This document shows positions 1-64,000 of a DNA stretch of 64,000 bases, piece by piece (the first letter of the stretch is position 1; each line of letters begins with the position of its first letter). Location: positions 1 through 64,000 of the forward strand of contig NZ_JAAGPD010000042.1 of the NCBI RefSeq assembly GCF_017104565.1, read 5' to 3'. This DNA comes from Paraburkholderia sp. Tr-20389. Its GTDB lineage: Bacteria; Pseudomonadota; Gammaproteobacteria; Burkholderiales; Burkholderiaceae. The position numbers and the translations under genes are program-made. The notes beneath the pieces are model-generated. The model searched no databases and was not told the origin of the DNA. It saw only the letters and a program-made list of their open reading frames with translations.

Positions 1-244
1 GCGGGATATCGTGCAGCGCCTCCTCCATCGCCGGGTCCGAGAGGCTGAACCACTGTTGCATGAAGTGAATGCGCAACATCGTCGCGACTGGAAACGGCGG
101 GCGCCCGGTCTTGCCTTTGGGGTAGTGCGGCTCGATGAGTGCAATCAGTTTCTGCCACGGCACCACGCGGTTCATCTCATCGAGAAACTCGCGCTTGCGC
201 GTGCGCTTCGTCGACAGATCCAGACCAAGACCGAGCTGTGTCAT
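1..244 (-). CDS. IS5-family transposase, N-terminal part (runs off left edge)
   Basis: Reading the minus strand from 244 gives 81 residues beginning MTQLGLGLDLSTKRTRKREF and continuing through the DUF772-type region (VVPWQKLIALIEPHYPKGK, then GRPPFPVATMLRIHFMQQWF). This is the standard N-terminus of IS5-group DDE transposases. The ATG at 244 is preceded by AAGGAG at a normal distance. The catalytic domain lies outside the window, so it cannot be said whether the copy is intact. The element would cut and paste or copy itself; its right end is the 5' side of this gene. Confidence 0.85.
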   Translation of the reverse strand, partial: MTQLGLGLDLSTKRTRKREFLDEMNRVVPWQKLIALIEPHYPKGKTGRPPFPVATMLRIHFMQQWFSLSDPAMEEALHDIP

Positions 245-320
245 CGCGCCACTCCTTGAATTCGACTGATCCCAGGATACTCCACCCGCGCGCTAACGCC
301 AGGACTTTTGCAGAGATTCC
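1..320 (-). mobile_element. Right end of an IS5-family insertion sequence
   Basis: The transposase start at 244 is followed outward by about 75 bases, ending with a CTGCAAAAGTC-like block (read on the minus strand) and then TTAG at 321-324. IS5 elements commonly insert at YTAR-type targets, so TTAG could be the target duplication and 320 the outer edge. The matching left inverted repeat is outside the window, so the exact boundary is an inference. Confidence 0.45.
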
Positions 321-324
321 TTAG

Positions 325-476
325 CATCTTGTCAAACAAATGAAACGTGATCGACGACTTCTTTTAAAACAGGCGCTAGACAAGTGCCGGGCGCTCTTAG
401 CCAAATATCCGGATAGTCGTGCACTTAGGTCTTCATCCAAGGGTTCTACCTCGCGAGCCGTCAAGACGCCGATCGC
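325..476. other. Short low-GC stretch between the IS end and the desaturase gene
   Basis: This stretch is clearly poorer in G+C and uses codons unlike the rest of the window. A 61-codon plus-strand frame (340-525, starting MKRDRRLLLKQALDKC) has no ribosome binding site and overlaps the end of the desaturase frame. It may be a remnant of a gene broken by the insertion. No function can be assigned. Confidence 0.3.
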
Positions 477-1565
477 TTATAGGGCTTGGCTTGTGGTTTC
501 GCGTTCAGCAGAACCGGATAGGTAAGCTTCATGGCAAGCTCCGTCACGGACAACTACCATGAACTTTACCTGCAATTTACCTGCAGAACCGATGGAAGCT
601 GGCGGATTTTCTTGGCAGCGAGCGGATCTGCTGCCAGCCACTGGATGCGCCACCACAGTGAGACCATATCGCGTGAGCCATTCGCTGTAACCCTTGACTA
701 GAAAGCCTCCAGAGCGTTTAGCATACTGCTGGCGGGAAGCCTCGTAGACTCTCCGAATTGCAAACCACGGCACATGCGGCAGGTCGTGATGCACGAGGTG
801 ATAGTTGTTGTTCAGAAACAGCAGACGCCAGAACCAGGCGGCCTCGTTGATGACGGAACGCTGTTCGTGCGAACCGGCCGCGCGATGTTCATGAAACGAG
901 CGCACGGCGCTCAACGCCAGCGCCGGATATCCGACTCCCGCGATGAACAGCCACGGCGCAATCCCGCATACGCGATCGAGCCACACCATCAGCACGGCGA
1001 GCGCGGCGAAATGCGCGAGCCACGCGGGAACGTCCGACCAGTCGCCACGCAGCGGTTTGCGCAGCGCCTGAGTCGCCGTCGCCGCAATCGAAAACGCGGG
1101 GCCGAGCAGCAGGCGTCCGAAGAACGTGTTGCGCGCGACGAGCAACGCGCGCGTCAGCGGTCCCGCCTGCCGCCATGCGTCACTGCTGACGAAGTAGCTC
1201 TCGGGATCGATCTCGGGATGCGTCAGATGCGGGTCGTCGTGATGCTGCAAATGCAGGTCGCGATAGACGCGGTACGGAAACCACACGGCCAGCGGCGCAA
1301 AGCCGATCAGGCCGTTGACGAACGCGAAGCGCGTCGGGTGTCCATGCAGCAGTTCGTGCTGGAGCGACATGTACCATGCGCTGAACACGGCGAGCAGCGC
1401 AATCGCGACGCTCAGCCCGAGCACCCGCGCATGGCTCGCGACAAAAAACCATCCGCCGTAGATCGTGCCGATCAACAGCCACGTCGGCCATTCGGTGCAC
1501 CAGGTGAAGCTCTTGCGTCGTCGGGCGAGCGTCTGACGCTGTGCGTCGTCGAGATAGAAGGACAT
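477..1565 (-). CDS. Membrane fatty-acid desaturase, probably with a foreign C-terminal tail
   Basis: An integral-membrane di-iron desaturase, 362 residues from the MSFYLDD start. Three histidine boxes are visible: HELLHGH, HLQHHDD and NNNYHLVHHDLPH, spaced as in bacterial acyl-lipid desaturases/hydroxylases, with hydrophobic segments around them. It would introduce a double bond (or hydroxyl) into membrane acyl chains. The frame opens 27 bases further up, but MSFYLDD fits the family better. After the usual end (around GLTVVAHPVAG) about 50 residues follow (SARCQENPPASIGS onward) that do not look like the family and are encoded in lower-GC DNA next to the IS element. The natural 3' end may have been replaced. 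Confidence 0.8.
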   Translation of the reverse strand: MSFYLDDAQRQTLARRRKSFTWCTEWPTWLLIGTIYGGWFFVASHARVLGLSVAIALLAVFSAWYMSLQHELLHGHPTRFAFVNGLIGFAPLAVWFPYRVYRDLHLQHHDDPHLTHPEIDPESYFVSSDAWRQAGPLTRALLVARNTFFGRLLLGPAFSIAATATQALRKPLRGDWSDVPAWLAHFAALAVLMVWLDRVCGIAPWLFIAGVGYPALALSAVRSFHEHRAAGSHEQRSVINEAAWFWRLLFLNNNYHLVHHDLPHVPWFAIRRVYEASRQQYAKRSGGFLVKGYSEWLTRYGLTVVAHPVAGSRSARCQENPPASIGSAGKLQVKFMVVVRDGACHEAYLSGSAERETTSQAL

Positions 1566-1704
1566 CGGCGGATCGGTCGTATTGCAGTCCAACCGATCCT
1601 AAAGGCGAGCCCGCCGCCGCCGAACCAATTTGTTCGGCAAAGCATGTGAGCAAAGCGGATTTAGCCTGCGTTATGCGCGAAGCCTGAACAAATGCCCAGC
1701 GCCT

Positions 1705-2454
1705 TTACCGATGCATGCCGATTTCGCACGCGTGATCGAGCAGTGGCTCGGCCGAGCCGCTGCCGTCGTCGAGCTCCAGACCGCTGTTGACGACCAGCCA
1801 GCCGGCTTTGTCGGTGGGCCCGGCGCCTGTCACGAGAATGGTCTGTTGCGCCATCGCGTCGCTGCCCTGACGGTCGCGCGCGACGATCCGGAACGGGTCG
1901 TCGGCGCCCGTCAGCGACAGCACGCGCATCACGCGGTACCGGTTGCCGTCGAGCGTGGTCCAGTGCCATTGTCCCGGCTCGATCGTGCCGAAGCGCGCGA
2001 GGTCCTTGATGACGCTGTCGTGCATGCAGTCCATATGAATATGCAACTGCTGCTGCGAGCGGCGATACGCCGAATTGATTTCGAGGCCGAGCTGATTCGG
2101 CGGAAACGTCAGGCCGATGCGCGAGCCCACGTATTGCCGCGCGGCCCACGCGTCGGCCCAGTAATCGGGTGCGTTCGCGTCGAGCACGCTCGGGCTTTCG
2201 ATGCCCGTCACGCGGTCGGTCGGAATCAGCAGAAATTGCGTGTTGCCGTTGATGTCCTTGAGGATCGCGTAGCGTTTCTGCAGATCGACGGACGTGCAGA
2301 AGCCGGGGCTGCCAGAGTCCCGCGCGGCGGGCACACATTGGTGGTCGACGATTTTCCAGAGAGCGTTGGGATCGGCTGTCGCGATGAGCGCACAGCCGGA
2401 CGTCCACAGCGCGACGGCAAGCGCCGCCAGGTGCCTGATGCGTGGTCGGATCAT
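1705..2454 (-). CDS. cdh: CDP-diacylglycerol pyrophosphatase
   Basis: A 249-residue protein of the Cdh family, which hydrolyses CDP-diacylglycerol to phosphatidate and CMP at the membrane. The N-terminus is hydrophobic (about residues 7-22) and could be a membrane anchor or signal; the SGC at 19-21 is a poor lipobox. The family HxH motif is seen in QLHIHMDCMHDSV, preceded by INSAYRRSQ. The length matches the E. coli enzyme. It starts 8 bases after the stop of the upstream amidase gene, so the two are probably co-transcribed, though no metabolic link is obvious. Confidence 0.85.
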   Translation of the reverse strand: MIRPRIRHLAALAVALWTSGCALIATADPNALWKIVDHQCVPAARDSGSPGFCTSVDLQKRYAILKDINGNTQFLLIPTDRVTGIESPSVLDANAPDYWADAWAARQYVGSRIGLTFPPNQLGLEINSAYRRSQQQLHIHMDCMHDSVIKDLARFGTIEPGQWHWTTLDGNRYRVMRVLSLTGADDPFRIVARDRQGSDAMAQQTILVTGAGPTDKAGWLVVNSGLELDDGSGSAEPLLDHACEIGMHR

Positions 2455-2462
2455 GAAAGTTG

Positions 2463-3917
2463 TCAGATAGTCGGAGCGGGTACCGTGCCGAGCAGCGCTT
2501 CGAACGCGATGCCGATGGCGAGCAGCCGGCGGTCGCTGCCGAGCGGCCCATCCAGTTCAATCCCCACGGGCAGGCCTTCCTGCGTGAGCCCCGCGGGCAG
2601 CGAAAGGCCCGGAATACCCGCGTTGCTGGCGGGGTCGGTATTGCGCAGATAGGCCGTCATTTCTTCGATGGCAGGCGCACCGTCGATCGACACGATCGAC
2701 GAGCCGTTCACTTCGTCGATGGGGACGGCGACGAGACGCGTCGTCGGGAACAACAGGGCGTCGAGCTGTTCGGCCGCGAACGTGTCCGCATAGTGCTGCT
2801 GCAATTGCGGACGCCAGCTATGCAGGGCGTTGGGATACTGCTGCGCTAGCGCGTCCGCCAGCACGACGTCGTAGATCTCGCGCACGTCGGGGCTCGCGAT
2901 GCGCGCCGCGATCTCGCCGACCGTCTTGACGGGCGCATCGTTCGCGACGAGGTAATCGCGCACGTCTTCGAGCGCTTCGTGGATTGCGATCGGGCCGCCC
3001 GTCTGTTCATTCAGCCGCAGCAAGTCGGGCATCGCGACGGGTACGAAGGTGACGCCCGCTGCTTCGAGCTTCGCGAGCGCGCCGCGCGCGACATCTTCCG
3101 TCGCGCGTTCGAGTTCCGCCCACAGCGGTTCGGGCAAGCCGATGCGCAGCGCGGACAGTTGCACGTCGGGCAGCGCCGCATCGCCCGTGATCACGCCGTC
3201 GAGCAGCGCGACATCGGCGACGGTGCGCGCCATTGGCCCGACGGTATCGCGAGTATGGCTGATCGGGACGACCGCGTGCGGGTCGTGATAGCGGCGCTCG
3301 GCGCCGCCGTTGCCCACGGACGGCCGGAAGCCCGCGATGCCGGTCAGCGCGGCGGGAATGCGCGTCGAACCGCCCGTGTCGCTGCCGAGCCCGGCGGGCG
3401 AGACGCGCGCGGCGACGGCGACGGCCGTGCCGCCCGACGAGCCGCCCGCGATCAGCGACGGATCGTACGGATTGCGCACCGGACCCGCGTGCGGGGCCAG
3501 ATTGGCGCTCGTGATGCCGAACGCGAGTTCGTGCATGTTCGTCTTGCCGAGCACGATCGCGCCCGCGGCGATGAGCTTGCGCACGGAGGGCGCGTCCGTC
3601 TTCGGCTTGAAGCCGTCGAGCGCGGGTGTGCCTGCCGAAGTGAGCAGGCCGGCCGTGTTGATGTTGTCCTTGATGACGACGGGCAGGCCCGCGAGCGGCA
3701 GACGGGCTCGTTCGTCGGGCGGCAGGGCGTCGATGCGTTTCGCGGCGGCGAGCGCGCCTTCCATGTCGATCGCCGTGAAGGCGTTGAGCGTGGCGAGTGC
3801 GGCGGCGCGCGCGAGCAAGGTCGCGACGTAGTCGGTGGCGCTGAGGCGTCCCGACTGGACAGCGGCGACGGCCTGGGTTGCTGTCAGCGCGAGTTGCTCA
3901 TCGACGGTCCATTGCAT
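2463..3917 (-). CDS. Amidase-signature family hydrolase (indoleacetamide-hydrolase-like)
   Basis: A full-length 484-residue amidase-signature enzyme. The catalytic Ser-cisSer-Lys triad can be placed: Lys83 in VVIKDNIN, Ser160 in AGGSSGGTAV and nucleophile Ser184 in SDTGGSTRIPA; the 24-residue Ser-Ser spacing is the family norm. These enzymes hydrolyse carboxamides in the cytoplasm. Sequence resembles indoleacetamide hydrolase/mandelamide hydrolase subgroups, but the substrate cannot be fixed from sequence. It leads a probable two-gene operon with cdh. A long antisense frame over it is a codon-bias shadow. Confidence 0.85.
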   Translation of the reverse strand: MQWTVDEQLALTATQAVAAVQSGRLSATDYVATLLARAAALATLNAFTAIDMEGALAAAKRIDALPPDERARLPLAGLPVVIKDNINTAGLLTSAGTPALDGFKPKTDAPSVRKLIAAGAIVLGKTNMHELAFGITSANLAPHAGPVRNPYDPSLIAGGSSGGTAVAVAARVSPAGLGSDTGGSTRIPAALTGIAGFRPSVGNGGAERRYHDPHAVVPISHTRDTVGPMARTVADVALLDGVITGDAALPDVQLSALRIGLPEPLWAELERATEDVARGALAKLEAAGVTFVPVAMPDLLRLNEQTGGPIAIHEALEDVRDYLVANDAPVKTVGEIAARIASPDVREIYDVVLADALAQQYPNALHSWRPQLQQHYADTFAAEQLDALLFPTTRLVAVPIDEVNGSSIVSIDGAPAIEEMTAYLRNTDPASNAGIPGLSLPAGLTQEGLPVGIELDGPLGSDRRLLAIGIAFEALLGTVPAPTI

Positions 3918-4026
3918 GTGATCTGTCTCCCTCGATCAAAACGTGTCTTGAAAACGCCCGCGGGCGCGGCGTGCGGCACGTTCATGGGCGCTTTCAGCGG
4001 CGTGACCGGTTGCGTGGCAGGTCGCG

Positions 4027-4935
4027 TTACTGGGCGCGCATGAGCCGCAGCGCGAGGCGCGCGAGCTTCGGAACGAGTATCGGACGTACGAGCCGTTTGT
4101 CGTAGCCGGCCATCCGTTGGTCGTTTTCCTGAAGACAGAGTTCGATTAGTTGACGCGTCGAGAGTGCCTGGCCAATGGTCGCACTGTTGGCGGGCAGGAA
4201 GTTCGAGTCGTGTGCGACGCCGTTCGAGTCGATGCCCTTCGCGATTGCGACGCGGTCCCAGATCAGCTTGACCCAGATCGCGCCGACCCGCAACGAGTGC
4301 CACGGACGCCGCCACCACGGCATCGTGCGGCGGTACCACGTGACCCAGTTGATTAAAAAGAGGATATGGCGTGCTTCTTCCTGGATGACGGGCTCGAAGG
4401 TTTCGACGAGTTCTTCGGGGAAATAGCCCGACAGTTGCGCGGAGCGAAACAGGCCGAACGCGAAGAAGCTGTCGATGCACTCGCTGTAGCCCGTGAACAT
4501 CCACGCCCATTCCGGGTCGCGCGGTGCCGGGTATTCGGGTTCGGGCGCGAGTTCGATGCCGTATGCGGCGACGAGGCGCGACAGAACGTGCTTGTGGCGC
4601 GCTTCTTCAGCGGCATCCATTTCGATCGCTTCGCGCACCAGCGGATCTCGAAGCTGTGCGGCGTAGGTGGAGACGCGGATCGACGCGCGGCCTTCCGTCT
4701 GCACGGCGATATCCCAGATGGGCAGCGACGTGATGCGCTTCAGCGCGTCGGGCTGCAGCCGGGGCCAGTCGATGACAGCGGGCTTGTACGGGTTATGCGT
4801 TTCGAGCAGCATCCGGCAGAACATCTGCTTGTGTTCTTCGGAGCCGATCCGCATGCGCGTGTGGCCATCGAAGGTCCAGTGGCGCATCGCATGATCATGA
4901 GCGGCTTCTGCTTCTGTGATCAGGGTGTCTGACAT
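4027..4935 (-). CDS. Ferritin-like di-iron protein of unknown function
   Basis: A 302-residue, mostly helical protein with two E-x2-H metal motifs: AEEARHKHVLSRL (about residue 100) and IQEEARHILFLINW (about residue 187), each with an acidic partner on the preceding helix (EAIEMDAAEE; FEPVIQEE). That arrangement is the four-helix-bundle carboxylate-bridged di-iron centre of the ferritin-like superfamily. Such proteins include oxygenases, desaturases and hydroxylases such as AurF-type N-oxygenases. The C-terminus (LVRPILVPKLARLALRLM) is basic and amphipathic and might touch membranes. Substrate unknown; it stands alone between the amidase and a small unknown gene. Confidence 0.7.
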   Translation of the reverse strand: MSDTLITEAEAAHDHAMRHWTFDGHTRMRIGSEEHKQMFCRMLLETHNPYKPAVIDWPRLQPDALKRITSLPIWDIAVQTEGRASIRVSTYAAQLRDPLVREAIEMDAAEEARHKHVLSRLVAAYGIELAPEPEYPAPRDPEWAWMFTGYSECIDSFFAFGLFRSAQLSGYFPEELVETFEPVIQEEARHILFLINWVTWYRRTMPWWRRPWHSLRVGAIWVKLIWDRVAIAKGIDSNGVAHDSNFLPANSATIGQALSTRQLIELCLQENDQRMAGYDKRLVRPILVPKLARLALRLMRAQ

Positions 4936-5074
4936 GTCAGGCGGAATCTTTGGCTAGTTGTTCCGGCTATTCTGTCATACCCCGTTATTTTGTGACGTCG
5001 AGCGGGCATGCGCCATGCTGACGCGCGCGTTTTAGGCGCGGTGCGGCGTCAAGAATTGCAATGCGTCCGGGCGC

Positions 5075-5356
5075 TTACTGATGGCTGTCGATCCACAGAC
5101 GTCCCCATCGGTACGCATAGGCGAGCGCGTGTTCTTCGTCGAAGAAGTAGTCGAGCGCGTCGAACGAGTACGCATGGGCACCGCTGGCGGAGGTCGTTTT
5201 TTCGATGGTGAGGTTCGCGGCAAACAGACCGTTTGGCAGGCGCTGCGCAGCAGGCGCGACTTCGTAGCCTTTGTAGCGGAGATGCCGGTTCCCGCGCAAA
5301 GCCTTCTCTGGCTTCGGGTGTTCGGAACTTGTCCGGAAGTTGTTTGGATTTTTCAT
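5075..5356 (-). CDS. Small conserved-type hypothetical protein (YKGYE family)
   Basis: Ninety-three residues from MKNPNNFRTSSEH. The start at 5356 is chosen because GGGAG lies about 7 bases upstream; the frame is open further but without a binding site. The body reads as a small alpha-beta domain: LRYKGYEVAPAAQRLPNG, then FDALDYFFDEEHALAYAY and a C-terminal WGRLWIDSHQ. Its outline resembles the small protein at 48408-48692 (same YKGYE opening, aromatic middle, ID near the end). No enzymatic motif is visible. Probably a small cytoplasmic accessory protein of Burkholderiales; function unknown. Confidence 0.6.
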   Translation of the reverse strand: MKNPNNFRTSSEHPKPEKALRGNRHLRYKGYEVAPAAQRLPNGLFAANLTIEKTTSASGAHAYSFDALDYFFDEEHALAYAYRWGRLWIDSHQ

Positions 5357-5718
5357 CGCACTGCTCCCTGCTGCTGATCGTCCCGCCAAGCGTAAGCGAC
5401 CCCGTTCGACGACTGAACCAACGATTCGTCGGAAGCAAATCAGGCCGGGGAAGCTTTGAGTTTTCGCGAGGGATCTGTTCTGCTCAGGGAACCGCTAGTT
5501 ACGGCTCGATTCTGACGCGCATCGGTGCGGTTGCCCGTGCGGTTTCGTACAGTGCGGAGAAGGTTCCGGAGAGATGGGCGGATGGCCGATGGCGCGAGTC
5601 CGCTAAGGTATGCGAAAGACCCGTCGCGGCCGTCACGCGATATCAGCCGCACACAAAAACGCCACGCGCCGCATCGAAGCAGCGCATGGCATTTGAATCG
5701 TCGTGAGAAATCTGCCGG
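5357..5718. other. Intergenic stretch with no convincing gene
   Basis: Short frames exist on both strands (for example 5440-5652 minus) but lack binding sites and have shadow-like, arginine-rich composition. The 3' side carries the end of the FMN reductase gene and the 5' side the promoter of the small YKGYE gene. I see no RNA gene or clear terminator. Confidence 0.5.
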
Positions 5719-6387
5719 TCAGTTCGCCAGCGCGAGCACCCGCGAGCCGCGCGCATCGTCGGCGTCATCCGATGCAGCGTGCGCAGCAGCGTGACCCGCA
5801 TGATGCGAGCGAAATGCGAGCGCGAATTGCGCGGCCTGTTGCCCGACCGTCGCGAGCTGATCGACCACCTTCGGATCCGAGCAGGTGTCGGCCGTTTCGA
5901 AGCGCGTTTCGAGCGTGTTGATGCCCGCGCCGAACGGTGTCGGCCAGCCGCGCAGCGCGTGCACGATCGAGCGCAGCGACGTCAGCACTGAACCTGCCGC
6001 CTGCCATCCATACGCGGTAACGATGCAGCCGACCGCGCGGCCGTCCAGATAAGGGCGTTCGTCGGCACGCAGCTCTTCGAGCGTATCGAGTGCGTTCTTC
6101 ACGAGGCCCGATACGCCGCCGTGATAACCGGGTGTCGCGATGATCAGCGCATCGGCGTGACGCACGGCCTCGATCAGTTCGCGTTGTTCGTCGGTGCGCT
6201 GCGCGCTTTCGGGTGCGTAGTGCGGCAGGCTATGCAGGAATGCGCCGCCGAACAGCCGCGTGCGCGCGCCCGCCTGTTCGGCGCCGCGCAGCGCGAAGCC
6301 GAGCGCGCGTTCAGTGGACGAGGCAGCGCGCGTGGTGCCGCCGATGCCGATCACGAGAGGGCGGCGGTTCTTGTCGAAACGGGTCAA
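5719..6387 (-). CDS. NADPH-dependent FMN reductase family protein
   Basis: A flavodoxin-fold reductase of the SsuE/MsuE/NADPH-dependent FMN reductase type. The phosphate-binding loop appears as IGIGGTTRAASSTERAL, the family motif near the flavin as IIATPGYHGGVSGLVKNALDT, and GRAVGCIVTAYGWQAAG follows. The frame is open from 6438, but AAGGAG sits 7 bases before the TTG at 6387 (LTRFDKNRRPLVIG), so a TTG start giving 222 residues is preferred. It would supply reduced flavin to a partner oxygenase, or act as a quinone/azo reductase. No partner gene is adjacent, and the last 25 residues are Ala/His/Asp-rich. Confidence 0.75.
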   Translation of the reverse strand: MTRFDKNRRPLVIGIGGTTRAASSTERALGFALRGAEQAGARTRLFGGAFLHSLPHYAPESAQRTDEQRELIEAVRHADALIIATPGYHGGVSGLVKNALDTLEELRADERPYLDGRAVGCIVTAYGWQAAGSVLTSLRSIVHALRGWPTPFGAGINTLETRFETADTCSDPKVVDQLATVGQQAAQFALAFRSHHAGHAAAHAASDDADDARGSRVLALAN

Positions 6388-6539
6388 CGTCAAGCTCCTT
6401 GCTGCGGTGGCGGCCGGCCGGATGCATGTTCGTGCCATGCGGCATGTCTGTCATGCGAACGGGCGATGGGCCTGAAACGCCATGTTAGTGACCGATGGTA
6501 GCAGCGGGAAACGACTTTTTGTTCTAACGATATAACGGC

Positions 6540-6695
6540 GTCAGGGTTATCGGCTGCGTGCGCCGGCGTGGATTGCTTGTGCAAAAGGCTTCGTTGGAAC
6601 GCACGCGGGATGGTGCCAGGATGGAACCGTCTCCTCCATGAGAACGCCTTGACATGGGATTAGCCCCGGTTTCGCAAGAATCCGGGGCTTTTTTT
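6540..6695 (+). ncRNA. Candidate small RNA ending at an orphan terminator
   Basis: A strong intrinsic terminator on the plus strand (6662-6695) has no plus-strand gene in front of it: both flanking genes are on the minus strand. The roughly 150 bases upstream contain several self-complementary blocks and no coding frame with a binding site. A TTGACA at 6650-6655 is too close to the terminator to drive it. A small regulatory RNA, or the 3' end of a transcript antisense to the reductase gene, would explain the terminator. Boundaries are a guess. Confidence 0.3.
6662..6695 (+). terminator. Intrinsic terminator, plus strand
   Basis: AGCCCCGG at 6662-6669 pairs with CCGGGGCT at 6682-6689, with a 12-base loop, followed by seven T residues. 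On the minus strand the run precedes the hairpin, so it would not terminate the TIR gene in the classical way. Confidence 0.75.
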
Positions 6696-6724
6696 GCCTG
6701 CGGGAAGCGGAAGCGCGCGCCTGC

Positions 6725-7780
6725 TTACTGGGGCATGGCTACGATCCGTCTTGGGCCGAGTGTGTTGTCGTTGGCCGTCATGTCCCGCGATTCGGGCGTC
6801 ACGCACACGACGTCGCCATCGAAGGCATTACGCCAGACGAAACCTGTCTTGCAGGTGTCTGGGCCATAGACGCCGCCATTGGGCGAGCGGTTTTCGCTTG
6901 CCGCCCGGTTTTCAGCGAGGATGCGCGTTTGCGTTTCCGGCGTCACGCACACCTTGTCGCCGGGTTGCGCCTGACGCCAGATAAAGGGCTTCACGCACGC
7001 GCCGCGCAAATGGGCGGACCGTTGCAACTCCTTCCTCGACACCATCTGGTCGCCGTTGCTCGCCGGTTTGGTCGGCTGAGCGGGTGCGATCTGCACGGGC
7101 TCCGACGCGGGCGGCGTATCCGCCTTCGCTTCGTGGCCGGGACCCGACAGCTTCAGCACGACAGCGCCCATCAGCGCGACGGCGGCGACGGCGCCGCCGA
7201 TCGTCCAGATGTGCTTGCTGCCGCTACCACCGCTGCCGCGTTTGCCTTTGTTGCGGCCGTTGCCGCCCATCGCCTCCGTGGTGTGCGATGTGTCCGTCTC
7301 CGTGGAGTCTGACGTGTCATTGTCCGCGTGCTCACGCAATGCGTTGATCAGCAATTGCAGGTCGCTGTCCCAGCGCGCGTGCGTCAGTTCGACGGAATTG
7401 CGGTAAGCGAGATCCTTGATGTCGGCGGGCAAGTCCGCTTCCTGCGGCATCGTCGCGCCTTGCACCAGAACGGGTATCACCGTCACGCCGCGCTTGAGCG
7501 CCGAAGCGGTTTCGATGCGCACGAAGTCGCCCGGATTGTCGAGACGGCGTTTGCCTTCGCGATCGGTGATGGTGAGCCACGTCCGGCCGATCAGCGAAAG
7601 CAGCACGGCGCACTTGTCGATGTTCGTTTCGATCGCGCGCCGGAAATCGGCGCCGGGCTCGATCGTCGCGACGTCCATGAACACCGTGTGCTCGCCGAAT
7701 ACTTCGCGCAGCGATTCGAACAGGCGTCCCGCCTGGCCTTCCGAATCTTCGCGCCGGTAACTGATGAAAATGGGCCGCAT
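6725..7780 (-). CDS. TIR-domain membrane protein with two C-terminal Cys-pair repeats
   Basis: A 351-residue protein in three parts. Residues 1-150 are a TIR domain: FISYRREDS at 5-13, then DVATIEPGADFRRAI, and Glu90 in FVRIETASALKRG at the position of the catalytic Glu of NAD-cleaving TIRs. A Gly/Ser/Lys-rich linker leads to one membrane helix (about 190-211). The C-terminal part holds two copies of a roughly 30-residue unit: CVKPFIWRQAQPGDKVCVTP (Cys262, Cys278) and CKTGFVWRNAFDGDVVCVTP (Cys310, Cys326), with identical Cys spacing. TIR inside and the repeats in the periplasm is the simplest topology. It is divergent from the SLOG-like gene and could be the effector of the neighbouring CHAT island; NADase activity is inferred only. 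Confidence 0.8.
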   Translation of the reverse strand: MRPIFISYRREDSEGQAGRLFESLREVFGEHTVFMDVATIEPGADFRRAIETNIDKCAVLLSLIGRTWLTITDREGKRRLDNPGDFVRIETASALKRGVTVIPVLVQGATMPQEADLPADIKDLAYRNSVELTHARWDSDLQLLINALREHADNDTSDSTETDTSHTTEAMGGNGRNKGKRGSGGSGSKHIWTIGGAVAAVALMGAVVLKLSGPGHEAKADTPPASEPVQIAPAQPTKPASNGDQMVSRKELQRSAHLRGACVKPFIWRQAQPGDKVCVTPETQTRILAENRAASENRSPNGGVYGPDTCKTGFVWRNAFDGDVVCVTPESRDMTANDNTLGPRRIVAMPQ

Positions 7781-7998
7781 CGAACGATTCCTCCCTCATC
7801 GGGTTGAACGGCGAGCCAATCCTGCAATTCAAACGCTCTTTCATTAAAGCAGAGCAAAGCGCGTCCTGTTAGCCTTGCGTGGCGGGCGACGATAGTCGAA
7901 TGTGCGGAGGCACGACAGACCGTGCCCCATGGAGCCTGTACCCGTACCATCGCGGCGCGTGGACTCGACGGAAAGCGCCGCAAAACACGAGGTGAAGC

Positions 7999-8589
7999 AT
8001 GATGACGGCCGACGCTGCAGACCAGGTCGTGCTCTTTAGCGGTCACATGATCGATGCGCCGGAGCGCGCCGTCGAACGCTTTCCTGCGCGGCTCGAAGCG
8101 GGCGTCGCGCGCGCGATTGCGGCCGAACTGGACGCGCTTGGCGCGGGCACGAACGATATCGGCGTGTGCGGCGCCGCGTGCGGCAGCGACCTGCTGTTTG
8201 CGAGCGCCGCGCTCGACCGCCGGATGACGCTGCGCATCTACCTGCCTTTCGACGAACCGACCTTCATCGAGCGGTCGGTCGCGACGGGCGGCCCACGCTG
8301 GATCGCGCTGTATCGCCGCGTGATCGAAGCGGCGGCGGAGTGCGTGCTTGCGGAAGATCGATGCGGTCCTTTGAAGCCGGGCGAAGATCCGTTCACCCGC
8401 AACAATCTGCTGATGCTGTCGGAGGCGCAAATGATCCGCGCACGCGCATTGCGGCTGCTGTGCGTGTGGGACGGCGAGCGCGGCGACGGGCCGGGCGGCA
8501 CCTACGATCTCGTGAAAGCCGTGCGGGCGCGGCATGGCGAAGTGCGCAGAATCGACACGCGGGCGCTGCTGCGCGCAGCCGGCGCGTAA
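7999..8589 (+). CDS. SLOG-like (Rossmannoid nucleotide-binding) protein
   Basis: A 196-residue single-domain protein. The first strand and loop read VVLFSGHMIDAPER (residues 10-23), followed by a helix, then IGVCGAACGSDLLFASAAL (54-72) and LRIYLPFDEPTFIERSV (78-94); later LLCVWDGERGDGPGGTYDL. This arrangement matches SLOG-superfamily or TRAFs-linked proteins thought to make, bind or sense nucleotide signals in bacterial conflict systems. Starts ATG ATG at 7999; GAGG lies just upstream. It heads the plus-strand part of the TIR/CHAT island. Family membership is a judgement by motif and is not certain. Confidence 0.6.
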   Translation: MMTADAADQVVLFSGHMIDAPERAVERFPARLEAGVARAIAAELDALGAGTNDIGVCGAACGSDLLFASAALDRRMTLRIYLPFDEPTFIERSVATGGPRWIALYRRVIEAAAECVLAEDRCGPLKPGEDPFTRNNLLMLSEAQMIRARALRLLCVWDGERGDGPGGTYDLVKAVRARHGEVRRIDTRALLRAAGA

Positions 8590-8740
8590 AAGCGGCTTTC
8601 GTCATGCCGCACGAAACGGTCGCACCCGATTGAGAACGTAATCGTTGACGGCCAACACGTTACGGCCACACACGCCCGACACCTCAACACCGACGCAAAC
8701 CGGCTTCTGTTCGGCAGCGCTCAGAACGCACAATCTGGCC

Positions 8741-8768
8741 TTGGCAATGCGGCTTGCTTTGCTATTCT
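8741..8768 (+). promoter_or_regulatory. Possible sigma-70 promoter before the lysozyme-like gene
   Basis: TTGGCA at 8741-8746 and TATTCT at 8763-8768 are separated by 16 bases, about 90 bases upstream of the start at 8860. The 270-base gap after the SLOG-like gene contains nothing else recognisable. Confidence 0.35.
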
Positions 8769-8859
8769 CGTTGAAGCCTCGACGAACCGGCCGATCTGTC
8801 AGGCACACATCCGCTGGCGCACACGCGCCTCATTGTTCGTGCTTGTCCGGAGTTCCCCC

Positions 8860-9612
8860 ATGAGTGCTTTCGACACATTGCTCGCGCAAACCATCCAGTC
8901 TGCCGAACTGCTTTCCGACACGGGTTCAAACGAAGAACGCAAGACTTACGACGAGACCAACCCCACGCCGGTGCCCACCCGCCGCGCGGCGTTGCCACCC
9001 ATTTCCGATAAAGCTGTCGAGTTGATCGTCACGTTCGAGGTCACGAGCGAGTCCGCATACAACCGGCTCTATACGCACCCCGTGTGGCCGCAAGGGCAGT
9101 CCGGCTGCACGATCGGCATCGGCTACGACCTCGGCTACGTCGACGCGCAGCACATGTCGACAGACTGGAGCGCTGCGCAGCTCGCCCCCGCCGACATTTC
9201 GACGCTCGGCGGCGTGTGCGGCCTGAAGGGTCCTGCCGCGCAACAGGCGCTGCCGCGCGTGAAGGCGGTGAGCGTGCCGTTCGCAGCGGCCAACACCGTA
9301 TTCAGACAGGTCACGCTGCAACGCACGATCGCGCAAACCATCGCAAAGCTGCCGAACGCGGCAACGCTCTCGCCCGATTGTCTGGGCGCGCTGGTGTCGC
9401 TCGTCTATAACCGCGGGCCGTCGTTCGGCGCACCGGGCGACCGCTACACCGAAATGCGCGCAATCGCCGCCGATGTGGCGAACGGCAATCTCAGCGACAT
9501 CCCCCAACAGCTCCGTTCGATGAAGCGGCTCTGGGAAAACCAGCCGAACATGCAGGGTCTCGTGCGCCGCCGCGAACTCGAAGCGCTGCTGTTCGAAGAA
9601 GGGCTCGGCTGA
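8860..9612 (+). CDS. GH24/T4-lysozyme-like protein
   Basis: A 250-residue protein with a lysozyme-type core: Glu60 in ELIVTFEVTSESAYNRLY, then GCTIGIGYDLGYVDAQHM (T-x-G-x-G-Y as in phage lysozymes), LVSLVYNRGPSFG and the closing RRRELEALLFEEG. It would cleave or bind peptidoglycan glycan. There is no N-terminal signal peptide; residues 1-45 are polar and probably disordered, so without another export route it stays in the cytoplasm. Start ATG 8860 has GGAG upstream. It ends 104 bases before the CHAT gene and is likely co-transcribed with it, which suggests a lytic effector whose release is controlled by the CHAT protein. That role is inference. Confidence 0.65.
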   Translation: MSAFDTLLAQTIQSAELLSDTGSNEERKTYDETNPTPVPTRRAALPPISDKAVELIVTFEVTSESAYNRLYTHPVWPQGQSGCTIGIGYDLGYVDAQHMSTDWSAAQLAPADISTLGGVCGLKGPAAQQALPRVKAVSVPFAAANTVFRQVTLQRTIAQTIAKLPNAATLSPDCLGALVSLVYNRGPSFGAPGDRYTEMRAIAADVANGNLSDIPQQLRSMKRLWENQPNMQGLVRRRELEALLFEEGLG

Positions 9613-9716
9613 TTCGTCCTCTATGGTGGGCTCACCGCCGGAGCCCGCCACCGGCGTGTCGGCTCGGGCGTCACGCCGACCCGCCGACCCGCCGGGCCGA
9701 CCCAACGGAGTGAAGC

Positions 9717-12584
9717 GTGCAAAGCATCGAAACATCCGTGCCGCCCCAGGTGCTCGCGGCGCTTCCGCAGCCGCCGCAAGCATCCGCCACTGATCAGGGC
9801 AAGCGCCTGAAGATCAGCGTCGTCAACGGCAACATTCAGTTCGTCGAGGAAGCGCTGCTGCTCGGGCACTATCGCGATGCGACGCTGACGGGTGTGGAGC
9901 GTGTCGGCGACGAGCTGATCGGCGGCACGCTCAGCACTTCGATCCGGCTCGGGCGCTATCCGCAGCATATCGGCACGCAGCAGGTGTTCGTCAACGCGGG
10001 CTTCCGTTCGCCGCATCCGTTCCAGTTGCCGCGTCCCGCCGGCCTGATCGTGGTCGGACTGGGCAACGAAGGGCAACTGCGCGCCAGCGATCTCATCACG
10101 ACCGTGCGGCTCGGCGTGATCGCGTGGTCGCAGCGGCTCGCGGAAAGCGCGGAGGGCCGCGCCGAATCATTCGTGCTCGCGGCGACGCTGATCGGCAGCG
10201 GCGGCTCGGGCATGGCGGCCGGCCAGTCGGCGCGGCTCGTCGCGGAGGGCGTGCGCGACGCCAACCTGCAACTCGCGGTGACCGACTGGCCGTCCGTCGG
10301 CCACTTGCGGCTGATCGAGCTGTACATGGATCGCTCGACGGACGCATGGCGTTCGCTGAAGCTGCTCGAACAGGCGAGTCCCGACTGCTACGACATCGAC
10401 GAATGCGTGAGCGACGGCACGGGCGGTCTGAAGCGTCCGCTCGACAGCAGCTATCGCGGCGCGGACTACGACCTGATCAGCGCCGTCACGCAGATCGACG
10501 CGGCGGGTGAGACGAACATCGTCTATACGCTCGACACGCGCCGCGCACGCACCGAGGTTCGCGCCACGGCCACGCAAGGGCGTCTGCTCACGCAAATGGT
10601 GAAGGCGGCATCGAACGCGGACAACAACGACGCGAACATCGGCCAGGTGCTCTATCAATTGATCGTGCCGCGCGAAATGCAGCCGTTCCTCGCAGGCGGC
10701 TCGGAGATGCAGATCGAAGTCGACGGCGGTACGGCGGGCATTCCGTGGGAAATGCTCGACAGCGCCACGAATGCCTCGCTGCGCAGCGCCGAATCGCCGC
10801 GACCGTGGGCGATTCGCGCGAAGCTGTTGCGCAAGCTGCGCGTCGGCGATTTCCGTCAGCGCGTCGACGACGCGTCCCGTGAGGCGCAGATTCTGGTGAT
10901 CGGCGAGCCGTATGTGAACGATCCGCGCTATCCCGCCTTGCCGGGCGCGCGGGCGGAGGCCGACGCCGTCGCGGGGATGCTGCGCGAGCGCGTCGGCGTC
11001 GCGGGCGTCACCGGGCTGGTCGCGCACACGGATGGCGAGCGCGGTCCCGACGCGCGCATGATCGTCAGCACGCTGCTCGAGCACGACTGGCGCGTGCTGC
11101 ACATTTCGGGGCACGGCGAGCCGCCCGCCGACGAAGCCAATACAGTCGGCGACGGTGAAGATCGCTTGCGCGGCGTGGTGCTGTCGGACGGCATCTATCT
11201 CGGGCCGCGCGAGATCGGCATGTTGAAACGCACGCCGGCCCTCGTGTTCGTGAACTGCTGCTATCTGGCGGCACGCAGCGGCGATCAATTGCTGGCGCAG
11301 GCGGACGTGCCCGCGTACGACCGGCCGCGCTATGCCGCGAACGTCGCCGAGTCGCTGATCCGTATCGGTGTGAAGTGCGTGATTGCAGCGGGCTGGGCCG
11401 TCGACGACGAGCCCGCGCAGAAGTTCGCGACCACCTTCTATCGGCGGCTGCTCGACGGCGAACGCTTCCTCGACGCGGTGGCCGCCGCGCGCGACGCAGC
11501 CTGGCTGTGCGGCGGCAATACGTGGGCCGCGTATCAATGCTATGGCGACGCCAACTGGACGCTGGAACCCGCAGCGGGCAGCACGGGCGTGCGCGAACGT
11601 TCGCCCGACGAGCGCTATGCGGGCATCGCATCGGCGGTATCGCTCGTGCTCGCGCTCGAAGAACTCGAAACGGCCGCGCGCTTCGAAGCGCTGGAATCGA
11701 CGGAGCGCCTGCAATACCTCGACGAACGGTTCGGCGAACGCTGGGGCGCGCGCGGCAACGTCGCCGAAGCGTACGGCCGCGCGTGGGCTGCCGCGAAGAA
11801 CGACGACAAGGCCGTCGCGTGGTTCGCGCGGGCGGTGAGCGTCGGCGACGGCCTCGCTACCTTTTCCGCGACCGATCAGCTCGCGAGCCTGCAGGCCAAA
11901 CTCGCTTGGACCGCGCTGAAAGCGAAGACGGCGCAGCCGGGCGGCGCGTCGGCGGCCGATATCGACGCGGCGCGCAGTCAGATCGACGCCACCTTGGTGC
12001 TGCTGCAGTCGCTGCTGGCCGTGCAGCGCACGGTCGATCGTCTGAGCATCTGCGCGGCGGCGCACAAGCGAATCGCGCTGATCGAGCGCGTCGCGGGAAA
12101 TGCGGCGGCGGAGTGCGCAGCGATCGGCACGATGCTCGACCTGTACCGCGAGGCCGAGCAGCTCGGCGACGCGCGCAGCGACTCGGCGACGTTCTATCCG
12201 TTGATGAACCGGCTCGCGGCCGAATTGATGGCCGGCATGGGCGCGGACAGCGTGAGCGGCTTCGATGCGGATTCCGTCGCCAGGTTGAGACGCCTGATCG
12301 AACAGCAGGCGCGCGACGACCCGGGCTTCTGGAACATTTCGGCGGGCACGGAGTTGCGCATTTACGAAAGCCTCGCTGCGCGGCAACTCGAATGCAGTCT
12401 TCCCGCGATCCGCGACGATTTCGACGATCTGCACACGCGTGTGCCGGCGCGAAGCTACTGGAGTTCGGTGTTCGATCAGTGCGATTTCGTGCTGACCCGC
12501 TACGTGAATCAGGCTGCGGCGAGCGATGCCGAAAAGGCGGCCGGCGTGCAGTTGCTGGCGATGCTCAGGAAGTGGGGCGATTGA
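9717..12584 (+). CDS. Large CHAT-domain (caspase-like) protein
   Basis: A 955-residue protein starting at GTG 9717 with GGAG 6 bases upstream. The middle carries a CHAT protease fold: His466 in LHISGHGEPP and Cys514/515 in VFVNCCYLAARSGDQ form the expected His-Cys dyad, preceded by ILVIGEPYVNDPRYPALPGA and followed by CVIAAGWAVDDEPAQKFATTF. Residues 1-370 include a mixed alpha-beta region with a P-loop-like LIGSGGSGMAAG and a sheet-rich part ending in IPWEMLD. Residues 620-955 are helical and Ala/Leu-rich, compatible with tetratricopeptide-like repeats. CHAT proteins act as regulated proteases in bacterial defence and cell death. Targets here are unknown; the lysozyme-like, SGNH or TIR neighbours are candidates. 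Confidence 0.8.
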   Translation: MQSIETSVPPQVLAALPQPPQASATDQGKRLKISVVNGNIQFVEEALLLGHYRDATLTGVERVGDELIGGTLSTSIRLGRYPQHIGTQQVFVNAGFRSPHPFQLPRPAGLIVVGLGNEGQLRASDLITTVRLGVIAWSQRLAESAEGRAESFVLAATLIGSGGSGMAAGQSARLVAEGVRDANLQLAVTDWPSVGHLRLIELYMDRSTDAWRSLKLLEQASPDCYDIDECVSDGTGGLKRPLDSSYRGADYDLISAVTQIDAAGETNIVYTLDTRRARTEVRATATQGRLLTQMVKAASNADNNDANIGQVLYQLIVPREMQPFLAGGSEMQIEVDGGTAGIPWEMLDSATNASLRSAESPRPWAIRAKLLRKLRVGDFRQRVDDASREAQILVIGEPYVNDPRYPALPGARAEADAVAGMLRERVGVAGVTGLVAHTDGERGPDARMIVSTLLEHDWRVLHISGHGEPPADEANTVGDGEDRLRGVVLSDGIYLGPREIGMLKRTPALVFVNCCYLAARSGDQLLAQADVPAYDRPRYAANVAESLIRIGVKCVIAAGWAVDDEPAQKFATTFYRRLLDGERFLDAVAAARDAAWLCGGNTWAAYQCYGDANWTLEPAAGSTGVRERSPDERYAGIASAVSLVLALEELETAARFEALESTERLQYLDERFGERWGARGNVAEAYGRAWAAAKNDDKAVAWFARAVSVGDGLATFSATDQLASLQAKLAWTALKAKTAQPGGASAADIDAARSQIDATLVLLQSLLAVQRTVDRLSICAAAHKRIALIERVAGNAAAECAAIGTMLDLYREAEQLGDARSDSATFYPLMNRLAAELMAGMGADSVSGFDADSVARLRRLIEQQARDDPGFWNISAGTELRIYESLAARQLECSLPAIRDDFDDLHTRVPARSYWSSVFDQCDFVLTRYVNQAAASDAEKAAGVQLLAMLRKWGD

Positions 12585-12595
12585 CGAGTGACTGA

Positions 12596-12618
12596 GCCGG
12601 GCAGACAGCGTGCCCGGC
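12596..12618. terminator. GC-rich hairpin between convergent genes
   Basis: GCCGGGCA at 12596-12603 pairs perfectly with TGCCCGGC at 12611-12618 around a 7-base loop. There is no T-run on either side, so it may be a weak bidirectional terminator between the CHAT gene and the convergent unknown gene. Confidence 0.4.
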
Positions 12619-12651
12619 GCGCACTGAAGCGCGCGCGGCCGGGCAGATGCG

Positions 12652-13431
12652 TTACGACAGATCGGGCAGTGCGCTCAGATAGCTGCTCGTGAAGCTCGCC
12701 ACCTTTTGTTGCAGCGTGCCTTGCACGGCGTCGAGCACGGACAGGTTGATCTGTGCCGTCGTTGAAAAGCGCTTCAGACTGGCGTCGTTGTTGGTCACCT
12801 TGACGAACAGCACTTGCGTGACGGTGGTGCTCGCGGACAGCGAGAAAGCCATCAGCGACACGGTGAGGTTGCCGTCGGCGTCGGGCTCGGCGAGCGCGAT
12901 CTGGAAGCTCGCCGTGTTCGCGCGCCGGCTCTCGCGATTGAAGAGCGTGATCCAGGGTGTCGACGTGTCCATCGACTGCAAGGCCTTGAGCGTCGCTTCG
13001 ATCAGCGGCGCGGCGGCGACGGCGCCCGGGCCGAGCAGCACGGCCGCGACGGCCATGATCGCTTCGTGCACGTCGAGGCCCGCTTCGCCGGACACGTAGT
13101 CGGTCAGCTCGCAGGTCTGGACGAGCCAGCCGAGGTTCGCGAGCACGCTGCCGTAGCCGTGATACCAGTTCTGCGTGTCGTCGGGCGAGACGCCCTTGTT
13201 TTTGAGGATCAGTTGCGCGAGCAGCAGCGAGTCGGCGACGGCCTGCCGACGCGCGGCGGGAATTCCCGCCTTGAACGACACGACGCCCGAGCCGGCCACG
13301 ACGGCCTGGTCCTTCGACGCATCGAAGACGGGCGGCGGGGCGTCGGGCTCGGCGCCGCGGCGGCGATGCGGCGCGGGCAGTTCGGCATCGTTCACGAAGG
13401 CAGTCGCTTGCGCGGCGGTTGGAGTGCTCAT
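12652..13431 (-). CDS. Unrecognised protein convergent with the CHAT gene
   Basis: A 259-residue protein from MSTPTAAQATAFV; this ATG (13431) is preferred because the further 31 codons look non-coding. The first 50 residues are Ala/Pro-rich. The middle (AGIPAARRQAVADSLLLAQL, then QNWYHGYGSVLANLGWLVQT) is helical. GPGAVAAAPLIEATLKAL is a hydrophobic helix that could insert in or lie on a membrane. The C-terminal half (FNRESRRANTASFQIALAEP to SASTTVTQVLFVKVT) looks like a beta-sandwich. I do not recognise the family. Position inside the TIR/SLOG/CHAT island suggests an effector or inhibitor of that set. Confidence 0.6.
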   Translation of the reverse strand: MSTPTAAQATAFVNDAELPAPHRRRGAEPDAPPPVFDASKDQAVVAGSGVVSFKAGIPAARRQAVADSLLLAQLILKNKGVSPDDTQNWYHGYGSVLANLGWLVQTCELTDYVSGEAGLDVHEAIMAVAAVLLGPGAVAAAPLIEATLKALQSMDTSTPWITLFNRESRRANTASFQIALAEPDADGNLTVSLMAFSLSASTTVTQVLFVKVTNNDASLKRFSTTAQINLSVLDAVQGTLQQKVASFTSSYLSALPDLS

Positions 13432-13703
13432 GGTGAAACTCCCATGCGGAATGAGAACGGTCGGGGGGAATGATTCGGCGTGGGGGGCGCGGGCGGACGC
13501 TGGCAGCAGCGGCGACGGGCGCATGGATCGGCCATCGGCTGCGGCCGCTGTGCCTGTGTCGGCACGTTCAATCAGGGTAGGTCAAGTGCGATCGATGTTT
13601 AGGCATTTTTCCGCGAAGCGTTCGGCAACCCACACTGACTGCGGCTCGCCGCGAGCGGGAACGCAGCGGCGCGGAGCGTCACGCGGAGGCGATGGAGGAA
13701 GTC

Positions 13704-14582
13704 ATGTCGACCCAGATGAAAGTGTTTTCCTCGCAGCAGATGGGCACGCAGCACGCGCCCGATCTCAGTCCGTTCAACTGGCAGTTTCTCGCGCAGGGCG
13801 ATTCGTGGTTTTCGATCAGCACGCTCAAGCCGTGGGCCGCGTCGCGGCTGCTCGATCACATGCAGTTTCCACAGCGCACGGTCACGGTGAATTGCGCCGA
13901 TCCCGGCGACACGCTCGCGCATATGGTCGACATGCGGCGCGACCCGATGTTTTTCGCGTTGCTCGCGGGGCCGAGGGAGCAGCCATGGAACGCGATCCTG
14001 CTGTCGGCGGGCGGCAACGATCTGATCGACGCCGTGCAGGTGCCGCCCGTCGACGCGGACCAGGTGCCCGTCGCGCCGCACGAGCGTCTGCTGTTGACGC
14101 AGGAGGAATGGGATGGGCCGCTTTCCATCAATCGATACATCTCCCGTGACGGCTGGGCGAACTTCGCGAACCATCTGACGCTGCAGTTCAAGGCGCTGGA
14201 TTTCATGCGCTCGAAGAGCCAGGGCAACCGCAACACGCCCATCTTCACGCACACGTACGACTACGCGACGCCGCGTCCGAGTCCCGCGATTCCGGGACTC
14301 GGTCCGTGGCTGATGCCCGCGCTGGTGACCTACAGGATTCCCGTGCAGGACTGGGACACGCTCGCCGACGCGTTCATCGACAAACTCGCCGACATCACGC
14401 TGAACCTCGGTTTGCCAAATGTGTACGTGATCGACACGCGCAAGTCGCTGACCCGCGCCCTCGACGATTCGACCGGCGTCAGCAACGACTGGGAAAACGA
14501 AATCCATCCGACGGGCGACGGCTACGACAAGATGGCGCCGCGTTATGTCGAACGGATCTGCTCCGTGCTCGGGATTGCGTAG
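13704..14582 (+). CDS. SGNH/GDSL-fold hydrolase
   Basis: A 292-residue esterase/lipase-fold protein. Block I is FLAQGDSWFSIS with nucleophile Ser34, block III is AGGNDLIDAV (the oxyanion Asn) and block V is IHPTGDGYDKMAP carrying the Asp/His pair. These hydrolyse acyl esters of sugars, lipids or peptidoglycan. The start at 13704 has GGAGGA just upstream; an ATG four codons earlier is less well placed. No signal peptide is seen, so it is predicted cytoplasmic like the other members of the island. It is divergent from the unknown gene and ends well before the rhamnose locus. Confidence 0.75.
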   Translation: MSTQMKVFSSQQMGTQHAPDLSPFNWQFLAQGDSWFSISTLKPWAASRLLDHMQFPQRTVTVNCADPGDTLAHMVDMRRDPMFFALLAGPREQPWNAILLSAGGNDLIDAVQVPPVDADQVPVAPHERLLLTQEEWDGPLSINRYISRDGWANFANHLTLQFKALDFMRSKSQGNRNTPIFTHTYDYATPRPSPAIPGLGPWLMPALVTYRIPVQDWDTLADAFIDKLADITLNLGLPNVYVIDTRKSLTRALDDSTGVSNDWENEIHPTGDGYDKMAPRYVERICSVLGIA

Positions 14583-14795
14583 ACCCTTGCCCGTTTGTCC
14601 GCGTCTACGGTGCGCCTTGACATGTCCGCGTTCGTCCCCGTCGATCCGCTTTTGTTATCACCCCATCCAACAGTCGAATTGTTCCCGTATCGGTCACCGA
14701 TTTATATTGCGTACACCGAGGGCCGTGCATCAGCCACGGTCCATAGAAAACGAATGCGCGGCAGCCACGCGCATCAGGAGCACAGGAGCGCAAGC

Positions 14796-15548
14796 ATGAA
14801 TCGAATCGATCTGGAGGGGCGTGTCGTCGTCATTACGGGCGGCGCGCGGGGCATCGGCTATGCGGTTGCGCAGCGCGCGCTGCGCTCGGGTGCCGCCGTC
14901 GCACTATGGGATCTCGACGCGGAGCGGCTCGCGCGCAGCGAGCGCGAACTCGCCGAACTCGGCAAGGTCTGCGCCGTCACCGTCGATCAAACGCAAGAGG
15001 CGCAGATCGAAGCCGCCGTCGGCAAGACGCTCGCCGCGTTCGGCGCGATCGACGTGCTGATCAACTGCGCGGGCATCACGGGTGGCAACGGCACGACATG
15101 GGAACTCGCACCGGACGTGTGGCGGCAGGTGATCGACGTGAATCTGATCGGCCCGTATCTCGTGTGCCGCGCGGTCGTGCCGCAGATGCTGAAGCAGGGT
15201 TACGGACGCATCGTCAATATCGCCTCGGTGGCGGGCAAGGAAGGCAATCCGAACGCGTCGCACTACAGCGCGTCGAAGGCGGGTCTGATCGGCCTGACCA
15301 AATCGCTCGGCAAGGAACTCGCGACGAAGAACATCCTCGTCAACGCCGTCACGCCGGCCGCGGCGAAGACCGAAATCTTCGATTCGATGAAGCAGGAACA
15401 CATCGACTACATGCTGTCCAAAATACCGATGAACCGCTTCCTGCTGCCCGACGAAGCTGCGTCGCTGATTCTGTGGCTTGGTTCGGAAGACTGCGCGTTC
15501 AGCACGGGTTCGGTGTTCGATCTGTCGGGCGGACGCGCGACTTACTAG
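14796..15548 (+). CDS. SDR-family dehydrogenase, probably of the L-rhamnose pathway
   Basis: A classical 250-residue short-chain dehydrogenase: nucleotide-binding TGGARGIGYA at the N-terminus, NCAGIT, catalytic YSASK (SHYSASKAGLIGLTK) and the C-terminal FDLSGGRATY. The start at 14796 has AGGAG 7 bases upstream. In the non-phosphorylating L-rhamnose pathway of some Proteobacteria an SDR oxidises 2-keto-3-deoxy-L-rhamnonate; position ahead of the transporter and L-rhamnonate dehydratase makes that the likeliest role here. Sequence alone would equally allow a FabG-like 3-oxoacyl reductase. Confidence 0.75.
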   Translation: MNRIDLEGRVVVITGGARGIGYAVAQRALRSGAAVALWDLDAERLARSERELAELGKVCAVTVDQTQEAQIEAAVGKTLAAFGAIDVLINCAGITGGNGTTWELAPDVWRQVIDVNLIGPYLVCRAVVPQMLKQGYGRIVNIASVAGKEGNPNASHYSASKAGLIGLTKSLGKELATKNILVNAVTPAAAKTEIFDSMKQEHIDYMLSKIPMNRFLLPDEAASLILWLGSEDCAFSTGSVFDLSGGRATY

Positions 15549-15636
15549 GCCGCTGAGCAGCGATCACGACGCGATCACGACAATGGCGGCACATGCATGC
15601 CGCCGGGGCCTTCGCATGAAGGCCACTGGAGACTCG

Positions 15637-16968
15637 ATGAACCGGACCCTATCCGCGACGACGCTCGACGCCACCGTCAGCCAGGTCATGCGGCGCCTGC
15701 TGCCGTTCCTGCTGCTCATGTACGTGCTGGCGTTCCTCGATCGCGCGAACATCGGCTTTGCGCAGAAGGCCTTGCAGCACGACACGGGCATTTCGAACGC
15801 GGCGTTCGCGTTCGGCGCCGGCGTGTTCTTCGTCGGCTATGCGCTCTTCGAAGTGCCGAGCAACCTGCTGCTGCATCGCGTCGGCGCGCGGCTCTGGATG
15901 TGCCGGATCATGGTGACGTGGGGCCTCGTGTCGGCGGCGATGAGCCTCGCGCATACGGCGACCAGCTTCTATGCGCTGCGCTTTCTGCTCGGCGTCGCCG
16001 AGGCCGGCTTCTTCCCCGGCGTCATCTATTACCTCACGCGCTGGTTTCCGCAATCGGCTCGTGCGCGTGCCGTCGGCGTGTTCTATTTCGGCGCGCCGCT
16101 CGCGTTCATGTTCGGCAGTCCGCTGTCGGGCTTGCTGCTCGACCTGCATGGCGCGTTCGATCTGGCGGGCTGGCAGTGGCTGTTTCTGATCGAAGGCGGG
16201 TTGGCGTCGGTGGTCGGCGTGTGGGCGTTCTTCTATCTCGACGATCGTCCCGAGGATGCGCGCTGGCTCACGCCCGATGCACGCAAGACTTTGAGCGCCG
16301 CACTCGACGACGACGCGCGTGCTGCCGCCGCGCACGGCCCGCACAACCTGCTTGCGGCGCTGGTCGACCGGCGCGTGCTGCAGTTGTCGGCGATCTATCT
16401 GCTGATCCAGATGAGCGTGTACGGCGTGATCTTCTATCTGCCGCAGCAGGTGGCCGCGCTGATGGGCGTGTCGGTCGGTCTGCGCGTCGGTCTCGTTGCC
16501 GCCGTGCCGTGGATTTGCGCGCTCGCGCTGACGTGGTACGTGCCGCGCCGCGCGGACGCGGCGGGCACGCACCGGCGCTGGGCCGTCTTGCTGCTGGTGC
16601 TGGCGGGATGCGGCATCGGCGTGTCGGGTGTCGCGCATAGCCCGCTCGCCGCGTTGCTGGCGTTGTGCTGTGCGGCGAGCGGGTTCATCGCGGCGCAACC
16701 GCTCTTCTGGACATTCCCGACGCGCTATCTGACGGGCGCGGCGGCGGCAGGCGGTATCGCGTTGATCAACTCGCTCGGCAGCCTGGGCGGCTTCATCGCG
16801 CCGACGCTGCGCACGAGCGCGGAGCACGCGTTCCAGTCGGGCTCGGCGGGCCTGTTGCTGCTCGGTGCGGCGAGCCTGCTGGCCGCGCTGCTGATCGGCA
16901 CGCTGATGCGCCGCGACGCGAGCCGCGATACCTCGGCATTCCCGCAACCCATTCATCGCGCCCGCTGA
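15637..16968 (+). CDS. MFS transporter of the anion:cation symporter (ACS) family
   Basis: A 443-residue, twelve-helix transporter. The family signature between helices 2 and 3 is seen in FDRANIGFAQKAL-like form (FLDRANIGFAQ) near residue 40, and RFLLGVAEAGFFPGVIYYLT follows helix 4. ACS members import organic anions such as sugar acids, tartrate or hydroxyphenylacetate in symport with protons. Start ATG 15637 has GGAG nearby. Placed between an SDR and L-rhamnonate dehydratase, it may import L-rhamnonate or a related aldonate alongside the sugar ABC transporter further down. Confidence 0.8.
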   Translation: MNRTLSATTLDATVSQVMRRLLPFLLLMYVLAFLDRANIGFAQKALQHDTGISNAAFAFGAGVFFVGYALFEVPSNLLLHRVGARLWMCRIMVTWGLVSAAMSLAHTATSFYALRFLLGVAEAGFFPGVIYYLTRWFPQSARARAVGVFYFGAPLAFMFGSPLSGLLLDLHGAFDLAGWQWLFLIEGGLASVVGVWAFFYLDDRPEDARWLTPDARKTLSAALDDDARAAAAHGPHNLLAALVDRRVLQLSAIYLLIQMSVYGVIFYLPQQVAALMGVSVGLRVGLVAAVPWICALALTWYVPRRADAAGTHRRWAVLLLVLAGCGIGVSGVAHSPLAALLALCCAASGFIAAQPLFWTFPTRYLTGAAAAGGIALINSLGSLGGFIAPTLRTSAEHAFQSGSAGLLLLGAASLLAALLIGTLMRRDASRDTSAFPQPIHRAR

Positions 16969-17008
16969 CACGCGCGGCGCACGCAACCCACGAACGGAGC
17001 TTTAGAAC

Positions 17009-18187
17009 ATGGCGATGCCCACTATCCGGCACGTGCGTGCCTTCGTCGTCCGCGGCGGCGGCGCGGACTATCACGATCAGGCCGACGGACACTGGATCGA
17101 CGATCACATCTCGACGCCGATGGCGCGTTACCCCGAATACCGGCAAAGCCGGCAGTCGTTCGGCATCAACGTGCTGGGCACGCTGGTCGTCGAAATCGAG
17201 GCGAGCGACGGCACGGTCGGCTTCGCGGTGACGACGGGCGGCGAGATCGGCGCGTTCATCGTCGAGAAGCATCTGGCGCGCTTCCTCGAAGGGCAGCGCG
17301 TGACGGACATCGAGAAGATGTGGGATCAGATGTACTTCGCGACGCTGTATTACGGGCGCAAAGGTGTCGTGCTGAATACGATTTCAGGCGTCGATCTCGC
17401 GCTGTGGGATCTGCTCGCGAAAGTGCGCAAGGAGCCCGTGTATCAACTATTGGGAGGGCCGGTGCGCGACGAACTGCAGTTCTACGCGACGGGTGCGCGG
17501 CCCGATCTGGCGAAGCAGATGGGTTTTATCGGCGGCAAGCTGCCGTTGCAGCACAATCCGGCCGAAGGCGAAGAGGGCTTGCGCAAGAACATCGACAAGC
17601 TGGCCGAAATGCGCAACCGCGTCGGCGACGATTTCTGGCTGATGTACGACTGCTGGATGAGTCTCGACGTGACATATGCGACGAAGCTTGCGAAGGCGGC
17701 GCACGAGTATGGGCTGAAGTGGATCGAAGAAGCCTTGCCGCCCGACGACTACTGGGGTTACGCCGAACTGCGCCGCAATGTGCCGCGCGGCATGATGGTG
17801 TCGACGGGCGAGCACGAGGCGACGCGCTGGGGTTTCCGGATGCTGCTCGAAATGGGTTGCTGCGATCTGATCCAGCCTGATGTGGGCTGGTGCGGCGGCA
17901 TCACGGAGCTGGTCAAGATTTCCGCGCTCGCCGATGCGCATAACGTGCTGGTCGTGCCGCACGGGTCGTCGGTGTACAGCTATCACTTCGTCGTCACGCG
18001 CCACAACTCGCCGTTCGCCGAGTTTCTGATGATGGCGCCGAAGGCCGATCAGGTCGTGCCGATGTTCACGCCGCTGCTGCTCGACGAGCCGGTGCCCGTC
18101 AATGGGCGCATGAAGGTGCCCGACACGCCGGGCTTCGGCGTGCGGCTCAATCCCGAGTGCAAGCTCGAACGGCCTTATCAGCATTGA
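17009..18187 (+). CDS. rhmD: L-rhamnonate dehydratase
   Basis: A 392-residue enolase-superfamily enzyme that dehydrates L-rhamnonate to 2-keto-3-deoxy-L-rhamnonate. The similarity to the E. coli enzyme is clear along the whole length: [57 protein letters not shown], the metal ligands in [25 protein letters not shown] and [20 protein letters not shown], and the catalytic His in [14 protein letters not shown]. This identification anchors the whole locus as L-rhamnose catabolism. It lies 40 bases after the MFS gene and 14 bases before the next dehydrogenase start. Confidence 0.93.
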
Positions 18188-18201
18188 ACCAGGAGACGTC
18201 T

Positions 18202-18984
18202 GTGCTGCTGAAAGACAAGTCGGTGATCGTGACGGGCGGCTCGCGCGGCATTGGCCGCGCGATCGCAGTGGCGTGTGCGCGGGAAGGCGCGGATGTCGCC
18301 ATCAATTACTGGGGCGACAACGATGCATCCTATGACCGGCGATCGGCCGTCGAGGAGGTCGTTAGCGAGATCGAGGGGTTGGGGCGGCGGGTGATCGCCG
18401 TCGAGGGCAATGTCGCTTTGAGGGCAACGGGCGTTGAGCTTGTGGCGCGGACAGTCGATGCCTTTGGTAAGGTCGATGTGCTGGCCAGCAATGCGGGCAT
18501 TTGTCCGTTTCATGCGTTTCTGGATATGCCTGCCGAGGTGCTCGAAACCACCGTTGCCGTCAATCTTAACGGCGCATTTTTTGTTACGCAGGCTGCGGCA
18601 CAGCAGATGAAGGTGCAGGGCACGGGTGGGGCGATCGTTGCGACGAGTTCGATTAGTGCGTTGGTCGGCGGCGGCATGCAGACGCATTACACGCCGACCA
18701 AGGCTGGTGTGCATTCTCTGATGCAGTCATGTGCTGTTGCGCTGGGGCCCTATGGGATCCGGTGTAACTCTGTCATGCCCGGCACGATTGCCACCGATCT
18801 CAATGCCGAGGACCTTGCCGATGAAGGCAAGAAGGCTTACTTCGAGAAGCGGATTCCTCTCGGAAGGTTGGGGCGACCTGATGATGTCGCCGAGTGTGTG
18901 GTGTTTTTGGCCTCCGACCGGGCCAGGTATGTTACCGGTGCTGCTTTGCTTGTTGATGGTGGGTTGTTTGTGAATTTGCAGTAG
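18202..18984 (+). CDS. SDR dehydrogenase, likely L-rhamnose 1-dehydrogenase
   Basis: A 260-residue SDR starting at GTG 18202 (AGGAGA upstream). Motifs: VTGGSRGIGRAIAVAC, NYWGDNDASYDRRSAVEEVV (a loop typical of sugar dehydrogenases), SNAGICPF, catalytic Tyr in THYTPTKAGVHSLMQ and the C-terminal YVTGAALLVDGGLFVNLQ. It would oxidise L-rhamnose to the lactone using NAD(P), the first step before lactonase and dehydratase. It ends directly at the edge of the large palindrome. Confidence 0.75.
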   Translation: MLLKDKSVIVTGGSRGIGRAIAVACAREGADVAINYWGDNDASYDRRSAVEEVVSEIEGLGRRVIAVEGNVALRATGVELVARTVDAFGKVDVLASNAGICPFHAFLDMPAEVLETTVAVNLNGAFFVTQAAAQQMKVQGTGGAIVATSSISALVGGGMQTHYTPTKAGVHSLMQSCAVALGPYGIRCNSVMPGTIATDLNAEDLADEGKKAYFEKRIPLGRLGRPDDVAECVVFLASDRARYVTGAALLVDGGLFVNLQ

Positions 18985-19104
18985 TCTTTTTTGTCTGCGA
19001 CGCAGTCGCCATTCTGGTTTTTTTTTGCTGGCGAGCGCCTTAATTGCGGTGGCATCCGCGATTTCGTAGTGGTTCTTCATGCGTTGCCCCTGTGCGGGGC
19101 GGCA

Positions 19105-19138
19105 CCTACTTTTCTTTGCAGCGGCAAAGAAAAGTAGG
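19105..19138. terminator. 15-bp perfect hairpin in left arm of palindrome 1
   Basis: CCTACTTTTCTTTGC (19105-19119) pairs perfectly with GCAAAGAAAAGTAGG (19124-19138) around a 4-base loop. A GCCCC-tgtgc-GGGGC hairpin precedes it at 19086-19100. It would fold stably in either transcript; termination is inferred from position after the SDR gene. Confidence 0.5.
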
Positions 19139-19609
19139 CAAAAGAAAGCCGCTCACACCGCTAGCCCGTGTTCTTGCCTGCGGGCCCCCAGCCGGTCCCG
19201 CACTCCACACGGCAACACTTTGTTTTGCGCGCGTTGCCAGCGCCTCGAACAGGCGCATCACCCACTCCAATCACCCGCAGGCAGCCAGCGGCAGCGCCCC
19301 GTCCGCGCCGCCCAGGTGGCAAACTGTGTGTAGCTTGTCGCGCCGTCTGCGTTGGCGATACTACGACACCGATCCGCTTTTCAGTCCGGAGTGGTGCACT
19401 TCGATCGCGACGGCCTACACACAGTTTGCCACCTGGGCGGCCGCGAACGTCTGGTAACGCGGCCCGTGACGCGAGAGTGTGAAGCGGGTGATGCGTGAGT
19501 TAGCACGCTGGCAACGCGCGCAAACGGACGCGTTGCCGCGTGAAGCGTAAGAACTGTCGGGGGCCCGCAGGCAAAAACAAGGACTGGCGGTGTTAGCCCG
19601 CTTTCTTTG

Positions 19610-19660
19610 CTTACTTTCTTTGCGGCGGCAAAGAAAGTAAGTGCCGCCCCGCACAGGGGC
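19610..19660. terminator. Mirror hairpins in right arm of palindrome 1
   Basis: CTTACTTTCTTTGC (19610-19623) pairs with GCAAAGAAAGTAAG (19628-19641), and GCCCC pairs with GGGGC at 19646-19660. These mirror the left-arm hairpins and lie downstream of the LysR gene on the minus strand. Confidence 0.5.
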
Positions 19661-19760
19661 AACGCATGAAGAACCACTACGAAATCGCGGATGCCAGCGA
19701 AAAAAAAAGCACTCGCCAGCAAAAAACCCAGAATGGCGACTGCGTCGCAGACAGAAAAGC

Positions 19761-20726
19761 CTACTGCACAGCTAGCGGTTCATCTTTAGAAAGCCTCGCA
19801 GAGTGCACCCTCAGCAACTCAACAAACCGCTGCGCAGGCTCAGCAAGAGCCTCATCCTTCCTTGTGAGGATGCCAAACCCGGCAAGGCTCTTGCCGATCT
19901 CAACCGGCAGCGCAACAAGCAGCTTGCCACGCACGTGATCCCTGACGACGGACTCGGGCAACATGGCGACTGCGTCATAATTTTCCAGCAACTGCAGGGT
20001 AGCGAATATCGAAGCACATTCAGTGAGATTGGCCGGCGTGCCAAGCCCGGCCCGAGCGAGTTCTTCTTCGAACAGAACCCGAGCCGGACTCGAAATAGGC
20101 TGAGCAACCCAGGGCCATTCCATCAGCTCGCGCAGCGAAATAGAAGACCGCCTCGCGAGAGGATGCACGGACCGAACCACGAGCGTCAGCGTCTCCCTGG
20201 CCAGCGGCTCAAAACTGAAATCATTATGCTGCAGCGGATCCGTCAAACGACCCAGCGCAAGATCAACCTCGCGGCGGTGCAGCAATTGCACCACCTGATC
20301 GCTGGTCTCGCCGAGAATGCATACATGCAGCAGCGGCCGCTCGGTCTTGAGCGCAGCGACAGCCATCGCCAGCAGATCGGGCGCGGCGCCCATGATCGCG
20401 CCAACCGTCAATTGCCCGTGGCCGCCCTTGCGCTTCGCATCGAGATCCTCGGCGAAACGAGTCAGCTCCGCCAACGCGCGCCGCGCATAGGCCAAGGTAA
20501 CCACACCCAGCGGCGTCGGCTGCATCCCGCGCGCATTGCGCTCGAATAGCAGAAAGCCGAGCGCTTCTTCGATGTCGCCGAGCATGCGGCTCGCGCTCGG
20601 CTGCGCAACGTTGATGGCATCGGCAGCCTGATGGACGTTGCGGGCGTCGTCGAGCGCGACGAGCAAGGCTAGATGCTTGAACTTGAGCCGGTTGACAAGG
20701 GCGACGGTGGCGGCGTTCTGGCTCAT
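19761..20726 (-). CDS. LysR-family transcriptional regulator, likely of the rhamnose genes
   Basis: A 321-residue LysR protein from MSQNAATVALVNRLKFKHL. The winged helix-turn-helix is seen as LALLVALDDARNVHQAADAI then AQPSASRMLGDIEEALGFLL, followed by a periplasmic-binding-like effector domain (GQLTVGAIMGAAPDLL onward). It is transcribed away from the mutarotase-lactonase-ABC operon with a 160-base shared promoter region, the usual arrangement for a LysR regulator and its target. L-rhamnose or a pathway intermediate as co-inducer is inference. Confidence 0.85.
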   Translation of the reverse strand: MSQNAATVALVNRLKFKHLALLVALDDARNVHQAADAINVAQPSASRMLGDIEEALGFLLFERNARGMQPTPLGVVTLAYARRALAELTRFAEDLDAKRKGGHGQLTVGAIMGAAPDLLAMAVAALKTERPLLHVCILGETSDQVVQLLHRREVDLALGRLTDPLQHNDFSFEPLARETLTLVVRSVHPLARRSSISLRELMEWPWVAQPISSPARVLFEEELARAGLGTPANLTECASIFATLQLLENYDAVAMLPESVVRDHVRGKLLVALPVEIGKSLAGFGILTRKDEALAEPAQRFVELLRVHSARLSKDEPLAVQ

Positions 20727-20887
20727 GGAAGGTCGGCAGGTTGGGTCGGTCAGCGATTCGGTTTGGGTATCGCCCAATCCCAACAACGGATTGAGATGCT
20801 ATCGACGCCCGAATTATAGTCGCATCAAGACGCTACCTTAGAGAGCGGCAAGAACAAGTGATAGAAGACACTGGAGACAAACCCGGC

Positions 20888-21214
20888 ATGGAGACAATCG
20901 CTTTCCGGATGGTGCTGAACCCCGGCATGCGCGACGAGTACGAGCGCCGGCATCGGGAGATCTGGCCGGAACTCGTCGATGCGCTGCACAACGCCGGCGT
21001 GCGCGATTACCGGATCTTTCTCGACGACGACACGCATCATCTGTTCGCGATACTGACGCGCACGGCCGATCATTCCATGGAGCGCCTGCCCGAACTCGCC
21101 GTGATGCGCAAATGGTGGGACTACATGGCCGACATCATGCAGACGGCGCCCGACCATACGCCGCTCCAGCAAGCGCTCACGCCAGTGTTCGAACTGCAGC
21201 ATCCCTCCAACTGA
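20888..21214 (+). CDS. rhaM: L-rhamnose mutarotase
   Basis: A 108-residue dimeric alpha-beta barrel protein that interconverts the alpha and beta anomers of L-rhamnose. Family features are RMVLNPGMRDEYERRHREIW (the active-site His in RRHREIWPEL), then NAGVRDYRIFLDD and the Trp-rich VMRKWWDYMADIM. The start at ATG 20888 matches the family length; a GTG ten codons earlier is possible. First gene of the plus-strand operon that runs to 26909. Confidence 0.85.
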   Translation: METIAFRMVLNPGMRDEYERRHREIWPELVDALHNAGVRDYRIFLDDDTHHLFAILTRTADHSMERLPELAVMRKWWDYMADIMQTAPDHTPLQQALTPVFELQHPSN

Positions 21215-21260
21215 TTCGCGACGCTCGCGGCGCACGTGCGCCGGCGACGAAGGACGCGCC

Positions 21261-22154
21261 ATGAAAGTTGTCGACCCGCACATTCACCTGTGGGATCTGA
21301 AGACGCATCACTACCCGTGGCTCGCCAATCCCGGCGTGTCGTTCGTCGGCGATGCGCGCGCGTTGAAGCACGACTATCTGATCGCCGATCTGCTCAACGA
21401 TGCCGGCGAGATCGAACTGCTCAAGTGCGTGCACGTCGAGGCCAATCACGATCCGGAAGATCCCGTCGAAGAGACGCGCTGGCTGCAAGCGGTAGCCGAT
21501 GCGGCGGATTCGCGCGCGATGCCCAACGGCATCGTCGCGGCCGTCGATCTCTCGGCCGCCAACGCCGCAGACGTGCTCGAACGCCACGCCGCATTCGCCA
21601 ATACGCGCGGCGTGCGGCAGATCCTCAACGTGCACCACGACAAACTCTACGACTACGTCGGCCGTCACTTCATGCGCGAAGCGACGTGGCGCGAGAACTT
21701 CAGGCTGCTGCGCAAGCACGGCTTGTCATTCGACGCGCAGCTCTATCCGTCGCAGATGGAAGAGGCGGCCGCGCTTGCCAACGAGCATCACGACACCCAG
21801 TTCATCGTCAATCACGCGGGCATGTTCGTCGATCGCAACAGCGTCGGCGGCTATCGCGCATGGCGCGACGGCATGAAGACGCTCGCGCAGTGTCCCAACG
21901 TCGCGGTGAAGATCAGCGGACTCGCGATGTTCGATCACGCGTGGACGGTCGAAAGCCTGCGGCCCTACGTGCTCGAAACCATCGACACGTTCGGCGTGGA
22001 ACGCGCGATGTTCGCGTCGAACTTCCCCGTGGACCGGCAATTCGGCTCGTACGGAGACTTGTGGCGCGCGTATGCGGCGATCGTCGGCGCAGCGAGCGAC
22101 GCTGAAAAAGACGCGCTATTCGTGCGCAACGCCGAGCGCTTTTACCGCATCTGA
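21261..22154 (+). CDS. Amidohydrolase-family sugar lactonase (COG3618), probably L-rhamnono-lactonase
   Basis: A 297-residue TIM-barrel amidohydrolase beginning [19 protein letters not shown], the metal-binding HxH motif of this group, with further expected residues in [29 protein letters not shown] and the Asp-bearing [18 protein letters not shown]3618 proteins hydrolyse sugar lactones; next to rhaM, rhmD and rhaSTPQ the expected substrate is L-rhamnono-gamma-lactone, giving L-rhamnonate for RhmD. L-fucono-lactonases belong to the same family, so specificity rests on context. Confidence 0.8.
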
Positions 22155-22219
22155 AACGCTATTCAGTCAAGCATTCGCCGAATCGCAAAACCCGCATTCG
22201 CAGCATGAAGGAGGAGAGG

Positions 22220-23755
22220 GTGCAGCAACAGCAACACACTCAGGACGTGCCGAGGCTCGAACTGCGGCACGCAAGCAAGACGTTCGGGCGCGTGCGTGCG
22301 CTGTTGGACGGCGAACTCGTGCTATGGCCCGGCGAAGTGCATGCGTTGCTCGGCGAGAACGGCGCGGGCAAATCGACGCTGGTCAAGATTCTCGCCGGCG
22401 TGCATCAGCCGGATACGGGCGAACTTCGCATCGACGGCATCGAGCGCCGCTTCGCGACGCCGGCCGAAGCACGCGATGCCGGACTCGCCGTGATCTATCA
22501 GGAACCGACGCTGTTCTTCGATCTGTCGATTGCCGAGAACATCTTCATGGGGCGGCAGCCCGTCGACCGCTTCGGCCGCATCCAGCACGATGCGATGCGC
22601 CGCGAAGTCGACGGCCTGCTCGCGTCGCTCGGCGTCGATCTGCGCGCGGACCGACTCGTGCGCGGGCTGTCGATCGCCGATCAGCAGGTGATCGAGATCG
22701 CGAAGGCGCTGTCGCTGAACGCGAACGTGCTGATCATGGACGAGCCGACGGCGGCGCTGTCGCTGCCCGAAGTGGAGCGGCTGTTCACGATCGTGCGCAA
22801 GCTGCGCGAGCGCGACGTCGCGATCCTGTTCATCACGCACCGGCTCGACGAAGTGTTCGCGTTGACGCAGCACGTCACGATCATGCGCGACGGCGCAAAG
22901 GTGTTCGACGCGCCTACCGCCGAAATGACGACGGAGTCCGTGGTCGCGAAGATGGTCGGGCGCGATCTGGAAACGTTCTATCCGAAGGCGGACGTGAAGC
23001 CCGGCGACGTGCGCCTGTCGGTGCGCAACCTGACGCGGATCGGCGTGTTCAAGGACATCTCGTTCGAGGTGCGCGCGGGCGAAATCGTCGCGCTCGCGGG
23101 TCTGGTCGGCGCGGGCCGCAGCGAAGTGGCGCGCGCGATCTTCGGCATCGATCCCATCGATTCGGGTGAAGTGCAGATCGCGGGCAAGCGGCTCGCGACA
23201 GGCAATCCCGCCGCCGCCGTGCGCGCGGGCCTCGCGCTCGTGCCGGAAGACCGCCGTCAGCAAGGCCTCGCGCTCGAACTGAGCATCGCGCGCAACGCGT
23301 CGATGACGGTGCTCGGACGACTCGTGCGCCACGGGCTGATCTCGTCGCGCAGCGAAACGCAGCTTGCGACCCGCTGGGGTACGCGGCTGCGCCTGAAGGC
23401 GAGCGATCCGTCCGCGCCTGTCGGCACGCTGTCGGGCGGCAACCAGCAGAAAGTGGTGCTCGGCAAGTGGCTCGCGACGGGTCCGAAGGTGCTCATCATC
23501 GACGAGCCGACGCGCGGCATCGACGTCGGCGCAAAAGCGGAAGTGTATGGCGCGCTGTCCGAACTCGTGCAGGAAGGCATGGCGGTGCTGATGATTTCGA
23601 GCGAACTGCCCGAAGTGCTCGGCATGGCCGACCGCGTGCTCGTGATGCACGAGGGCCGCATCAGCGCGGAGATCGCGCGCGCCGATGCAAACGAGGAGCG
23701 GATCATGAGCGCGGCACTCGGACAATCGGCGGCATTACTGGGGCGCGCAGCATGA
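22220..23755 (+). CDS. rhaT: Rhamnose-type sugar ABC transporter, double ATPase
   Basis: A 511-residue carbohydrate-uptake ATPase with two fused nucleotide-binding domains. Domain 1: Walker [10 protein letters not shown], Walker [12 protein letters not shown]. Domain 2: degenerate Walker [10 protein letters not shown], signature [15 protein letters not shown] and Walker [15 protein letters not shown]. This layout is typical of RbsA/XylG/RhaT proteins. A GTG start at 22220 is chosen because AAGGAGG lies 6-7 bases before it; an ATG at 22205 sits on top of that site. The next gene's ATG overlaps its stop. Confidence 0.85.
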
Positions 23756-24813
23756 TCCGGCATTCGACTCATTCACACGCGGCGTCCATCGAACACGCGC
23801 CGCTGCAGCATGCACGCTCGGGTCCGGGCGGCATCGTCGGTACGCTGGCGAAGAGTCGCGAAACGACGCTCTTCGTCGTGCTGATCCTGCTGATACTCGG
23901 CACCTCGCTCGCGCGGCCGCAGTTCCTCAACCTGCAGAATCTGCGCGACGTGCTGCTCAACGTGTCGATCATCAGCTTGCTGACGGCGGGCATGACGGTC
24001 GTGATCCTGATGCGGCATATCGATCTGTCCGTCGGCTCGACGGTCGGCATCAGCGCGTATGCCGTCGGCAGCCTGTATGTGGCGTTTCCGCATATGCCCG
24101 TGCTGGTCGCGCTGCTCGCGGGTGTCGCGATCGGGCTGGTGGCGGGCGGCATCAATGCGTTGCTGATTGCCGTGGGGCGCGTGCCGTCGCTGGTCGCGAC
24201 GCTGTCGACGCTCTACATTTTCCGCGGCGCGGATTACGCGTGGGTGCACGGCGGCCAGATCAATGCGACCAGTTTGCCCGAAGCCTACTCGCGGCTCGCG
24301 ACGGGCACGCTGCTCGGCATACCGACGCTCGCGTTGATTGCCGCTGTCGTGCTGTTCGCGTTGTCGTTCTATCTGAAGCACTTCCGCGCGGGCCGCGAGC
24401 ATTACGCGATCGGTTCGAACCCGGAAGCCGCGCGGCTCGCGGGCGTCAATGTCGAGCGCCGCGTGATGTCGGGCTTTCTGCTGTCGGGCGCGATTGCGGG
24501 CTTCGCAGGCGCGCTGTGGCTCGCGCGCTTCGGCACGGTCGACGCCAGCACCGCGAAGGGCATCGAGCTGCAGGTGGTCGCGGCTGCCGTGGTCGGCAGT
24601 GTGGCGATCACGGGCGGCGTCGGCACGATACTCGGCGCAACGCTCGGCGCGCTCGTGCTCGGCGTGATCAGCATCGCGCTCGTCGTGCTGCACGTGTCGC
24701 CGTTCTGGGAGCAGGCGATCGAAGGTGCGCTGATCGTCGCGGCCATCGCCGCCGATACGCTGCTCGCCCGCTCCGTCGCCAAACGCATGATGAGGAAACG
24801 CGATCATGGCTAA
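23752..24813 (+). CDS. rhaP: Sugar ABC transporter permease
   Basis: A 353-residue membrane permease of the ribose/rhamnose type, overlapping the ATPase stop by four bases (ATGA). About eight to ten membrane helices are visible, with the family block [20 protein letters not shown], the coupling region [20 protein letters not shown] and [20 protein letters not shown]. The first 35 residues are His-rich and polar. It pairs with the next permease. Confidence 0.85.
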
Positions 24814-25834
24814 ACCCGATTCCGCGCTGCTCACCCGCAAACGCGAAACGCCGCTGCGCTGGGAGACCTTGCTGGTCGTCGTGCTGGTTGCATCGCTCGG
24901 TCTGGGACGCGTGCTGTCGCCCGTGTTCCTGACGGGCGCGAATCTCAGCAACGTACTCGCCGATCTGACCGAGATCGCATTGATGGCATTGCCGATGACG
25001 CTCGTCATCGTCGCGGCGGAGATCGATCTGTCCGTGGCATCGGTGCTCGGCGCGTCGAGCGCGCTGATGGGCGTGCTGTGGCACATGGGCCTGCCGATGC
25101 CCGTCGTGATCGCGCTCGTGCTGGTATTCGGCATGATCGCGGGTCTGCTGAACGGACTCGTGATCGTGAAGCTGAACCTGCCTTCGCTCGCGGTGACGAT
25201 CGGCACGCTCGCGCTGTTTCGCGGACTCGCGTATGTGCTGCTCGGCGATCAGGCCGTCGCCGATTTCCCGGCAAGCTATACGGCGTTCGGCATGGACACG
25301 CTGTTCGGCACGTTCATTCCGCTGCCGTTCGTGATCGTCATCGTGTGCGCGGTGCTGTTCACCGTGCTGTTGCAGGCAACAGCGTTCGGCCGCAGCCTTT
25401 ATGCGATCGGTGCGAACTCGACGGCGGCCGCGTTCTCGGGCATCGAGGTCGCGAAGGTACGGCTGCGATTGTTCGTGTTGTCGGGTTTGATGAGCGCGCT
25501 CGCGGGCATCGTCTACACCTTGCGCTTCACCAGCGCGCGCGGCGACAACGGCGAGGGCTTCGAACTGTCGGTGATCGCGGCCGTGCTGTTCGGCGGCGTG
25601 AGTATCTTCGGCGGACGCGGGTCGATGGTCGGCGTGCTGCTGTCGCTGCTGATCATCGGTGTATTGAAGAACGCGCTGACACTCGACGACGTATCGAGCG
25701 AAACACTGACCATCGTCACGGGCGCACTGCTGCTCGCATCGGTGCTGATCCCGAATCTGGTCGCGCGCTGGCGCGCGATGCGCGACCGCAAGCTGATCGC
25801 CGCCCAGACGTTGACGAAGCCGACTGCATCGTGA
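24806..25834 (+). CDS. rhaQ: Sugar ABC transporter permease
   Basis: A 342-residue second permease of the same system, overlapping its partner by 8 bases. It repeats the family blocks EIDLSVASVLGASSALMG, YAIGANSTAAAFSGIEVAKV and VIAAVLFGGVSIFGGRGS. Two non-identical permeases with one double ATPase is the arrangement of the rhizobial RhaSTPQ rhamnose importer. Confidence 0.85.
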   Translation: MAKPDSALLTRKRETPLRWETLLVVVLVASLGLGRVLSPVFLTGANLSNVLADLTEIALMALPMTLVIVAAEIDLSVASVLGASSALMGVLWHMGLPMPVVIALVLVFGMIAGLLNGLVIVKLNLPSLAVTIGTLALFRGLAYVLLGDQAVADFPASYTAFGMDTLFGTFIPLPFVIVIVCAVLFTVLLQATAFGRSLYAIGANSTAAAFSGIEVAKVRLRLFVLSGLMSALAGIVYTLRFTSARGDNGEGFELSVIAAVLFGGVSIFGGRGSMVGVLLSLLIIGVLKNALTLDDVSSETLTIVTGALLLASVLIPNLVARWRAMRDRKLIAAQTLTKPTAS

Positions 25835-25901
25835 CATCACGCGTCATGCCGTGCAAACCCACCGGACACCAAAAGTCCGAACCACCACCAGGAGACAAGA
25901 G

Positions 25902-26909
25902 ATGAACAAACCACTGCGTCACGCAGGAGCGATGATGCTCTGCGCGGCCATGCTCGGCGTCAGCGTCGCGGCGGCCGCAGCCGGCATCAAGCCCGACCTG
26001 AAGATCGCCTTCGTGCCGAAGCAGATCAACAACCCGTACGAAGTGATCGCCGACGACGGCGGGATGGCCGCGATCAAGGAGTTCAAGGGTCAAGGCAAGG
26101 TGGTGGGACCGTCGGATGCCGGCGCGTCGTCGCAAGTGTCGTACATCAACACGCTGACGACGCAGCGTCAGGACGCGATCGTGATCGCCGCCAACGATGC
26201 GAACGCGCTCGTGCCGTATCTTAAGAAGGCGATGTCGCAAGGCATCAAGGTCGTGACGTTCGACTCCGACACCGCGCCCGATGGCCGCCAGCTGTTCGTG
26301 AATCAGGCGAACGCCGAGAGCATCGGACGGGGGCAGATCCAGCTCGTGTCGAAGCTGATGGGTGGCGAAGGCGAGTTCGCGATTCTGTCCGCGACACCGA
26401 ACGCGACCAACCAGAACACGTGGATCAAGTGGATGCAGGAGGAACTGAAAAAGCCTGAGTACTCGAAGATGAAGCTCGTGAAGATCGCGTACGGCAACGA
26501 CGACGATCAGAAGTCGTTCGTCGAAACGCAGGGTCTGTTGCAGGCATACCCGAACCTGAAGGCGATCGTCGCGCCCACGTCGGTCGGGATCGCCGCCGCT
26601 GCACGCTATATCTCGACGTCGTCGAGCAAGGGCAAGGTTGCGGTGACGGGTCTCGGCACGCCGAACCAGATGCGCGCGTTCGTCAAGAACGGTACCGTGA
26701 AGGCGTTCCAGTTGTGGGATCCGGGCCAGTTGGGCTATCTCGCGGCTTACGCGGCGGCTAGCCTGGCGTCGGGCGCGATCACGGGCAAGGAAGGCGAATC
26801 GTTCGATGCAGGCAAGCTCGGCAAGCGCACGATCGGCGCGCAAGGCGAGATCATCCTCGGACCGCCCACGACCTTCGACGCAAGCAATATCGACAACTTC
26901 AACTTCTGA
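25902..26909 (+). CDS. rhaS: Periplasmic sugar-binding protein of the rhamnose ABC transporter
   Basis: A 335-residue binding protein with a signal peptide (AMMLCAAMLGVSVAAAAA, cleavage near residue 28). The mature protein begins KPDLKIAFVPKQINNPYEVI, typical of ribose/rhamnose-class binding proteins, with TLTTQRQDAIVIAANDANAL and a hinge region near VVTFDSDTAPDGRQLF. Start ATG 25902 has AGGAGA upstream. Last gene of the operon; a strong terminator follows. Confidence 0.85.
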   Translation: MNKPLRHAGAMMLCAAMLGVSVAAAAAGIKPDLKIAFVPKQINNPYEVIADDGGMAAIKEFKGQGKVVGPSDAGASSQVSYINTLTTQRQDAIVIAANDANALVPYLKKAMSQGIKVVTFDSDTAPDGRQLFVNQANAESIGRGQIQLVSKLMGGEGEFAILSATPNATNQNTWIKWMQEELKKPEYSKMKLVKIAYGNDDDQKSFVETQGLLQAYPNLKAIVAPTSVGIAAAARYISTSSSKGKVAVTGLGTPNQMRAFVKNGTVKAFQLWDPGQLGYLAAYAAASLASGAITGKEGESFDAGKLGKRTIGAQGEIILGPPTTFDASNIDNFNF

Positions 26910-26932
26910 CGCCACCCGCTGGCGGGATGCGC

Positions 26933-26975
26933 AAAAGGGCTGCTCGCGTGTTGCGAGCGGCCCTTTTCATTTTTT
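26933..26975 (+). terminator. Intrinsic terminator of the rhamnose operon
   Basis: AAAAGGGCTGCTCGC (26933-26947) pairs with GCGAGCGGCCCTTTT (26953-26967) with one wobble, followed by CATTTTTTC. The A-rich opposite end would help termination of the convergent response-regulator gene as well. Confidence 0.85.
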
Positions 26976-27019
26976 CATGCGCCGATGCGGCTGCAACGGC
27001 GCGCTTCAATCGCGTGAGA

Positions 27020-27679
27020 TCACGTCAGGCCATTCTCCTGCGCGTACTTGACGAGATCGGCATTCGTTTGCAGAAGGAGCTTCTTCATTGCTGCGCTTTT
27101 TTGTGTCGCGACGGTCGAGATCGAGCGATTCACGTGACGCGCAATCTCGGTCAACGACGCACCCGACGCGAAGAGCCGGACCACCTCCAGTTCCTTCTTT
27201 GTCAGGATGGGCTTGCGGCCGTCCTTGCCGTTGCCGAAAGGCAGATGCTGCAGGCGCGCGCGGATTCTCTGGGAAAAATACGGTCGCCGGTCATGCATGA
27301 CTTCGAGTGCGGCCGAGCGAAATTCCTCGACGCCCTCGCACTTATCGACGATGCCCGCGACCCCGGAACGCGACAGGCGCGCGAGCATGTCGTCATTGTT
27401 AAGCATAGTGAACACGACGACGGGAATGTGCGGGTGCTGTCTGCACAACTGGCCGATCAGGCTGAGGCCGTCGGTGTCGCTCTTGCCTGTGTCCATCGTG
27501 AAGTCGGTGATGATGAGATCCCAGTGGCCTTGAGACAGCACCCCGAGCAGTTCGGTGCCGGACTTGACGGCGGCATCGACGGTGAAGCCCGGTAGGCCGT
27601 TCAATGCATGGATGACAGCGTGGCGGATGACCGGGTGGTCGTCGGCGATGACAATCCTGAAGTCGCGGCTATGGTTCAT
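27020..27679 (-). CDS. LuxR/NarL-type response regulator
   Basis: A 219-residue two-component regulator. Receiver domain: VIADDHPVIRHAV with the acidic pair, the phosphorylated Asp in LIITDFTMDTGKSDTDGLSL, then VVVFTMLNNDDML and a Lys in GIVDKCEG. C-terminal LuxR helix-turn-helix: LTKKELEVVRLFASGASLTE, then IARHVNRSISTVATQKSAAM. The frame is open 20 codons upstream but MNHSRDFRIVIADD fits the family. No histidine kinase is adjacent. It is divergent from the peptide-export locus across an AT-rich region, so it is the likeliest regulator of that locus. Confidence 0.85.
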   Translation of the reverse strand: MNHSRDFRIVIADDHPVIRHAVIHALNGLPGFTVDAAVKSGTELLGVLSQGHWDLIITDFTMDTGKSDTDGLSLIGQLCRQHPHIPVVVFTMLNNDDMLARLSRSGVAGIVDKCEGVEEFRSAALEVMHDRRPYFSQRIRARLQHLPFGNGKDGRKPILTKKELEVVRLFASGASLTEIARHVNRSISTVATQKSAAMKKLLLQTNADLVKYAQENGLT

Positions 27680-27975
27680 GTTTGCAGCAAACGGACGTTG
27701 AGGCGTTGCTATTTTTATTGAGACGTGACGTATGAACATCGGAATCCGACGGGCCGACTAAGACGGACGTAAGGATCGGGCGGATTCTATCTCGCGAATC
27801 ACTTACGAATCAAACCACAGTATGGCGAAGTGTTTGTTTGAAAGGAATTTTTAAACAATTTGTGTAGTGATCCGAATAAATCGAAAAAATCTGATACTAA
27901 GGCCGCACTTCGATGCGGATAATCGCTTTCTATGGTTGCAAGAAGCCGATCTACTCCAAAATCAATCTGAACAGA
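27680..27975. other. AT-rich divergent control region of the peptide locus
   Basis: About 300 bases with markedly lower G+C than the rest of the window, including runs such as GGAATTTTTAAACAATTTG near 27845. It separates the response regulator from the leftward end of the peptide locus. Nothing in it codes convincingly; it probably holds promoters for both directions. The low G+C also hints at horizontal acquisition. Confidence 0.4.
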
Positions 27976-28704
27976 ATGGCGGTACGAGGCAAATTTTCGT
28001 TGTTCTTTGTGACGCTGTGTCTGGTGTGCGACGCCGTGGACGCATTCGGGAGCAAGGCGTCCAATCGATCAGGCACGGATCGGAGCGGTGCTGAGAGCGG
28101 GGAAGCTTCCAGGTCGCAGTCCGTCACTGCCGGAAGCGTGACGGCGTCCAATCGTGCGAGCGGGTTGCCTGCGCGCTTGCATGCGAGGCGAGCGCGCTGT
28201 GCGGTCGCGCGATTCGCATGCAAGCCGCTTGCACGTCATTGTCGGCACGGATCGAGGGCGAGTGGCGGCAACGTCCATTCGCCATGTTCAGCGATACATC
28301 GGCAGCGGCGAGGACGGCAATATGCGCATCGGAAACCATCGATGCCTGGTCAGCCGGTCACCCGCGTCAATGCGCAAACTGTGGAGCGGCGTTGTACAAA
28401 CGGATGCGACGTTCAGAGGGACGAGATTTTTTCACATGAGGTTGCACAGCCCGTCGACATCGAGCCGGCTGAGAAGTCATTCGACGTGCCGGACTTCGGT
28501 GGCTGGTTTGGGGGCGAGCGTCCTTTGACGGTCAGCGTGCGGGAAAGCGTATCCACCGTTGACGAGACGATTGCAGCGAACGTCGCGACCGCCAACCAGA
28601 CAGACGGCGCGGCGAAGTTGATGTTGCTGGGCGCGGCACTGCCCGCTGCATTCCCGGTATCGGGAGAAGTGCGTGTTTACCCGTTGGCGGCTACGGCGCG
28701 ATAG
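27976..28704 (+). pseudogene. Uncertain secreted-protein frame, perhaps frameshifted
   Basis: An open frame of 242 codons from ATG 27976. The start looks like a signal peptide (KFSLFFVTLCLVCDAVDAFG) followed by a Ser/Gly-rich segment. The end (VSVRESVSTVDETIAANVAT, then MLLGAALPAAFPVSGEVRVY) has normal codon use. The centre (about residues 65-150) is Arg/His/Cys-rich like an out-of-frame translation, and better-looking stretches occur there in the other two forward frames. No ribosome binding site is seen. Either a decayed gene with compensating frameshifts or chance openness. It lies directly upstream of the first precursor gene. Confidence 0.3.
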
Positions 28705-28785
28705 CAATGTATTGACGGGTGAAGTCGCTTGGAGAAGGAAAGAAAGCAGAAAAGGTTCTTAGTGGTCTCGTCAAGGAGGAGTGGT

Positions 28786-28977
28786 ATGCAAAAGATAGAA
28801 AGGAACGCACTAGCGAAAGAGTGGCTTTCCGGAGGCGGAAGTTCGAGTTCGAGTTCCAGCTCCAGCTCCAGCTCAAGTACTAATACGAACACGATTACGA
28901 TCGTGATTACAGGAGGCAGCAGCTCCTCGGGCGGAAAGTCCGGCGGTGGAGTCATTCCGCCGTACAGCAGGCATTGA
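28786..28977 (+). CDS. Double-glycine precursor peptide 1, poly-serine type (63 aa)
   Basis: ATG 28786 has a near-perfect AAGGAGGA at 28773-28780. The 63-residue product has a 17-residue leader MQKIERNALAKEWLSGG, then G, thirteen consecutive serines (28840-28878), TNTNTITIVIT and a Gly/Ser tail ending VIPPYSRH. Leader residues MQKIER-x-AL-x-K, a hydrophobic at -4 and Gly-Gly at -2/-1 are shared with the second precursor. The C39-peptidase exporter encoded downstream recognises such leaders and cuts after GG. The mature peptide would be hydrophilic, about 46 residues, and exported through HlyD/TolC partners. Bacteriocin, signal or adhesive roles are all possible. Confidence 0.75.
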   Translation: MQKIERNALAKEWLSGGGSSSSSSSSSSSSSTNTNTITIVITGGSSSSGGKSGGGVIPPYSRH

Positions 28978-29117
28978 GCGCCGGTGCACACAGTATTGAA
29001 CATTGGGCGTCATCGACTGCAGGCGACGACGCGGCAGTGATCAAAAGCCGGCGGTACGTTTCCGTCGGGTTGAGATGCAGTAAGTTGATTCATTGATATC
29101 CATTGAGGAAGAAACAG

Positions 29118-29273
29118 ATGCAAAAGATCGAACGTATGGCATTGGAAAAGGCTACGGTTGCAGGTGGTTGCTGCAAGTCGTCGACCGGCAATAGCACGCA
29201 TACGAGCACGAGCAGCAGCACCAGCACGAGTTCGAACACCAACACGATCACGATCGTGGTCAAGAGCGCGTGA
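29118..29273 (+). CDS. Double-glycine precursor peptide 2, Ser/Thr-rich with N-terminal Cys-Cys (51 aa)
   Basis: ATG 29118 follows GAGGAA at 29105-29110. The leader MQKIERMALEKATVAGG is exactly 17 residues and aligns without gaps to that of precursor 1. The predicted mature part has 34 residues: it begins CCKSSTGNSTHTS, continues as a Ser/Thr run and ends NTNTITIVVKSA, sharing NTNTITIV with precursor 1. Two adjacent cysteines at the new N-terminus could form a disulfide, bind metal or be acylated. The gene is too short for many annotation pipelines. It is followed by a strong hairpin before the downstream export genes. Confidence 0.75.
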   Translation: MQKIERMALEKATVAGGCCKSSTGNSTHTSTSSSTSTSSNTNTITIVVKSA

Positions 29274-29353
29274 TGCATCGGGCAGCGACGTCGCCGGCGA
29301 GCAATGACCATAGGTCGTCGTTGTAGCCGGCATCGACGGTACGTTGTCCGATG

Positions 29354-29379
29354 AGCCCCACGCCCAGGCGTGGGGCTTT
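29354..29379 (+). terminator. Hairpin (leaky terminator or attenuator) after the precursors
   Basis: AGCCCCACGCC (29354-29364) is perfectly complementary to GGCGTGGGGCT (29367-29377), so about ten base pairs with a 4-base loop can form. Only three T residues follow, so termination should be partial. This would give high precursor and lower machinery expression from one promoter. The stem overlaps the false start at 29344, supporting ATG 29404 as the real start of the next gene. Confidence 0.6.
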
Positions 29380-29403
29380 GCGCTTCATGTTTCCGATACG
29401 TCC

Positions 29404-30369
29404 ATGAACAGGTTGTCGCGATTCTGCACGCGGTTGCGCGCGCTGCGCGTCCTATGCAAGGGTACGCTGCGGCGCGCGCGGCTCGGTGCATGGTGCATGG
29501 TGATGTCACGTATTCCAGCCGTTGCGCTCCAGCCGATTGCCGTCGGCGCCGCGCTGCTACGCATGCTGTTCGACGCGAACGGCCGCGCACTCGCAGTCGA
29601 GCGCGCCGATTTCTGCCGCGAGGTGATGAAAGTGGCGAGTCCCGGAAGTGTCCGTCTGCTCGCGGCGCGCACGTTGGAATCGCTGATCGACCGGCGTCTG
29701 CATTTCGGGCGTCAGCGCCGCTTCGACGAAGCGTGGCCGGATCTTCAGCGGGTCGCTGGCTCGCTTGCGCAGGCAATCGGGAAAATCAGGCGGGAGGCGC
29801 CCGGATGTCCCGTTATCGTGTCGCCTTTCCACTATGTATCGCAGTACGCGAACATTTATGTGATCGACGAACTGCGCACGAGGCTGGGCCTCGCGCGAAT
29901 CGGCGTCGTGTCCGGCGTGCCGCGCGATCTTTATGGCAGCGACGACGCGATGATTCCCGACATCGACGTGCTTTGCACCTACGACCAGAACAACCGCAGT
30001 GGCCTTGGACTGCAAGTGGCGCGCTCGCTCAGGCGCCACGGCGTCGTCGTCGTGTTCGCGGATGTACCGCCCTACACGCTGCATCGCTATCCGATGGAAA
30101 CCGTCGGTGTGTCGATCTTCGGCAGTGCGGCGCGTATTCACAACGGCGTGTTCCGCATGGGGGCGCCTTTTGGCGCGGTTTTGCTGCCGTTCTATCTTGG
30201 CTTCGAGCGCGGCAGGTTTGGCGCAACGGTGCTCGAGCCGATTCAGCTCGCCGATAGAGACGCGCCGCAACGCCTTGCCCGGCAGATCGAGCAGGCGCTT
30301 ATGAGCAACTTCGAATCCTCCCTCGTCACCGGTCACCCGTCGCTGTACGCGTTTGCGGCCGCGAAATAA
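29404..30369 (+). CDS. LpxL/HtrB-like (lysophospholipid acyltransferase superfamily) protein with altered catalytic motif
   Basis: A 321-residue protein whose layout follows the LpxL/HtrB acyltransferases: a hydrophobic N-terminal helix (about 37-56), the block CPVIVSPFHYVSQYANIY where LpxL has its His-x4-Glu motif, then VVSGVPRDLYGSDDA, VVVFADVPPYTLHRYPM, the acyl-binding block VGVSIFGSAARIHNGVFRMG and APFGAVLLPFYLGFERGRFG. His143 is present but the acidic partner is Tyr148 here, so normal acyl transfer is doubtful. Its place between two leader peptides and their exporter suggests it modifies the peptides or binds lipid for export. This is inference. Confidence 0.6.
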   Translation: MNRLSRFCTRLRALRVLCKGTLRRARLGAWCMVMSRIPAVALQPIAVGAALLRMLFDANGRALAVERADFCREVMKVASPGSVRLLAARTLESLIDRRLHFGRQRRFDEAWPDLQRVAGSLAQAIGKIRREAPGCPVIVSPFHYVSQYANIYVIDELRTRLGLARIGVVSGVPRDLYGSDDAMIPDIDVLCTYDQNNRSGLGLQVARSLRRHGVVVVFADVPPYTLHRYPMETVGVSIFGSAARIHNGVFRMGAPFGAVLLPFYLGFERGRFGATVLEPIQLADRDAPQRLARQIEQALMSNFESSLVTGHPSLYAFAAAK

Positions 30370-30412
30370 CACGCGATGCGTCACGCGGACCGCATCGATC
30401 GCGCAGAACATC

Positions 30413-31615
30413 ATGGAACCTACCAGTCTTCCTCAATTCAGGGACGTGCCGTGGCGATGGATCGCTTATGGCGCATCCGTCATCGTTGTCGGGGCGGTCG
30501 CTTTCGGCTTTCTGCACGAAGTCGAACTCAAACAGGACGTCCAGTGCGAAATCGTCTCGCCTTCCGACGTGAAGGTGCAGGGTCTGAGCGGCCTCGTGTC
30601 ATCCGTCTACGTGCATCCAGGCGAACGCGTGCATCAGGGCATGCCGCTCTTCAGCGTGCAGCGCGACCTGTCGCTCGCGAGCGATGGCCGTCGGCGTCCT
30701 GAGTTCGACGAACAGATGCGCGATGAGCAGATTCGCATGATAGATCTGCAGTACGAGCAGCGCAGGGCCCAGCTTGCCGCGCAACTCGATGCGTCGAACG
30801 GGACCGTCGCCATCCGTCACGCCGAAGCCCTCGCCCTCGATGAGCAGATCGCGCAGAACCGGCAGCTCGTCAGCGAGGCGCAACAGAAGCTAGGCAGGCT
30901 GCAATCGGTGTCCGACTATGTGACCGCCGATCGAATCGAACAGGCGAGCGCCGACACGCACCAGATGAAAATATCCGTCGCACAGGGTCTCGCACGGCGC
31001 CAGCAGCTGGAGGGCGAAATCGTGGCGCTGCGCAGCGCGCAAGGTAATCTCGCGGCGCAATTGAAAGAAAACGATGCGCGTCATGCCCGCGAGATACAGG
31101 ATATCCGGATGCGCTTCGAGCAGGCGCGCCAGGATGCGACCATCTCGGCGCCGAAGTCGGGCGTTGTCGCGTTTTCGAATCTCGTCGCTGGGCGCACGCT
31201 CGATGCGGCCGATGTCGCGCTCGTCATCGCCACCGACGACAGGGGCGCGCTGCGCGCCGCACTGCGCATACCGTCGCGCCGACGCGGCTTCGTGCGCACG
31301 GGGCAGACGGTGCGTCTCAAGTTCGATGCGTTTCCGTATGTCAAGTTCGGCACGTACGACGCGCGCATCGACGCGATCTCGCCGACCACCATCCAGTCCG
31401 GTATGTCGGCCGTCCCTGTGTCTCCAACGGCGCCCAGGGAATCCGGCGACGGCGATTTCATGGCCTGGGCCGCCCTGCGTGGCAGAACATTCGACTACGG
31501 CAAACAGCGCTTCGACATCCTGCCCGGCATGCGCGCGACCGCGAGTATCGTCGTCGAACGCCGAACGATCGCCGAGTGGGTGCTGGAGCCGCTGTTTCGC
31601 ACGCTCAGAGGATGA
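30413..31615 (+). CDS. HlyD-family periplasmic adaptor
   Basis: A 400-residue membrane-fusion protein: short cytoplasmic start (MEPTSLPQFRDVPWRW), one membrane helix (about 15-34), a lipoyl half-motif VSPSDVKVQGLSGLVSSVYV-like region near residue 55, a long coiled coil (about 100-230, EQMRDEQIRMIDLQYEQRRA onward) and a second lipoyl/barrel half (ATISAPKSGVVAFSNLVAGR). It links the inner-membrane exporter to the TolC-type channel. The ATG at 30413 fits; the frame is open 20 codons earlier. Its TGA overlaps the exporter start as ATGA, indicating translational coupling. Confidence 0.85.
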   Translation: MEPTSLPQFRDVPWRWIAYGASVIVVGAVAFGFLHEVELKQDVQCEIVSPSDVKVQGLSGLVSSVYVHPGERVHQGMPLFSVQRDLSLASDGRRRPEFDEQMRDEQIRMIDLQYEQRRAQLAAQLDASNGTVAIRHAEALALDEQIAQNRQLVSEAQQKLGRLQSVSDYVTADRIEQASADTHQMKISVAQGLARRQQLEGEIVALRSAQGNLAAQLKENDARHAREIQDIRMRFEQARQDATISAPKSGVVAFSNLVAGRTLDAADVALVIATDDRGALRAALRIPSRRRGFVRTGQTVRLKFDAFPYVKFGTYDARIDAISPTTIQSGMSAVPVSPTAPRESGDGDFMAWAALRGRTFDYGKQRFDILPGMRATASIVVERRTIAEWVLEPLFRTLRG

Positions 31616-33741
31616 AGCCGATGCGCACGATTTTCCAGAATGAAGTCGCGGAATGCGGCTACGCCTGTCTCGCGATGGTGCTCACGCATCTGGGCAGAGC
31701 AACCGAAGTGCGCGAGCTGTCCGCGTATCGACCCATTTCCGCGAACGGACTGTCGTTGATGGACCTGTACGACATGGCCACGGAGTTCGGCCTCGCGGTA
31801 CAGGCCTACCGCTTCGGAATCGAGGACATGCCGACCATCAGGCGCGGTTCGATCGTGCATTTCGGCGGCGCGCATTTCGTGGTGTTCGAGAAGTGCGGGC
31901 GCGGCTACGTTCAGATCCTCGATCCCGCGACGGGACGACGACGTATTGCGATGGACACGTTTTCATCGGCGGTATCGGGCTTTCTGCTCGAATGCTCGCC
32001 GACGCCCTCGATGCCGCGCATCCGCGCGAAGTCTCAGGTACCGCGCGCGCTCGCGCGGATACGGGCGCTGAACCCCGATTTGCGGGGTCATCTCGGCAAG
32101 CTGATGTTCGTGATGATCGGCAGTCAGTTCGCGATTCTCGCGGCGCCTTACTTCGGCAACCTGACGCTCGACTACGTTGTCGCGGCCGACAACATGAATC
32201 TGTTGAACGTGCTCGTGCTGACGTTCGCGGGCATTTTCGCGGTGGGCGCGCTGAGCCAGTACGTGGAGTCGCGTCTGATCGAACTCTTGCATCAGCGCGT
32301 ACAGGTGAATGCAACGCAGGGCCTGCTGGGGCATCTGCTGCGCAATCCTATGTCGTGGTTCGAGAAGCGCCACGTCGGCGATATATTCGCACGCGTCAAG
32401 GCACAAGACGAAATCAGTCTGCAGGCAACGCGCACCTTCACGCATATGTGCGTCGACATGTCGGTCGGCATGCTCGCGCTCGCGTTGATGCTGGTTCAGA
32501 GCCCATTGCTCACGGGCCTCGCGCTGGCGATGTTCGCTCTTTATCTCGCGATTGCGCTCGGCATGTTCGCACCGATGCGCGACAATCACGCGCTCGTACT
32601 GGAGACATCTGCCCGTTGCGACGACGCGCTGATCGAAACGATCCGCGCTGCGTCGCTGATCAAGCTCGCGCAAGGCGAAACGCGACGCACAGCGATGTTC
32701 ATGACGAAGTATCGCGAATACGTGGCGGCGTTGCTGACGGGCAATCGTTTGAGCAGCGCGCGCGATAGCTTCCTGAAGGCCGTCCAGTATGCCGATACGC
32801 TTGCCATCACGTGGGTCTCCGCGCGCCTCATGCTAGGCGGGAAGATCTCCGTCGGCGTGTTCTACTCGTTCCTGATCTACAAGTCGCTGATGTCGGACCG
32901 CTTCGCGAGTGTGGTCAACGGTGTGTTTGCGCGCTTCATGCTGAGCGTGCCGGTGGCGCGCGTAGACGACATCATCGAATGCGAGGAGGAGCGTTATACG
33001 CCCCCGGCCGACATTCGGCGCGCAATGGAAGTTCGCGAGTTCGAGCGCATCGAGGTGCGTGGCGTGACGTTCAGCTACGGCGTGTCGGACCAGCCTGTGC
33101 TCAGGAACGCCAGCCTCGAGATTCGCGCCGGAGACAAGATCGCGATAACAGGACCATCGGGCGCAGGCAAGTCGACGCTCTTCAAACTGCTGTCGGCGGC
33201 GGAGCCGTTGCAGCATGGGCAAATGACACTGAATGGCATTGCCTGGACGAACCTGACGGTAGACGAAATCCGCCGCCATGCCGCGCATATGCGGCAGGGC
33301 GATCTGATCCTGCATGGGTCGATCGCGGACAACGTGTCGCTGTTCTCCGGTAGCATCGACGAACAGCGGTTGCAGTCGACACTCGAAGACGTCGGACTCT
33401 GGAACGACGTGATGCGTTTGCCGATGCGTACGCGCACAATTATCAGCGACACGATCGCGAACATATCGGCGGGACAGCGACAACGCCTGTTGCTGGCGCG
33501 CGCGCTGTATCAGGAGCGCAGTCTGCTGCTGCTGGACGAGCCCACGTCGAACCTCGACCCTGTTTCCGTCAGCCAGATCGGCGAGCTATTGCAGCGGCTC
33601 CCATGGACGGTCGTCGTCATCACGCACGACATGTCGCTCGCGGGGAGCTTCAGCGAGCGCTACCGGCTCGTCGATGGCGAACTCGTACGGGAGTGCTCAG
33701 CTTTAACTCATCTCGATGTTGCCGATCCGTTGCATGCGTAG
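31612..33741 (+). CDS. C39-peptidase-containing ABC exporter (PCAT) for double-glycine peptides
   Basis: A 709-residue exporter in three parts. The C39 peptidase (1-130) has catalytic Cys15 in EVAECGYACLAMV with Gln9 upstream, His88 in GGAHFVVFEK and Asp104 in QILDPATGRR. A six-helix membrane domain follows (about 150-440; PYFGNLTLDYVVAADNMNLL, RNPMSWFEKRHVGDIFARVK). The ATPase has Walker A GPSGAGKST (514-522), signature NISAGQRQRLLLARAL and Walker B LLLLDEPTSNLDP. This is a complete PCAT that cleaves after Gly-Gly and exports the peptide, so both precursor genes have a matching processing enzyme in cis. The TolC gene overlaps its 3' end. Confidence 0.9.
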   Translation: MKPMRTIFQNEVAECGYACLAMVLTHLGRATEVRELSAYRPISANGLSLMDLYDMATEFGLAVQAYRFGIEDMPTIRRGSIVHFGGAHFVVFEKCGRGYVQILDPATGRRRIAMDTFSSAVSGFLLECSPTPSMPRIRAKSQVPRALARIRALNPDLRGHLGKLMFVMIGSQFAILAAPYFGNLTLDYVVAADNMNLLNVLVLTFAGIFAVGALSQYVESRLIELLHQRVQVNATQGLLGHLLRNPMSWFEKRHVGDIFARVKAQDEISLQATRTFTHMCVDMSVGMLALALMLVQSPLLTGLALAMFALYLAIALGMFAPMRDNHALVLETSARCDDALIETIRAASLIKLAQGETRRTAMFMTKYREYVAALLTGNRLSSARDSFLKAVQYADTLAITWVSARLMLGGKISVGVFYSFLIYKSLMSDRFASVVNGVFARFMLSVPVARVDDIIECEEERYTPPADIRRAMEVREFERIEVRGVTFSYGVSDQPVLRNASLEIRAGDKIAITGPSGAGKSTLFKLLSAAEPLQHGQMTLNGIAWTNLTVDEIRRHAAHMRQGDLILHGSIADNVSLFSGSIDEQRLQSTLEDVGLWNDVMRLPMRTRTIISDTIANISAGQRQRLLLARALYQERSLLLLDEPTSNLDPVSVSQIGELLQRLPWTVVVITHDMSLAGSFSERYRLVDGELVRECSALTHLDVADPLHA

Positions 33742-35032
33742 ATTCAGCGCTTCAATTTTCGTCGCCGTGCTGTGCGCGGCAGGGACACCCGTTCGAGCGG
33801 CCGATCTCGTCACTGTCGTTCAGCAGGCGCTCGGCCACGACGCCGATCTCGCTCAGGCGCGCGCTGCCTACGTCGCCGCGCAAGAGGCCGTCCCGCAGGC
33901 GCGCGCAGCATTGTTGCCACAGGTTTCCGCCGGCTGGGGGCGCAGTTACAACAGCATCGACACGAATGGCTTTCCGCGTCAGTCGTACTGGCAGAACGGC
34001 TGGACGGTTTCCCTGACGCAACCGGTCTTCGACTGGACCCGATGGACGGCATACCGGCAAGCGGACTATGTCGAGGCGCGCGGTGCCGTCGATGTCGACG
34101 CCGCGCAGCAGGCGGCGCTGTTGCGGGCGGTGCGCGCGTATTTCGATGAACTTGCCGCGGAGGACGAGGTGAAGCGTGCGGCCGAGTACGGCGCAGCCGT
34201 CGATGCGCATTACCAGGTCTTGCAGCGCAATCGCGCGGCGGGCGAGGCGACCGTCATCGATATGCGCGAGGCCCAGACGACACGCGATCAGGCGACCCTG
34301 CAACAGACCGACGCGCAGAACGCGTTGCAGGCGAAACGCCGCACACTCGAACAGGCGACGGGCGTACCGTTCGACGCGCTCGCACGGCTGCCAGATGGGA
34401 TCGCACTTCCGCGTCTCGCGCCCGAAGACGTCGAGGCGTGGGCTGCGCAAGCGAAGGAGCACGGCTACGGGGTTCAGCAAAAGCAACTCGATTGGCAGAT
34501 CGCGAAGCTCGATGTCAGCAAGGCGGAGGGCGCGCACTATCCGTCTGTCTACGCGACGGGCACTTATACGCCGGCAGGCGCGGCATCAGGTTACGCGCGG
34601 CCGACCACGACCACCACGGGCATGCTGTCGATTTCGATTCCGCTGTACGCGGGGGGCGCGACGCAGTCCAGGGTACGCGAGACGCAGGCGTTGCAGGACA
34701 AGGCGCAAGAGGCGCTGGTGAGCGCCGTGCGCGCCGCCGACTCGTCTGCTCGTGACAACTATGCGCGCTACCAGCAGGGGCGCACGCGGGTCGAGATGCT
34801 GGCGCGTCTCGTCGCGTCGTGTCGCGAGACGCTCGCGGCCACGCGTATCGGGTACAAGGTCGGCACGCGCACGAGTATCGACGTGCTGCGCGCTATCGAC
34901 ACGCTGTATGCGACCCAGCGTGACCTGTTCGCCGCGCGCTACGACACCATCGTGGCGCTGATGCTGCTCAAGGGCGATACGTCGACGCTCAGCCTCACGG
35001 ATGTCGTGCAGATCAACACTGTGCTTCATTGA
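33734..35032 (+). CDS. TolC-family outer-membrane efflux channel
   Basis: A 432-residue channel with a signal peptide (SASIFVAVLCAAGTPVRA), then ADLVTVVQQALGHDADLAQA, the start of the first coiled-coil hairpin. The internal repeat is seen in the second half (QKQLDWQIAKLDVSKAEGAH, then VGTRTSIDVLRAIDTLYATQ). It completes the tripartite route with the HlyD protein and PCAT. The ATG at 33734 overlaps the PCAT stop (ATGCGTAG); an ATG at 33716 in the same frame is possible. It ends the export operon. Confidence 0.88.
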   Translation: MRRFSASIFVAVLCAAGTPVRAADLVTVVQQALGHDADLAQARAAYVAAQEAVPQARAALLPQVSAGWGRSYNSIDTNGFPRQSYWQNGWTVSLTQPVFDWTRWTAYRQADYVEARGAVDVDAAQQAALLRAVRAYFDELAAEDEVKRAAEYGAAVDAHYQVLQRNRAAGEATVIDMREAQTTRDQATLQQTDAQNALQAKRRTLEQATGVPFDALARLPDGIALPRLAPEDVEAWAAQAKEHGYGVQQKQLDWQIAKLDVSKAEGAHYPSVYATGTYTPAGAASGYARPTTTTTGMLSISIPLYAGGATQSRVRETQALQDKAQEALVSAVRAADSSARDNYARYQQGRTRVEMLARLVASCRETLAATRIGYKVGTRTSIDVLRAIDTLYATQRDLFAARYDTIVALMLLKGDTSTLSLTDVVQINTVLH

Positions 35033-35210
35033 CGCCGTGACGGAATGAGGAATGGCGACGGGTTTGGGTAAAGAAGTGTCAAGAATGCGCCATGTCGAGA
35101 AACACGCGTCAACGCCTCGTCAGGCGGAGCGTTTATAGCGATGACCCCATCCGGTCGGGCGGCCAGCGAGCCGTCAGTGAACAACCAAAGGTTTTGAGGA
35201 ATCGTCAAGC

Positions 35211-35438
35211 ATGAACAAGCACATCATCGCTGCCGCTCTGGCAGGTCTGTTCTCGATCGCTGCATTCGCACAGGCATCGGCTCCCGCCGCTACGGAAGCC
35301 GCACCGGCAGCCGCATCGGCACCGGCACCGGCCGCCAAGCACCACGCGAAGAAGCATCACGCCAAGAAGCACCACGCACACAAGAAGGCAGCCCCCGCCA
35401 AGGCCGCGAGCGACGAAGCAGCATCGGCAGCACAGTAA
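35211..35438 (+). CDS. Ala/His/Lys-rich small periplasmic protein
   Basis: A 75-residue protein with a clear signal peptide (IIAAALAGLFSIAAFA, cut before QASAPA), then an Ala/Pro-rich spacer, three HHAKK-type units (KHHAKKHHAKKHHAHKK) and an Ala/Glu-rich end. Such short Ala/His/Lys proteins are common in Burkholderiales; metal binding by the His clusters is plausible but unproven. It has its own gap of 178 bases upstream and a strong terminator, so it is a single-gene unit. Confidence 0.75.
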   Translation: MNKHIIAAALAGLFSIAAFAQASAPAATEAAPAAASAPAPAAKHHAKKHHAKKHHAHKKAAPAKAASDEAASAAQ

Positions 35439-35460
35439 TTAGCGTATTGCGCTGATATCG

Positions 35461-35505
35461 AAGGAGGAAGTGCGGACCCGCGTCCGCCTTCCTCCTTTAT
35501 TTTTT
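35461..35505 (+). terminator. Intrinsic terminator of the Ala/His/Lys-rich gene
   Basis: AAGGAGGAAGTGCGGA (35461-35476) pairs with TCCGCCTTCCTCCTT (35483-35497) with one mismatch and is followed by TATTTTTT. The convergent DapA-family gene ends at 35509, so the hairpin may serve both. Confidence 0.85.
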
Positions 35506-35508
35506 GCC

Positions 35509-36441
35509 TCAGTTACATGAACCGCGCTGGTCCGCGAAGAGGCCGAGTGCCGAAGCATGGCGGCGCGCGCATGCCAGACCGAATGCCGTCGGCTGCATGC
35601 CACGATCGTGTTCGACATCGAAGCCCATGCGCCATGCCGCGATGCGCTTGCCATAGCAGGTCAACGCATCGAGCGACTGCATCACGAAGACGATCGAAGG
35701 CAGAATCCGTTCGTAAAGCGTTTGCGCTTTTTGTTGATCACCTTCGACGAACGCGCCGTATATCGCGGCTTGCCAGTCGAATGAATCGGGCGCGACGATC
35801 AGCCCCGCACAGCCGGCGCGCAAATTGTCGACCAGTTCCTGTCCGCCGCGCCCGTTGAAAACGGGTAGCGCACTGCGTTGTTCGCGCAGACGTTCTATCG
35901 TCGATTGAATGACCGTCGCCGGGCCTTCGCCTTTGAGCCACTGGAATTGCGCGCATCGCGCTGCAAGCACCGCGAGCGATTCCACCGATAAACCGACACC
36001 GAGATATTCAGGCGCATTCTGAATGCCGACGGGCACGCGCACGCGCTGCATTACCTCGCTGAAAAAGTCGAAGTAGAACGATTCAGGTTGATCGCGCGAC
36101 GACGGCGGTTGCAGGATCAGCGACGACGCGCCGTGATCGACGGCGTAGTCGGCGAGTGCGAGTTGCGTATCGACGCTATCGCCCGACACGGTGACGGCGA
36201 ACGGCACGCGCTGCGCCACATGCTCGCCCGTGCACGCGATGAAACGCTGCTTTTCTTCGAGCGACAGACGGTTCACTTCCGTCGCGAGACCCAGTATCAC
36301 GATGCCGCCCGCGCCTGCTGAGATCGTGTGGTCGATCTGCGCGTGAATGGCGCGCAGATCGAGCCTATTGTCCGCATCGAAGTACGCATAAAGCACCGGC
36401 CAGATGCCGCGTGGCGCGAACGTTTCGCTTTGATTCGCCAT
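35509..36441 (-). CDS. DapA/DHDPS-superfamily aldolase or dehydratase for a keto-deoxy sugar acid
   Basis: A 310-residue TIM-barrel enzyme. The Schiff-base Lys170 is in FQWLKGEGPA; NAPEYLGVGLS (142-152) is the partner loop and GAGGIVILGLATEVNRLS the phosphate-loop equivalent. The start at 36441 lies 2 bases after the stop of the dehydratase gene. Paired with an IlvD/Edd dehydratase, it is expected to convert a 2-keto-3-deoxy sugar acid, as in the Weimberg-type L-arabinose route (dehydratase) or an aldolase variant. The sugar is not identifiable from sequence. Confidence 0.75.
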   Translation of the reverse strand: MANQSETFAPRGIWPVLYAYFDADNRLDLRAIHAQIDHTISAGAGGIVILGLATEVNRLSLEEKQRFIACTGEHVAQRVPFAVTVSGDSVDTQLALADYAVDHGASSLILQPPSSRDQPESFYFDFFSEVMQRVRVPVGIQNAPEYLGVGLSVESLAVLAARCAQFQWLKGEGPATVIQSTIERLREQRSALPVFNGRGGQELVDNLRAGCAGLIVAPDSFDWQAAIYGAFVEGDQQKAQTLYERILPSIVFVMQSLDALTCYGKRIAAWRMGFDVEHDRGMQPTAFGLACARRHASALGLFADQRGSCN

Positions 36442-36443
36442 GC

Positions 36444-38156
36444 TCAGTGCGAGTCGCGCGGCACGGGCGCGCCGCTCGCGCCGACCAGGAAGTCGAGGTC
36501 CGCGCCTTGGTCGGCCTGCAGCACATGCTCGACATAGAGGCGGTAATAGCCGCGCGCGGGCAACTCGGGCGCTTGCCATGCGGCGCGGCGTCGCGCGAGT
36601 TCCTCATCCGGTACATCCAGATGCAGGCGCCGCGCGGCGACATCGAGTTCGATCATGTCGCCCGTCTGCACGAGCGCAAGCGGCCCGCCTGCTGCCGCTT
36701 CGGGCGACACGTGCAGCACGACGGCGCCATATGCGGTGCCGCTCATGCGGCCATCGGAGATGCGGACCATGTCGGTGATGCCTTTTTGCAGCACCTTTTT
36801 CGGCAGCGGCATGTTGCCGACTTCTGCAAAGCCCGGATAGCCCTTCGGTCCCGCGCCCTTGAGTACCATGACGCAGTGTTCGTCGATATCGAGCGATTCG
36901 TCGTCCACCTTCGCGTGCAGTTCTTCGACGTTCTCGAACACCACGGCGCGCCCGCGATGCTTGAGCAGCGAGGCCGTTGCCGCCGACGGCTTGATCACCG
37001 CGCCATTCGGCGCCAGATTGCCGCGCAGCACGGCGATGCCCGCATGCGGCTTGAAGGGCGCCTCGAAGGTCGTGATGACCTTCTGATCGTAGTTCGGCGC
37101 GTCGCTGACGTTGTCCCAGATGCTCTTGCCGTTGACCGTCAACGCGTCGCGATGCAACAGCCCTTGCTCGCCGAGTTGCCGCAACACGGCGGGCAAGCCG
37201 CCCGCGTAGTAGAAATCTTCCATCAGATACTCGCCGGAAGGCTGCAGATTCACAAGGCAAGGCACGTCCGAGCCGAGCTCCCAGTCGTCCAGCGACAGGT
37301 CGACGCCGATGCGCCGCGCGAGCGCGATCAGGTGCACGACGGCATTGGTCGATCCGCCGATCGCAGCGTTCGTGCGGATCGCGTTTTCGAAGGCTTTGCG
37401 CGTGAGGATCTTGTCCATCGTCACATCGTCGCGAACCATCTCGACGATGCGGCGGCCCGCGAGATGCGCGAGCACCTGGCGGCGCGCATCGACGGCGGGA
37501 ATCGCGGCGTTGTGAGGCAGACCCATGCCGAGCGATTCGACCATCGAAGCCATCGTTGACGCCGTGCCCATCGTCATGCAATGGCCGCGCGAGCGGTTCA
37601 TGCACGACTCGGCATCGATGAATTCCTGCTGGCTCATCGTGCCCGCGCGCACTTCCTCCGACATTTGCCACACGCCCGTACCCGAGCCGATCGTGCGGCC
37701 GCGAAAGCGGCCATTGAGCATCGGTCCGCCCGACACGGCGAGCGCGGGCAGATTGCACGACGCGGCGCCCATCAGCAGTGCAGGCGTGGTCTTGTCGCAG
37801 CCGACGAGCAGGATCACGCCGTCGAGCGGATTGCCGCGTATCGACTCCTCGACATCCATCGAAGCGAGGTTGCGAAACAGCATCGCGGTAGGCCGCAGAT
37901 TCGATTCGCCCAATGACATCACAGGGAATTCGAGCGGCAGTCCGCCCGCTTCGCGCACGCCGCGTTTGACGTACTCGGCGAGTTCGCGGAAGTGGGCATT
38001 GCAGGGCGTCAGTTCGGACCACGTATTGCAGATGCCGACGACGGGGCGGCCATCGAATTCGTCGTGCGGAATGCCCTGATTCTTCATCCATGAACGGTGG
38101 ATGAAACCGTCCTTGTCGTTGCGGCCGAACCAGCTTTGCGAGCGGAGTTTGCGCAT
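36444..38156 (-). CDS. IlvD/Edd-family sugar-acid dehydratase (L-arabonate dehydratase-like)
   Basis: A 570-residue iron-sulfur dehydratase. Cluster and metal ligands appear in VVGICNTWSELTPCNAH, ILLVGCDKTTPALLMGA and SCMNRSRGHCMTMGTAS; the C-terminal domain has ITDMVRISDGRMSGTAYGAV. MRKLRSQSWFGRNDKDGF with FIHRSWMKNQGIP is the N-terminus of the sugar-acid subgroup (L-arabonate, D-xylonate), not of IlvD itself. GGGAGA stands before the ATG at 38156, which is chosen over the ATG 10 codons upstream. Two-gene operon with the DapA-family enzyme. Confidence 0.82.
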   Translation of the reverse strand: MRKLRSQSWFGRNDKDGFIHRSWMKNQGIPHDEFDGRPVVGICNTWSELTPCNAHFRELAEYVKRGVREAGGLPLEFPVMSLGESNLRPTAMLFRNLASMDVEESIRGNPLDGVILLVGCDKTTPALLMGAASCNLPALAVSGGPMLNGRFRGRTIGSGTGVWQMSEEVRAGTMSQQEFIDAESCMNRSRGHCMTMGTASTMASMVESLGMGLPHNAAIPAVDARRQVLAHLAGRRIVEMVRDDVTMDKILTRKAFENAIRTNAAIGGSTNAVVHLIALARRIGVDLSLDDWELGSDVPCLVNLQPSGEYLMEDFYYAGGLPAVLRQLGEQGLLHRDALTVNGKSIWDNVSDAPNYDQKVITTFEAPFKPHAGIAVLRGNLAPNGAVIKPSAATASLLKHRGRAVVFENVEELHAKVDDESLDIDEHCVMVLKGAGPKGYPGFAEVGNMPLPKKVLQKGITDMVRISDGRMSGTAYGAVVLHVSPEAAAGGPLALVQTGDMIELDVAARRLHLDVPDEELARRRAAWQAPELPARGYYRLYVEHVLQADQGADLDFLVGASGAPVPRDSH

Positions 38157-38616
38157 GGGGTCTCCCGTTTCTGCGTCGTTTTTCATCCTGTGCTGCGTAC
38201 GGTAGTTGCACGCTCAGCTTAGACCATTCATCGCACGACACGGTGTGATTCGGCGTGGCGCGAAAGATCATGACGCCATGCAGTTGCAGCGCAACAGATG
38301 CGGCCGGACAACCCGGGCTTACGCTAATGCCGACGCTTGCCTTGCTGCGCATGCCAGGACGCGCTGCGCATGCATCCCTGATCGGACGCCGACCTTCCAA
38401 TAAGCGACACTCACCATAACCCATCTCGCATCGCAGCATTGCCACAAACCCTTGCCGCACAACGCTCGCACAGGTCCGCAAACGCCCGTTCGTTTTCGGG
38501 CGTGTCGCATTTCCGCAAGCGTCTGTCGCAATTAGTCGGCTAGGCGGGGTTTTTTCTGGCAACTATGTAGTCACACATGTGCGGGCCGGCGCCCGCACCA
38601 CGAGGAGATGGACTCG
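38157..38616. other. Divergent control region between dehydratase and choline transporter
   Basis: A 460-base gap with no supported gene. It contains a CGCCCG-CGGGCG hairpin near 38490 and a perfect 8-bp hairpin just before the choV ribosome site. It must carry promoters for both directions. Confidence 0.5.
38579..38598 (+). promoter_or_regulatory. Leader hairpin next to the choV ribosome binding site
   Basis: GTGCGGGC (38579-38586) pairs with GCCCGCAC (38591-38598) around CGGC, ending 5 bases before the AGGAG at 38603. It may mark the transcript start or modulate ribosome access. Confidence 0.4.
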
Positions 38617-39789
38617 ATGAAATCCCCAAAGGTGGTGGTCGAAGGTTTATGTAAGGTTTTCGGGCCGAACCCGAAACTGGCGCAGGACATGCTCTCGCGA
38701 GGCGCATCGAAGGACGAGGTGTTCGCCAAGACAGGGCACGTGGTCGGCGTCCACAACGTCTCCTTCGACGTACAGGAAGGCGAGATTTTCGTGCTGATGG
38801 GCCTGTCGGGCTCGGGCAAGTCGACGCTGATCCGTCTCATCAACCGGCTCGTCGAACCGACGGCCGGCAAGGTCATTATCGACGGCCGCGACGTGGCGGC
38901 CATCAAGCGTTCGGAGCTGACGTCGCTGCGGCGCACCGACATGAGCATGGTGTTCCAGTCGTTCGCACTGATGCCGCAGCGCACGGTGCTGTCGAATGCC
39001 GCGTTCGGTCTCGAAGTGGCGGGCGTGGGGCGCAAGGAGCGCGAGAAGCGCGCGCTCGACGTGCTCGAGCAGGTGGGGCTCGCGACCTTCGCGGGCAAGC
39101 TGCCGGCGGAACTCTCGGGCGGGATGCAGCAGCGTGTGGGTTTGGCGCGCGCGCTGGCCGTGAACCCCTCGCTGATGATCATGGACGAAGCGTTCTCCGC
39201 GCTCGACCCGCTCAAGCGCAAGGAAATGCAGAACGTGCTGCTCGAACTGCAGAAGAACCAGCAGCGCACCATCCTGTTCGTCTCCCACGATCTGGAAGAG
39301 GCGCTGCGCATCGGCACTCGCATCGCGATCATGGAAGGCGGCCGCGTGGTGCAGATCGGCACGCCGCAGGACATCATCTCGAACCCCGCCGACGACTACG
39401 TGCGCGCGTTCTTCGAAGGCGTCGACACGAGCCGCTATCTGACGGCAGGCGACCTGATGCAGGCGAACGGCGTGCCCGTCGTACGCAATCTGGATCAGAC
39501 GAGCGTCGCAGAGTCGCTGAACGGCAGTGCCGAATACGCGTTCGTGCTCGATGGGGAGCGCCGTATTCGCGGCTTCGTGACGCGCGATTCGATCGGCAGC
39601 GCGACGCCGTCGCTGAAGAAGGTCGAATGCATTTCGCGCGGCGCGCCGCTCGAACATGTCGTGTCGCGCGTGTGCGCGAGTGCGACGGCTCTGCCCGTGG
39701 TCGACGACGAGGACCGCTATTGCGGTTCCGTCGATCAAGCCGCTGTCCTGAAGGTCATTACACGCAACAGAGGTGCCGCCCATGTCTGA
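38617..39789 (+). CDS. choV: Choline/glycine-betaine ABC transporter ATPase
   Basis: A 390-residue ProV/OpuAA-type ATPase. The N-terminal KVFGPNPKLAQDMLSRGASK and the insert KDEVFAKTGHVVGVHNVSF are characteristic of quaternary-amine transporters. Walker A is GLSGSGKSTLIRLINRL, signature LSGGMQQRVGLARAL, Walker B LMIMDEAFSALDP, and the C-terminal part contains a CBS-like regulatory region. ATG 38617 is chosen because AGGAG lies 9 bases before it; the ATG at 38608 touches the site. It overlaps the permease gene by 8 bases. Confidence 0.88.
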   Translation: MKSPKVVVEGLCKVFGPNPKLAQDMLSRGASKDEVFAKTGHVVGVHNVSFDVQEGEIFVLMGLSGSGKSTLIRLINRLVEPTAGKVIIDGRDVAAIKRSELTSLRRTDMSMVFQSFALMPQRTVLSNAAFGLEVAGVGRKEREKRALDVLEQVGLATFAGKLPAELSGGMQQRVGLARALAVNPSLMIMDEAFSALDPLKRKEMQNVLLELQKNQQRTILFVSHDLEEALRIGTRIAIMEGGRVVQIGTPQDIISNPADDYVRAFFEGVDTSRYLTAGDLMQANGVPVVRNLDQTSVAESLNGSAEYAFVLDGERRIRGFVTRDSIGSATPSLKKVECISRGAPLEHVVSRVCASATALPVVDDEDRYCGSVDQAAVLKVITRNRGAAHV

Positions 39790-40687
39790 GATCATTCCAC
39801 TCGGCCGTTGGGTCGACCAGTCCGTTCACTATCTGCTCGACCACGACGCGAGCACGTTCGATTCGATCGGCAAGGCGATCGAGAGCTTCGCTGCGATGAT
39901 CGAGCATGGCTTGCAGGCCATTCCGATGTGGGCGCTGATGGCGTTGTTCATTGCAGTCGGCTTGTGGCGGGTGGGCTGGCGCTTTGCAATCTTCGCGACG
40001 GCTTCGCTGTTGCTGATCTATGCGACCGGGTTCTGGGACCAGACGGTCATTACCCTGGGTCTCACGCTGTCGTCGACGTTGATCAGTCTCGTGTTCGGCA
40101 TTCCGCTCGGCATCTGGGCCGCGAAGAACAAGCATGTGCAGATGATCGTGCGTCCGATCCTCGACCTGATGCAGACGATGCCTGCGTTCGTCTATCTGAT
40201 TCCGGCTGCGATGCTGTTCGGTCTGGGTCGCGTGCCGGGCATTCTGTCGACGGTGATCTTCGCGATGCCGCCCGCCGTGCGTCTGACGAGCCTTGGCATC
40301 AAGCATGTGAACCGCGAGATCGTCGAAGCGGGGCAGGCCTTCGGCTGCACGCCGTGGCAGTTGCTCTACAAGGTGCAATTCCCGAACGCGTTGCCGTCGA
40401 TCATGCAAGGCGTGAACCAGACGATCATGATGGCGTTGTCGATGGTGATCATCGCGTCGATGGTGGGCGCGGGCGGCCTGGGTAACGACGTGCTCGCCAG
40501 TATCCAGCGCCTCGATATTGGTCTCGGCTTCGAAAGCGGTCTGTCCGTCGTGTTGCTCGCGATCATTCTCGACCGCATCACCGAGAGCTTCGGCCGCACG
40601 CCGGGCTCCGCAACGGCACCGCGTTTCGCCGGCCTTCGCAATGTGATGCGCGTGCGCCGCGAACAGCCGGCTGTCGCGCAAAGCTAG
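39782..40687 (+). CDS. choW: Choline/glycine-betaine ABC transporter permease
   Basis: A 301-residue ProW-type permease. After about 50 polar residues there are six or seven membrane helices, with GIPLGIWAAKNKHVQMIVRP, the quaternary-amine permease block DLMQTMPAFVYLIPAAMLFG and the EAA-type loop EIVEAGQAFGCTPWQLLYKV. It pairs with the ATPase upstream and the binding protein at 41854. Confidence 0.88.
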   Translation: MSEIIPLGRWVDQSVHYLLDHDASTFDSIGKAIESFAAMIEHGLQAIPMWALMALFIAVGLWRVGWRFAIFATASLLLIYATGFWDQTVITLGLTLSSTLISLVFGIPLGIWAAKNKHVQMIVRPILDLMQTMPAFVYLIPAAMLFGLGRVPGILSTVIFAMPPAVRLTSLGIKHVNREIVEAGQAFGCTPWQLLYKVQFPNALPSIMQGVNQTIMMALSMVIIASMVGAGGLGNDVLASIQRLDIGLGFESGLSVVLLAIILDRITESFGRTPGSATAPRFAGLRNVMRVRREQPAVAQS

Positions 40688-40708
40688 ATCTTTGTCGCAT
40701 TGAACCAG

Positions 40709-40726
40709 GCGCCGGATTTCCGGCGC
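40709..40726. terminator. GC hairpin after the permease gene
   Basis: GCGCCGGA (40709-40716) pairs with TCCGGCGC (40719-40726) around TT. There is no T-run, so any termination would be weak or Rho-assisted. Confidence 0.35.
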
Positions 40727-40824
40727 GTCTGCAATAGAGCCTACCAATAGTGGTCGTCCCGCGAAGGCCTTCGGGTCTCCGCGGTGGCCAAACACATACT
40801 TCTTTGTGCATCACGGAGCGCGAC

Positions 40825-41802
40825 GTGACGTCTACCCGGGCTGAAACGCCGTTGTCGGATCTTGCGCATGTGGGCTTTCTGACTTTGCCCAGTTTTTCGA
40901 TGATCGCGTTCACGAGCGCGGTCGAGGTGCTGCGGATGGCGAACTATGTATCGCGCGCGCAGCACTATCGCTGGTCGATCATCACGCACGACGGTGTGCC
41001 CGTGCGGGCCAGCAACGGCCTCACCGTCAAGCCGACGTGCACGCTCGAAGAAGCGGGCATGCCGGACGTGCTGATCGTGTGCGGCGGCACGCAGATACGC
41101 AATGCCGTCGATACGAACGTCAAGACCTTGCTCGCCGACGCGGCGTCGCAAGGCGTGCCGCTGGGCGGTATTTGCACGGGCGCTTATGCGTTGATGGCGT
41201 CGGGGCTGCTCGACGGCTATCGCTGCTCGGTGCATTGGGAGGATCTGTCGGCGCTGCACAGGGAATATCCGCATGTGTGTTTCGCCGACGAACTGTTCGT
41301 GATCGATCGCGACCGCCTGACCTGCACGGGCGGCACCGCGCCGCTCGATCTGATGCTCGATCTGGTCGGTTCGCGGTTCGGACAGAACCTCGCGGCGCAG
41401 GTGTCGGAGCAGTTCATTCTCGAGCGCATCCGCAGCGCGAGCGACCCGCAGCCGATTCCCGTCGATGCGCGCGTCGGATTCTCGCGTGCCGAGCTGATCG
41501 AAGTGGTGCGGCTGATGGAGGCGAATATCGAAGAGCCGTTATCGCTCGAAGAACTCGCGCGGCTCGTGCAATTGTCGCAGCGTCATTTGCAGCGGATGTT
41601 CAAGGTCTACCTGAGCGTATCGCCCACGCATTACTACCTGTCGCTGCGTTTGCGGCGCGCGCGCGATCTGCTGCGCACGACGGACGCATCGATTGCGCGC
41701 GTGACGGCCGTATGCGGCTTTCATTCGCCGTGTCATTTCAGCAAGGCGTATCGCGCGCAATTCGGCCACGCGCCGAGTGTCGAGCGTCGCCACGCGAGCT
41801 AG
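40825..41802 (+). CDS. GlxA-type AraC-family regulator of quaternary-amine uptake
   Basis: A 325-residue activator with a DJ-1/glutamine-amidotransferase-like sensor domain (VGFLTLPSFSMIAFTSAVEV, VLIVCGGTQIRN, GGICTGAYALMASGLLDGY) and a C-terminal AraC helix-turn-helix (SLEELARLVQLSQRHLQRMF, then VTAVCGFHSPCHFSKAYRA). The family includes GbdR, the glycine-betaine-responsive activator of Pseudomonas, and the gene sits inside the transporter locus. GTG 40825 with GGAG upstream is preferred; the frame is open 25 codons earlier. Confidence 0.8.
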   Translation: MTSTRAETPLSDLAHVGFLTLPSFSMIAFTSAVEVLRMANYVSRAQHYRWSIITHDGVPVRASNGLTVKPTCTLEEAGMPDVLIVCGGTQIRNAVDTNVKTLLADAASQGVPLGGICTGAYALMASGLLDGYRCSVHWEDLSALHREYPHVCFADELFVIDRDRLTCTGGTAPLDLMLDLVGSRFGQNLAAQVSEQFILERIRSASDPQPIPVDARVGFSRAELIEVVRLMEANIEEPLSLEELARLVQLSQRHLQRMFKVYLSVSPTHYYLSLRLRRARDLLRTTDASIARVTAVCGFHSPCHFSKAYRAQFGHAPSVERRHAS

Positions 41803-41853
41803 CAGTCGAGCGAAGCCATCGACTGTGGCAAGAACAACCCTGAGGAGAATGTA

Positions 41854-42795
41854 ATGAAACGCAAGCTGATGATGGCGGCCGCGCTGATGATGACGGCTGC
41901 CGCGACCGCGCAGGCCGCCGATCCCGCCGTGTGCCGCAACGTCCGATTCGCCGACGTCGGCTGGACCGACATTGCGGCGACGACGGGCCTCGCGTCGACG
42001 ATCTTCCAGGGCCTCGGCTACAACCCGACGAAGACGATTGCGTCCGTGCCGATCACGTTTGCGGGCATCAAGAGCAAGCAGATCGACGTGTTCCTCGGCT
42101 ACTGGGCGCCGACGATGGATCCGATCATCCAGCCGTTCGTGAAGGCGGGCACGATCAAGGTGCTCGCGACGCCTAACCTGACGGGCGCGAAGTACACGCT
42201 TGCGGTGCCGGACTATGTGTACAACGGCGGTTTGAAGAACTTCAGCGACATCGCGAAGTATGCGGACAAGCTGGACGGCAAGATTTACGGGATCGAGCCG
42301 GGCAACGACGGCAATGCGCTGATCAAGAAGATGATCGACGGCAATCAGTTCGGGCTGGGCAAGTTCAAGCTGGTGGAGTCGAGCGAGGCGGGCATGCTGG
42401 TGGAGGTGAATCGCGCTGTTCGCGACAAGAAGTGGATCGTGTTCCTCGGCTGGGAGCCGCATCCGATGAACGTGCAGATGAAGATCGATTATCTTGCCGG
42501 TGGCGATGATGTGTTCGGGCCTAATTATGGCGAGGCCAAAGTGTTTACGGCGACGCCGCCGGATTATGCGGCGCGTTGCCCGAATGCCGCGAAGCTCGTG
42601 TCGAATCTGCAGTTCACGACTGCAATCGAGAATCATGTGATGGTGCCCATCATGAACAAGGAAGATGCTAATAAAGCTGCGCTGGCCTGGTTGAAGGCTA
42701 ATCCTCAGGCTTTGGATAAGTGGCTTGCCGGTGTGCAGACGTTTGATGGCAAGGACGGCTTGCCGGCCGTTAAGGCTTATATTGCGGCGCATTGA
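41854..42795 (+). CDS. choX: Choline-type periplasmic substrate-binding protein
   Basis: A 313-residue binding protein with signal peptide (KLMMAAALMMTAAATAQA, cut before ADPAVC). VRFADVGWTDIAATTGLAST, VFLGYWAPTMDPIIQPF and KWIVFLGWEPHPMNVQMKID are the aromatic-box elements that cage quaternary ammonium in ChoX/OpuAC proteins. TGAGGAGAA precedes the start. It is separated from choVW by the regulator gene and ends at the second large palindrome. Confidence 0.88.
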   Translation: MKRKLMMAAALMMTAAATAQAADPAVCRNVRFADVGWTDIAATTGLASTIFQGLGYNPTKTIASVPITFAGIKSKQIDVFLGYWAPTMDPIIQPFVKAGTIKVLATPNLTGAKYTLAVPDYVYNGGLKNFSDIAKYADKLDGKIYGIEPGNDGNALIKKMIDGNQFGLGKFKLVESSEAGMLVEVNRAVRDKKWIVFLGWEPHPMNVQMKIDYLAGGDDVFGPNYGEAKVFTATPPDYAARCPNAAKLVSNLQFTTAIENHVMVPIMNKEDANKAALAWLKANPQALDKWLAGVQTFDGKDGLPAVKAYIAAH

Positions 42796-42796
42796 G

Positions 42797-43708
42797 GGTG
42801 CTGGTTTTTTTTGTCTGCGACGCAGTCGCTGGTCTTGCCTTCTTGGCGAGGGCTTCGCCGGTTTGGTTTTTGTGCTGTTGTCGCCGGCATCCGCGGTTTG
42901 CTTCTGGTTTTCTAGCGTTGCCCCTGTGCGGGGCGGCACCTACTTTTCTTTGCAGCGGCAAAGAAAAGTAGGCAAAAGAAAGCCGCTCACACCGCTAGCC
43001 CGTATGTTCGCCCAGGGGCTCTCAACGGCCCCGTCCTTCACGCGGCAACGCGCTATTTCATGCGCGTTGCCAGCGTTCCTGGATTCGCCTCACCCACTTC
43101 ACACTCCCGCGTCACGTACCTCGTTACCAAACCTTCACCGCCGCCCAGGTGGCAAACTGTGTGCAGGCCGTCGCGACGGAAGTGCACCACTCCGGACTGA
43201 AAAGCGGGATCGGTGTCGTAGAAGCGCGAACGCGTAAGGTGCGACAAGCTACACACCGTTTGCCACCTGGGCGGCGCAGACGAATCGCTGCCGCTGGCTG
43301 CCTGCGGGTGATTGGAGTGGGTGATGCGCCTGTTCAGGGCGCTGGCAACGGGCGCAACACAAAGTATTGCCGTGTGGAGTGCGGGACCCGTTGGGGGCCC
43401 GCAGGCAACAACTAGCGCTGGCGGGGTTAGCCCGCTTTCTTTGCTTACTTTCTTTGCGGCGGCAAAGAAAGTAAGTGCCGCCCCGCACAGGGGCAACGCA
43501 TGAAGTCCGAAGGCAAGACGCGGATGCCCGCGAAAAGCAGGCGCTTGCCAGCAAAAAACCCAGTTTTGCTGCAAAGAAAAGTAGGTGCCGCCCCGCACAG
43601 GGGCAACGCATGAACTACGAAGGCAAGACGCGGATGCCAGCGAAAATCAGGCGCTTGCCAGCAAAAAACCCCAGAATGGCGACTGCGTCGCAGACACCAA
43701 CAAAAACC
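42797..43708. repeat. Large nested palindrome (copy 2) filling a convergent intergenic gap
   Basis: Copy 2 of the family seen at 18985-19760, 912 bases between choX and the convergent nasS. The left arm (TTTTGTCTGCGACGCAGTCG near 42809, GCCCC-GGGGC, then the same 15-bp CCTACTTTTCTTTGC hairpin near 42945) matches copy 1 closely. Inner arms again carry CCGCCCAGGTGGCAAACTGT (from 43141) and its mirror near 43255. The right arm is longer because about 105 bases (near 43460-43560) are repeated at about 43565-43675. No coding capacity is credible here. Confidence 0.85.
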
Positions 43709-44851
43709 TCACGCCTTGATAGAAAACCCTTGCAAATAAGCAAGATCAAAATTCCCATCCCAACGACGCCCATCGATCAACCGCACCGAAGGTGCATCGT
43801 CACGAACAGCGACACCGACATTAGCGGCAGCCTGCCGATATAACTCAACCTGATTGACCTCACTAGCAAGACGAGCAAAGTCATCACGCGAATGCACCAT
43901 CCCCCACCTCGCGTATTGAGCAAAAAACCAGACCCCCTCAGCAGGATGCGGAAAATTGACTGCGCCGTCAGCAAAGAACGCTACAGCACGACGAGTTTCG
44001 TCACATCCAGCAGAAACCAGCCGCGAGGCAATAGAATCCGCCGAGACACCAAGAAATTCATCACCAGCGAGCCTGCGAGCAATCTCCACTCGATGCTCGT
44101 CGTCATCGAGCCAGCGACACGCTTCGAGCATCGTCTGAACGAGCGCTCGCGCGGTATTCGGATATCGCGTGACGAAGTCGCGCCGGCTCGCGAGTACTTT
44201 CTCCGGATGATCGGGCCACACCTCGCTCGTGTACGCAATCGTCCTGCCGACACCCTGTTCCTGCGCCACGGCATTCCACGGCTCGCCGACACACAGCCCG
44301 TCGAGACGGTCCCGCGCGAGCGCATCCACCATCTGCGGCGGCGGGATCACCACACTGTCGATATCGCGCAACGGATCCACGCCCTGCGAAGCGAGCCAGT
44401 AATACAGCCACATCGCGTGCGTGCCGGTGGGAAACGTCTGCGCGAAGACAGGCTTGCGACCGAGCGTCGCGAGCGCCGCAGGCAACGTCTTGTGCTCGTC
44501 GAGCGCAGCGGCAAGACGGTTCGATACCGTGATCGCCTGGCCATTGCGGTTCAGCACCATCAGCACGGCCATGTCCGTTTGCGGTCCGCCGAGGCCCAGT
44601 TGCACCCCATAGACGAGGCCGTACAGGGAATGCGCGGCATCGAGATCGCCGGATAACAGCTTGTCGCGAATCGCCGCCCAGGAAGGCTGCTTCAGCAGTT
44701 CGATCGTGAGGCCATGCGCGTGGCCGAATTCGAGCAGCTTCGCGGCGACCAGCGGCGCGGCATCGCTGAGCGCGACGAAGCCGAGACGCAAGTGCGTTTT
44801 CTCGAGCGTGCCCGGGTCGGCGGAAAGAGAGGTGTTGGCGGTCGAGTTCAT
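43709..44851 (-). CDS. nasS: Cytoplasmic nitrate/nitrite sensor NasS
   Basis: A 380-residue protein of the NrtA/CmpA nitrate-binding fold (LRLGFVALSDAAPLVAAKLL, LKQPSWAAIRDKLLSGDLDA, LGLGGPQTDMAVLMVLNRNG, FPTGTHAMWLYYWLASQG) but lacking a signal peptide, so it is the sensor form rather than a transporter component. In the known NasST system NasS holds NasT inactive until nitrate or nitrite binds. It directly follows nasT (10 bases from its stop). Start ATG 44851 preferred; an ATG at 44860 is also in frame. Confidence 0.85.
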   Translation of the reverse strand: MNSTANTSLSADPGTLEKTHLRLGFVALSDAAPLVAAKLLEFGHAHGLTIELLKQPSWAAIRDKLLSGDLDAAHSLYGLVYGVQLGLGGPQTDMAVLMVLNRNGQAITVSNRLAAALDEHKTLPAALATLGRKPVFAQTFPTGTHAMWLYYWLASQGVDPLRDIDSVVIPPPQMVDALARDRLDGLCVGEPWNAVAQEQGVGRTIAYTSEVWPDHPEKVLASRRDFVTRYPNTARALVQTMLEACRWLDDDEHRVEIARRLAGDEFLGVSADSIASRLVSAGCDETRRAVAFFADGAVNFPHPAEGVWFFAQYARWGMVHSRDDFARLASEVNQVELYRQAAANVGVAVRDDAPSVRLIDGRRWDGNFDLAYLQGFSIKA

Positions 44852-44861
44852 GAGCTGCACA

Positions 44862-45437
44862 TCAATCTGGCAAGTCGGCTGCAGCGACGATCTGGCGCGC
44901 GACTTCGGCGAGCTTCACGCCCTGGTTCATCGCGCGCTTGCGCATCGTCGCGTAGGCGGCGTGTTCGGTCATCTTTTGCGAGTCCATCAACATGCGCTTC
45001 GCACGGTCGATCAGCTTGCGTTCGGCAAGCTCGTTCTCGGCCTGCGCGAGACGCTCGCGCAGTTGCGATTCCTGCGCGAAGCGCGCGAGCGCCACTTCGA
45101 GAATCGGTGCAAGGCGCTCGGTCGCGAGCCCCTCGACGAGATACGCCGTCACGCCCGCGCCGACGGCATCGCGGATCAACTGCTGGTTCGCGTCGTTGCT
45201 GAACATCAGCACGGGACGCGGCGCGGTTGCGTTCATCACGGCGAGCTGTTCGAGCGTGTCGCGCGACGGCGACTCGGTGTCGATGATCACGACATCGGGC
45301 CGCTCGCTTTCGACCGTCTCGTGCAGCGCCTGCGGCGAGGCCGTCGCGGCAAGCATGTCATAGCCGAGCCGCGCGAGGGCGTCGCGCAACTCGCCGATAG
45401 GCTTGTCGGTGTCGGTTACGAGCAATACACGCAGCAT
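44862..45437 (-). CDS. nasT: ANTAR-domain antiterminator NasT
   Basis: A 191-residue two-domain protein: a receiver-like domain (MLRVLLVTDTDKPIGELRDA, VVIIDTESPSRDTLEQLAVM) and a C-terminal ANTAR RNA-binding domain (ERKLIDRAKRMLMDSQKMTE, then HAAYATMRKRAMNQGVKLAE). It binds paired hairpins in leader RNAs of nitrate-assimilation operons and prevents termination. Frame is open far upstream, but MLRVLLVTD is the family start. The target nas operon is not in the window. Confidence 0.88.
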   Translation of the reverse strand: MLRVLLVTDTDKPIGELRDALARLGYDMLAATASPQALHETVESERPDVVIIDTESPSRDTLEQLAVMNATAPRPVLMFSNDANQQLIRDAVGAGVTAYLVEGLATERLAPILEVALARFAQESQLRERLAQAENELAERKLIDRAKRMLMDSQKMTEHAAYATMRKRAMNQGVKLAEVARQIVAAADLPD

Positions 45438-45728
45438 GGATTGCCCGGCATGAGGGATTCGGAGTTGCGCAAGTTCATTCGTCGGATTGCGGGAGGCCGT
45501 CATTCGTCCCCAACGGGACGTGGCAGTCGTTGCATGAGCGTGCTCAATACTCTGCAACTTATATGCCATCGGGCGGCAATCTCTTTGACGTTGATTGCGT
45601 GGCGTCAACCTTCTGTCGAACGCGGGCGTTTTGCACCGCAGCAGTGCGAAGTCGACCTCATTGCACCGGATTGGCGCGAGTCGAAGCACAGTGCACGTGG
45701 GGAATGCGCACTCCGCAGGCCGAGCTTT

Positions 45729-46988
45729 TTAGCGCGAGCCGAGCCAGCGTGCGTAGCTGCGAGGAGAAAACGCGAAGGTCAGCGCGATCATCGCGGCGAT
45801 GCACACGGCGAGCATGATCCACGCGGCCGTGAAGCTGCCCGTGAGGTCGCGCAAACGTCCTGCGACGATGGGCGAGATCGCCGCGACGACGAACCCGACG
45901 CCCTGCACGAACGCGCCGAGTCTTCCGGCAACGCGATGATCGTCGGCATGGTCGAGCGAGGTCACGAGTGTCAGCGAGAACGTGCCGCCGAGTCCCGCGC
46001 CGGCGATCGCGACCCACGCAAGCGGCGCGGCATCCGGCCACGCGAGCAGGCCGACCATGCCGATCAGTTGCGCCGACAGCCCCGCCACGAGCCACGGGCG
46101 GCGATCGCGGAACGAGGCTGCCGCGAGCGGCAGCAGCAGTGCCGACGCGGCCTGGAAGACCGTCATCGCCGCGAGCAGCGAGCCGCTGTGCGCGACGCTT
46201 GCGCCGCGCTGCTGATAGTAAGCGGGCAGCCACGCGACAAGCGTCGTGTAGCCGCCGTTGACGAGCCCGAAGTGCAGCCCGAGCGCCCACGCGCGGCGCT
46301 TGCGCCACATCGCGACGTGCGGCGCGTCACCTGCATGAGCGCCAGCGGGCGAGGCTGCCCGTCGATCCGGCGATGCGCAGCGCTGCAACGCGAGCCAGCA
46401 CGTGCAGGCGAGCGTGGCGGGGACGGCCCACATCGCGAGCCCTGCGTGCCACGAATCGAATGCCTTCGCGACGTATGGGCTGAAGCTCGCGCCGAGTCCG
46501 CCGCCACCCATGATCGACGCCGAGAACAGGCCCATCGCGAGCGGCACGCGCGCGTGAAAACGCTGCTTCATCACGCCGGGCAGCAGCGCCTGAATGACCG
46601 CGACGCCGATGCCCGCGACGAGTGCCGTCATCAGCAGCGCCGGGCCGCTCGACGCGGCGAAACGCGCGCCGCACGCGACGGCAATCGCCAGCAATCCCAA
46701 CGCGACTCCGCGTGCTTCGCCGACCACGCGCGTCAACAAGCCCGCGCCGAATGCGCCGAAGCCCATCGCGACGACGGGCAGGCTCGTCAGCAGCGAGGCG
46801 CCCGAAAAACTGAGACCCGTTGCTGCGCGGATCGTCGCCAGCAGCGGGCTGATGGACGTGAGCAGCGGCCGCAAGTTGATGCCGATCGCGACGATTACCG
46901 CGAGCCAGAGCCCGTCTTTCCACGAAAGCGCGGCGGATGTCGTGGTGCGCGGAGTGGTTTGCGTGTCGATGCGAGAAGTCTGGTTCAC
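45729..46988 (-). CDS. CynX/NimT-family MFS transporter
   Basis: A 419-residue, twelve-helix transporter. GINLRPLLTSISPLLATIRA after helix 1 is the CynX/NimT signature, and LGLHFGLVNGGYTTLVAWLP begins the second half. Members move cyanate-like or nitroimidazole-like small molecules; the substrate here is unknown. GTG 46988 is chosen because AAGGT lies 6-7 bases before it; a TTG at 47003 is the alternative. It is divergent from a GntR gene, with two operator palindromes between them. Confidence 0.8.
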   Translation of the reverse strand: MNQTSRIDTQTTPRTTTSAALSWKDGLWLAVIVAIGINLRPLLTSISPLLATIRAATGLSFSGASLLTSLPVVAMGFGAFGAGLLTRVVGEARGVALGLLAIAVACGARFAASSGPALLMTALVAGIGVAVIQALLPGVMKQRFHARVPLAMGLFSASIMGGGGLGASFSPYVAKAFDSWHAGLAMWAVPATLACTCWLALQRCASPDRRAASPAGAHAGDAPHVAMWRKRRAWALGLHFGLVNGGYTTLVAWLPAYYQQRGASVAHSGSLLAAMTVFQAASALLLPLAAASFRDRRPWLVAGLSAQLIGMVGLLAWPDAAPLAWVAIAGAGLGGTFSLTLVTSLDHADDHRVAGRLGAFVQGVGFVVAAISPIVAGRLRDLTGSFTAAWIMLAVCIAAMIALTFAFSPRSYARWLGSR

Positions 46989-47013
46989 GGCAATACCTTG
47001 CAAGCGGGCTCAA

Positions 47014-47048
47014 ATGGTTAACCATAATAACTTAAAATGGTTAACCAT
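47014..47048. promoter_or_regulatory. Twin GntR-type operator
   Basis: Two identical 12-base palindromes ATGGTTAACCAT at 47014-47025 and 47037-47048, 23 bases centre to centre, lie between the divergent transporter and GntR genes. TGGT-n-ACCA palindromes are typical for FadR-subfamily GntR regulators, so autoregulation and control of the transporter are likely. Confidence 0.75.
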
Positions 47049-47159
47049 TTTGGCGGAATCCGCTATCTTGCCTATTTGCTTGCCGGCGATGACGCAGCAT
47101 GCAGCCGGACGCAAGCGTCGCTAAAATACGGCCGCTCGCGTCAATCTCACTCTTCACAT

Positions 47160-47867
47160 ATGGCCACACGCCCGATCACACCGCCGCCCGCCGCAGATGC
47201 CGACAACGTCGAGGACCGCATTTACGCGTCGATCACCACGGCGCTGCTCGAAGGGCGCCTGCGGCCCGGCGCGCAACTCGTCGAACGCGATCTCGCGGCT
47301 GCCTTTGGCTGCACGCGCGGCGCGCTGCGCAAGGTGCTCGCGCGGCTCGGCTTCGAAGGCAAGCTCGTGCTTGAGGCGAATCGCGGCGCGTTCGTGCCGT
47401 CGCCGTCGGAAGAGGACGTGCGGCAGGTCTATCGCGCGCGGCAGATCGTCGAGGCGGGTATCGTCACCGCGTTGTGTGGCGCGCTGTCGGCGCAGGACAG
47501 ACGTGCGTTGAAGGCGCATGTCGCCAGCGAGAAGAAGGCGCTGAAGGACGCGCGCGTCGACGAGCAGGTGCGGCTCGCCGGGCATTTTCACGTGCTGCTG
47601 ACGCAGATCGCGGGCGGTGCGGAGTTGCAGGCCTTTGTCGCGCAACTGGTCGCGAAGACGGAGCTGTACAAGGCGCTTTACGATCCGTCGAAAGGCACCA
47701 CGTGCTCAGCCGACGAACATGCGCATCTGATCGATGCTCTCGATCAAGGCGATCTGAATTCGGCGCTGGAGGCAATGCGCGAGCATCTCGCGGAACTGGA
47801 AGAGCGTGTCGTCACGCGCATGCAGTCGGGCGCGAGCGACGATCCGGGTGCGGTCTTTCGGGGATGA
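47160..47867 (+). CDS. GntR-family (FadR/FCD subgroup) transcriptional regulator
   Basis: A 235-residue regulator with an N-terminal winged helix (DRIYASITTALLEGRLRPGA, then ERDLAAAFGCTRGALRKVLA) and a helical FCD effector domain (EEDVRQVYRARQIVEAGIVT; the His/Asp metal-type residues in LAGHFHVLLTQIAGG and DEHAHLIDALDQGD). The ATG at 47160 is used; the open frame upstream runs through the operator and is not coding. Likely represses the CynX-like transporter via the twin operator. Confidence 0.85.
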   Translation: MATRPITPPPAADADNVEDRIYASITTALLEGRLRPGAQLVERDLAAAFGCTRGALRKVLARLGFEGKLVLEANRGAFVPSPSEEDVRQVYRARQIVEAGIVTALCGALSAQDRRALKAHVASEKKALKDARVDEQVRLAGHFHVLLTQIAGGAELQAFVAQLVAKTELYKALYDPSKGTTCSADEHAHLIDALDQGDLNSALEAMREHLAELEERVVTRMQSGASDDPGAVFRG

Positions 47868-48004
47868 TGAGGTGAGAGGCAGGCGGCATGCGTTGCACAT
47901 GCCGCATCTGTTGCGTGATCGACGGCCTTGTGCGTCGATCCATTCCTGCGTCCCGCCCGATTGATCGCGAGACGCGTCCGCTGCTTCTGCTGGATGCCGC
48001 TGCG

Positions 48005-48268
48005 TCAGCGGCGGCGCACCGGCGCACTGCGCGGGCCGCTGCTGCGTTCGTCCTTGTGACGGAAGTTGATGCGTCCTTTGGTCAGGTCGTAGACCGACAA
48101 TTCGAGCGTGACGCGGTCGCCCGCGAGGATACGGATGTGATTCTTGCGCATGCGGCCCGATGCGTACGCACCCACGACGACGCCGTTGTCGAGCGTCACG
48201 CGGTAGCGGCTGTCGGGCAGTACTTCGTCGACGATGCCGTCCAGTTCGATGAGTTCTTCTTTCGCCAT
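48005..48268 (-). CDS. infA: Translation initiation factor IF-1
   Basis: An 87-residue OB-fold protein: [73 protein letters not shown]. It occupies the 30S A-site during initiation. The C-terminal tail ([13 protein letters not shown]) is longer than in E. coli IF-1 and basic. AGGAG stands before the ATG. Beta-proteobacteria often carry more than one infA; placed outside a ribosomal-protein operon, this is probably the accessory copy. Confidence 0.9.
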
Positions 48269-48407
48269 GCACTACTCCTGGTCGATGAGGGAAGGGTGCC
48301 GCGCGCGGCGCGCAGCGTGTCTTGCGCGGCAGCGTGAACGCTGCTGCGGAAATGCGGGTGAATCGTCAAACAGCGGTGAAGCAACGCGCCTCCTGCGGCG
48401 CGCCCGA

Positions 48408-48692
48408 TCAGAGGTCGGAAACGGTTTGCCCGTCCACGCGACCGTCGATCACTTGCGACGCATGCTCGATGCACGCCATGCGCGCCTTGCCCGCGCCTTC
48501 GAACGGGCGGAAGTACGCGAAGCGGAACACGCGGCCGTCGGCGGAGGGATTCGCGCCGACGCGGCAGATGCGCACCGACGCGTCGTAGCCGCTGTCGATC
48601 GAATTGCGGTGTGTCACGCCGGCCGCGGTGCGTCGCGGATAAACCAGCGGATGAATCTCGTAGCCCTTGTAGGTTTTGACGCCTTGAGTCAT
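48408..48692 (-). CDS. Small conserved-type hypothetical protein (YKGYE family)
   Basis: Ninety-four residues from MTQGVKTYKGYEIHPLVYP. The body (GYDASVRICRVGANPSADGR, VFRFAYFRPFEGAGKARMAC, IEHASQVIDGRVDG) looks like a compact alpha-beta domain. Its opening resembles the gene product at 5075-5356. No catalytic motif is evident. It lies upstream of infA on the same strand with a 140-base gap. Function unknown. Confidence 0.6.
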   Translation of the reverse strand: MTQGVKTYKGYEIHPLVYPRRTAAGVTHRNSIDSGYDASVRICRVGANPSADGRVFRFAYFRPFEGAGKARMACIEHASQVIDGRVDGQTVSDL

Positions 48693-49213
48693 GTGCAAAT
48701 CCTGTCATGCGGGCCGCCGACACGCCTCTGCATCACGCAGGTACCGGCGAATGGGCAGCAGGCGGCGCAGCACCGTAGGGCGCACCGCAACGAAAAAGTT
48801 TGGCGCGAGCCAAATGCGTAGGCTCGAACACGGCCGCGATCAACGCGGAACGAATGGAGATAAATACGCTGATGCCGCGCAGGCACCGAACGTAGCAAGT
48901 GTCACCCGGTCGGGTTCAAGCGCGCAGCGCGTGGCCGAAGCGACGAAAACCGCCGGGTCGCCGCTGCATGCTGTGGCGCGGTGACGGGACGGCTGGGACG
49001 TAACGCAATCAGTGCAACGCGGTGAAGACGAAACAAGCGGAAAGACGTTGACGCGTTGCGGTTAAGTAGATGCCGGATGATGCTGGCAGAACGCTGCGTT
49101 CCACATATTATGCCCTAAAAACAGGGCTCTGTGTAGCAGAAACTTTCGTGGGGGCGCCTTAGCGCAGCACGCCGGCGGCGAAGATAGTGACAGAGCGGAG
49201 AGGCTGGGCGCGC
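48693..49213. other. Intergenic region without a supported gene
   Basis: About 520 bases. Short frames here lack ribosome sites. A GCCCTaaaaaCAGGGC hairpin near 49110 could be part of a terminator for the minus-strand gene that ends at 49214, but its T-run is poor. Confidence 0.45.
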
Positions 49214-49432
49214 TTACTCCGTCGTCTGCGTCATGCGCTTTTGCAATTCGCGCGTGGCGGCGAGCGGAATCCGCGCGTCGTCCCATTTCGCGAGCCATTC
49301 GACTTCCTTCGACGTGAAAATCTGGCCGTGATTGCGCAGCGCGTATTGCAGCGAATCGATGATGTGATTGCGGATGATCTCGGGCGTGCGTGCATCGTCG
49401 AGCACGGTACGAAACGCTTCGAGCGTAGCCAT
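49214..49432 (-). CDS. Small hypothetical helical protein
   Basis: Seventy-two residues: MATLEAFRTVLDDARTPEII, RNHIIDSLQYALRNHGQIFT, then SKEVEWLAKWDDARIPLAA. It is all-helical and acidic/basic mixed, with no signal or membrane segment. Codon use is normal and a GAGG-type site precedes the ATG. Not recognised beyond a small soluble protein; monocistronic. Confidence 0.55.
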   Translation of the reverse strand: MATLEAFRTVLDDARTPEIIRNHIIDSLQYALRNHGQIFTSKEVEWLAKWDDARIPLAATRELQKRMTQTTE

Positions 49433-49611
49433 CGGTTGCCTCTTGTCGGTGAGCGCTTGTGAAAGACCTGACTCTTATCGCACATCAAAAAGCGCGCTGC
49501 CACGCGGTCAAAATTCACGCCGCTTCAATGGGGTCTCGGTCGCGCATGGTGGTGGGTATGCACTTTGCAACGCGCATCACGCTTGCCATTGCAGACGATA
49601 CGAGGCACTTC

Positions 49612-50025
49612 ATGACATTCAGAACGATTGCGCCGCTCGCGTTATGGACTGTCGCGCAGCTGGCCGTCGCCGCGACGGGCGATGCGTCGTGCGGCGTGCT
49701 GTCGGGTCCGGGCGGAGGGGCATCGGGTGCATCGGGCGCATCGGGTGTGTCCGTTGCGAGCGGCTTTGCGTTGCGCGACGGCGAGCCCGTCGATTTCATT
49801 GCGGGCGGCAAGACCGTGCGCGGCACGCTGCATGTGCTGACGGATGGCGGCATCTATCGTGCGTACTGGCAGCCGCAAGGCCGACCCGAACGCTACGTGC
49901 TGGCGAATGCGGGTACGGACGCCGTGCGGTTGATCGCGACGCGGGCGCAAGGCTCGCCAGCCACGGGCGGCATGCCGGGTACGACACTCAATCCGCAGCA
50001 GGTGCTGTCATGTCCGGCGTTCTGA
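49612..50025 (+). CDS. Small exported hypothetical protein
   Basis: A 137-residue protein whose start is set at ATG 49612 to give a signal peptide (TIAPLALWTVAQLAVAATG). A Gly/Ser/Ala repeat follows (GASGASGASGVSVASG), then a small beta-rich domain (EPVDFIAGGKTVRGTLHVLT, GIYRAYWQPQGRPERYVLA) ending PQQVLSCPAF; Cys near each end could pair. Not recognised. It ends 3 bases before the convergent phosphatase-family gene. Confidence 0.5.
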   Translation: MTFRTIAPLALWTVAQLAVAATGDASCGVLSGPGGGASGASGASGVSVASGFALRDGEPVDFIAGGKTVRGTLHVLTDGGIYRAYWQPQGRPERYVLANAGTDAVRLIATRAQGSPATGGMPGTTLNPQQVLSCPAF

Positions 50026-50028
50026 GCG

Positions 50029-50604
50029 TCATGCCGGGCGGTGAGGCGCGGGCCACCATGTCCAGCCGCGCTCGTCGCGCCGTAGTTCGACGACGGCGAG
50101 CGGCGGTATTTCGACCCGCGTGAAAGTGGCGAGCGGCGCTTGCAGCACACGCATCAAGGCAGCGCGGATCACACTTGCATGCGTGACGGCGATCACGTTG
50201 CCGCGATGCTCGAGCGCATCGAGCCAGCCGCCTATGCGCAACGTCAGCGCATCGAACGATTCGCCGCCATGCGGCGCGGCGGATGGATCGCGTGTCCATG
50301 CGGCCAACGCGTCGGGCTCTTCGTCGGCCAGTTCGAGCAGACGGCGGCCGCGCCATCGTCCGTAGTCCGCATCGGCAAGCGCGGGCACGGCATGCGCCGC
50401 GAGTCCGAGCGCCTTTGCGGTATCCAGCGCGCATGCAGCGGGGCTGCTCAATGCCAGACCCGCATCCAGAAGAGGACCGTTCGATGCACGGAACGCCGCG
50501 GCGTCTTCGGCAGCGCGAGCATCCAGCGGGTCGTCGTCGGGAAACATGCCCTTGCGCTGCGCGGCCGTCGCCGGGTGGCTGATCAACAACAGACGTGTGC
50601 GCAT
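50029..50604 (-). CDS. Histidine-phosphatase superfamily protein with altered RHG motif
   Basis: A 191-residue protein of the phosphoglycerate-mutase-like fold. The usual R-H-G motif at the N-terminus reads LLLISHPATAAQRKG: the phospho-acceptor His is kept but the preceding Arg is Ser and the Gly is Pro. Downstream elements remain: DYGRWRGRRL, HGGESFDALTLRIGGW and the second His in VIAVTHASVIRAAL. Relatives include CobC alpha-ribazole phosphatase; it is divergent from a cobalamin riboswitch and cobalt transporter, which supports a cobamide link. Activity may be reduced or altered by the motif change. Confidence 0.65.
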   Translation of the reverse strand: MRTRLLLISHPATAAQRKGMFPDDDPLDARAAEDAAAFRASNGPLLDAGLALSSPAACALDTAKALGLAAHAVPALADADYGRWRGRRLLELADEEPDALAAWTRDPSAAPHGGESFDALTLRIGGWLDALEHRGNVIAVTHASVIRAALMRVLQAPLATFTRVEIPPLAVVELRRDERGWTWWPAPHRPA

Positions 50605-50664
50605 CGGCGGCTCTTGCTCGGAAGGATGGGAAGAAAGTCGAAAGCGTGTCGCAGTTTAGCGCGT

Positions 50665-50785
50665 AGAATAGGCGCCACTCGAAGCGCGGAAGCCGGTGCA
50701 AGCCCGGCGCGGTCGCGCCACTGTAATCGGCAGTACATGTGTTCACCAACATGCAGTACGCAAGCCGGAAGCCAGACCCAAGCTT
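50665..50785 (+). promoter_or_regulatory. Cobalamin riboswitch
   Basis: The conserved cobalamin-riboswitch core is present in order: GGAAGCCGGTGCAAGCCCGG (from about 50688), GCGCCACTGTAATCGG (from 50715) and GCCGGAAGCCAGACCC (50764-50779). It lies 56 bases upstream of the cbtB start, so cobalamin should repress cbtBA. Outer stem limits are approximate. Confidence 0.9.
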
Positions 50786-50840
50786 CGACTTCCCTTATCA
50801 ATCGACTATCGGGGCGCGTTACCCCCTGGAGATATCCGTC

Positions 50841-51065
50841 ATGAACGACACCGCGCTGCACCACGCCGGTCAGACCGATCAACCCGCTATCACGCCGATT
50901 CCGCTGCGCGAACTGCTGCCCTGGATCATCTTCGGCGGTTTGCTGATGCTGCTCGCACTCTACTTCGTCGGCGCCGAGCAAGGCGCGACGTCGCTGTTTC
51001 CCGGCATGTACGTGCATGAGTTCGTGCACGACGGCCGCCATCTGCTCGGCTTTCCTTGCCACTGA
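50841..51065 (+). CDS. cbtB: Cobalt transporter small subunit CbtB
   Basis: A 74-residue membrane protein with one helix (ELLPWIIFGGLLMLLALYFV) and the C-terminal His-rich signature YVHEFVHDGRHLLGFPCH of CbtB. ATG 50841 has GGAGA upstream; the longer open frame runs into the riboswitch. It works with CbtA in cobalt uptake for cobalamin synthesis. Confidence 0.9.
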   Translation: MNDTALHHAGQTDQPAITPIPLRELLPWIIFGGLLMLLALYFVGAEQGATSLFPGMYVHEFVHDGRHLLGFPCH

Positions 51066-51086
51066 TCGCGTAAGGGAGTCATCGCC

Positions 51087-51854
51087 ATGGTTGGGAAGTT
51101 GTTGATGCGAGGCATGCTTGCAGGCATCGTCGCGGGCTTGCTCACGTTCGCGTTCGCGCGCGTGGCAGGCGAGCCGCTGGTGGACACCGCGATCTCGCTG
51201 GAAGAAAAACTGCACGCCGAACACGATCACGGTGATGCAGGCGGCCACGATCACGAAGAAGAACTCGTGAGCCGCGGCACGCAGGCGGGCCTCGGTCTGC
51301 TGACGGGCGTGGTCGCGTACGGCATGGCGTTTGGTGGCCTGTTCGCGCTGACCTTCGCGTATCTGCACGGGCGTGTCGGCAAGCTGGGCGCGCGTGCGTT
51401 GTCGGCGTGGCTCGCGCTCGGCGCCTATGTCGCCGTGGTGCTGGTGCCGACCATCAAGTATCCGGCGAACCCGCCTTCCGTCGGCGATCCCGAGACGATC
51501 GGCATGCGTACCGGGCTGTTCTTCCTGATGATCGTCACGTCGCTCGTCGTTGCCGTGTTCTCGATGAAAGTCCGCAAGCATCTGGTGCCGCGGCTCGGCG
51601 TGTGGAACGCGTCGATCGTCGGCGGCATCGTGTTCGTCGCGATCATTGCCGCGGTCCAGATCGCGCTGCCGACGGTCAACGAAGTGCCCGAAGCCTTCCC
51701 GGCCGTCGTGCTGTGGAAGTTCCGCATCACGGCGCTCGGCATGCAGGCGATCATGTGGGCCGTTATCGGTCTGCTGTTCGGCGCGCTGGTCGAGCGCAGC
51801 GAACGCATCGCGCGCGCGTCGAACGCCGCGGCGCGCAAGTCGGCCTATCTGTAA
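51087..51854 (+). CDS. cbtA: Cobalt transporter CbtA
   Basis: A 255-residue membrane protein with about six helices. After helix 1 (GMLAGIVAGLLTFAFARVAG) comes a metal-binding loop HAEHDHGDAGGHDHEEEL, then GTQAGLGLLTGVVAYGMAFG and VPTIKYPANPPSVGDPETIG, all typical of CbtA. It follows cbtB by 21 bases and shares the cobalamin riboswitch. Confidence 0.9.
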   Translation: MVGKLLMRGMLAGIVAGLLTFAFARVAGEPLVDTAISLEEKLHAEHDHGDAGGHDHEEELVSRGTQAGLGLLTGVVAYGMAFGGLFALTFAYLHGRVGKLGARALSAWLALGAYVAVVLVPTIKYPANPPSVGDPETIGMRTGLFFLMIVTSLVVAVFSMKVRKHLVPRLGVWNASIVGGIVFVAIIAAVQIALPTVNEVPEAFPAVVLWKFRITALGMQAIMWAVIGLLFGALVERSERIARASNAAARKSAYL

Positions 51855-51922
51855 CGCCTGCCTGTAACCCTTCAAGCCCGCGCCTGCGCACGATTGCGCG
51901 GGCGCGCGGCGCCCTCGTCTGC

Positions 51923-52798
51923 TTACCTCCAATTCGCCATTTCCAGAAACCGCGCCAGACACGGATTGCGGTTCGACGGCGACCACACGAGCAGCTGCGA
52001 AATCGTCGGCGCATCGGCAAGCGGCCTGAAGACGACGCCCGCCAGTTGCGCCTTGCTCATCGACTTCGGTACGAGCGCGATCCCGACGCCTTCATCGACG
52101 AGACTCAGCACCGTCTGTTGCAACTGCACTTCGAAGCGGACGTCGGGCGCGAATCCGCCTTGCGCGCAATGATCGACGATGGTCGCGCGCAAGCTCGGCG
52201 ACACGGCTTCCGATGCCATCACGAACGGCTCGTGCGCGAGTTGCGCGACCTTCAACTGCCGTGCGCGCGCGAGCGGATGATCGCGTGACAGCGCGACACA
52301 CAGTGGCTCCGTGAAAATCGCGCGCGTGTCGAGGCTCTTGCTGGGCGCGCCCGGAAACATGATCGCGGCGTCGATCTGTCCGCTCAGCACCTGTGACGCC
52401 AGATCGTTGGAGACCACCTCACGCAGGTTGAGCGTGACGTCGGGATACGCGTCGCCATACGCGCGTGCGTAAGCGGGCAGCACGCTGTACGCGGCGCACA
52501 TCGTGAAACCGATGTTCAACTGCCCGCTATCGCCGACGGACGCCGCGCGTGCATTTTTCGCCGCCTGTTCGATCGACGCGAGGATCGCCTTCGCATCTTC
52601 GTAAAAGCGCTGGCCGGCCGCCGTCAGCGTGACGCTGCGCGGGCTGCGCTCGATCAGCGTGACGCCCAGCGATGCTTCCAGCGCCGACAACTGGCGGCTC
52701 AGCGGCGGTTGCGAAAGATTGAGCCGGGCGGCCGCGCGGCCGAAATGCCGGGTTTCGGCGAGCGTGACGAAATAGCGGAGTGGCTTGACGTCGAGCAT
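51923..52798 (-). CDS. LysR-family transcriptional regulator
   Basis: A 291-residue LysR protein: MLDVKPLRYFVTLAETRHFG, RAAARLNLSQPPLSRQLSAL form the DNA-binding domain; GQLNIGFTMCAAYSVLPAYA starts the effector domain. Divergent from the AEC-family transporter (109-base gap), which it probably controls. The effector is unknown. Confidence 0.85.
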   Translation of the reverse strand: MLDVKPLRYFVTLAETRHFGRAAARLNLSQPPLSRQLSALEASLGVTLIERSPRSVTLTAAGQRFYEDAKAILASIEQAAKNARAASVGDSGQLNIGFTMCAAYSVLPAYARAYGDAYPDVTLNLREVVSNDLASQVLSGQIDAAIMFPGAPSKSLDTRAIFTEPLCVALSRDHPLARARQLKVAQLAHEPFVMASEAVSPSLRATIVDHCAQGGFAPDVRFEVQLQQTVLSLVDEGVGIALVPKSMSKAQLAGVVFRPLADAPTISQLLVWSPSNRNPCLARFLEMANWR

Positions 52799-52906
52799 GA
52801 TGCAAAAAAGGTATTGTCGAGGGCTCTATTCTGCATTGGATTGTATGGATAGAAGCGCTTACGCTTGCGCGTCTTCGTCATTCTTTGCGTTCGTCGCCGC
52901 GCTCTC

Positions 52907-53857
52907 ATGCTGTCCACGCTCGAAATCCTGCTGCCCGTCTTCGCGCTGATCTTCGCGGGCTTCTTTTGCCGCCGCCGCAATCTGCTCGGGCCGACGGCCG
53001 CTTCCGAACTGAACCGCTTCGTCGTGTGGCTCGCGCTGCCCGCGCTCCTGTTTGACACGATGGCGCATTCGACGTGGCAGCAGCTCGACCAGCCGGCCTT
53101 CATCATCACCTTTTCGATTGCCTGCGCGGGCGTGTTCATTGCCGTGCTGCTGGTGCGCGTCGCGAGCGGACGGCATCTCGCCGATGCGAGTGTCGACGCC
53201 ATTGCGGCGTCATATCCGAACACGGGCTATATCGGCTTTCCGCTCGGACTGCTCGCGTTCGGCAAGGCCAGCCTCACGCCGACCACCATCGCGACGATCC
53301 TGGTTGCCTGCGTGCTGTTCGCACTCGCGATCGTGCTGATCGAAATCGGCTTGCAGACGGAGCGCACGCCGCACAAGCTCGGTGCGAAGGTCGCGTGGCG
53401 GCTCCTGAAGAATCCGCTGATCGCGTCGCCGATACTCGGCGTACTCGCGGCGAGTGTGCATCTGTCGTTGCCGCAGAGCGCCGAAACCTTCCTCAAGCTG
53501 CTGAGCGGCGCGGCCAGCCCGTGCGCGCTGGTGAGCCTCGGGCTCTTTCTGGCGGAGAAGCGCCCGGTCAGGGAGGAAGGGCGCGAGTCGCTCACGTCGT
53601 TCGTGCTGACGGCCATCAAACTGATCGCGCAGCCGGCGCTCGCGTGGTGGATCTCCGCGCGCGTGTTTGCGCTGCCCGCGCCGATGGTCGATATGGCCGT
53701 GCTGCTTGCCGCGCTGCCAACGGGCACGGGCCCGTACATGCTCGCCGAGTTCTACCGGCGCGAGGCGCAGATCACGTCGCAGACCATTCTGCTGTCGACG
53801 CTCGGCTCGCTGGTCACTTTGTCGATGCTGCTGTTCTACATGCACGCGCCGGGGTGA
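52907..53857 (+). CDS. AEC-family (auxin efflux carrier-type) transporter
   Basis: A 316-residue permease with about ten helices in two halves. TLEILLPVFALIFAGFFCRR starts helix 1, ASYPNTGYIGFPLG is the conserved Asn-rich crossover of the first half, and ALPTGTGPYMLAEFYRREAQ the matching crossover of the second. Bacterial members export or exchange dicarboxylates or amino-acid derivatives. ATG 52907 is used. Probably regulated by the divergent LysR. Confidence 0.82.
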   Translation: MLSTLEILLPVFALIFAGFFCRRRNLLGPTAASELNRFVVWLALPALLFDTMAHSTWQQLDQPAFIITFSIACAGVFIAVLLVRVASGRHLADASVDAIAASYPNTGYIGFPLGLLAFGKASLTPTTIATILVACVLFALAIVLIEIGLQTERTPHKLGAKVAWRLLKNPLIASPILGVLAASVHLSLPQSAETFLKLLSGAASPCALVSLGLFLAEKRPVREEGRESLTSFVLTAIKLIAQPALAWWISARVFALPAPMVDMAVLLAALPTGTGPYMLAEFYRREAQITSQTILLSTLGSLVTLSMLLFYMHAPG

Positions 53858-53947
53858 CGGGCGTCCGCTGAACCGTTGTCGCGGTCTCGCAACGCGCACC
53901 GAATGAGCAGTGGTCTGCTCATTTTTTTCGTCTTACACTCGACAAAA

Positions 53948-53982
53948 GTTCCATATAAGGATAAGTGTTTTATATATGGAAC
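53948..53982. promoter_or_regulatory. Inverted repeat upstream of the chemoreceptor gene
   Basis: GTTCCATATA (53948-53957) and TATATGGAAC (53973-53982) are perfect 10-base inverted arms with a 15-base spacer in an AT-rich leader just before the chemoreceptor start (54013). It looks like an operator. Confidence 0.55.
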
Positions 53983-54012
53983 ATAAACAGACCGAGAGTG
54001 AGACCAGAAAAC

Positions 54013-55560
54013 ATGAAGAAACTGACCATCAACGCCCGGATCGCGACCACGATCGCGTTTCTCGGCGTGCTGCTGATCGCGACGGGTGCGCTCGGCATTT
54101 TCGGCATGGCCGAAAGCAATCGCGCGCAGCGCAATGCGTATGAGGTCAACTTCGCGTCGGTGGTGGCGCTGGGACGCTCGGGCACGGCGATGTCGCGGGC
54201 GCGCTTCGGTCTCGACTGGGCGATGAGCAATCCGCATTCGCCGCAACTGGGCGAACAGTTGAACCGCGCGAAGCGTCTGTTGGGCGATTCCGACAAGGCG
54301 TGGGCCGAGTTCCGCGCGCTGTCGAAGACACCCGAGCTGCAGCGGCTCACCGACGATCTCGACGCCAAGCGCACGGCGGTATTGCGCGACGGCATCGACC
54401 AGCTGATCCAGGCGATCGGCAGCGGCGACACGAGCTGGATGGACGAGAGCCGCGCGAATCATCTGATCGGTCTGTATTCGGCGATGAACGCGAGCCAGGG
54501 TGCGCTGGAAAAGTATCTCGACGACGCTGCGCAGGATGCCGCCGACCGCTCAACCGCGACTTTCAGGACGTTGCTGGCCGCGTGCGTCGCGAGCATCGTC
54601 GTCGGACTGGGCGTCGCGTTTTTCAGCTGGCGCGCGCTGCGCCGCGCGATCATGTCGCCGATGCGCGATGCGCTCGGCCAGTTCGACGCCATCGCGTCGG
54701 GCGAACTGCGCACGCGCGTCGAGATCCGTTCCGACGACGAGATGGGCACGCTGCTGCACGGCCTCGCGACGATGCAGGACAAGCTCGGTGCGACGATCAC
54801 GACGGTGCGCAAGGGCTCCGATTCGATCGCGGCGGCGACGCAGCAGATTGCGGCGGGCAATCTCGATCTGTCGCAGCGAACGGAAGAGCAGGCGGCGTCG
54901 CTCGAACAGACGGCAGCCGCGATGGACGAACTGACGTCGACGGTGCAACTGAACGCCGAGAATGCGCAGCATGCGAACAGGCTCGCCGAAGACGCGTCGT
55001 CGATGACCGCGCGCGGGCGCGAAGCCGTGGGCACACTCGTCGAAACGATGCATGCGATCGACGCAGGTTCGTCGAAGATGACGGGCATCATCACGGCGAT
55101 CGAAGGCATTGCGTTTCAGACCAACATCCTCGCGCTGAACGCGGCCGTCGAAGCGGCGCGCGCGGGCGAGGAAGGGCGCGGCTTCGCGGTGGTGGCGGGC
55201 GAAGTGCGCAGCCTCGCTCAGCGCTCGGCTGCGGCGGCGAAGGAAATCGGCCTGCTGATCGCGGACTCGACGGCGCGCGTCGCGCACGGCGCGCAGATCG
55301 CGACGGGCGCGGGCGACACGATACGCGAGATCGAGGCGTCGATTTCGCGCGTTGCGAAGATCGTCGGCGAGATCGCAACGGCGTCGCAGCAGCAGAGCGA
55401 CGGCATCAAGGAAGTGAGCCTCGCCGTCACGCAAATGGATGAAGTAACGCAGCAGAACGCGGCGCTCGTCGAGGAAAACGCGGCGACGGCGGCTTCGCTG
55501 GCCGATGAAGCGAAGCGGTTGAGCGAGTTGACGGCTGCGTTCAGGGTGGAGGGGGAGTGA
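54013..55560 (+). CDS. Methyl-accepting chemotaxis protein
   Basis: A 515-residue chemoreceptor from MKKLTINARIATTIAFLGVL. Membrane helix 1 is about 10-31, a four-helix-bundle Tar-like sensor domain of about 155 residues follows, membrane helix 2 about 186-206, then HAMP (SPMRDALGQFDAIASGELRT) and the signalling domain whose hairpin tip reads GIAFQTNILALNAAVEAARA, then GEEGRGFAVVAGEVRSLAQR. The C-terminus ends AAFRVEGE with no CheR-binding pentapeptide. Ligand unknown. No che or flagellar genes are nearby. Confidence 0.9.
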   Translation: MKKLTINARIATTIAFLGVLLIATGALGIFGMAESNRAQRNAYEVNFASVVALGRSGTAMSRARFGLDWAMSNPHSPQLGEQLNRAKRLLGDSDKAWAEFRALSKTPELQRLTDDLDAKRTAVLRDGIDQLIQAIGSGDTSWMDESRANHLIGLYSAMNASQGALEKYLDDAAQDAADRSTATFRTLLAACVASIVVGLGVAFFSWRALRRAIMSPMRDALGQFDAIASGELRTRVEIRSDDEMGTLLHGLATMQDKLGATITTVRKGSDSIAAATQQIAAGNLDLSQRTEEQAASLEQTAAAMDELTSTVQLNAENAQHANRLAEDASSMTARGREAVGTLVETMHAIDAGSSKMTGIITAIEGIAFQTNILALNAAVEAARAGEEGRGFAVVAGEVRSLAQRSAAAAKEIGLLIADSTARVAHGAQIATGAGDTIREIEASISRVAKIVGEIATASQQQSDGIKEVSLAVTQMDEVTQQNAALVEENAATAASLADEAKRLSELTAAFRVEGE

Positions 55561-55620
55561 ACCCGGACGCAAAGTGCGGAGCGCGGCGGCGCTCGATCGC
55601 GCATCCGCACCGCCGCTCGG

Positions 55621-55989
55621 TCAAGCGGCCCCGATGAGAACTTCGGCAGGAATATGCAGCCCCGCGTGCAACCGCCGGATCATTGTGAGACTCAGAGCGC
55701 GCTTGCCGTTCAACACTTCATAGACCCGGTTCGCGTTGCCGATGAACGGTTGCATATCGGGAACCGACAATCCCTGTTGCTCCATCCGAAACTTGATGGC
55801 CTCGATTGGATCAGGGCTTTCCAGCGGAAAGTGCTCGTTTTCGTAGTGCTCGACCAGCATCGAGAGAATTTCGAGCTCATCGCCTTCCGGTGTGTCAGGT
55901 GCCGGGTCGGTATCAACGAGTGTCGACACTGCCGCGAGAGCAGTCTTGTAGTCTTCCTCGGTGCGCAGCGGACGAATATCCATGTTCAT
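55621..55989 (-). CDS. higA: HigA-type antitoxin
   Basis: A 122-residue antitoxin: acidic N-terminal half (RPLRTEEDYKTALAAVSTLV, DTPEGDELEILSMLVEHYEN) and C-terminal helix-turn-helix (GLSVPDMQPFIGNANRVYEV, LNGKRALSLTMIRRLHAGL). This is the COG5499 type usually paired with HigB toxins. Its ATG overlaps the toxin stop by one base (TAATG), so translation is coupled; toxin-first order is typical of higBA. Confidence 0.85.
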   Translation of the reverse strand: MNMDIRPLRTEEDYKTALAAVSTLVDTDPAPDTPEGDELEILSMLVEHYENEHFPLESPDPIEAIKFRMEQQGLSVPDMQPFIGNANRVYEVLNGKRALSLTMIRRLHAGLHIPAEVLIGAA

Positions 55990-56291
55990 TACTCCAGTTC
56001 CACTGTTGCCGCGTCGACCTTATCGTACTCAGCATGCGTTCCTACAAATTTCACGTAGACCACGCCGAGTTGATAAGCGACAGCGACGATCAATCGGAAA
56101 TCGTTGCCCTTGATATTGAACACCACTCGGTTCTTTCCAACGAAACTGGCTGAAGCGTACAAATCCTTTATGTCTTGCGGGGTTTTCCACGTGGCTTTTG
56201 ATGCTTCGGCATACCACGAAAGCAGTGCCTGTTCGGCTCGGGCGTGCTTATGGGTGAAATCCAGCAATGTCTTTCTGGCAACGATTCGCAT
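55989..56291 (-). CDS. higB: HigB-type mRNA interferase toxin
   Basis: A 100-residue RelE-fold toxin of the HigB_toxin family: MRIVARKTLLDFTHKHARAE, SKATWKTPQDIKDLYASASF, NRVVFNIKGNDFRLIVAVAY and VYVKFVGTHAEYDKVDAAT. It would cut mRNA on the ribosome. Start ATG 56291 matches the family; ATG 56300 is in frame. An inverted repeat upstream is the likely HigBA operator. Confidence 0.85.
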   Translation of the reverse strand: MRIVARKTLLDFTHKHARAEQALLSWYAEASKATWKTPQDIKDLYASASFVGKNRVVFNIKGNDFRLIVAVAYQLGVVYVKFVGTHAEYDKVDAATVELE

Positions 56292-56302
56292 AAAGCGCAT
56301 AG

Positions 56303-56321
56303 TAGTCCCATTTCGGGACTA
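56303..56321. promoter_or_regulatory. HigBA operator
   Basis: TAGTCCC (56303-56309) and GGGACTA (56315-56321) form an inverted repeat with a 5-base spacer directly before the toxin start, where the antitoxin would bind to repress its own operon. Confidence 0.6.
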
Positions 56322-56371
56322 TGTAAAGTGTCTCCCGGTATAGGCGCGGCACGACGGTAGCGCGCGCCCAT

Positions 56372-57616
56372 TCACCCAAACCGCTCCACCCGATAAGCCC
56401 GCGGATCCGTAAAAGGCGCTTCCCCCGTCATCATTTCCGCCAGCAGCCGCCCGGTAACCGGCCCGAGCGTCAGTCCATGATGGTTGTGCCCAAACGCGAA
56501 CCACAACCCGCGATGACGCGGCGCCGGGCCGATGACGGGACGCATGTCCGGCGTGCAGGGACGCATGCCGAGCCACGGCTCTTGATCGACCCGCTCGCCG
56601 AGCCCGAACGTCGCGCGCGCAAGCGGTTCGACCCGTTCGAGCTGGATGCCTGTCGGCGGCGCGCCGCGCTCCGCGATCTCCACGCCCGTCGTCACACGCA
56701 GCCGGTTGCCGTCCATCGGCGCGACCACGTAGCCCCGTTCGGTATCGACGATGGGCACGGAGAGCATTTGCCGCGCGGGCCGATAGTGCATGTGATAGCC
56801 GCGCTTCGCGCGCAGCGGAATCTTGTAGCCGAGCGGCCCGAATACGGTATCGGACCACGGCCCGAGCGCGAGCACGACCTGCTTCGCGCTGAGGGTGCCA
56901 TGCTGCGTTTCGACCGTCCACGCATCGCCCGACGAACGCAGGCTCGTCGCGTCCCCGCTCACAAATGTGCCGCCTTCCGCTTCGAACAGACGCGCATAGC
57001 CTTTGACGAGCGCGCCCGGATTCATCACGCTCTTCGGATCCTTCCAGTGAATCGCGCCGCAGATGCCATCGCCGACGCCCGGCTCTCGCGCGCGCAGCGA
57101 GGCCGTATCGAGCACGCTTACGTGCAGGCCGTGCTCGCGCACCGCGTCGTCGGATGCCTTTGCCTCATGTTCGAACGCGGCGCGCGTGCGGAACGCCTCG
57201 ATCCAGCCGCCGTCATGGACGAGGGCGCCGAGCCCCGCGCGCGCGATGAGCCGGTCGTGCTCGTCCACGCAGGCGCCGATCAACGGCATCATGTCGCGCG
57301 CGGCGGCCGCGAGGCGCTGCGGCGACGATTCCCACCAGAAACGCGCGAGCCACGTCGCATACGCGGGCAGCGCCTTGTAGTCCCAGTACAGATCGGTCGA
57401 CTGGTTGCGCGCGTAGCGCAGCAGCGTGCCGAGCTTGCGTGGAAAGCCGTACGGCACGATCGACGAACGCTCGATCAGCCCCGCATTGCCGAAGCTCGTC
57501 TCCTCGCCGGGTGCGCGCCGGTCGACGAGCGCGATGCGTTGCCCGCGATCCTGCAGATGCAGCGCCGACGACACGCCGACGATGCCCGCGCCCAGCACAA
57601 TGACGTCGAAATCCAT
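56372..57616 (-). CDS. FAD-dependent D-amino-acid dehydrogenase (DadA/DauA-like)
   Basis: A 414-residue DAO-fold flavoprotein. The FAD-binding loop is VIVLGAGIVGVSSALHL (GAGIVG at 9-14), followed by EETSFGNAGLIERSS typical of DadA-type enzymes, RGYHMHYRPARQM and the closing flavin block GLWFAFGHNHHGLTLGPVTG. It would oxidise a D-amino acid to the 2-keto acid and pass electrons to the respiratory chain. With the amino-acid binding protein, mu-crystallin-type reductase and YheO regulator nearby, it resembles DauA of the D-arginine dauBAR system. Confidence 0.8.
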   Translation of the reverse strand: MDFDVIVLGAGIVGVSSALHLQDRGQRIALVDRRAPGEETSFGNAGLIERSSIVPYGFPRKLGTLLRYARNQSTDLYWDYKALPAYATWLARFWWESSPQRLAAAARDMMPLIGACVDEHDRLIARAGLGALVHDGGWIEAFRTRAAFEHEAKASDDAVREHGLHVSVLDTASLRAREPGVGDGICGAIHWKDPKSVMNPGALVKGYARLFEAEGGTFVSGDATSLRSSGDAWTVETQHGTLSAKQVVLALGPWSDTVFGPLGYKIPLRAKRGYHMHYRPARQMLSVPIVDTERGYVVAPMDGNRLRVTTGVEIAERGAPPTGIQLERVEPLARATFGLGERVDQEPWLGMRPCTPDMRPVIGPAPRHRGLWFAFGHNHHGLTLGPVTGRLLAEMMTGEAPFTDPRAYRVERFG

Positions 57617-57751
57617 AACGGTCAGCTTGTCCTTGAAATGGCTCGGGAAGCAGCCAGAAAGCAGCCAGAACGTGGCCGGAAGCGCAACGAGCGCGTGTCG
57701 CCACGCGCTCGCGCATTGAAAAGGAGAGGCCGGTTCCCGCTCAGCAGCCTA

Positions 57752-58531
57752 TCACTTCGCGATGATGTCGCGCTTGAAGTATTTCTGCGAGAGCGACGTC
57801 AGTGTGCCGTCTTTCTTGAGTTCGGCAAGCGCGCCGTCGACCTTCGCCTGCAAGGCCTTGTCGCCTTTGCGCAGACCGAAGCCGGTCCCTTCGCCGAGCG
57901 TCGACGGATCTTTCAGCGGCTCGCCGACGATCTCGAAGCCCGCGCCCGCCGGCTTGTTCAGGAAGCCGTCGCTGGCTGTCTGCGCTTCCTGCACGGCGGC
58001 GTCGAGGCGTCCCGCGACGAGGTCCGCGTAAACCTGATCCTGGTCCTGATACGACACGACCTGCACACCCGCATTCGCCCAGTGCGCCTTGAGGAAGTCT
58101 TCCTGCGACGAGCCCTGCAACACGCCGACATGCTTGCCTTGCAGGTTCTTCACGTCCGGCTTCAAGCCCGAACCGTGCTTCGCGATCATCACGATGGGCA
58201 CGACGTAGATGGGCGGCGTGAACGCGATGCTTTCCTTGCGCTTCGACGTGATGTTCATCGCCGAATTGATCACGTCGAACTTGCGCGCCTGCAGCGCGGG
58301 GATCAGGCCGTCGAACGCGTTCTCGACCCACACGCACTTCATCTTCAGCTTTGTGCAGACGGCGTTGCCGACGTCGACATCGAAGCCTTCGAGCTGGCCC
58401 GACGCGCTCTTGCTTTCGAACGGAGGGTAGGCGGCTTCGATGCCGAAGCGCAGTGTGTCGGACGATTGCGCGCAGGCGGCGCCTGCCGTCATCGCGAGGA
58501 CGGCGGCAGCGAAGGAGAGCTTCAGGTTCAT
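57752..58531 (-). CDS. Periplasmic amino-acid-binding protein (family 3)
   Basis: A 259-residue binding protein with signal peptide (LSFAAAVLAMTAGAACA). The mature start SSDTLRFGIEAAYPPFESKS and GQLEGFDVDVGNAVCTKLKM are the family 3 signature; KFDVINSAMNITSKRKESIA follows. Resembles the Lys/Arg/Orn/octopine-binding subgroup. No permease or ATPase is in the window. It is upstream of and co-oriented with the FAD dehydrogenase and divergent from the mu-crystallin-family gene. Confidence 0.85.
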   Translation of the reverse strand: MNLKLSFAAAVLAMTAGAACAQSSDTLRFGIEAAYPPFESKSASGQLEGFDVDVGNAVCTKLKMKCVWVENAFDGLIPALQARKFDVINSAMNITSKRKESIAFTPPIYVVPIVMIAKHGSGLKPDVKNLQGKHVGVLQGSSQEDFLKAHWANAGVQVVSYQDQDQVYADLVAGRLDAAVQEAQTASDGFLNKPAGAGFEIVGEPLKDPSTLGEGTGFGLRKGDKALQAKVDGALAELKKDGTLTSLSQKYFKRDIIAK

Positions 58532-58599
58532 GACGGTTCCTGTCGTTGATGATCGGGCCACCCGCAGCGTGCGGCGGCGCAGGTGAAATATAGACTGAA

Positions 58600-58614
58600 A
58601 GTCCAGTATGGACT
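58600..58614. promoter_or_regulatory. Dyad AGTCCA-gta-TGGACT in divergent promoter
   Basis: A perfect 6+6 dyad with a 3-base spacer, plus a half-site AGTCCA at 58629-58634, lies in the 347-base divergent region. A binding site for the YheO-type regulator is plausible. Confidence 0.45.
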
Positions 58615-58777
58615 ATAGGGAATACGATAGTCCAGTGATCAAAAATGCCCGGCCGATCCCCTCGTGGCCTTGTGTGATAAGCGCAAGAGCCGCATAAAAC
58701 CAGACTCGATGCGATTCATGTTCTAGCAACGCTGCGTCCAGAACGAGACTTTTCTGTCCAAATTTATAAAGTCTCAA

Positions 58778-58794
58778 GTAGACTATCTGTCTAC
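58778..58794. promoter_or_regulatory. Dyad GTAGAC-tatct-GTCTAC in divergent promoter
   Basis: A second perfect 6+6 dyad, 5-base spacer, in an AT-rich stretch about 85 bases before the mu-crystallin-family start. It differs from the first dyad, so a second regulator or promoter element may be involved. Confidence 0.4.
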
Positions 58795-58878
58795 GATGCG
58801 ATCGACCCGTCAACCGATGTATCGATCGGACAGGAATAGCAATGGTCGCTTGACGCGCCGCCTCAGGAGATGAACTCG

Positions 58879-59844
58879 ATGAAAACCGCCTTGCCACTCG
58901 CCGTCGACGAACAGGCCGTCCGCGAAGCGCTGCCCGCCCTCGATGTGCGCCGCGCGCTGACCGCGATGTTTCGCGCGCTCGCATCCGCCGAGGCGGTGCA
59001 GCCGCCGCAGACGCTGACGCTGTTCCCGAACGGTGCCGGCGACTTCATCACCTATCTCGGCGCGCTCGCCGATGCGAAGGTGTTCGGCGCGAAGCTGTCG
59101 CCGTATATCGTGACGGGCGGGCGGCCGATCATCACCGCGTGGACGGCGCTAATGTCGATGGAAACGGGGCAGCCGCTGATGTGGTGCGACGCGGGGTTGC
59201 TCACCACCGAGCGCACGGCGGGCACGACGGCGCTCGCCGTCGACCAGCTCGCGCGCACGGATGCGAAGCGGCTGGCCGTCGTCGGCGCGGGCGCTGTCGG
59301 ACTGGCGCATTTGCGACACGTCGCGCCGCTGCGTGCGTGGGAGTCGATCCGTGTTTATTCGCCCGATCTCGCCGCCAACGATGAGAAGCGCGCGGCGGTG
59401 CACGCCGCCGACGCGCGCGCCGAGGCCAGCGCGAGCCTCGCAGCCTGCGTGAAGGAGGCGGATGTGGTGATGCTTTGCACGTCGTCGGGCACGCCCGTGC
59501 TGCCGCGCGACGCGTTGACGAAACCCGCGCTCATCACGTCGATCAGCACGAACGCTGCCAACGCACATGAAATCGATCCGGCGTGGCTGCCGGAGCTGGA
59601 CGTCTACTGCGACTATCGCGCGACGACGCCCGCGAGCGCCGGCGAAATGAAGCTCGCCGCGCAGCAAGGCTGGTCGCCGGAGAGCGTGAAGGGCGATCTG
59701 CCGTCGCTGCTGGCGGGCACCTGCTCGAAGCCCGCATACGGGCGGCATGCGTTCTTCCGTTCGATCGGTCTCGGCCTCGAAGACGTCGCGATTGCGAGCG
59801 AGCTGTATCGCTACCTGAGCGATCGTAGAGACCAGGCACAATAG
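58879..59844 (+). CDS. Ornithine cyclodeaminase/mu-crystallin-family dehydrogenase (DauB-like)
   Basis: A 321-residue NAD(P)-dependent enzyme. Lys72 is in KVFGAKLSPYIV, the substrate loop reads LTTERTAGTTALAVDQLA, and the dinucleotide loop is LAVVGAGAVGLAHLRHV (GAGAVG at 136-141). ADVVMLCTSSGTPVL and ITSISTNAANAHEIDP follow as in the family. Members deaminate ornithine, or reduce keto or imino acids; DauB of Pseudomonas makes L-arginine from 2-ketoarginine. Start ATG 58879 is chosen since AGGAG lies 9 bases before it. Confidence 0.8.
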   Translation: MKTALPLAVDEQAVREALPALDVRRALTAMFRALASAEAVQPPQTLTLFPNGAGDFITYLGALADAKVFGAKLSPYIVTGGRPIITAWTALMSMETGQPLMWCDAGLLTTERTAGTTALAVDQLARTDAKRLAVVGAGAVGLAHLRHVAPLRAWESIRVYSPDLAANDEKRAAVHAADARAEASASLAACVKEADVVMLCTSSGTPVLPRDALTKPALITSISTNAANAHEIDPAWLPELDVYCDYRATTPASAGEMKLAAQQGWSPESVKGDLPSLLAGTCSKPAYGRHAFFRSIGLGLEDVAIASELYRYLSDRRDQAQ

Positions 59845-59935
59845 CTACAATGTCGGTCAGCCGCCACTGTGCGCCGGGTATGAGAGGCGCGCAGCGGCAC
59901 CACGAAGACACTGCGAAGCCCGTCACCGTCCGCCG

Positions 59936-60580
59936 ATGCGCAAGAAAAAAACCTCCCCCGTCAAGGATCTGCTGCTGACCCGCTATGCGCCCATTGCGGA
60001 CGGCATCGCCGCGCTGTTCTTCCCGTACGCGGAAGTCGTGATCCACGACCTGCACGACCAGACGGTGCTGTACCTCGCGAACAACCTGTCGAAGCGCGAG
60101 ATCGGCGACGATTCCGCGCTCGAAGAAACCGAGCATTCGGCACGCGAGCGCGTGATCGGTCCGTATGAAAAGCTCAACTGGGACGGCCGCCGCATGCGCT
60201 GCGTGAGCAACGTGCTGTTCGACGACAACGGCCAGCCGGCGGGCATGCTGTGCATCAATTTCAACATCGCCGTGTTCGAGGACGTGCGCTCGACGCTCGA
60301 TCTGTTCATCAAGGGTGCGGGCGTCGTCGCGCAGCCGGACGAACTGTTCCGCGACGACTGGCAGGAACGCATCAACACGTTCCTGCACGGCTGGCTGCGC
60401 GAGCGGCAGATCGGCCTGAACGGGCTCACGCGCGAACATCGGCGCGAACTGGTCGAAGCGCTCTATGCAGAAGGCGCGTTTCGCGGTAAGAGTTCGGCGA
60501 ACTATGTCGCGAACGTGCTTGGCATGGGGCGTGCAACCGTCTATAAGCATCTGAAGCAGATGAAAGAGGGTGCGAACTGA
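59936..60580 (+). CDS. YheO-type PAS/HTH transcriptional regulator (DauR-like)
   Basis: A 214-residue regulator with an N-terminal YheO PAS-like domain (KDLLLTRYAPIADGIAALFF, EVVIHDLHDQTVLYLANNLS, PAGMLCINFNIAVF) and a C-terminal helix-turn-helix (REHRRELVEALYAEGAFRGK, then SSANYVANVLGMGRATVYKH). It follows the mu-crystallin-family gene by 91 bases. DauR, the D-arginine-responsive repressor of Pseudomonas, has this architecture. Confidence 0.82.
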   Translation: MRKKKTSPVKDLLLTRYAPIADGIAALFFPYAEVVIHDLHDQTVLYLANNLSKREIGDDSALEETEHSARERVIGPYEKLNWDGRRMRCVSNVLFDDNGQPAGMLCINFNIAVFEDVRSTLDLFIKGAGVVAQPDELFRDDWQERINTFLHGWLRERQIGLNGLTREHRRELVEALYAEGAFRGKSSANYVANVLGMGRATVYKHLKQMKEGAN

Positions 60581-60650
60581 CGCATGCGACGAAGTGCGTC
60601 GACGCGACCCACGCTGCTTTGTCCGTTCAGACACCCGCGAGGAAATCACT

Positions 60651-60848
60651 GTGACCGTACGTTATCGACACTACAAGGGCGGTATTTACGAATTCATCTG
60701 CGAGGCGACGCTCGAATCGGATCCGAGCGTCACGATGATCGTTTATCGCGCTGACAACGGCACCATCTGGACGCGGCCGTCGTCGGTATTCTTCGAACTG
60801 ATCGAGCACGAAGGCCAGACCGTGCAGCGCTTCGCGCCCATCAACTAG
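60651..60848 (+). CDS. Small DUF1653-type protein
   Basis: A 65-residue protein starting at GTG 60651 (AGGA 7 bases upstream): VRYRHYKGGIYEFICEATLE, SDPSVTMIVYRADNGTIWTR, then PSSVFFELIEHEGQTVQRF. This matches the DUF1653 domain (YRHYKG...Y....WVRP...F.E). Cytoplasmic, function unknown. It ends 3 bases before the convergent ferredoxin gene. Confidence 0.75.
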   Translation: MTVRYRHYKGGIYEFICEATLESDPSVTMIVYRADNGTIWTRPSSVFFELIEHEGQTVQRFAPIN

Positions 60849-60851
60849 AAA

Positions 60852-61241
60852 CTAGAAACGCCTGACGGGCGGCGTCGGTGTGGCCGGAATCTCGGCGGCG
60901 TCGGGCACGTCGATCACGAGATCGCTTTGCGCGACAGCCACGCACGGCAGGATATAACCTTCCGCCTTTTCTTCGGCGCTCACGCCGGGCCACTCGACCG
61001 TATAGCGCACGCTGCCCGACTCGAGACGGCACAGACACGTGCGGCACGTGCCGTTGCGGCACATGCGCGGCAGATGCAGATTCGCGAACCCCGCCGCTTC
61101 GAGCACGGTGAGCGATTCGGGCGCCTCGAACGTGCGGCCGAGCGGCTCGACGCGCACCGCGAAGGTCCGCTCGCCATGTTCATGCGTGGTTTCGTTCGAT
61201 GGACGCAGCGATTCGCTGCCAGACTGTTCTTCGCGGGACAT
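60852..61241 (-). CDS. Plant-type [2Fe-2S] ferredoxin
   Basis: A 129-residue ferredoxin. The first three cluster ligands are in PRMCRNGTCRTCLCRLESG and the fourth in GYILPCVAVAQSDLVID, the spacing of chloroplast/oxygenase-type [2Fe-2S] domains. The first 25 residues are polar and Glu/Ser-rich. It would carry electrons to an oxygenase or reductase not present nearby. Start ATG 61241 chosen; the upstream open frame is a shadow of the regulator gene. It lies 92 bases after the sigma-54 activator on the same strand. Confidence 0.85.
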   Translation of the reverse strand: MSREEQSGSESLRPSNETTHEHGERTFAVRVEPLGRTFEAPESLTVLEAAGFANLHLPRMCRNGTCRTCLCRLESGSVRYTVEWPGVSAEEKAEGYILPCVAVAQSDLVIDVPDAAEIPATPTPPVRRF

Positions 61242-61333
61242 CGCGCCAACACAACCGATAGGGGGACGGGACGCAAGCTTAACGCAGCGCGACCTGGCGC
61301 GCTGCTTCGCGTGCGGGTGCGAACCGCGGCGGA

Positions 61334-63286
61334 TCAGTGCGTGGTGCGCATCCGCATGTAGCGGTAGACCGTGTTGCGCGCAAGGCCCAGTTCGCGCGCG
61401 GCCGCCGAAATATTGCCGTTGTTGCGCGCAAGCGTCTGCTCGATCAACGTCGCCTGCAGTTCTTCCATGTTGGCTGGCTTCGACGGCGCGGCCGAATGGG
61501 CGGCGGGCACGGCCTGCAACGGCTCGTCGTCGTGCGGTGCGCAGTCGTGCAGGAAATCGTCCGGCAGATGGTCCAGTCCGATTTCGGCGGCGCCTTCGGC
61601 CATGATGCCCGCCGTGCGCAGCACGTTCGCCAGTTGCCGCAAATTGCCGGGCCAACGGCAGCGCGCGAAGCATTCGAGCACGTCGGGCGCCACGCGCGTC
61701 GGCATGTGCTCGCTGTCGGGCTCGTCGCGCCGCAGTCGCGCGAGCATCCGCTCGACGAGCACGGGCAGATCGGTGCGTTCGGCCAGCGCGGGCAGCGTGA
61801 CGACGAGCCCGTTGATCCGGTAGTACAGGTCTTCGCGGAAGGTGCCTTCTTCGATCATCGCGCGCAGGTTGCGGTGTGTCGCGCAGACGATGCGCACGTC
61901 GACGGGCACCGCGCGCGTGCCGCCGAGCGGCACGACGGAGCGCTCCTGCAGCACGCGCATCAGACGCACCTGCTGCGCGAGCGGCATGTCGCCGATTTCA
62001 TCGAGAAACAGCGTGCCGCCGTCGGCCTGGACGATCTTGCCGACGTTGCCGCGCTTGCGCGCGCCCGTGAACGCGCCGTCTTCGTAGCCGAACAACTCCG
62101 CTTCGATGAGCGTATCGGGCAATGACGCGCAATTGACGGCGACGAACGGCGCGTCGCGGCGCGGCGACTCTTCGTGCATCGCGCGCGCGAGCCATTCCTT
62201 GCCGGTCCCCGTCTTGCCGAGCACGAGCAGCGGAATATCGCGGCCGCGCACTTTCTCGACGCGGCCGAGCACGGCGGCCATGCGGGCGTCGCCCGTGTCG
62301 AGCGTCGCGAAGGTGATGGCGGCAGCGCGCGATCTGCACGACGCCGTCGCCGTCGCCGGTGCTGGAGGCGCCGATGCGCGCGGCGTGCCTGCGTCGGCGG
62401 AAAATGCGGGCCGTGCGGCGTATTCGGCGCGCGCCAGTACGCGCACGCCGCTGGGCAGCATCAGCGTCAGGCATTCGCCCGGCGCGCGCGACGCCTGCTG
62501 CAGCACGGCGGGAAACGCCGTGCCGAACAGCGCCTCGAACGGCTGTCCGAGCAACGCGTCGAGTGGCCGGCCGAACTGGAACAGTGCGCTGCGGTTGGCC
62601 GCGAGCAGCGTGCCGTTGGCGCCGAAGGCGGCGAGCCCTTCGAACAGCGTGCCGATGAACTCGCTGCGAGCATGAAAGCGCACGCGCACGGCATCGCCGA
62701 ACTGGTTCGCGAACAACTGGTTTTCGATAATCTGCGCCGACATGCGCACGAGCGCCAGCGTGTGCTTGTGGAAGCCGCGCGGGTCGCCGCTCACATCGAG
62801 CGCGCCGATCGTGCGCCCGTACGGATCGGCGATCGGTGCGCACGAGCAGGTGAGGATGCGGTTGGCCTCGAGAAAGTGCTCGCCGCCGTGCACGACGGTC
62901 GGCTGGCCTTCGGCGAGCGCCGTGCCGACGGCATTCGTGCCGCGATGCGCCTCCGACCACGACACGCCTGCACACAGCGCGACGCGGTTCGCTTTCTCGA
63001 CGAAATCGCTGTCGCCGAGACTGTGCAGGATCACGCCGTTGCTGTCGGTGAGCAGCACCATGCTTTCCGTATCGACGATCTGCGCGTGCAGCGTTTCCAT
63101 CACGGGCAGCGCGTGCGCATACAGCGAGCGGTTGAGCTCGACGAGATCGCGCAGGGCGACGGACTGCAAGGGATGAAAGTCGGGCGCCTCGGACGCGCGC
63201 AGGCCGAATTCGCGCGAACGCGCATGAGCTTGCGCGAGCACGTCGGCGCGGCCCGTGACGGACGGCGTGACGGAACGTTGGGTCAC
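61334..63286 (-). CDS. AcoR-like sigma-54-dependent activator
   Basis: A 650-residue activator. An N-terminal GAF sensor (SMVLLTDSNGVILHSLGD, HRGTNAVGTALAEGQPTVVH, GEHFLEANRILTCSCAPIAD) is followed by a second PAS-like segment, an Ala/Pro/Thr linker (about 300-325), the AAA+ domain with Walker A LGKTGTGKEWLARAMH (357-372) and GAFTGA (404-409), and a C-terminal Fis-type HTH (NNGNISAAARELGLARNTVY). GAF layout matches acetoin/alcohol-responsive AcoR regulators. The target operon is not obvious; the ferredoxin gene downstream is the nearest candidate. Confidence 0.85.
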   Translation of the reverse strand: MTQRSVTPSVTGRADVLAQAHARSREFGLRASEAPDFHPLQSVALRDLVELNRSLYAHALPVMETLHAQIVDTESMVLLTDSNGVILHSLGDSDFVEKANRVALCAGVSWSEAHRGTNAVGTALAEGQPTVVHGGEHFLEANRILTCSCAPIADPYGRTIGALDVSGDPRGFHKHTLALVRMSAQIIENQLFANQFGDAVRVRFHARSEFIGTLFEGLAAFGANGTLLAANRSALFQFGRPLDALLGQPFEALFGTAFPAVLQQASRAPGECLTLMLPSGVRVLARAEYAARPAFSADAGTPRASAPPAPATATASCRSRAAAITFATLDTGDARMAAVLGRVEKVRGRDIPLLVLGKTGTGKEWLARAMHEESPRRDAPFVAVNCASLPDTLIEAELFGYEDGAFTGARKRGNVGKIVQADGGTLFLDEIGDMPLAQQVRLMRVLQERSVVPLGGTRAVPVDVRIVCATHRNLRAMIEEGTFREDLYYRINGLVVTLPALAERTDLPVLVERMLARLRRDEPDSEHMPTRVAPDVLECFARCRWPGNLRQLANVLRTAGIMAEGAAEIGLDHLPDDFLHDCAPHDDEPLQAVPAAHSAAPSKPANMEELQATLIEQTLARNNGNISAAARELGLARNTVYRYMRMRTTH

Positions 63287-63571
63287 TGCATGTCTCCGAT
63301 GTTGTACCTGAACGCTGCCTCACAGGCGCACGTGCATGCGGCGTTGCGCAATGCAGCACGGAATGCCCGTTGAAAGTGTCGTCCGCTGGAAAACGTCCGG
63401 TCTGTGCCGACTCATGCCGGACCATCTTACAGGAGGACGCGTGGCGCGTGTTCCGCTTGCCTTCTGGCGCAGAAGTGCAATCATCGTAGACAGGCACGCG
63501 TTCGCGCCGCGTGCCGTCACTCGGGTTTCGTTCGTCGCGTTCCCGGCCAGCGCCATTTCGAGGAGAACGTC

Positions 63572-63838
63572 ATGGTGCGTATGGAGTTGAGAGTCGTCCT
63601 CGCCACGCTTGCGATCTTCATCGCGCTAGGGGGCATCGGATTATCGATCCACGGTTCGCTCTACTATCTGGATCACGAGATCTGGACGGGCGTGATTCTG
63701 ATTGCGATCGGTATTGCGGGCTGTGTGACGATGCTCACGTTGTGGCCGCGCGACTTGCCTGGCAAGACTCCGCCCGAGCATCCCGCCGACGACGCTGGAC
63801 CACACGAACATCAACATCATCTGCCGACGCAGTTCTAG
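63572..63838 (+). CDS. Small two-helix membrane protein
   Basis: An 88-residue protein starting at ATG 63572 with AGGAG 6 bases upstream. Two membrane helices are clear (LRVVLATLAIFIALGGIGLS; WTGVILIAIGIAGCVTMLTL), with a short loop between them, then a polar tail rich in Pro, Asp and His (PEHPADDAGPHEHQHHLPT). Function unknown; the His-rich tail might bind metal. Divergent from the sigma-54 activator. Confidence 0.65.
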   Translation: MVRMELRVVLATLAIFIALGGIGLSIHGSLYYLDHEIWTGVILIAIGIAGCVTMLTLWPRDLPGKTPPEHPADDAGPHEHQHHLPTQF

Positions 63839-64000
63839 GTCTGTTTTCGCTGCGGTGCCGCAATTCTTGGTGCGTGGCGGCACCATGCTGGGGTATGGCG
63901 AAACAAAACTTGCGGCGCGGCGGAAGTCGTCTACAGTGGTGAGATCGACCGACGGCACGTGCGATGACGGCGTGTGTTTGCGGTCGACAGCCCGCGCTGC
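63839..64000. other. Right edge, no gene seen
   Basis: The last 162 bases have no frame with a ribosome site. A gene may begin beyond the edge. Confidence 0.4.

Follow-up and report, generated by a model that had tools for sequence, protein, structure and literature searches.

Enzymes of the PatA/LpxL fold family act on lipid A and glycolipids, and we know of no case in which this lipid-modifying family acts on peptides. Ribosomal peptides lipidated in the manner of the selidamides depend on GNAT-type or PKS/FAS-derived enzymes. Class II microcins use a separate chromosomal TolC, and immunity factors tend to vary from one peptide to another. According to PMC9746304, leader and exporter are conserved in class II microcins while the cores vary, and their confirmed immunity proteins have 51-216 amino acids. 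The locus described here adds a constant partner of predicted acyltransferase fold, along with a fixed leader with exchangeable cores, to the scheme of Gly-Gly peptide/C39 export.

The locus was found in the window, i.e. the whole 64,000-nucleotide stretch of Paraburkholderia DNA that was analyzed (Table 1). The sequence-only reading had proposed an undescribed Gly-Gly peptide system equipped with a dedicated exporter that also processes the peptides, and as far as the genes are concerned this was borne out by conserved precursors and intact C39 residues. A precursor with a Gly-Gly leader adjoins the exporter, the C39 domain has its Cys, His, and Asp, and an adaptor and an outer-membrane channel are present. 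Judged by these genes, the locus belongs with the Gly-Gly peptide/C39 exporter (type I secretion) systems. No family corresponding to the precursors was found in Pfam, NCBIfam, or PHROGs, and no published description of this peptide system was found in the literature searched (listings and abstract starts), so the term "undescribed" holds at that level.

Table 1. Features of the locus, with positions counted from the first nucleotide of the window
Feature	Position	Strand	Remarks
Response regulator (RcsB/NarL type)	27020-27739	-	Divergent; membership in the system uncertain
Usher-remnant frame	27976-28704	+	Apparent; conserved tail TIAANVATANQTDGAAKLMLL; signal-peptide-like start (by reading, without a predictor)
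Precursor peptide 1	28786-28977	+	63 aa; leader 1-17; Ser-rich core from Gly18; counterparts in L084-L087
Precursor peptide 2	29118-29273	+	51 aa; leader 1-17; core from Cys18, CCKSS...NTITIVVKSA
RNA hairpin between precursor 2 and LPX	29353-29378	+	-25.8 kcal/mol, z -4.59
LPX, acyltransferase-like protein of predicted PatA/LpxL fold	29404-30369	+	321 aa; invariant His143; HxxSQYAN motif
HlyD-type periplasmic adaptor	30413-31615	+	Pfam HlyD_3; NCBIfam TIGR01843 below cut-off
C39-peptidase ABC exporter	31612-33741	+	Start 31612 or 31621; Pfam Peptidase_C39, ABC_membrane, ABC_tran
TolC-family outer-membrane channel	33716-35032	+	Pfam OEP; NCBIfam TIGR01844 above cut-off

True gene overlaps exist between HlyD and the ABC exporter (ATGA at 31612) and between the exporter and TolC (33716-33741). 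The start of LPX is most likely ATG 29404, which lies 3' of the hairpin, rather than TTG 29344, and HlyD most likely starts with ATG 30413. With these start codons LPX and HlyD do not overlap, and the earlier statement that the genes are coupled by overlaps is correct for HlyD/ABC and ABC/TolC but not for LPX/HlyD. A sigma-70 promoter scan returned one promoter compared with 1.0 in shuffled sequences. Positions 35211-35438 encode a small protein rich in Lys, His, and Ala with a signal-peptide-like start and a weak NCBIfam match, below cut-off, to Asr (acid shock).

The two precursors have in common an ungapped 17-residue leader ending in GG and an NTNTITIV stretch, and their genes possess the Shine-Dalgarno-like stretches AAGGAGGAG and GAGGAAGAA; the earlier observation of the two small frames is confirmed. 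Homologous loci were collected to a total of 91, comprising that of the window, 68 from other Paraburkholderia, 19 from other genera of the family, and three from a distant genus. A precursor of the same family was found in 89 of them, and the precursors numbered 118 in total. Exactly 17 residues with a Gly-Gly end were counted for 117 of the 118 leaders (consensus MQKI[D/E/N]RNxLAxxxVAGG) and a Lys at mature position +3 for 109 precursors. The precursors were found by the pattern of the leader start, and to be counted they had to have a GG and an Arg at residue 6, which makes the counts partly true by construction; the length of 17 residues, the Leu at residue 9, and Lys+3 are free of this constraint. 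These totals unite a count of 89 loci (87 with precursors, 116 precursors, 115 leaders of 17 residues, Lys+3 in 107) with two further loci containing one precursor each. In nine of the 118 precursors, including precursor 1 of the window's clade, position +3 is not occupied by Lys, and some of these nine have no Lys at all. No precursor with Lys exactly at +3 was present in three loci, L076, L077 (Lys at +6), and L127 (Lys at +2). The cores were 16 to 57 residues long with a median of 24 (111 precursors), and 3077 core residues included 3 Glu, 28 Asp, and no Trp. Further paralogues were sought in the window's own genome; nine matches appeared at E up to 10, and only the two known precursors were below 0.1.

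For 78 leaders from Paraburkholderia loci, that of the window included, pN was 0.059 and pS 0.42 when only single-difference codons were evaluated. The resulting pN/pS of 0.14 indicates purifying selection on the leader; the cores are strongly variable. Because of the conservation across loci and this low ratio, chance open reading frames are ruled out as an explanation of the small frames. The sequence-only reading had named a lack of conservation as the finding that would speak against the system, and this did not occur. In both precursors of the window the codons for NTITIV (28890-28905 and 29243-29258) form a near-palindrome, which might function as an element at the DNA or RNA level or simply reflect the coding.

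The cores fall into very different types. Of 88 loci, 62 encode a single precursor whose core starts with Cys-Cys, 24 encode at least one other core, and two encode none. Accordingly, the description "Ser/Thr-rich" fits the window's clade of five but is not general, and the same is true of "two-peptide": the window has two precursors, but among 87 precursor-containing loci 65 carry one, 16 two, five three, and one four. The window and L084-L087 combine a Ser-rich precursor 1 with a CCKSS precursor 2, and an NTIT-like stretch occurs in each of the two precursors. The clade consisting of L045, L098-L100, and L106 has GGCNK/GGANK-like peptides with Val-rich ends, and loci of genus g10 have up to four precursors. 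In an exporter tree of 85 rows (L083, L126, and L130 were dropped), the window's clade of five (support 96) is located within a set of eight that also contains three single-CC loci (support 100). Supported branches require at least four switches between core types, where the label "multi" denotes any non-CC precursor and takes in L060 and L100, for each of which one precursor was found. These changes imply that one exporter family serves very different cores.

Cys12, His85, and Asp101 of the C39 domain (706-residue numbering) are conserved in all 81 aligned exporters, i.e. those matching from residue 1 including the one of the window, in agreement with the intact Cys/His/Asp noted earlier. PCAT1-type transporter and ComA led the matches to PDB sequences. 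The best NCBIfam match was TIGR03796, with 345 bits far below the cut-off of 853.3 for this NHLP bacteriocin export family. The exporter might serve only a substrate other than the precursors, but precursors adjoin it in 89 of the 91 loci.

A strong G+C-rich hairpin often occurs 3' of the last precursor gene, and its sequence differs between loci. In 52 of 68 loci it was more stable than all 30 shuffles, in 16 at least one of the 30 shuffles was as stable, and the mean z for the 68 loci was -3.8; a coding control gave a mean z of 0.25 (15 shuffles per locus). The hairpin in the window (29353-29378) was not listed by a simple terminator scan. It may act as a partial terminator or as a 3' stabilizer, with the likely effect that more precursor than exporter mRNA is present.

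A close exporter homologue (E up to 1e-150) was detected at 69 places in 68 of 145 Paraburkholderia genomes, that of the window included. Within the family, 47 of 398 genomes, belonging to four of 25 genera, had LPX. It was found in two of 300 genomes drawn from the whole order, both Paraburkholderia and one of them the window's own, and in two of 299 drawn from the phylum, namely the window's own and one from another order of the same class. In the distant genus, which belongs to another order of that class, three of 25 genomes had LPX. Loci L009-L014, L113, and L114 were left out of the counts and one spurious frame in L131 was dropped. A leader-type precursor was found directly in 67 of 68 Paraburkholderia loci; in the remaining one, L080, and in L121, L124, and L133 the precursor is located directly upstream of HlyD and the gene order is HlyD-ABC-TolC-LPX. 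The three loci of the distant genus have the same arrangement. The two loci without precursor, L130 and L131, have broken frames. The exporter match was partial, interrupted, or missing in eight of 88 loci (L065, L080, L081, L082, L083, L126, L130, and L133), yet all of these except L130 retain precursors, so that some of the systems look decayed or dependent on another exporter. L126 (genome G360) has three precursors, no match to exporter or TolC, and a truncated HlyD match and is apparently decaying.

The acyltransferase-like protein LPX had received no more than a brief mention, yet it is the more informative component of the system. It had been called LpxL-like, and its predicted structure, which matches PatA and LpxM, is consistent with this name and with the fold of the LpxL/PatA superfamily. 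The model is of moderate quality (pLDDT 70.9); the lowest values occur around Asp220, with residues 220-232 below 50, and Asp220 could not be mapped onto Glu200 of PatA. In an alignment made without L050 and L083 the His is invariant (67/67) and SQYAN is present throughout (67/67), but the acid of the superfamily motif HX4(D/E) is replaced by Tyr in all 67 sequences. None of 21 members had a Pfam match at E 0.1, PF03279 included, and a profile of LPX found no PDB sequence at E 1. Two other genes of the same genome do match PF03279. Compared with one LpxL from the same genome (L143 only), LPX gave a marginal hmmsearch E value of 0.012 and an hhalign probability of 0.7%. Lacking the canonical acid and a Pfam match, LPX could be non-catalytic.

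With a protein of this predicted fold encoded beside peptides that should be exported, the system may produce exported lipopeptides of a new kind. From the conserved precursors, leader, and Lys, the intact catalytic residues of the exporter, and the constant company of LPX, we infer a system devoted to making, modifying, cutting, and exporting small ribosomal peptides of a rapidly changing family, with LPX as acylating enzyme; to this reading we assign a probability of about 0.5. Precursors would be synthesized with the almost fixed 17-residue Gly-Gly leader and exchangeable cores. LPX would then most likely fatty-acylate the precursor from an acyl thioester, so that the exported ribosomal peptide probably carries a fatty acid. 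The best candidate for the acceptor is the near-invariant Lys at mature position +3, although this residue could instead be recognized by the peptidase. Subsequently, the C39 domain of the ABC exporter would remove the leader after GG, ABC-HlyD-TolC would release the (lipo)peptide to the outside, and the product would act on competitors or surfaces. At slightly less than even odds, and therefore tentatively, we propose a new class of lipidated ribosomal peptides for which a PatA/LpxL-type acyltransferase was recruited to fatty-acylate Lys+3 of type-I-exported Gly-Gly precursors, occurring in Paraburkholderia, in three more genera of the same family, and in a single genus from a different order.

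LPX might alternatively serve self-protection by remodeling the cell's own lipids through acylation of lipid A or phospholipid, the peptide being an unmodified microcin-like bacteriocin. Variable cores behind a conserved leader are bacteriocin-like, LPX was the only non-transport gene noticed as kept across lineages among neighbors of at least 90 residues, and the activity of its fold family on lipid A and glycolipids, in part general knowledge, would suit such a role. This explanation is nevertheless rather unlikely, considering that one LPX family, with His and SQYAN in 67 of 67 sequences, serves CCK, Ser/Thr, and Pro-rich cores alike and that LPX has about 320 residues versus 51-216 for the class II microcin immunity proteins given in PMC9746304. 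Neighbor clusters were built from frames of at least 90 residues and include some antisense artifacts of the high-GC DNA. No conserved immunity or sensor gene was seen among neighboring frames of this size, many immunity proteins being smaller.

The genes flanking the system vary by lineage. The divergent regulator, announced as LuxR-type, is indeed a divergent regulator but is better described as a response regulator nearest to RcsB: it has the Pfam domains Response_reg and GerE, and RcsB was its best NCBIfam match, below cut-off. A homologue occurs in the fetched flanks of ten of 88 loci, the window included. Cell-cell signaling peptides read by this adjacent regulator would agree with its position next to the system in two Paraburkholderia clades whose precursors are of the non-CC kind and with the appearance of ComA, an exporter of signal peptides, among the nearest solved exporters by sequence. 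We regard signaling as highly improbable given that in 78 of 88 loci no regulator match was found within the fetched flanks and that no sensor or receptor cluster was seen among neighbors of at least 90 residues. Moreover, genome G011 (L138) has an empty site: the two flanking regions resemble those of the window with 91% and 85% identity in the matches, but about 27740-35066 is absent. The precursors and export genes are missing there as one piece while the regulator is kept with 82.5% identity, which weakens the tie between regulator and peptide system.

The gap between regulator and precursor 1 (27740-28785) holds a conserved frame at 27976-28704, a remnant without Pfam match. Its long relative in L009 is an usher of the PapC/FimD type according to Pfam. 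The frame is apparently the remnant of a gene for a fimbrial outer-membrane usher that lost the barrel and kept its start and tail. The C-terminal tail ANVATADQTDGA was found by pattern in 15 of the 16 loci that make up the wider clade around the window in the exporter tree, namely the window, L081, L084, and L086-L097, whereas the sixteenth, L085, has a weaker homologue of the upstream frame. In many relatives the frame with this tail is an usher; in the window and some relatives the barrel is lost and the tail retained. These neighbors bear on the idea that the peptides are extracellular structural or adhesion elements. In Ser/Thr-type cores the stretch of alternating Thr, Ile, and Val would form beta-strands, and these would assemble at the surface or attach to fimbriae made by the neighboring chaperone-usher genes. 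Usher homologues in the fetched flank of 24 of 88 loci (ten of them in genus g10), Pfam matches to usher and fimbrial families, and the recurrence of NT-T/I-V/I stretches in non-CC precursors of several lineages are compatible with this idea, but an usher is missing from the fetched flank in 64 of the 88 loci, the Thr/Ile/Val stretch is lacking in most CCK precursors, and the variation of neighbors by lineage equally fits inherited synteny, making adhesion improbable. In 13 loci (L066-L076, L078, and L079) the divergent neighbor looks, by reading, like a trimeric autotransporter, and a 25-locus cluster (L046 and others) has frames nearby that were named formate-dehydrogenase-like by reading.

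Carried by about half of the examined Paraburkholderia genomes (68 of 145), the gene set would represent a common and, as far as the literature was searched, undescribed system for peptides predicted to be secreted. If the peptides are acylated, acyltransferases of the lipid A/PIM type would become linked to the modification of ribosomal peptides, with a leader and an enzyme that tolerate many cores. A literature search for an LpxL-type acyltransferase together with a RiPP precursor peptide found no paper combining the two.

Class II microcins of the colicin V type are similar to the present system, here at the level of genes, in having a Gly-Gly leader, a C39-peptidase ABC exporter, an adaptor, and TolC, as described in PMC9746304. 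They differ from it in several respects: here the TolC gene lies inside the operon, the cores contain almost no Glu, Asp, or Trp, a small immunity gene specific to the peptides was not seen among neighbors of at least 90 residues, and an acyltransferase-fold partner is constantly present. PCAT1 and ComA have the same exporter architecture and catalytic residues, which are found here in a tripartite Gram-negative setting with HlyD and TolC. The NHLP bacteriocin exporters are represented by the best NCBIfam match of the exporter, TIGR03796, but the leaders of the present precursors are short and not nitrile-hydratase-like. With PatA and LpxL/LpxM, LPX has the same predicted fold and the invariant His in common; it differs from them by Tyr in place of the HX4(D/E) acid, by the missing Pfam match, and by its genetic tie to peptide export. 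With the selidamides, the system would share the logic of a lipid placed on a ribosomal peptide.
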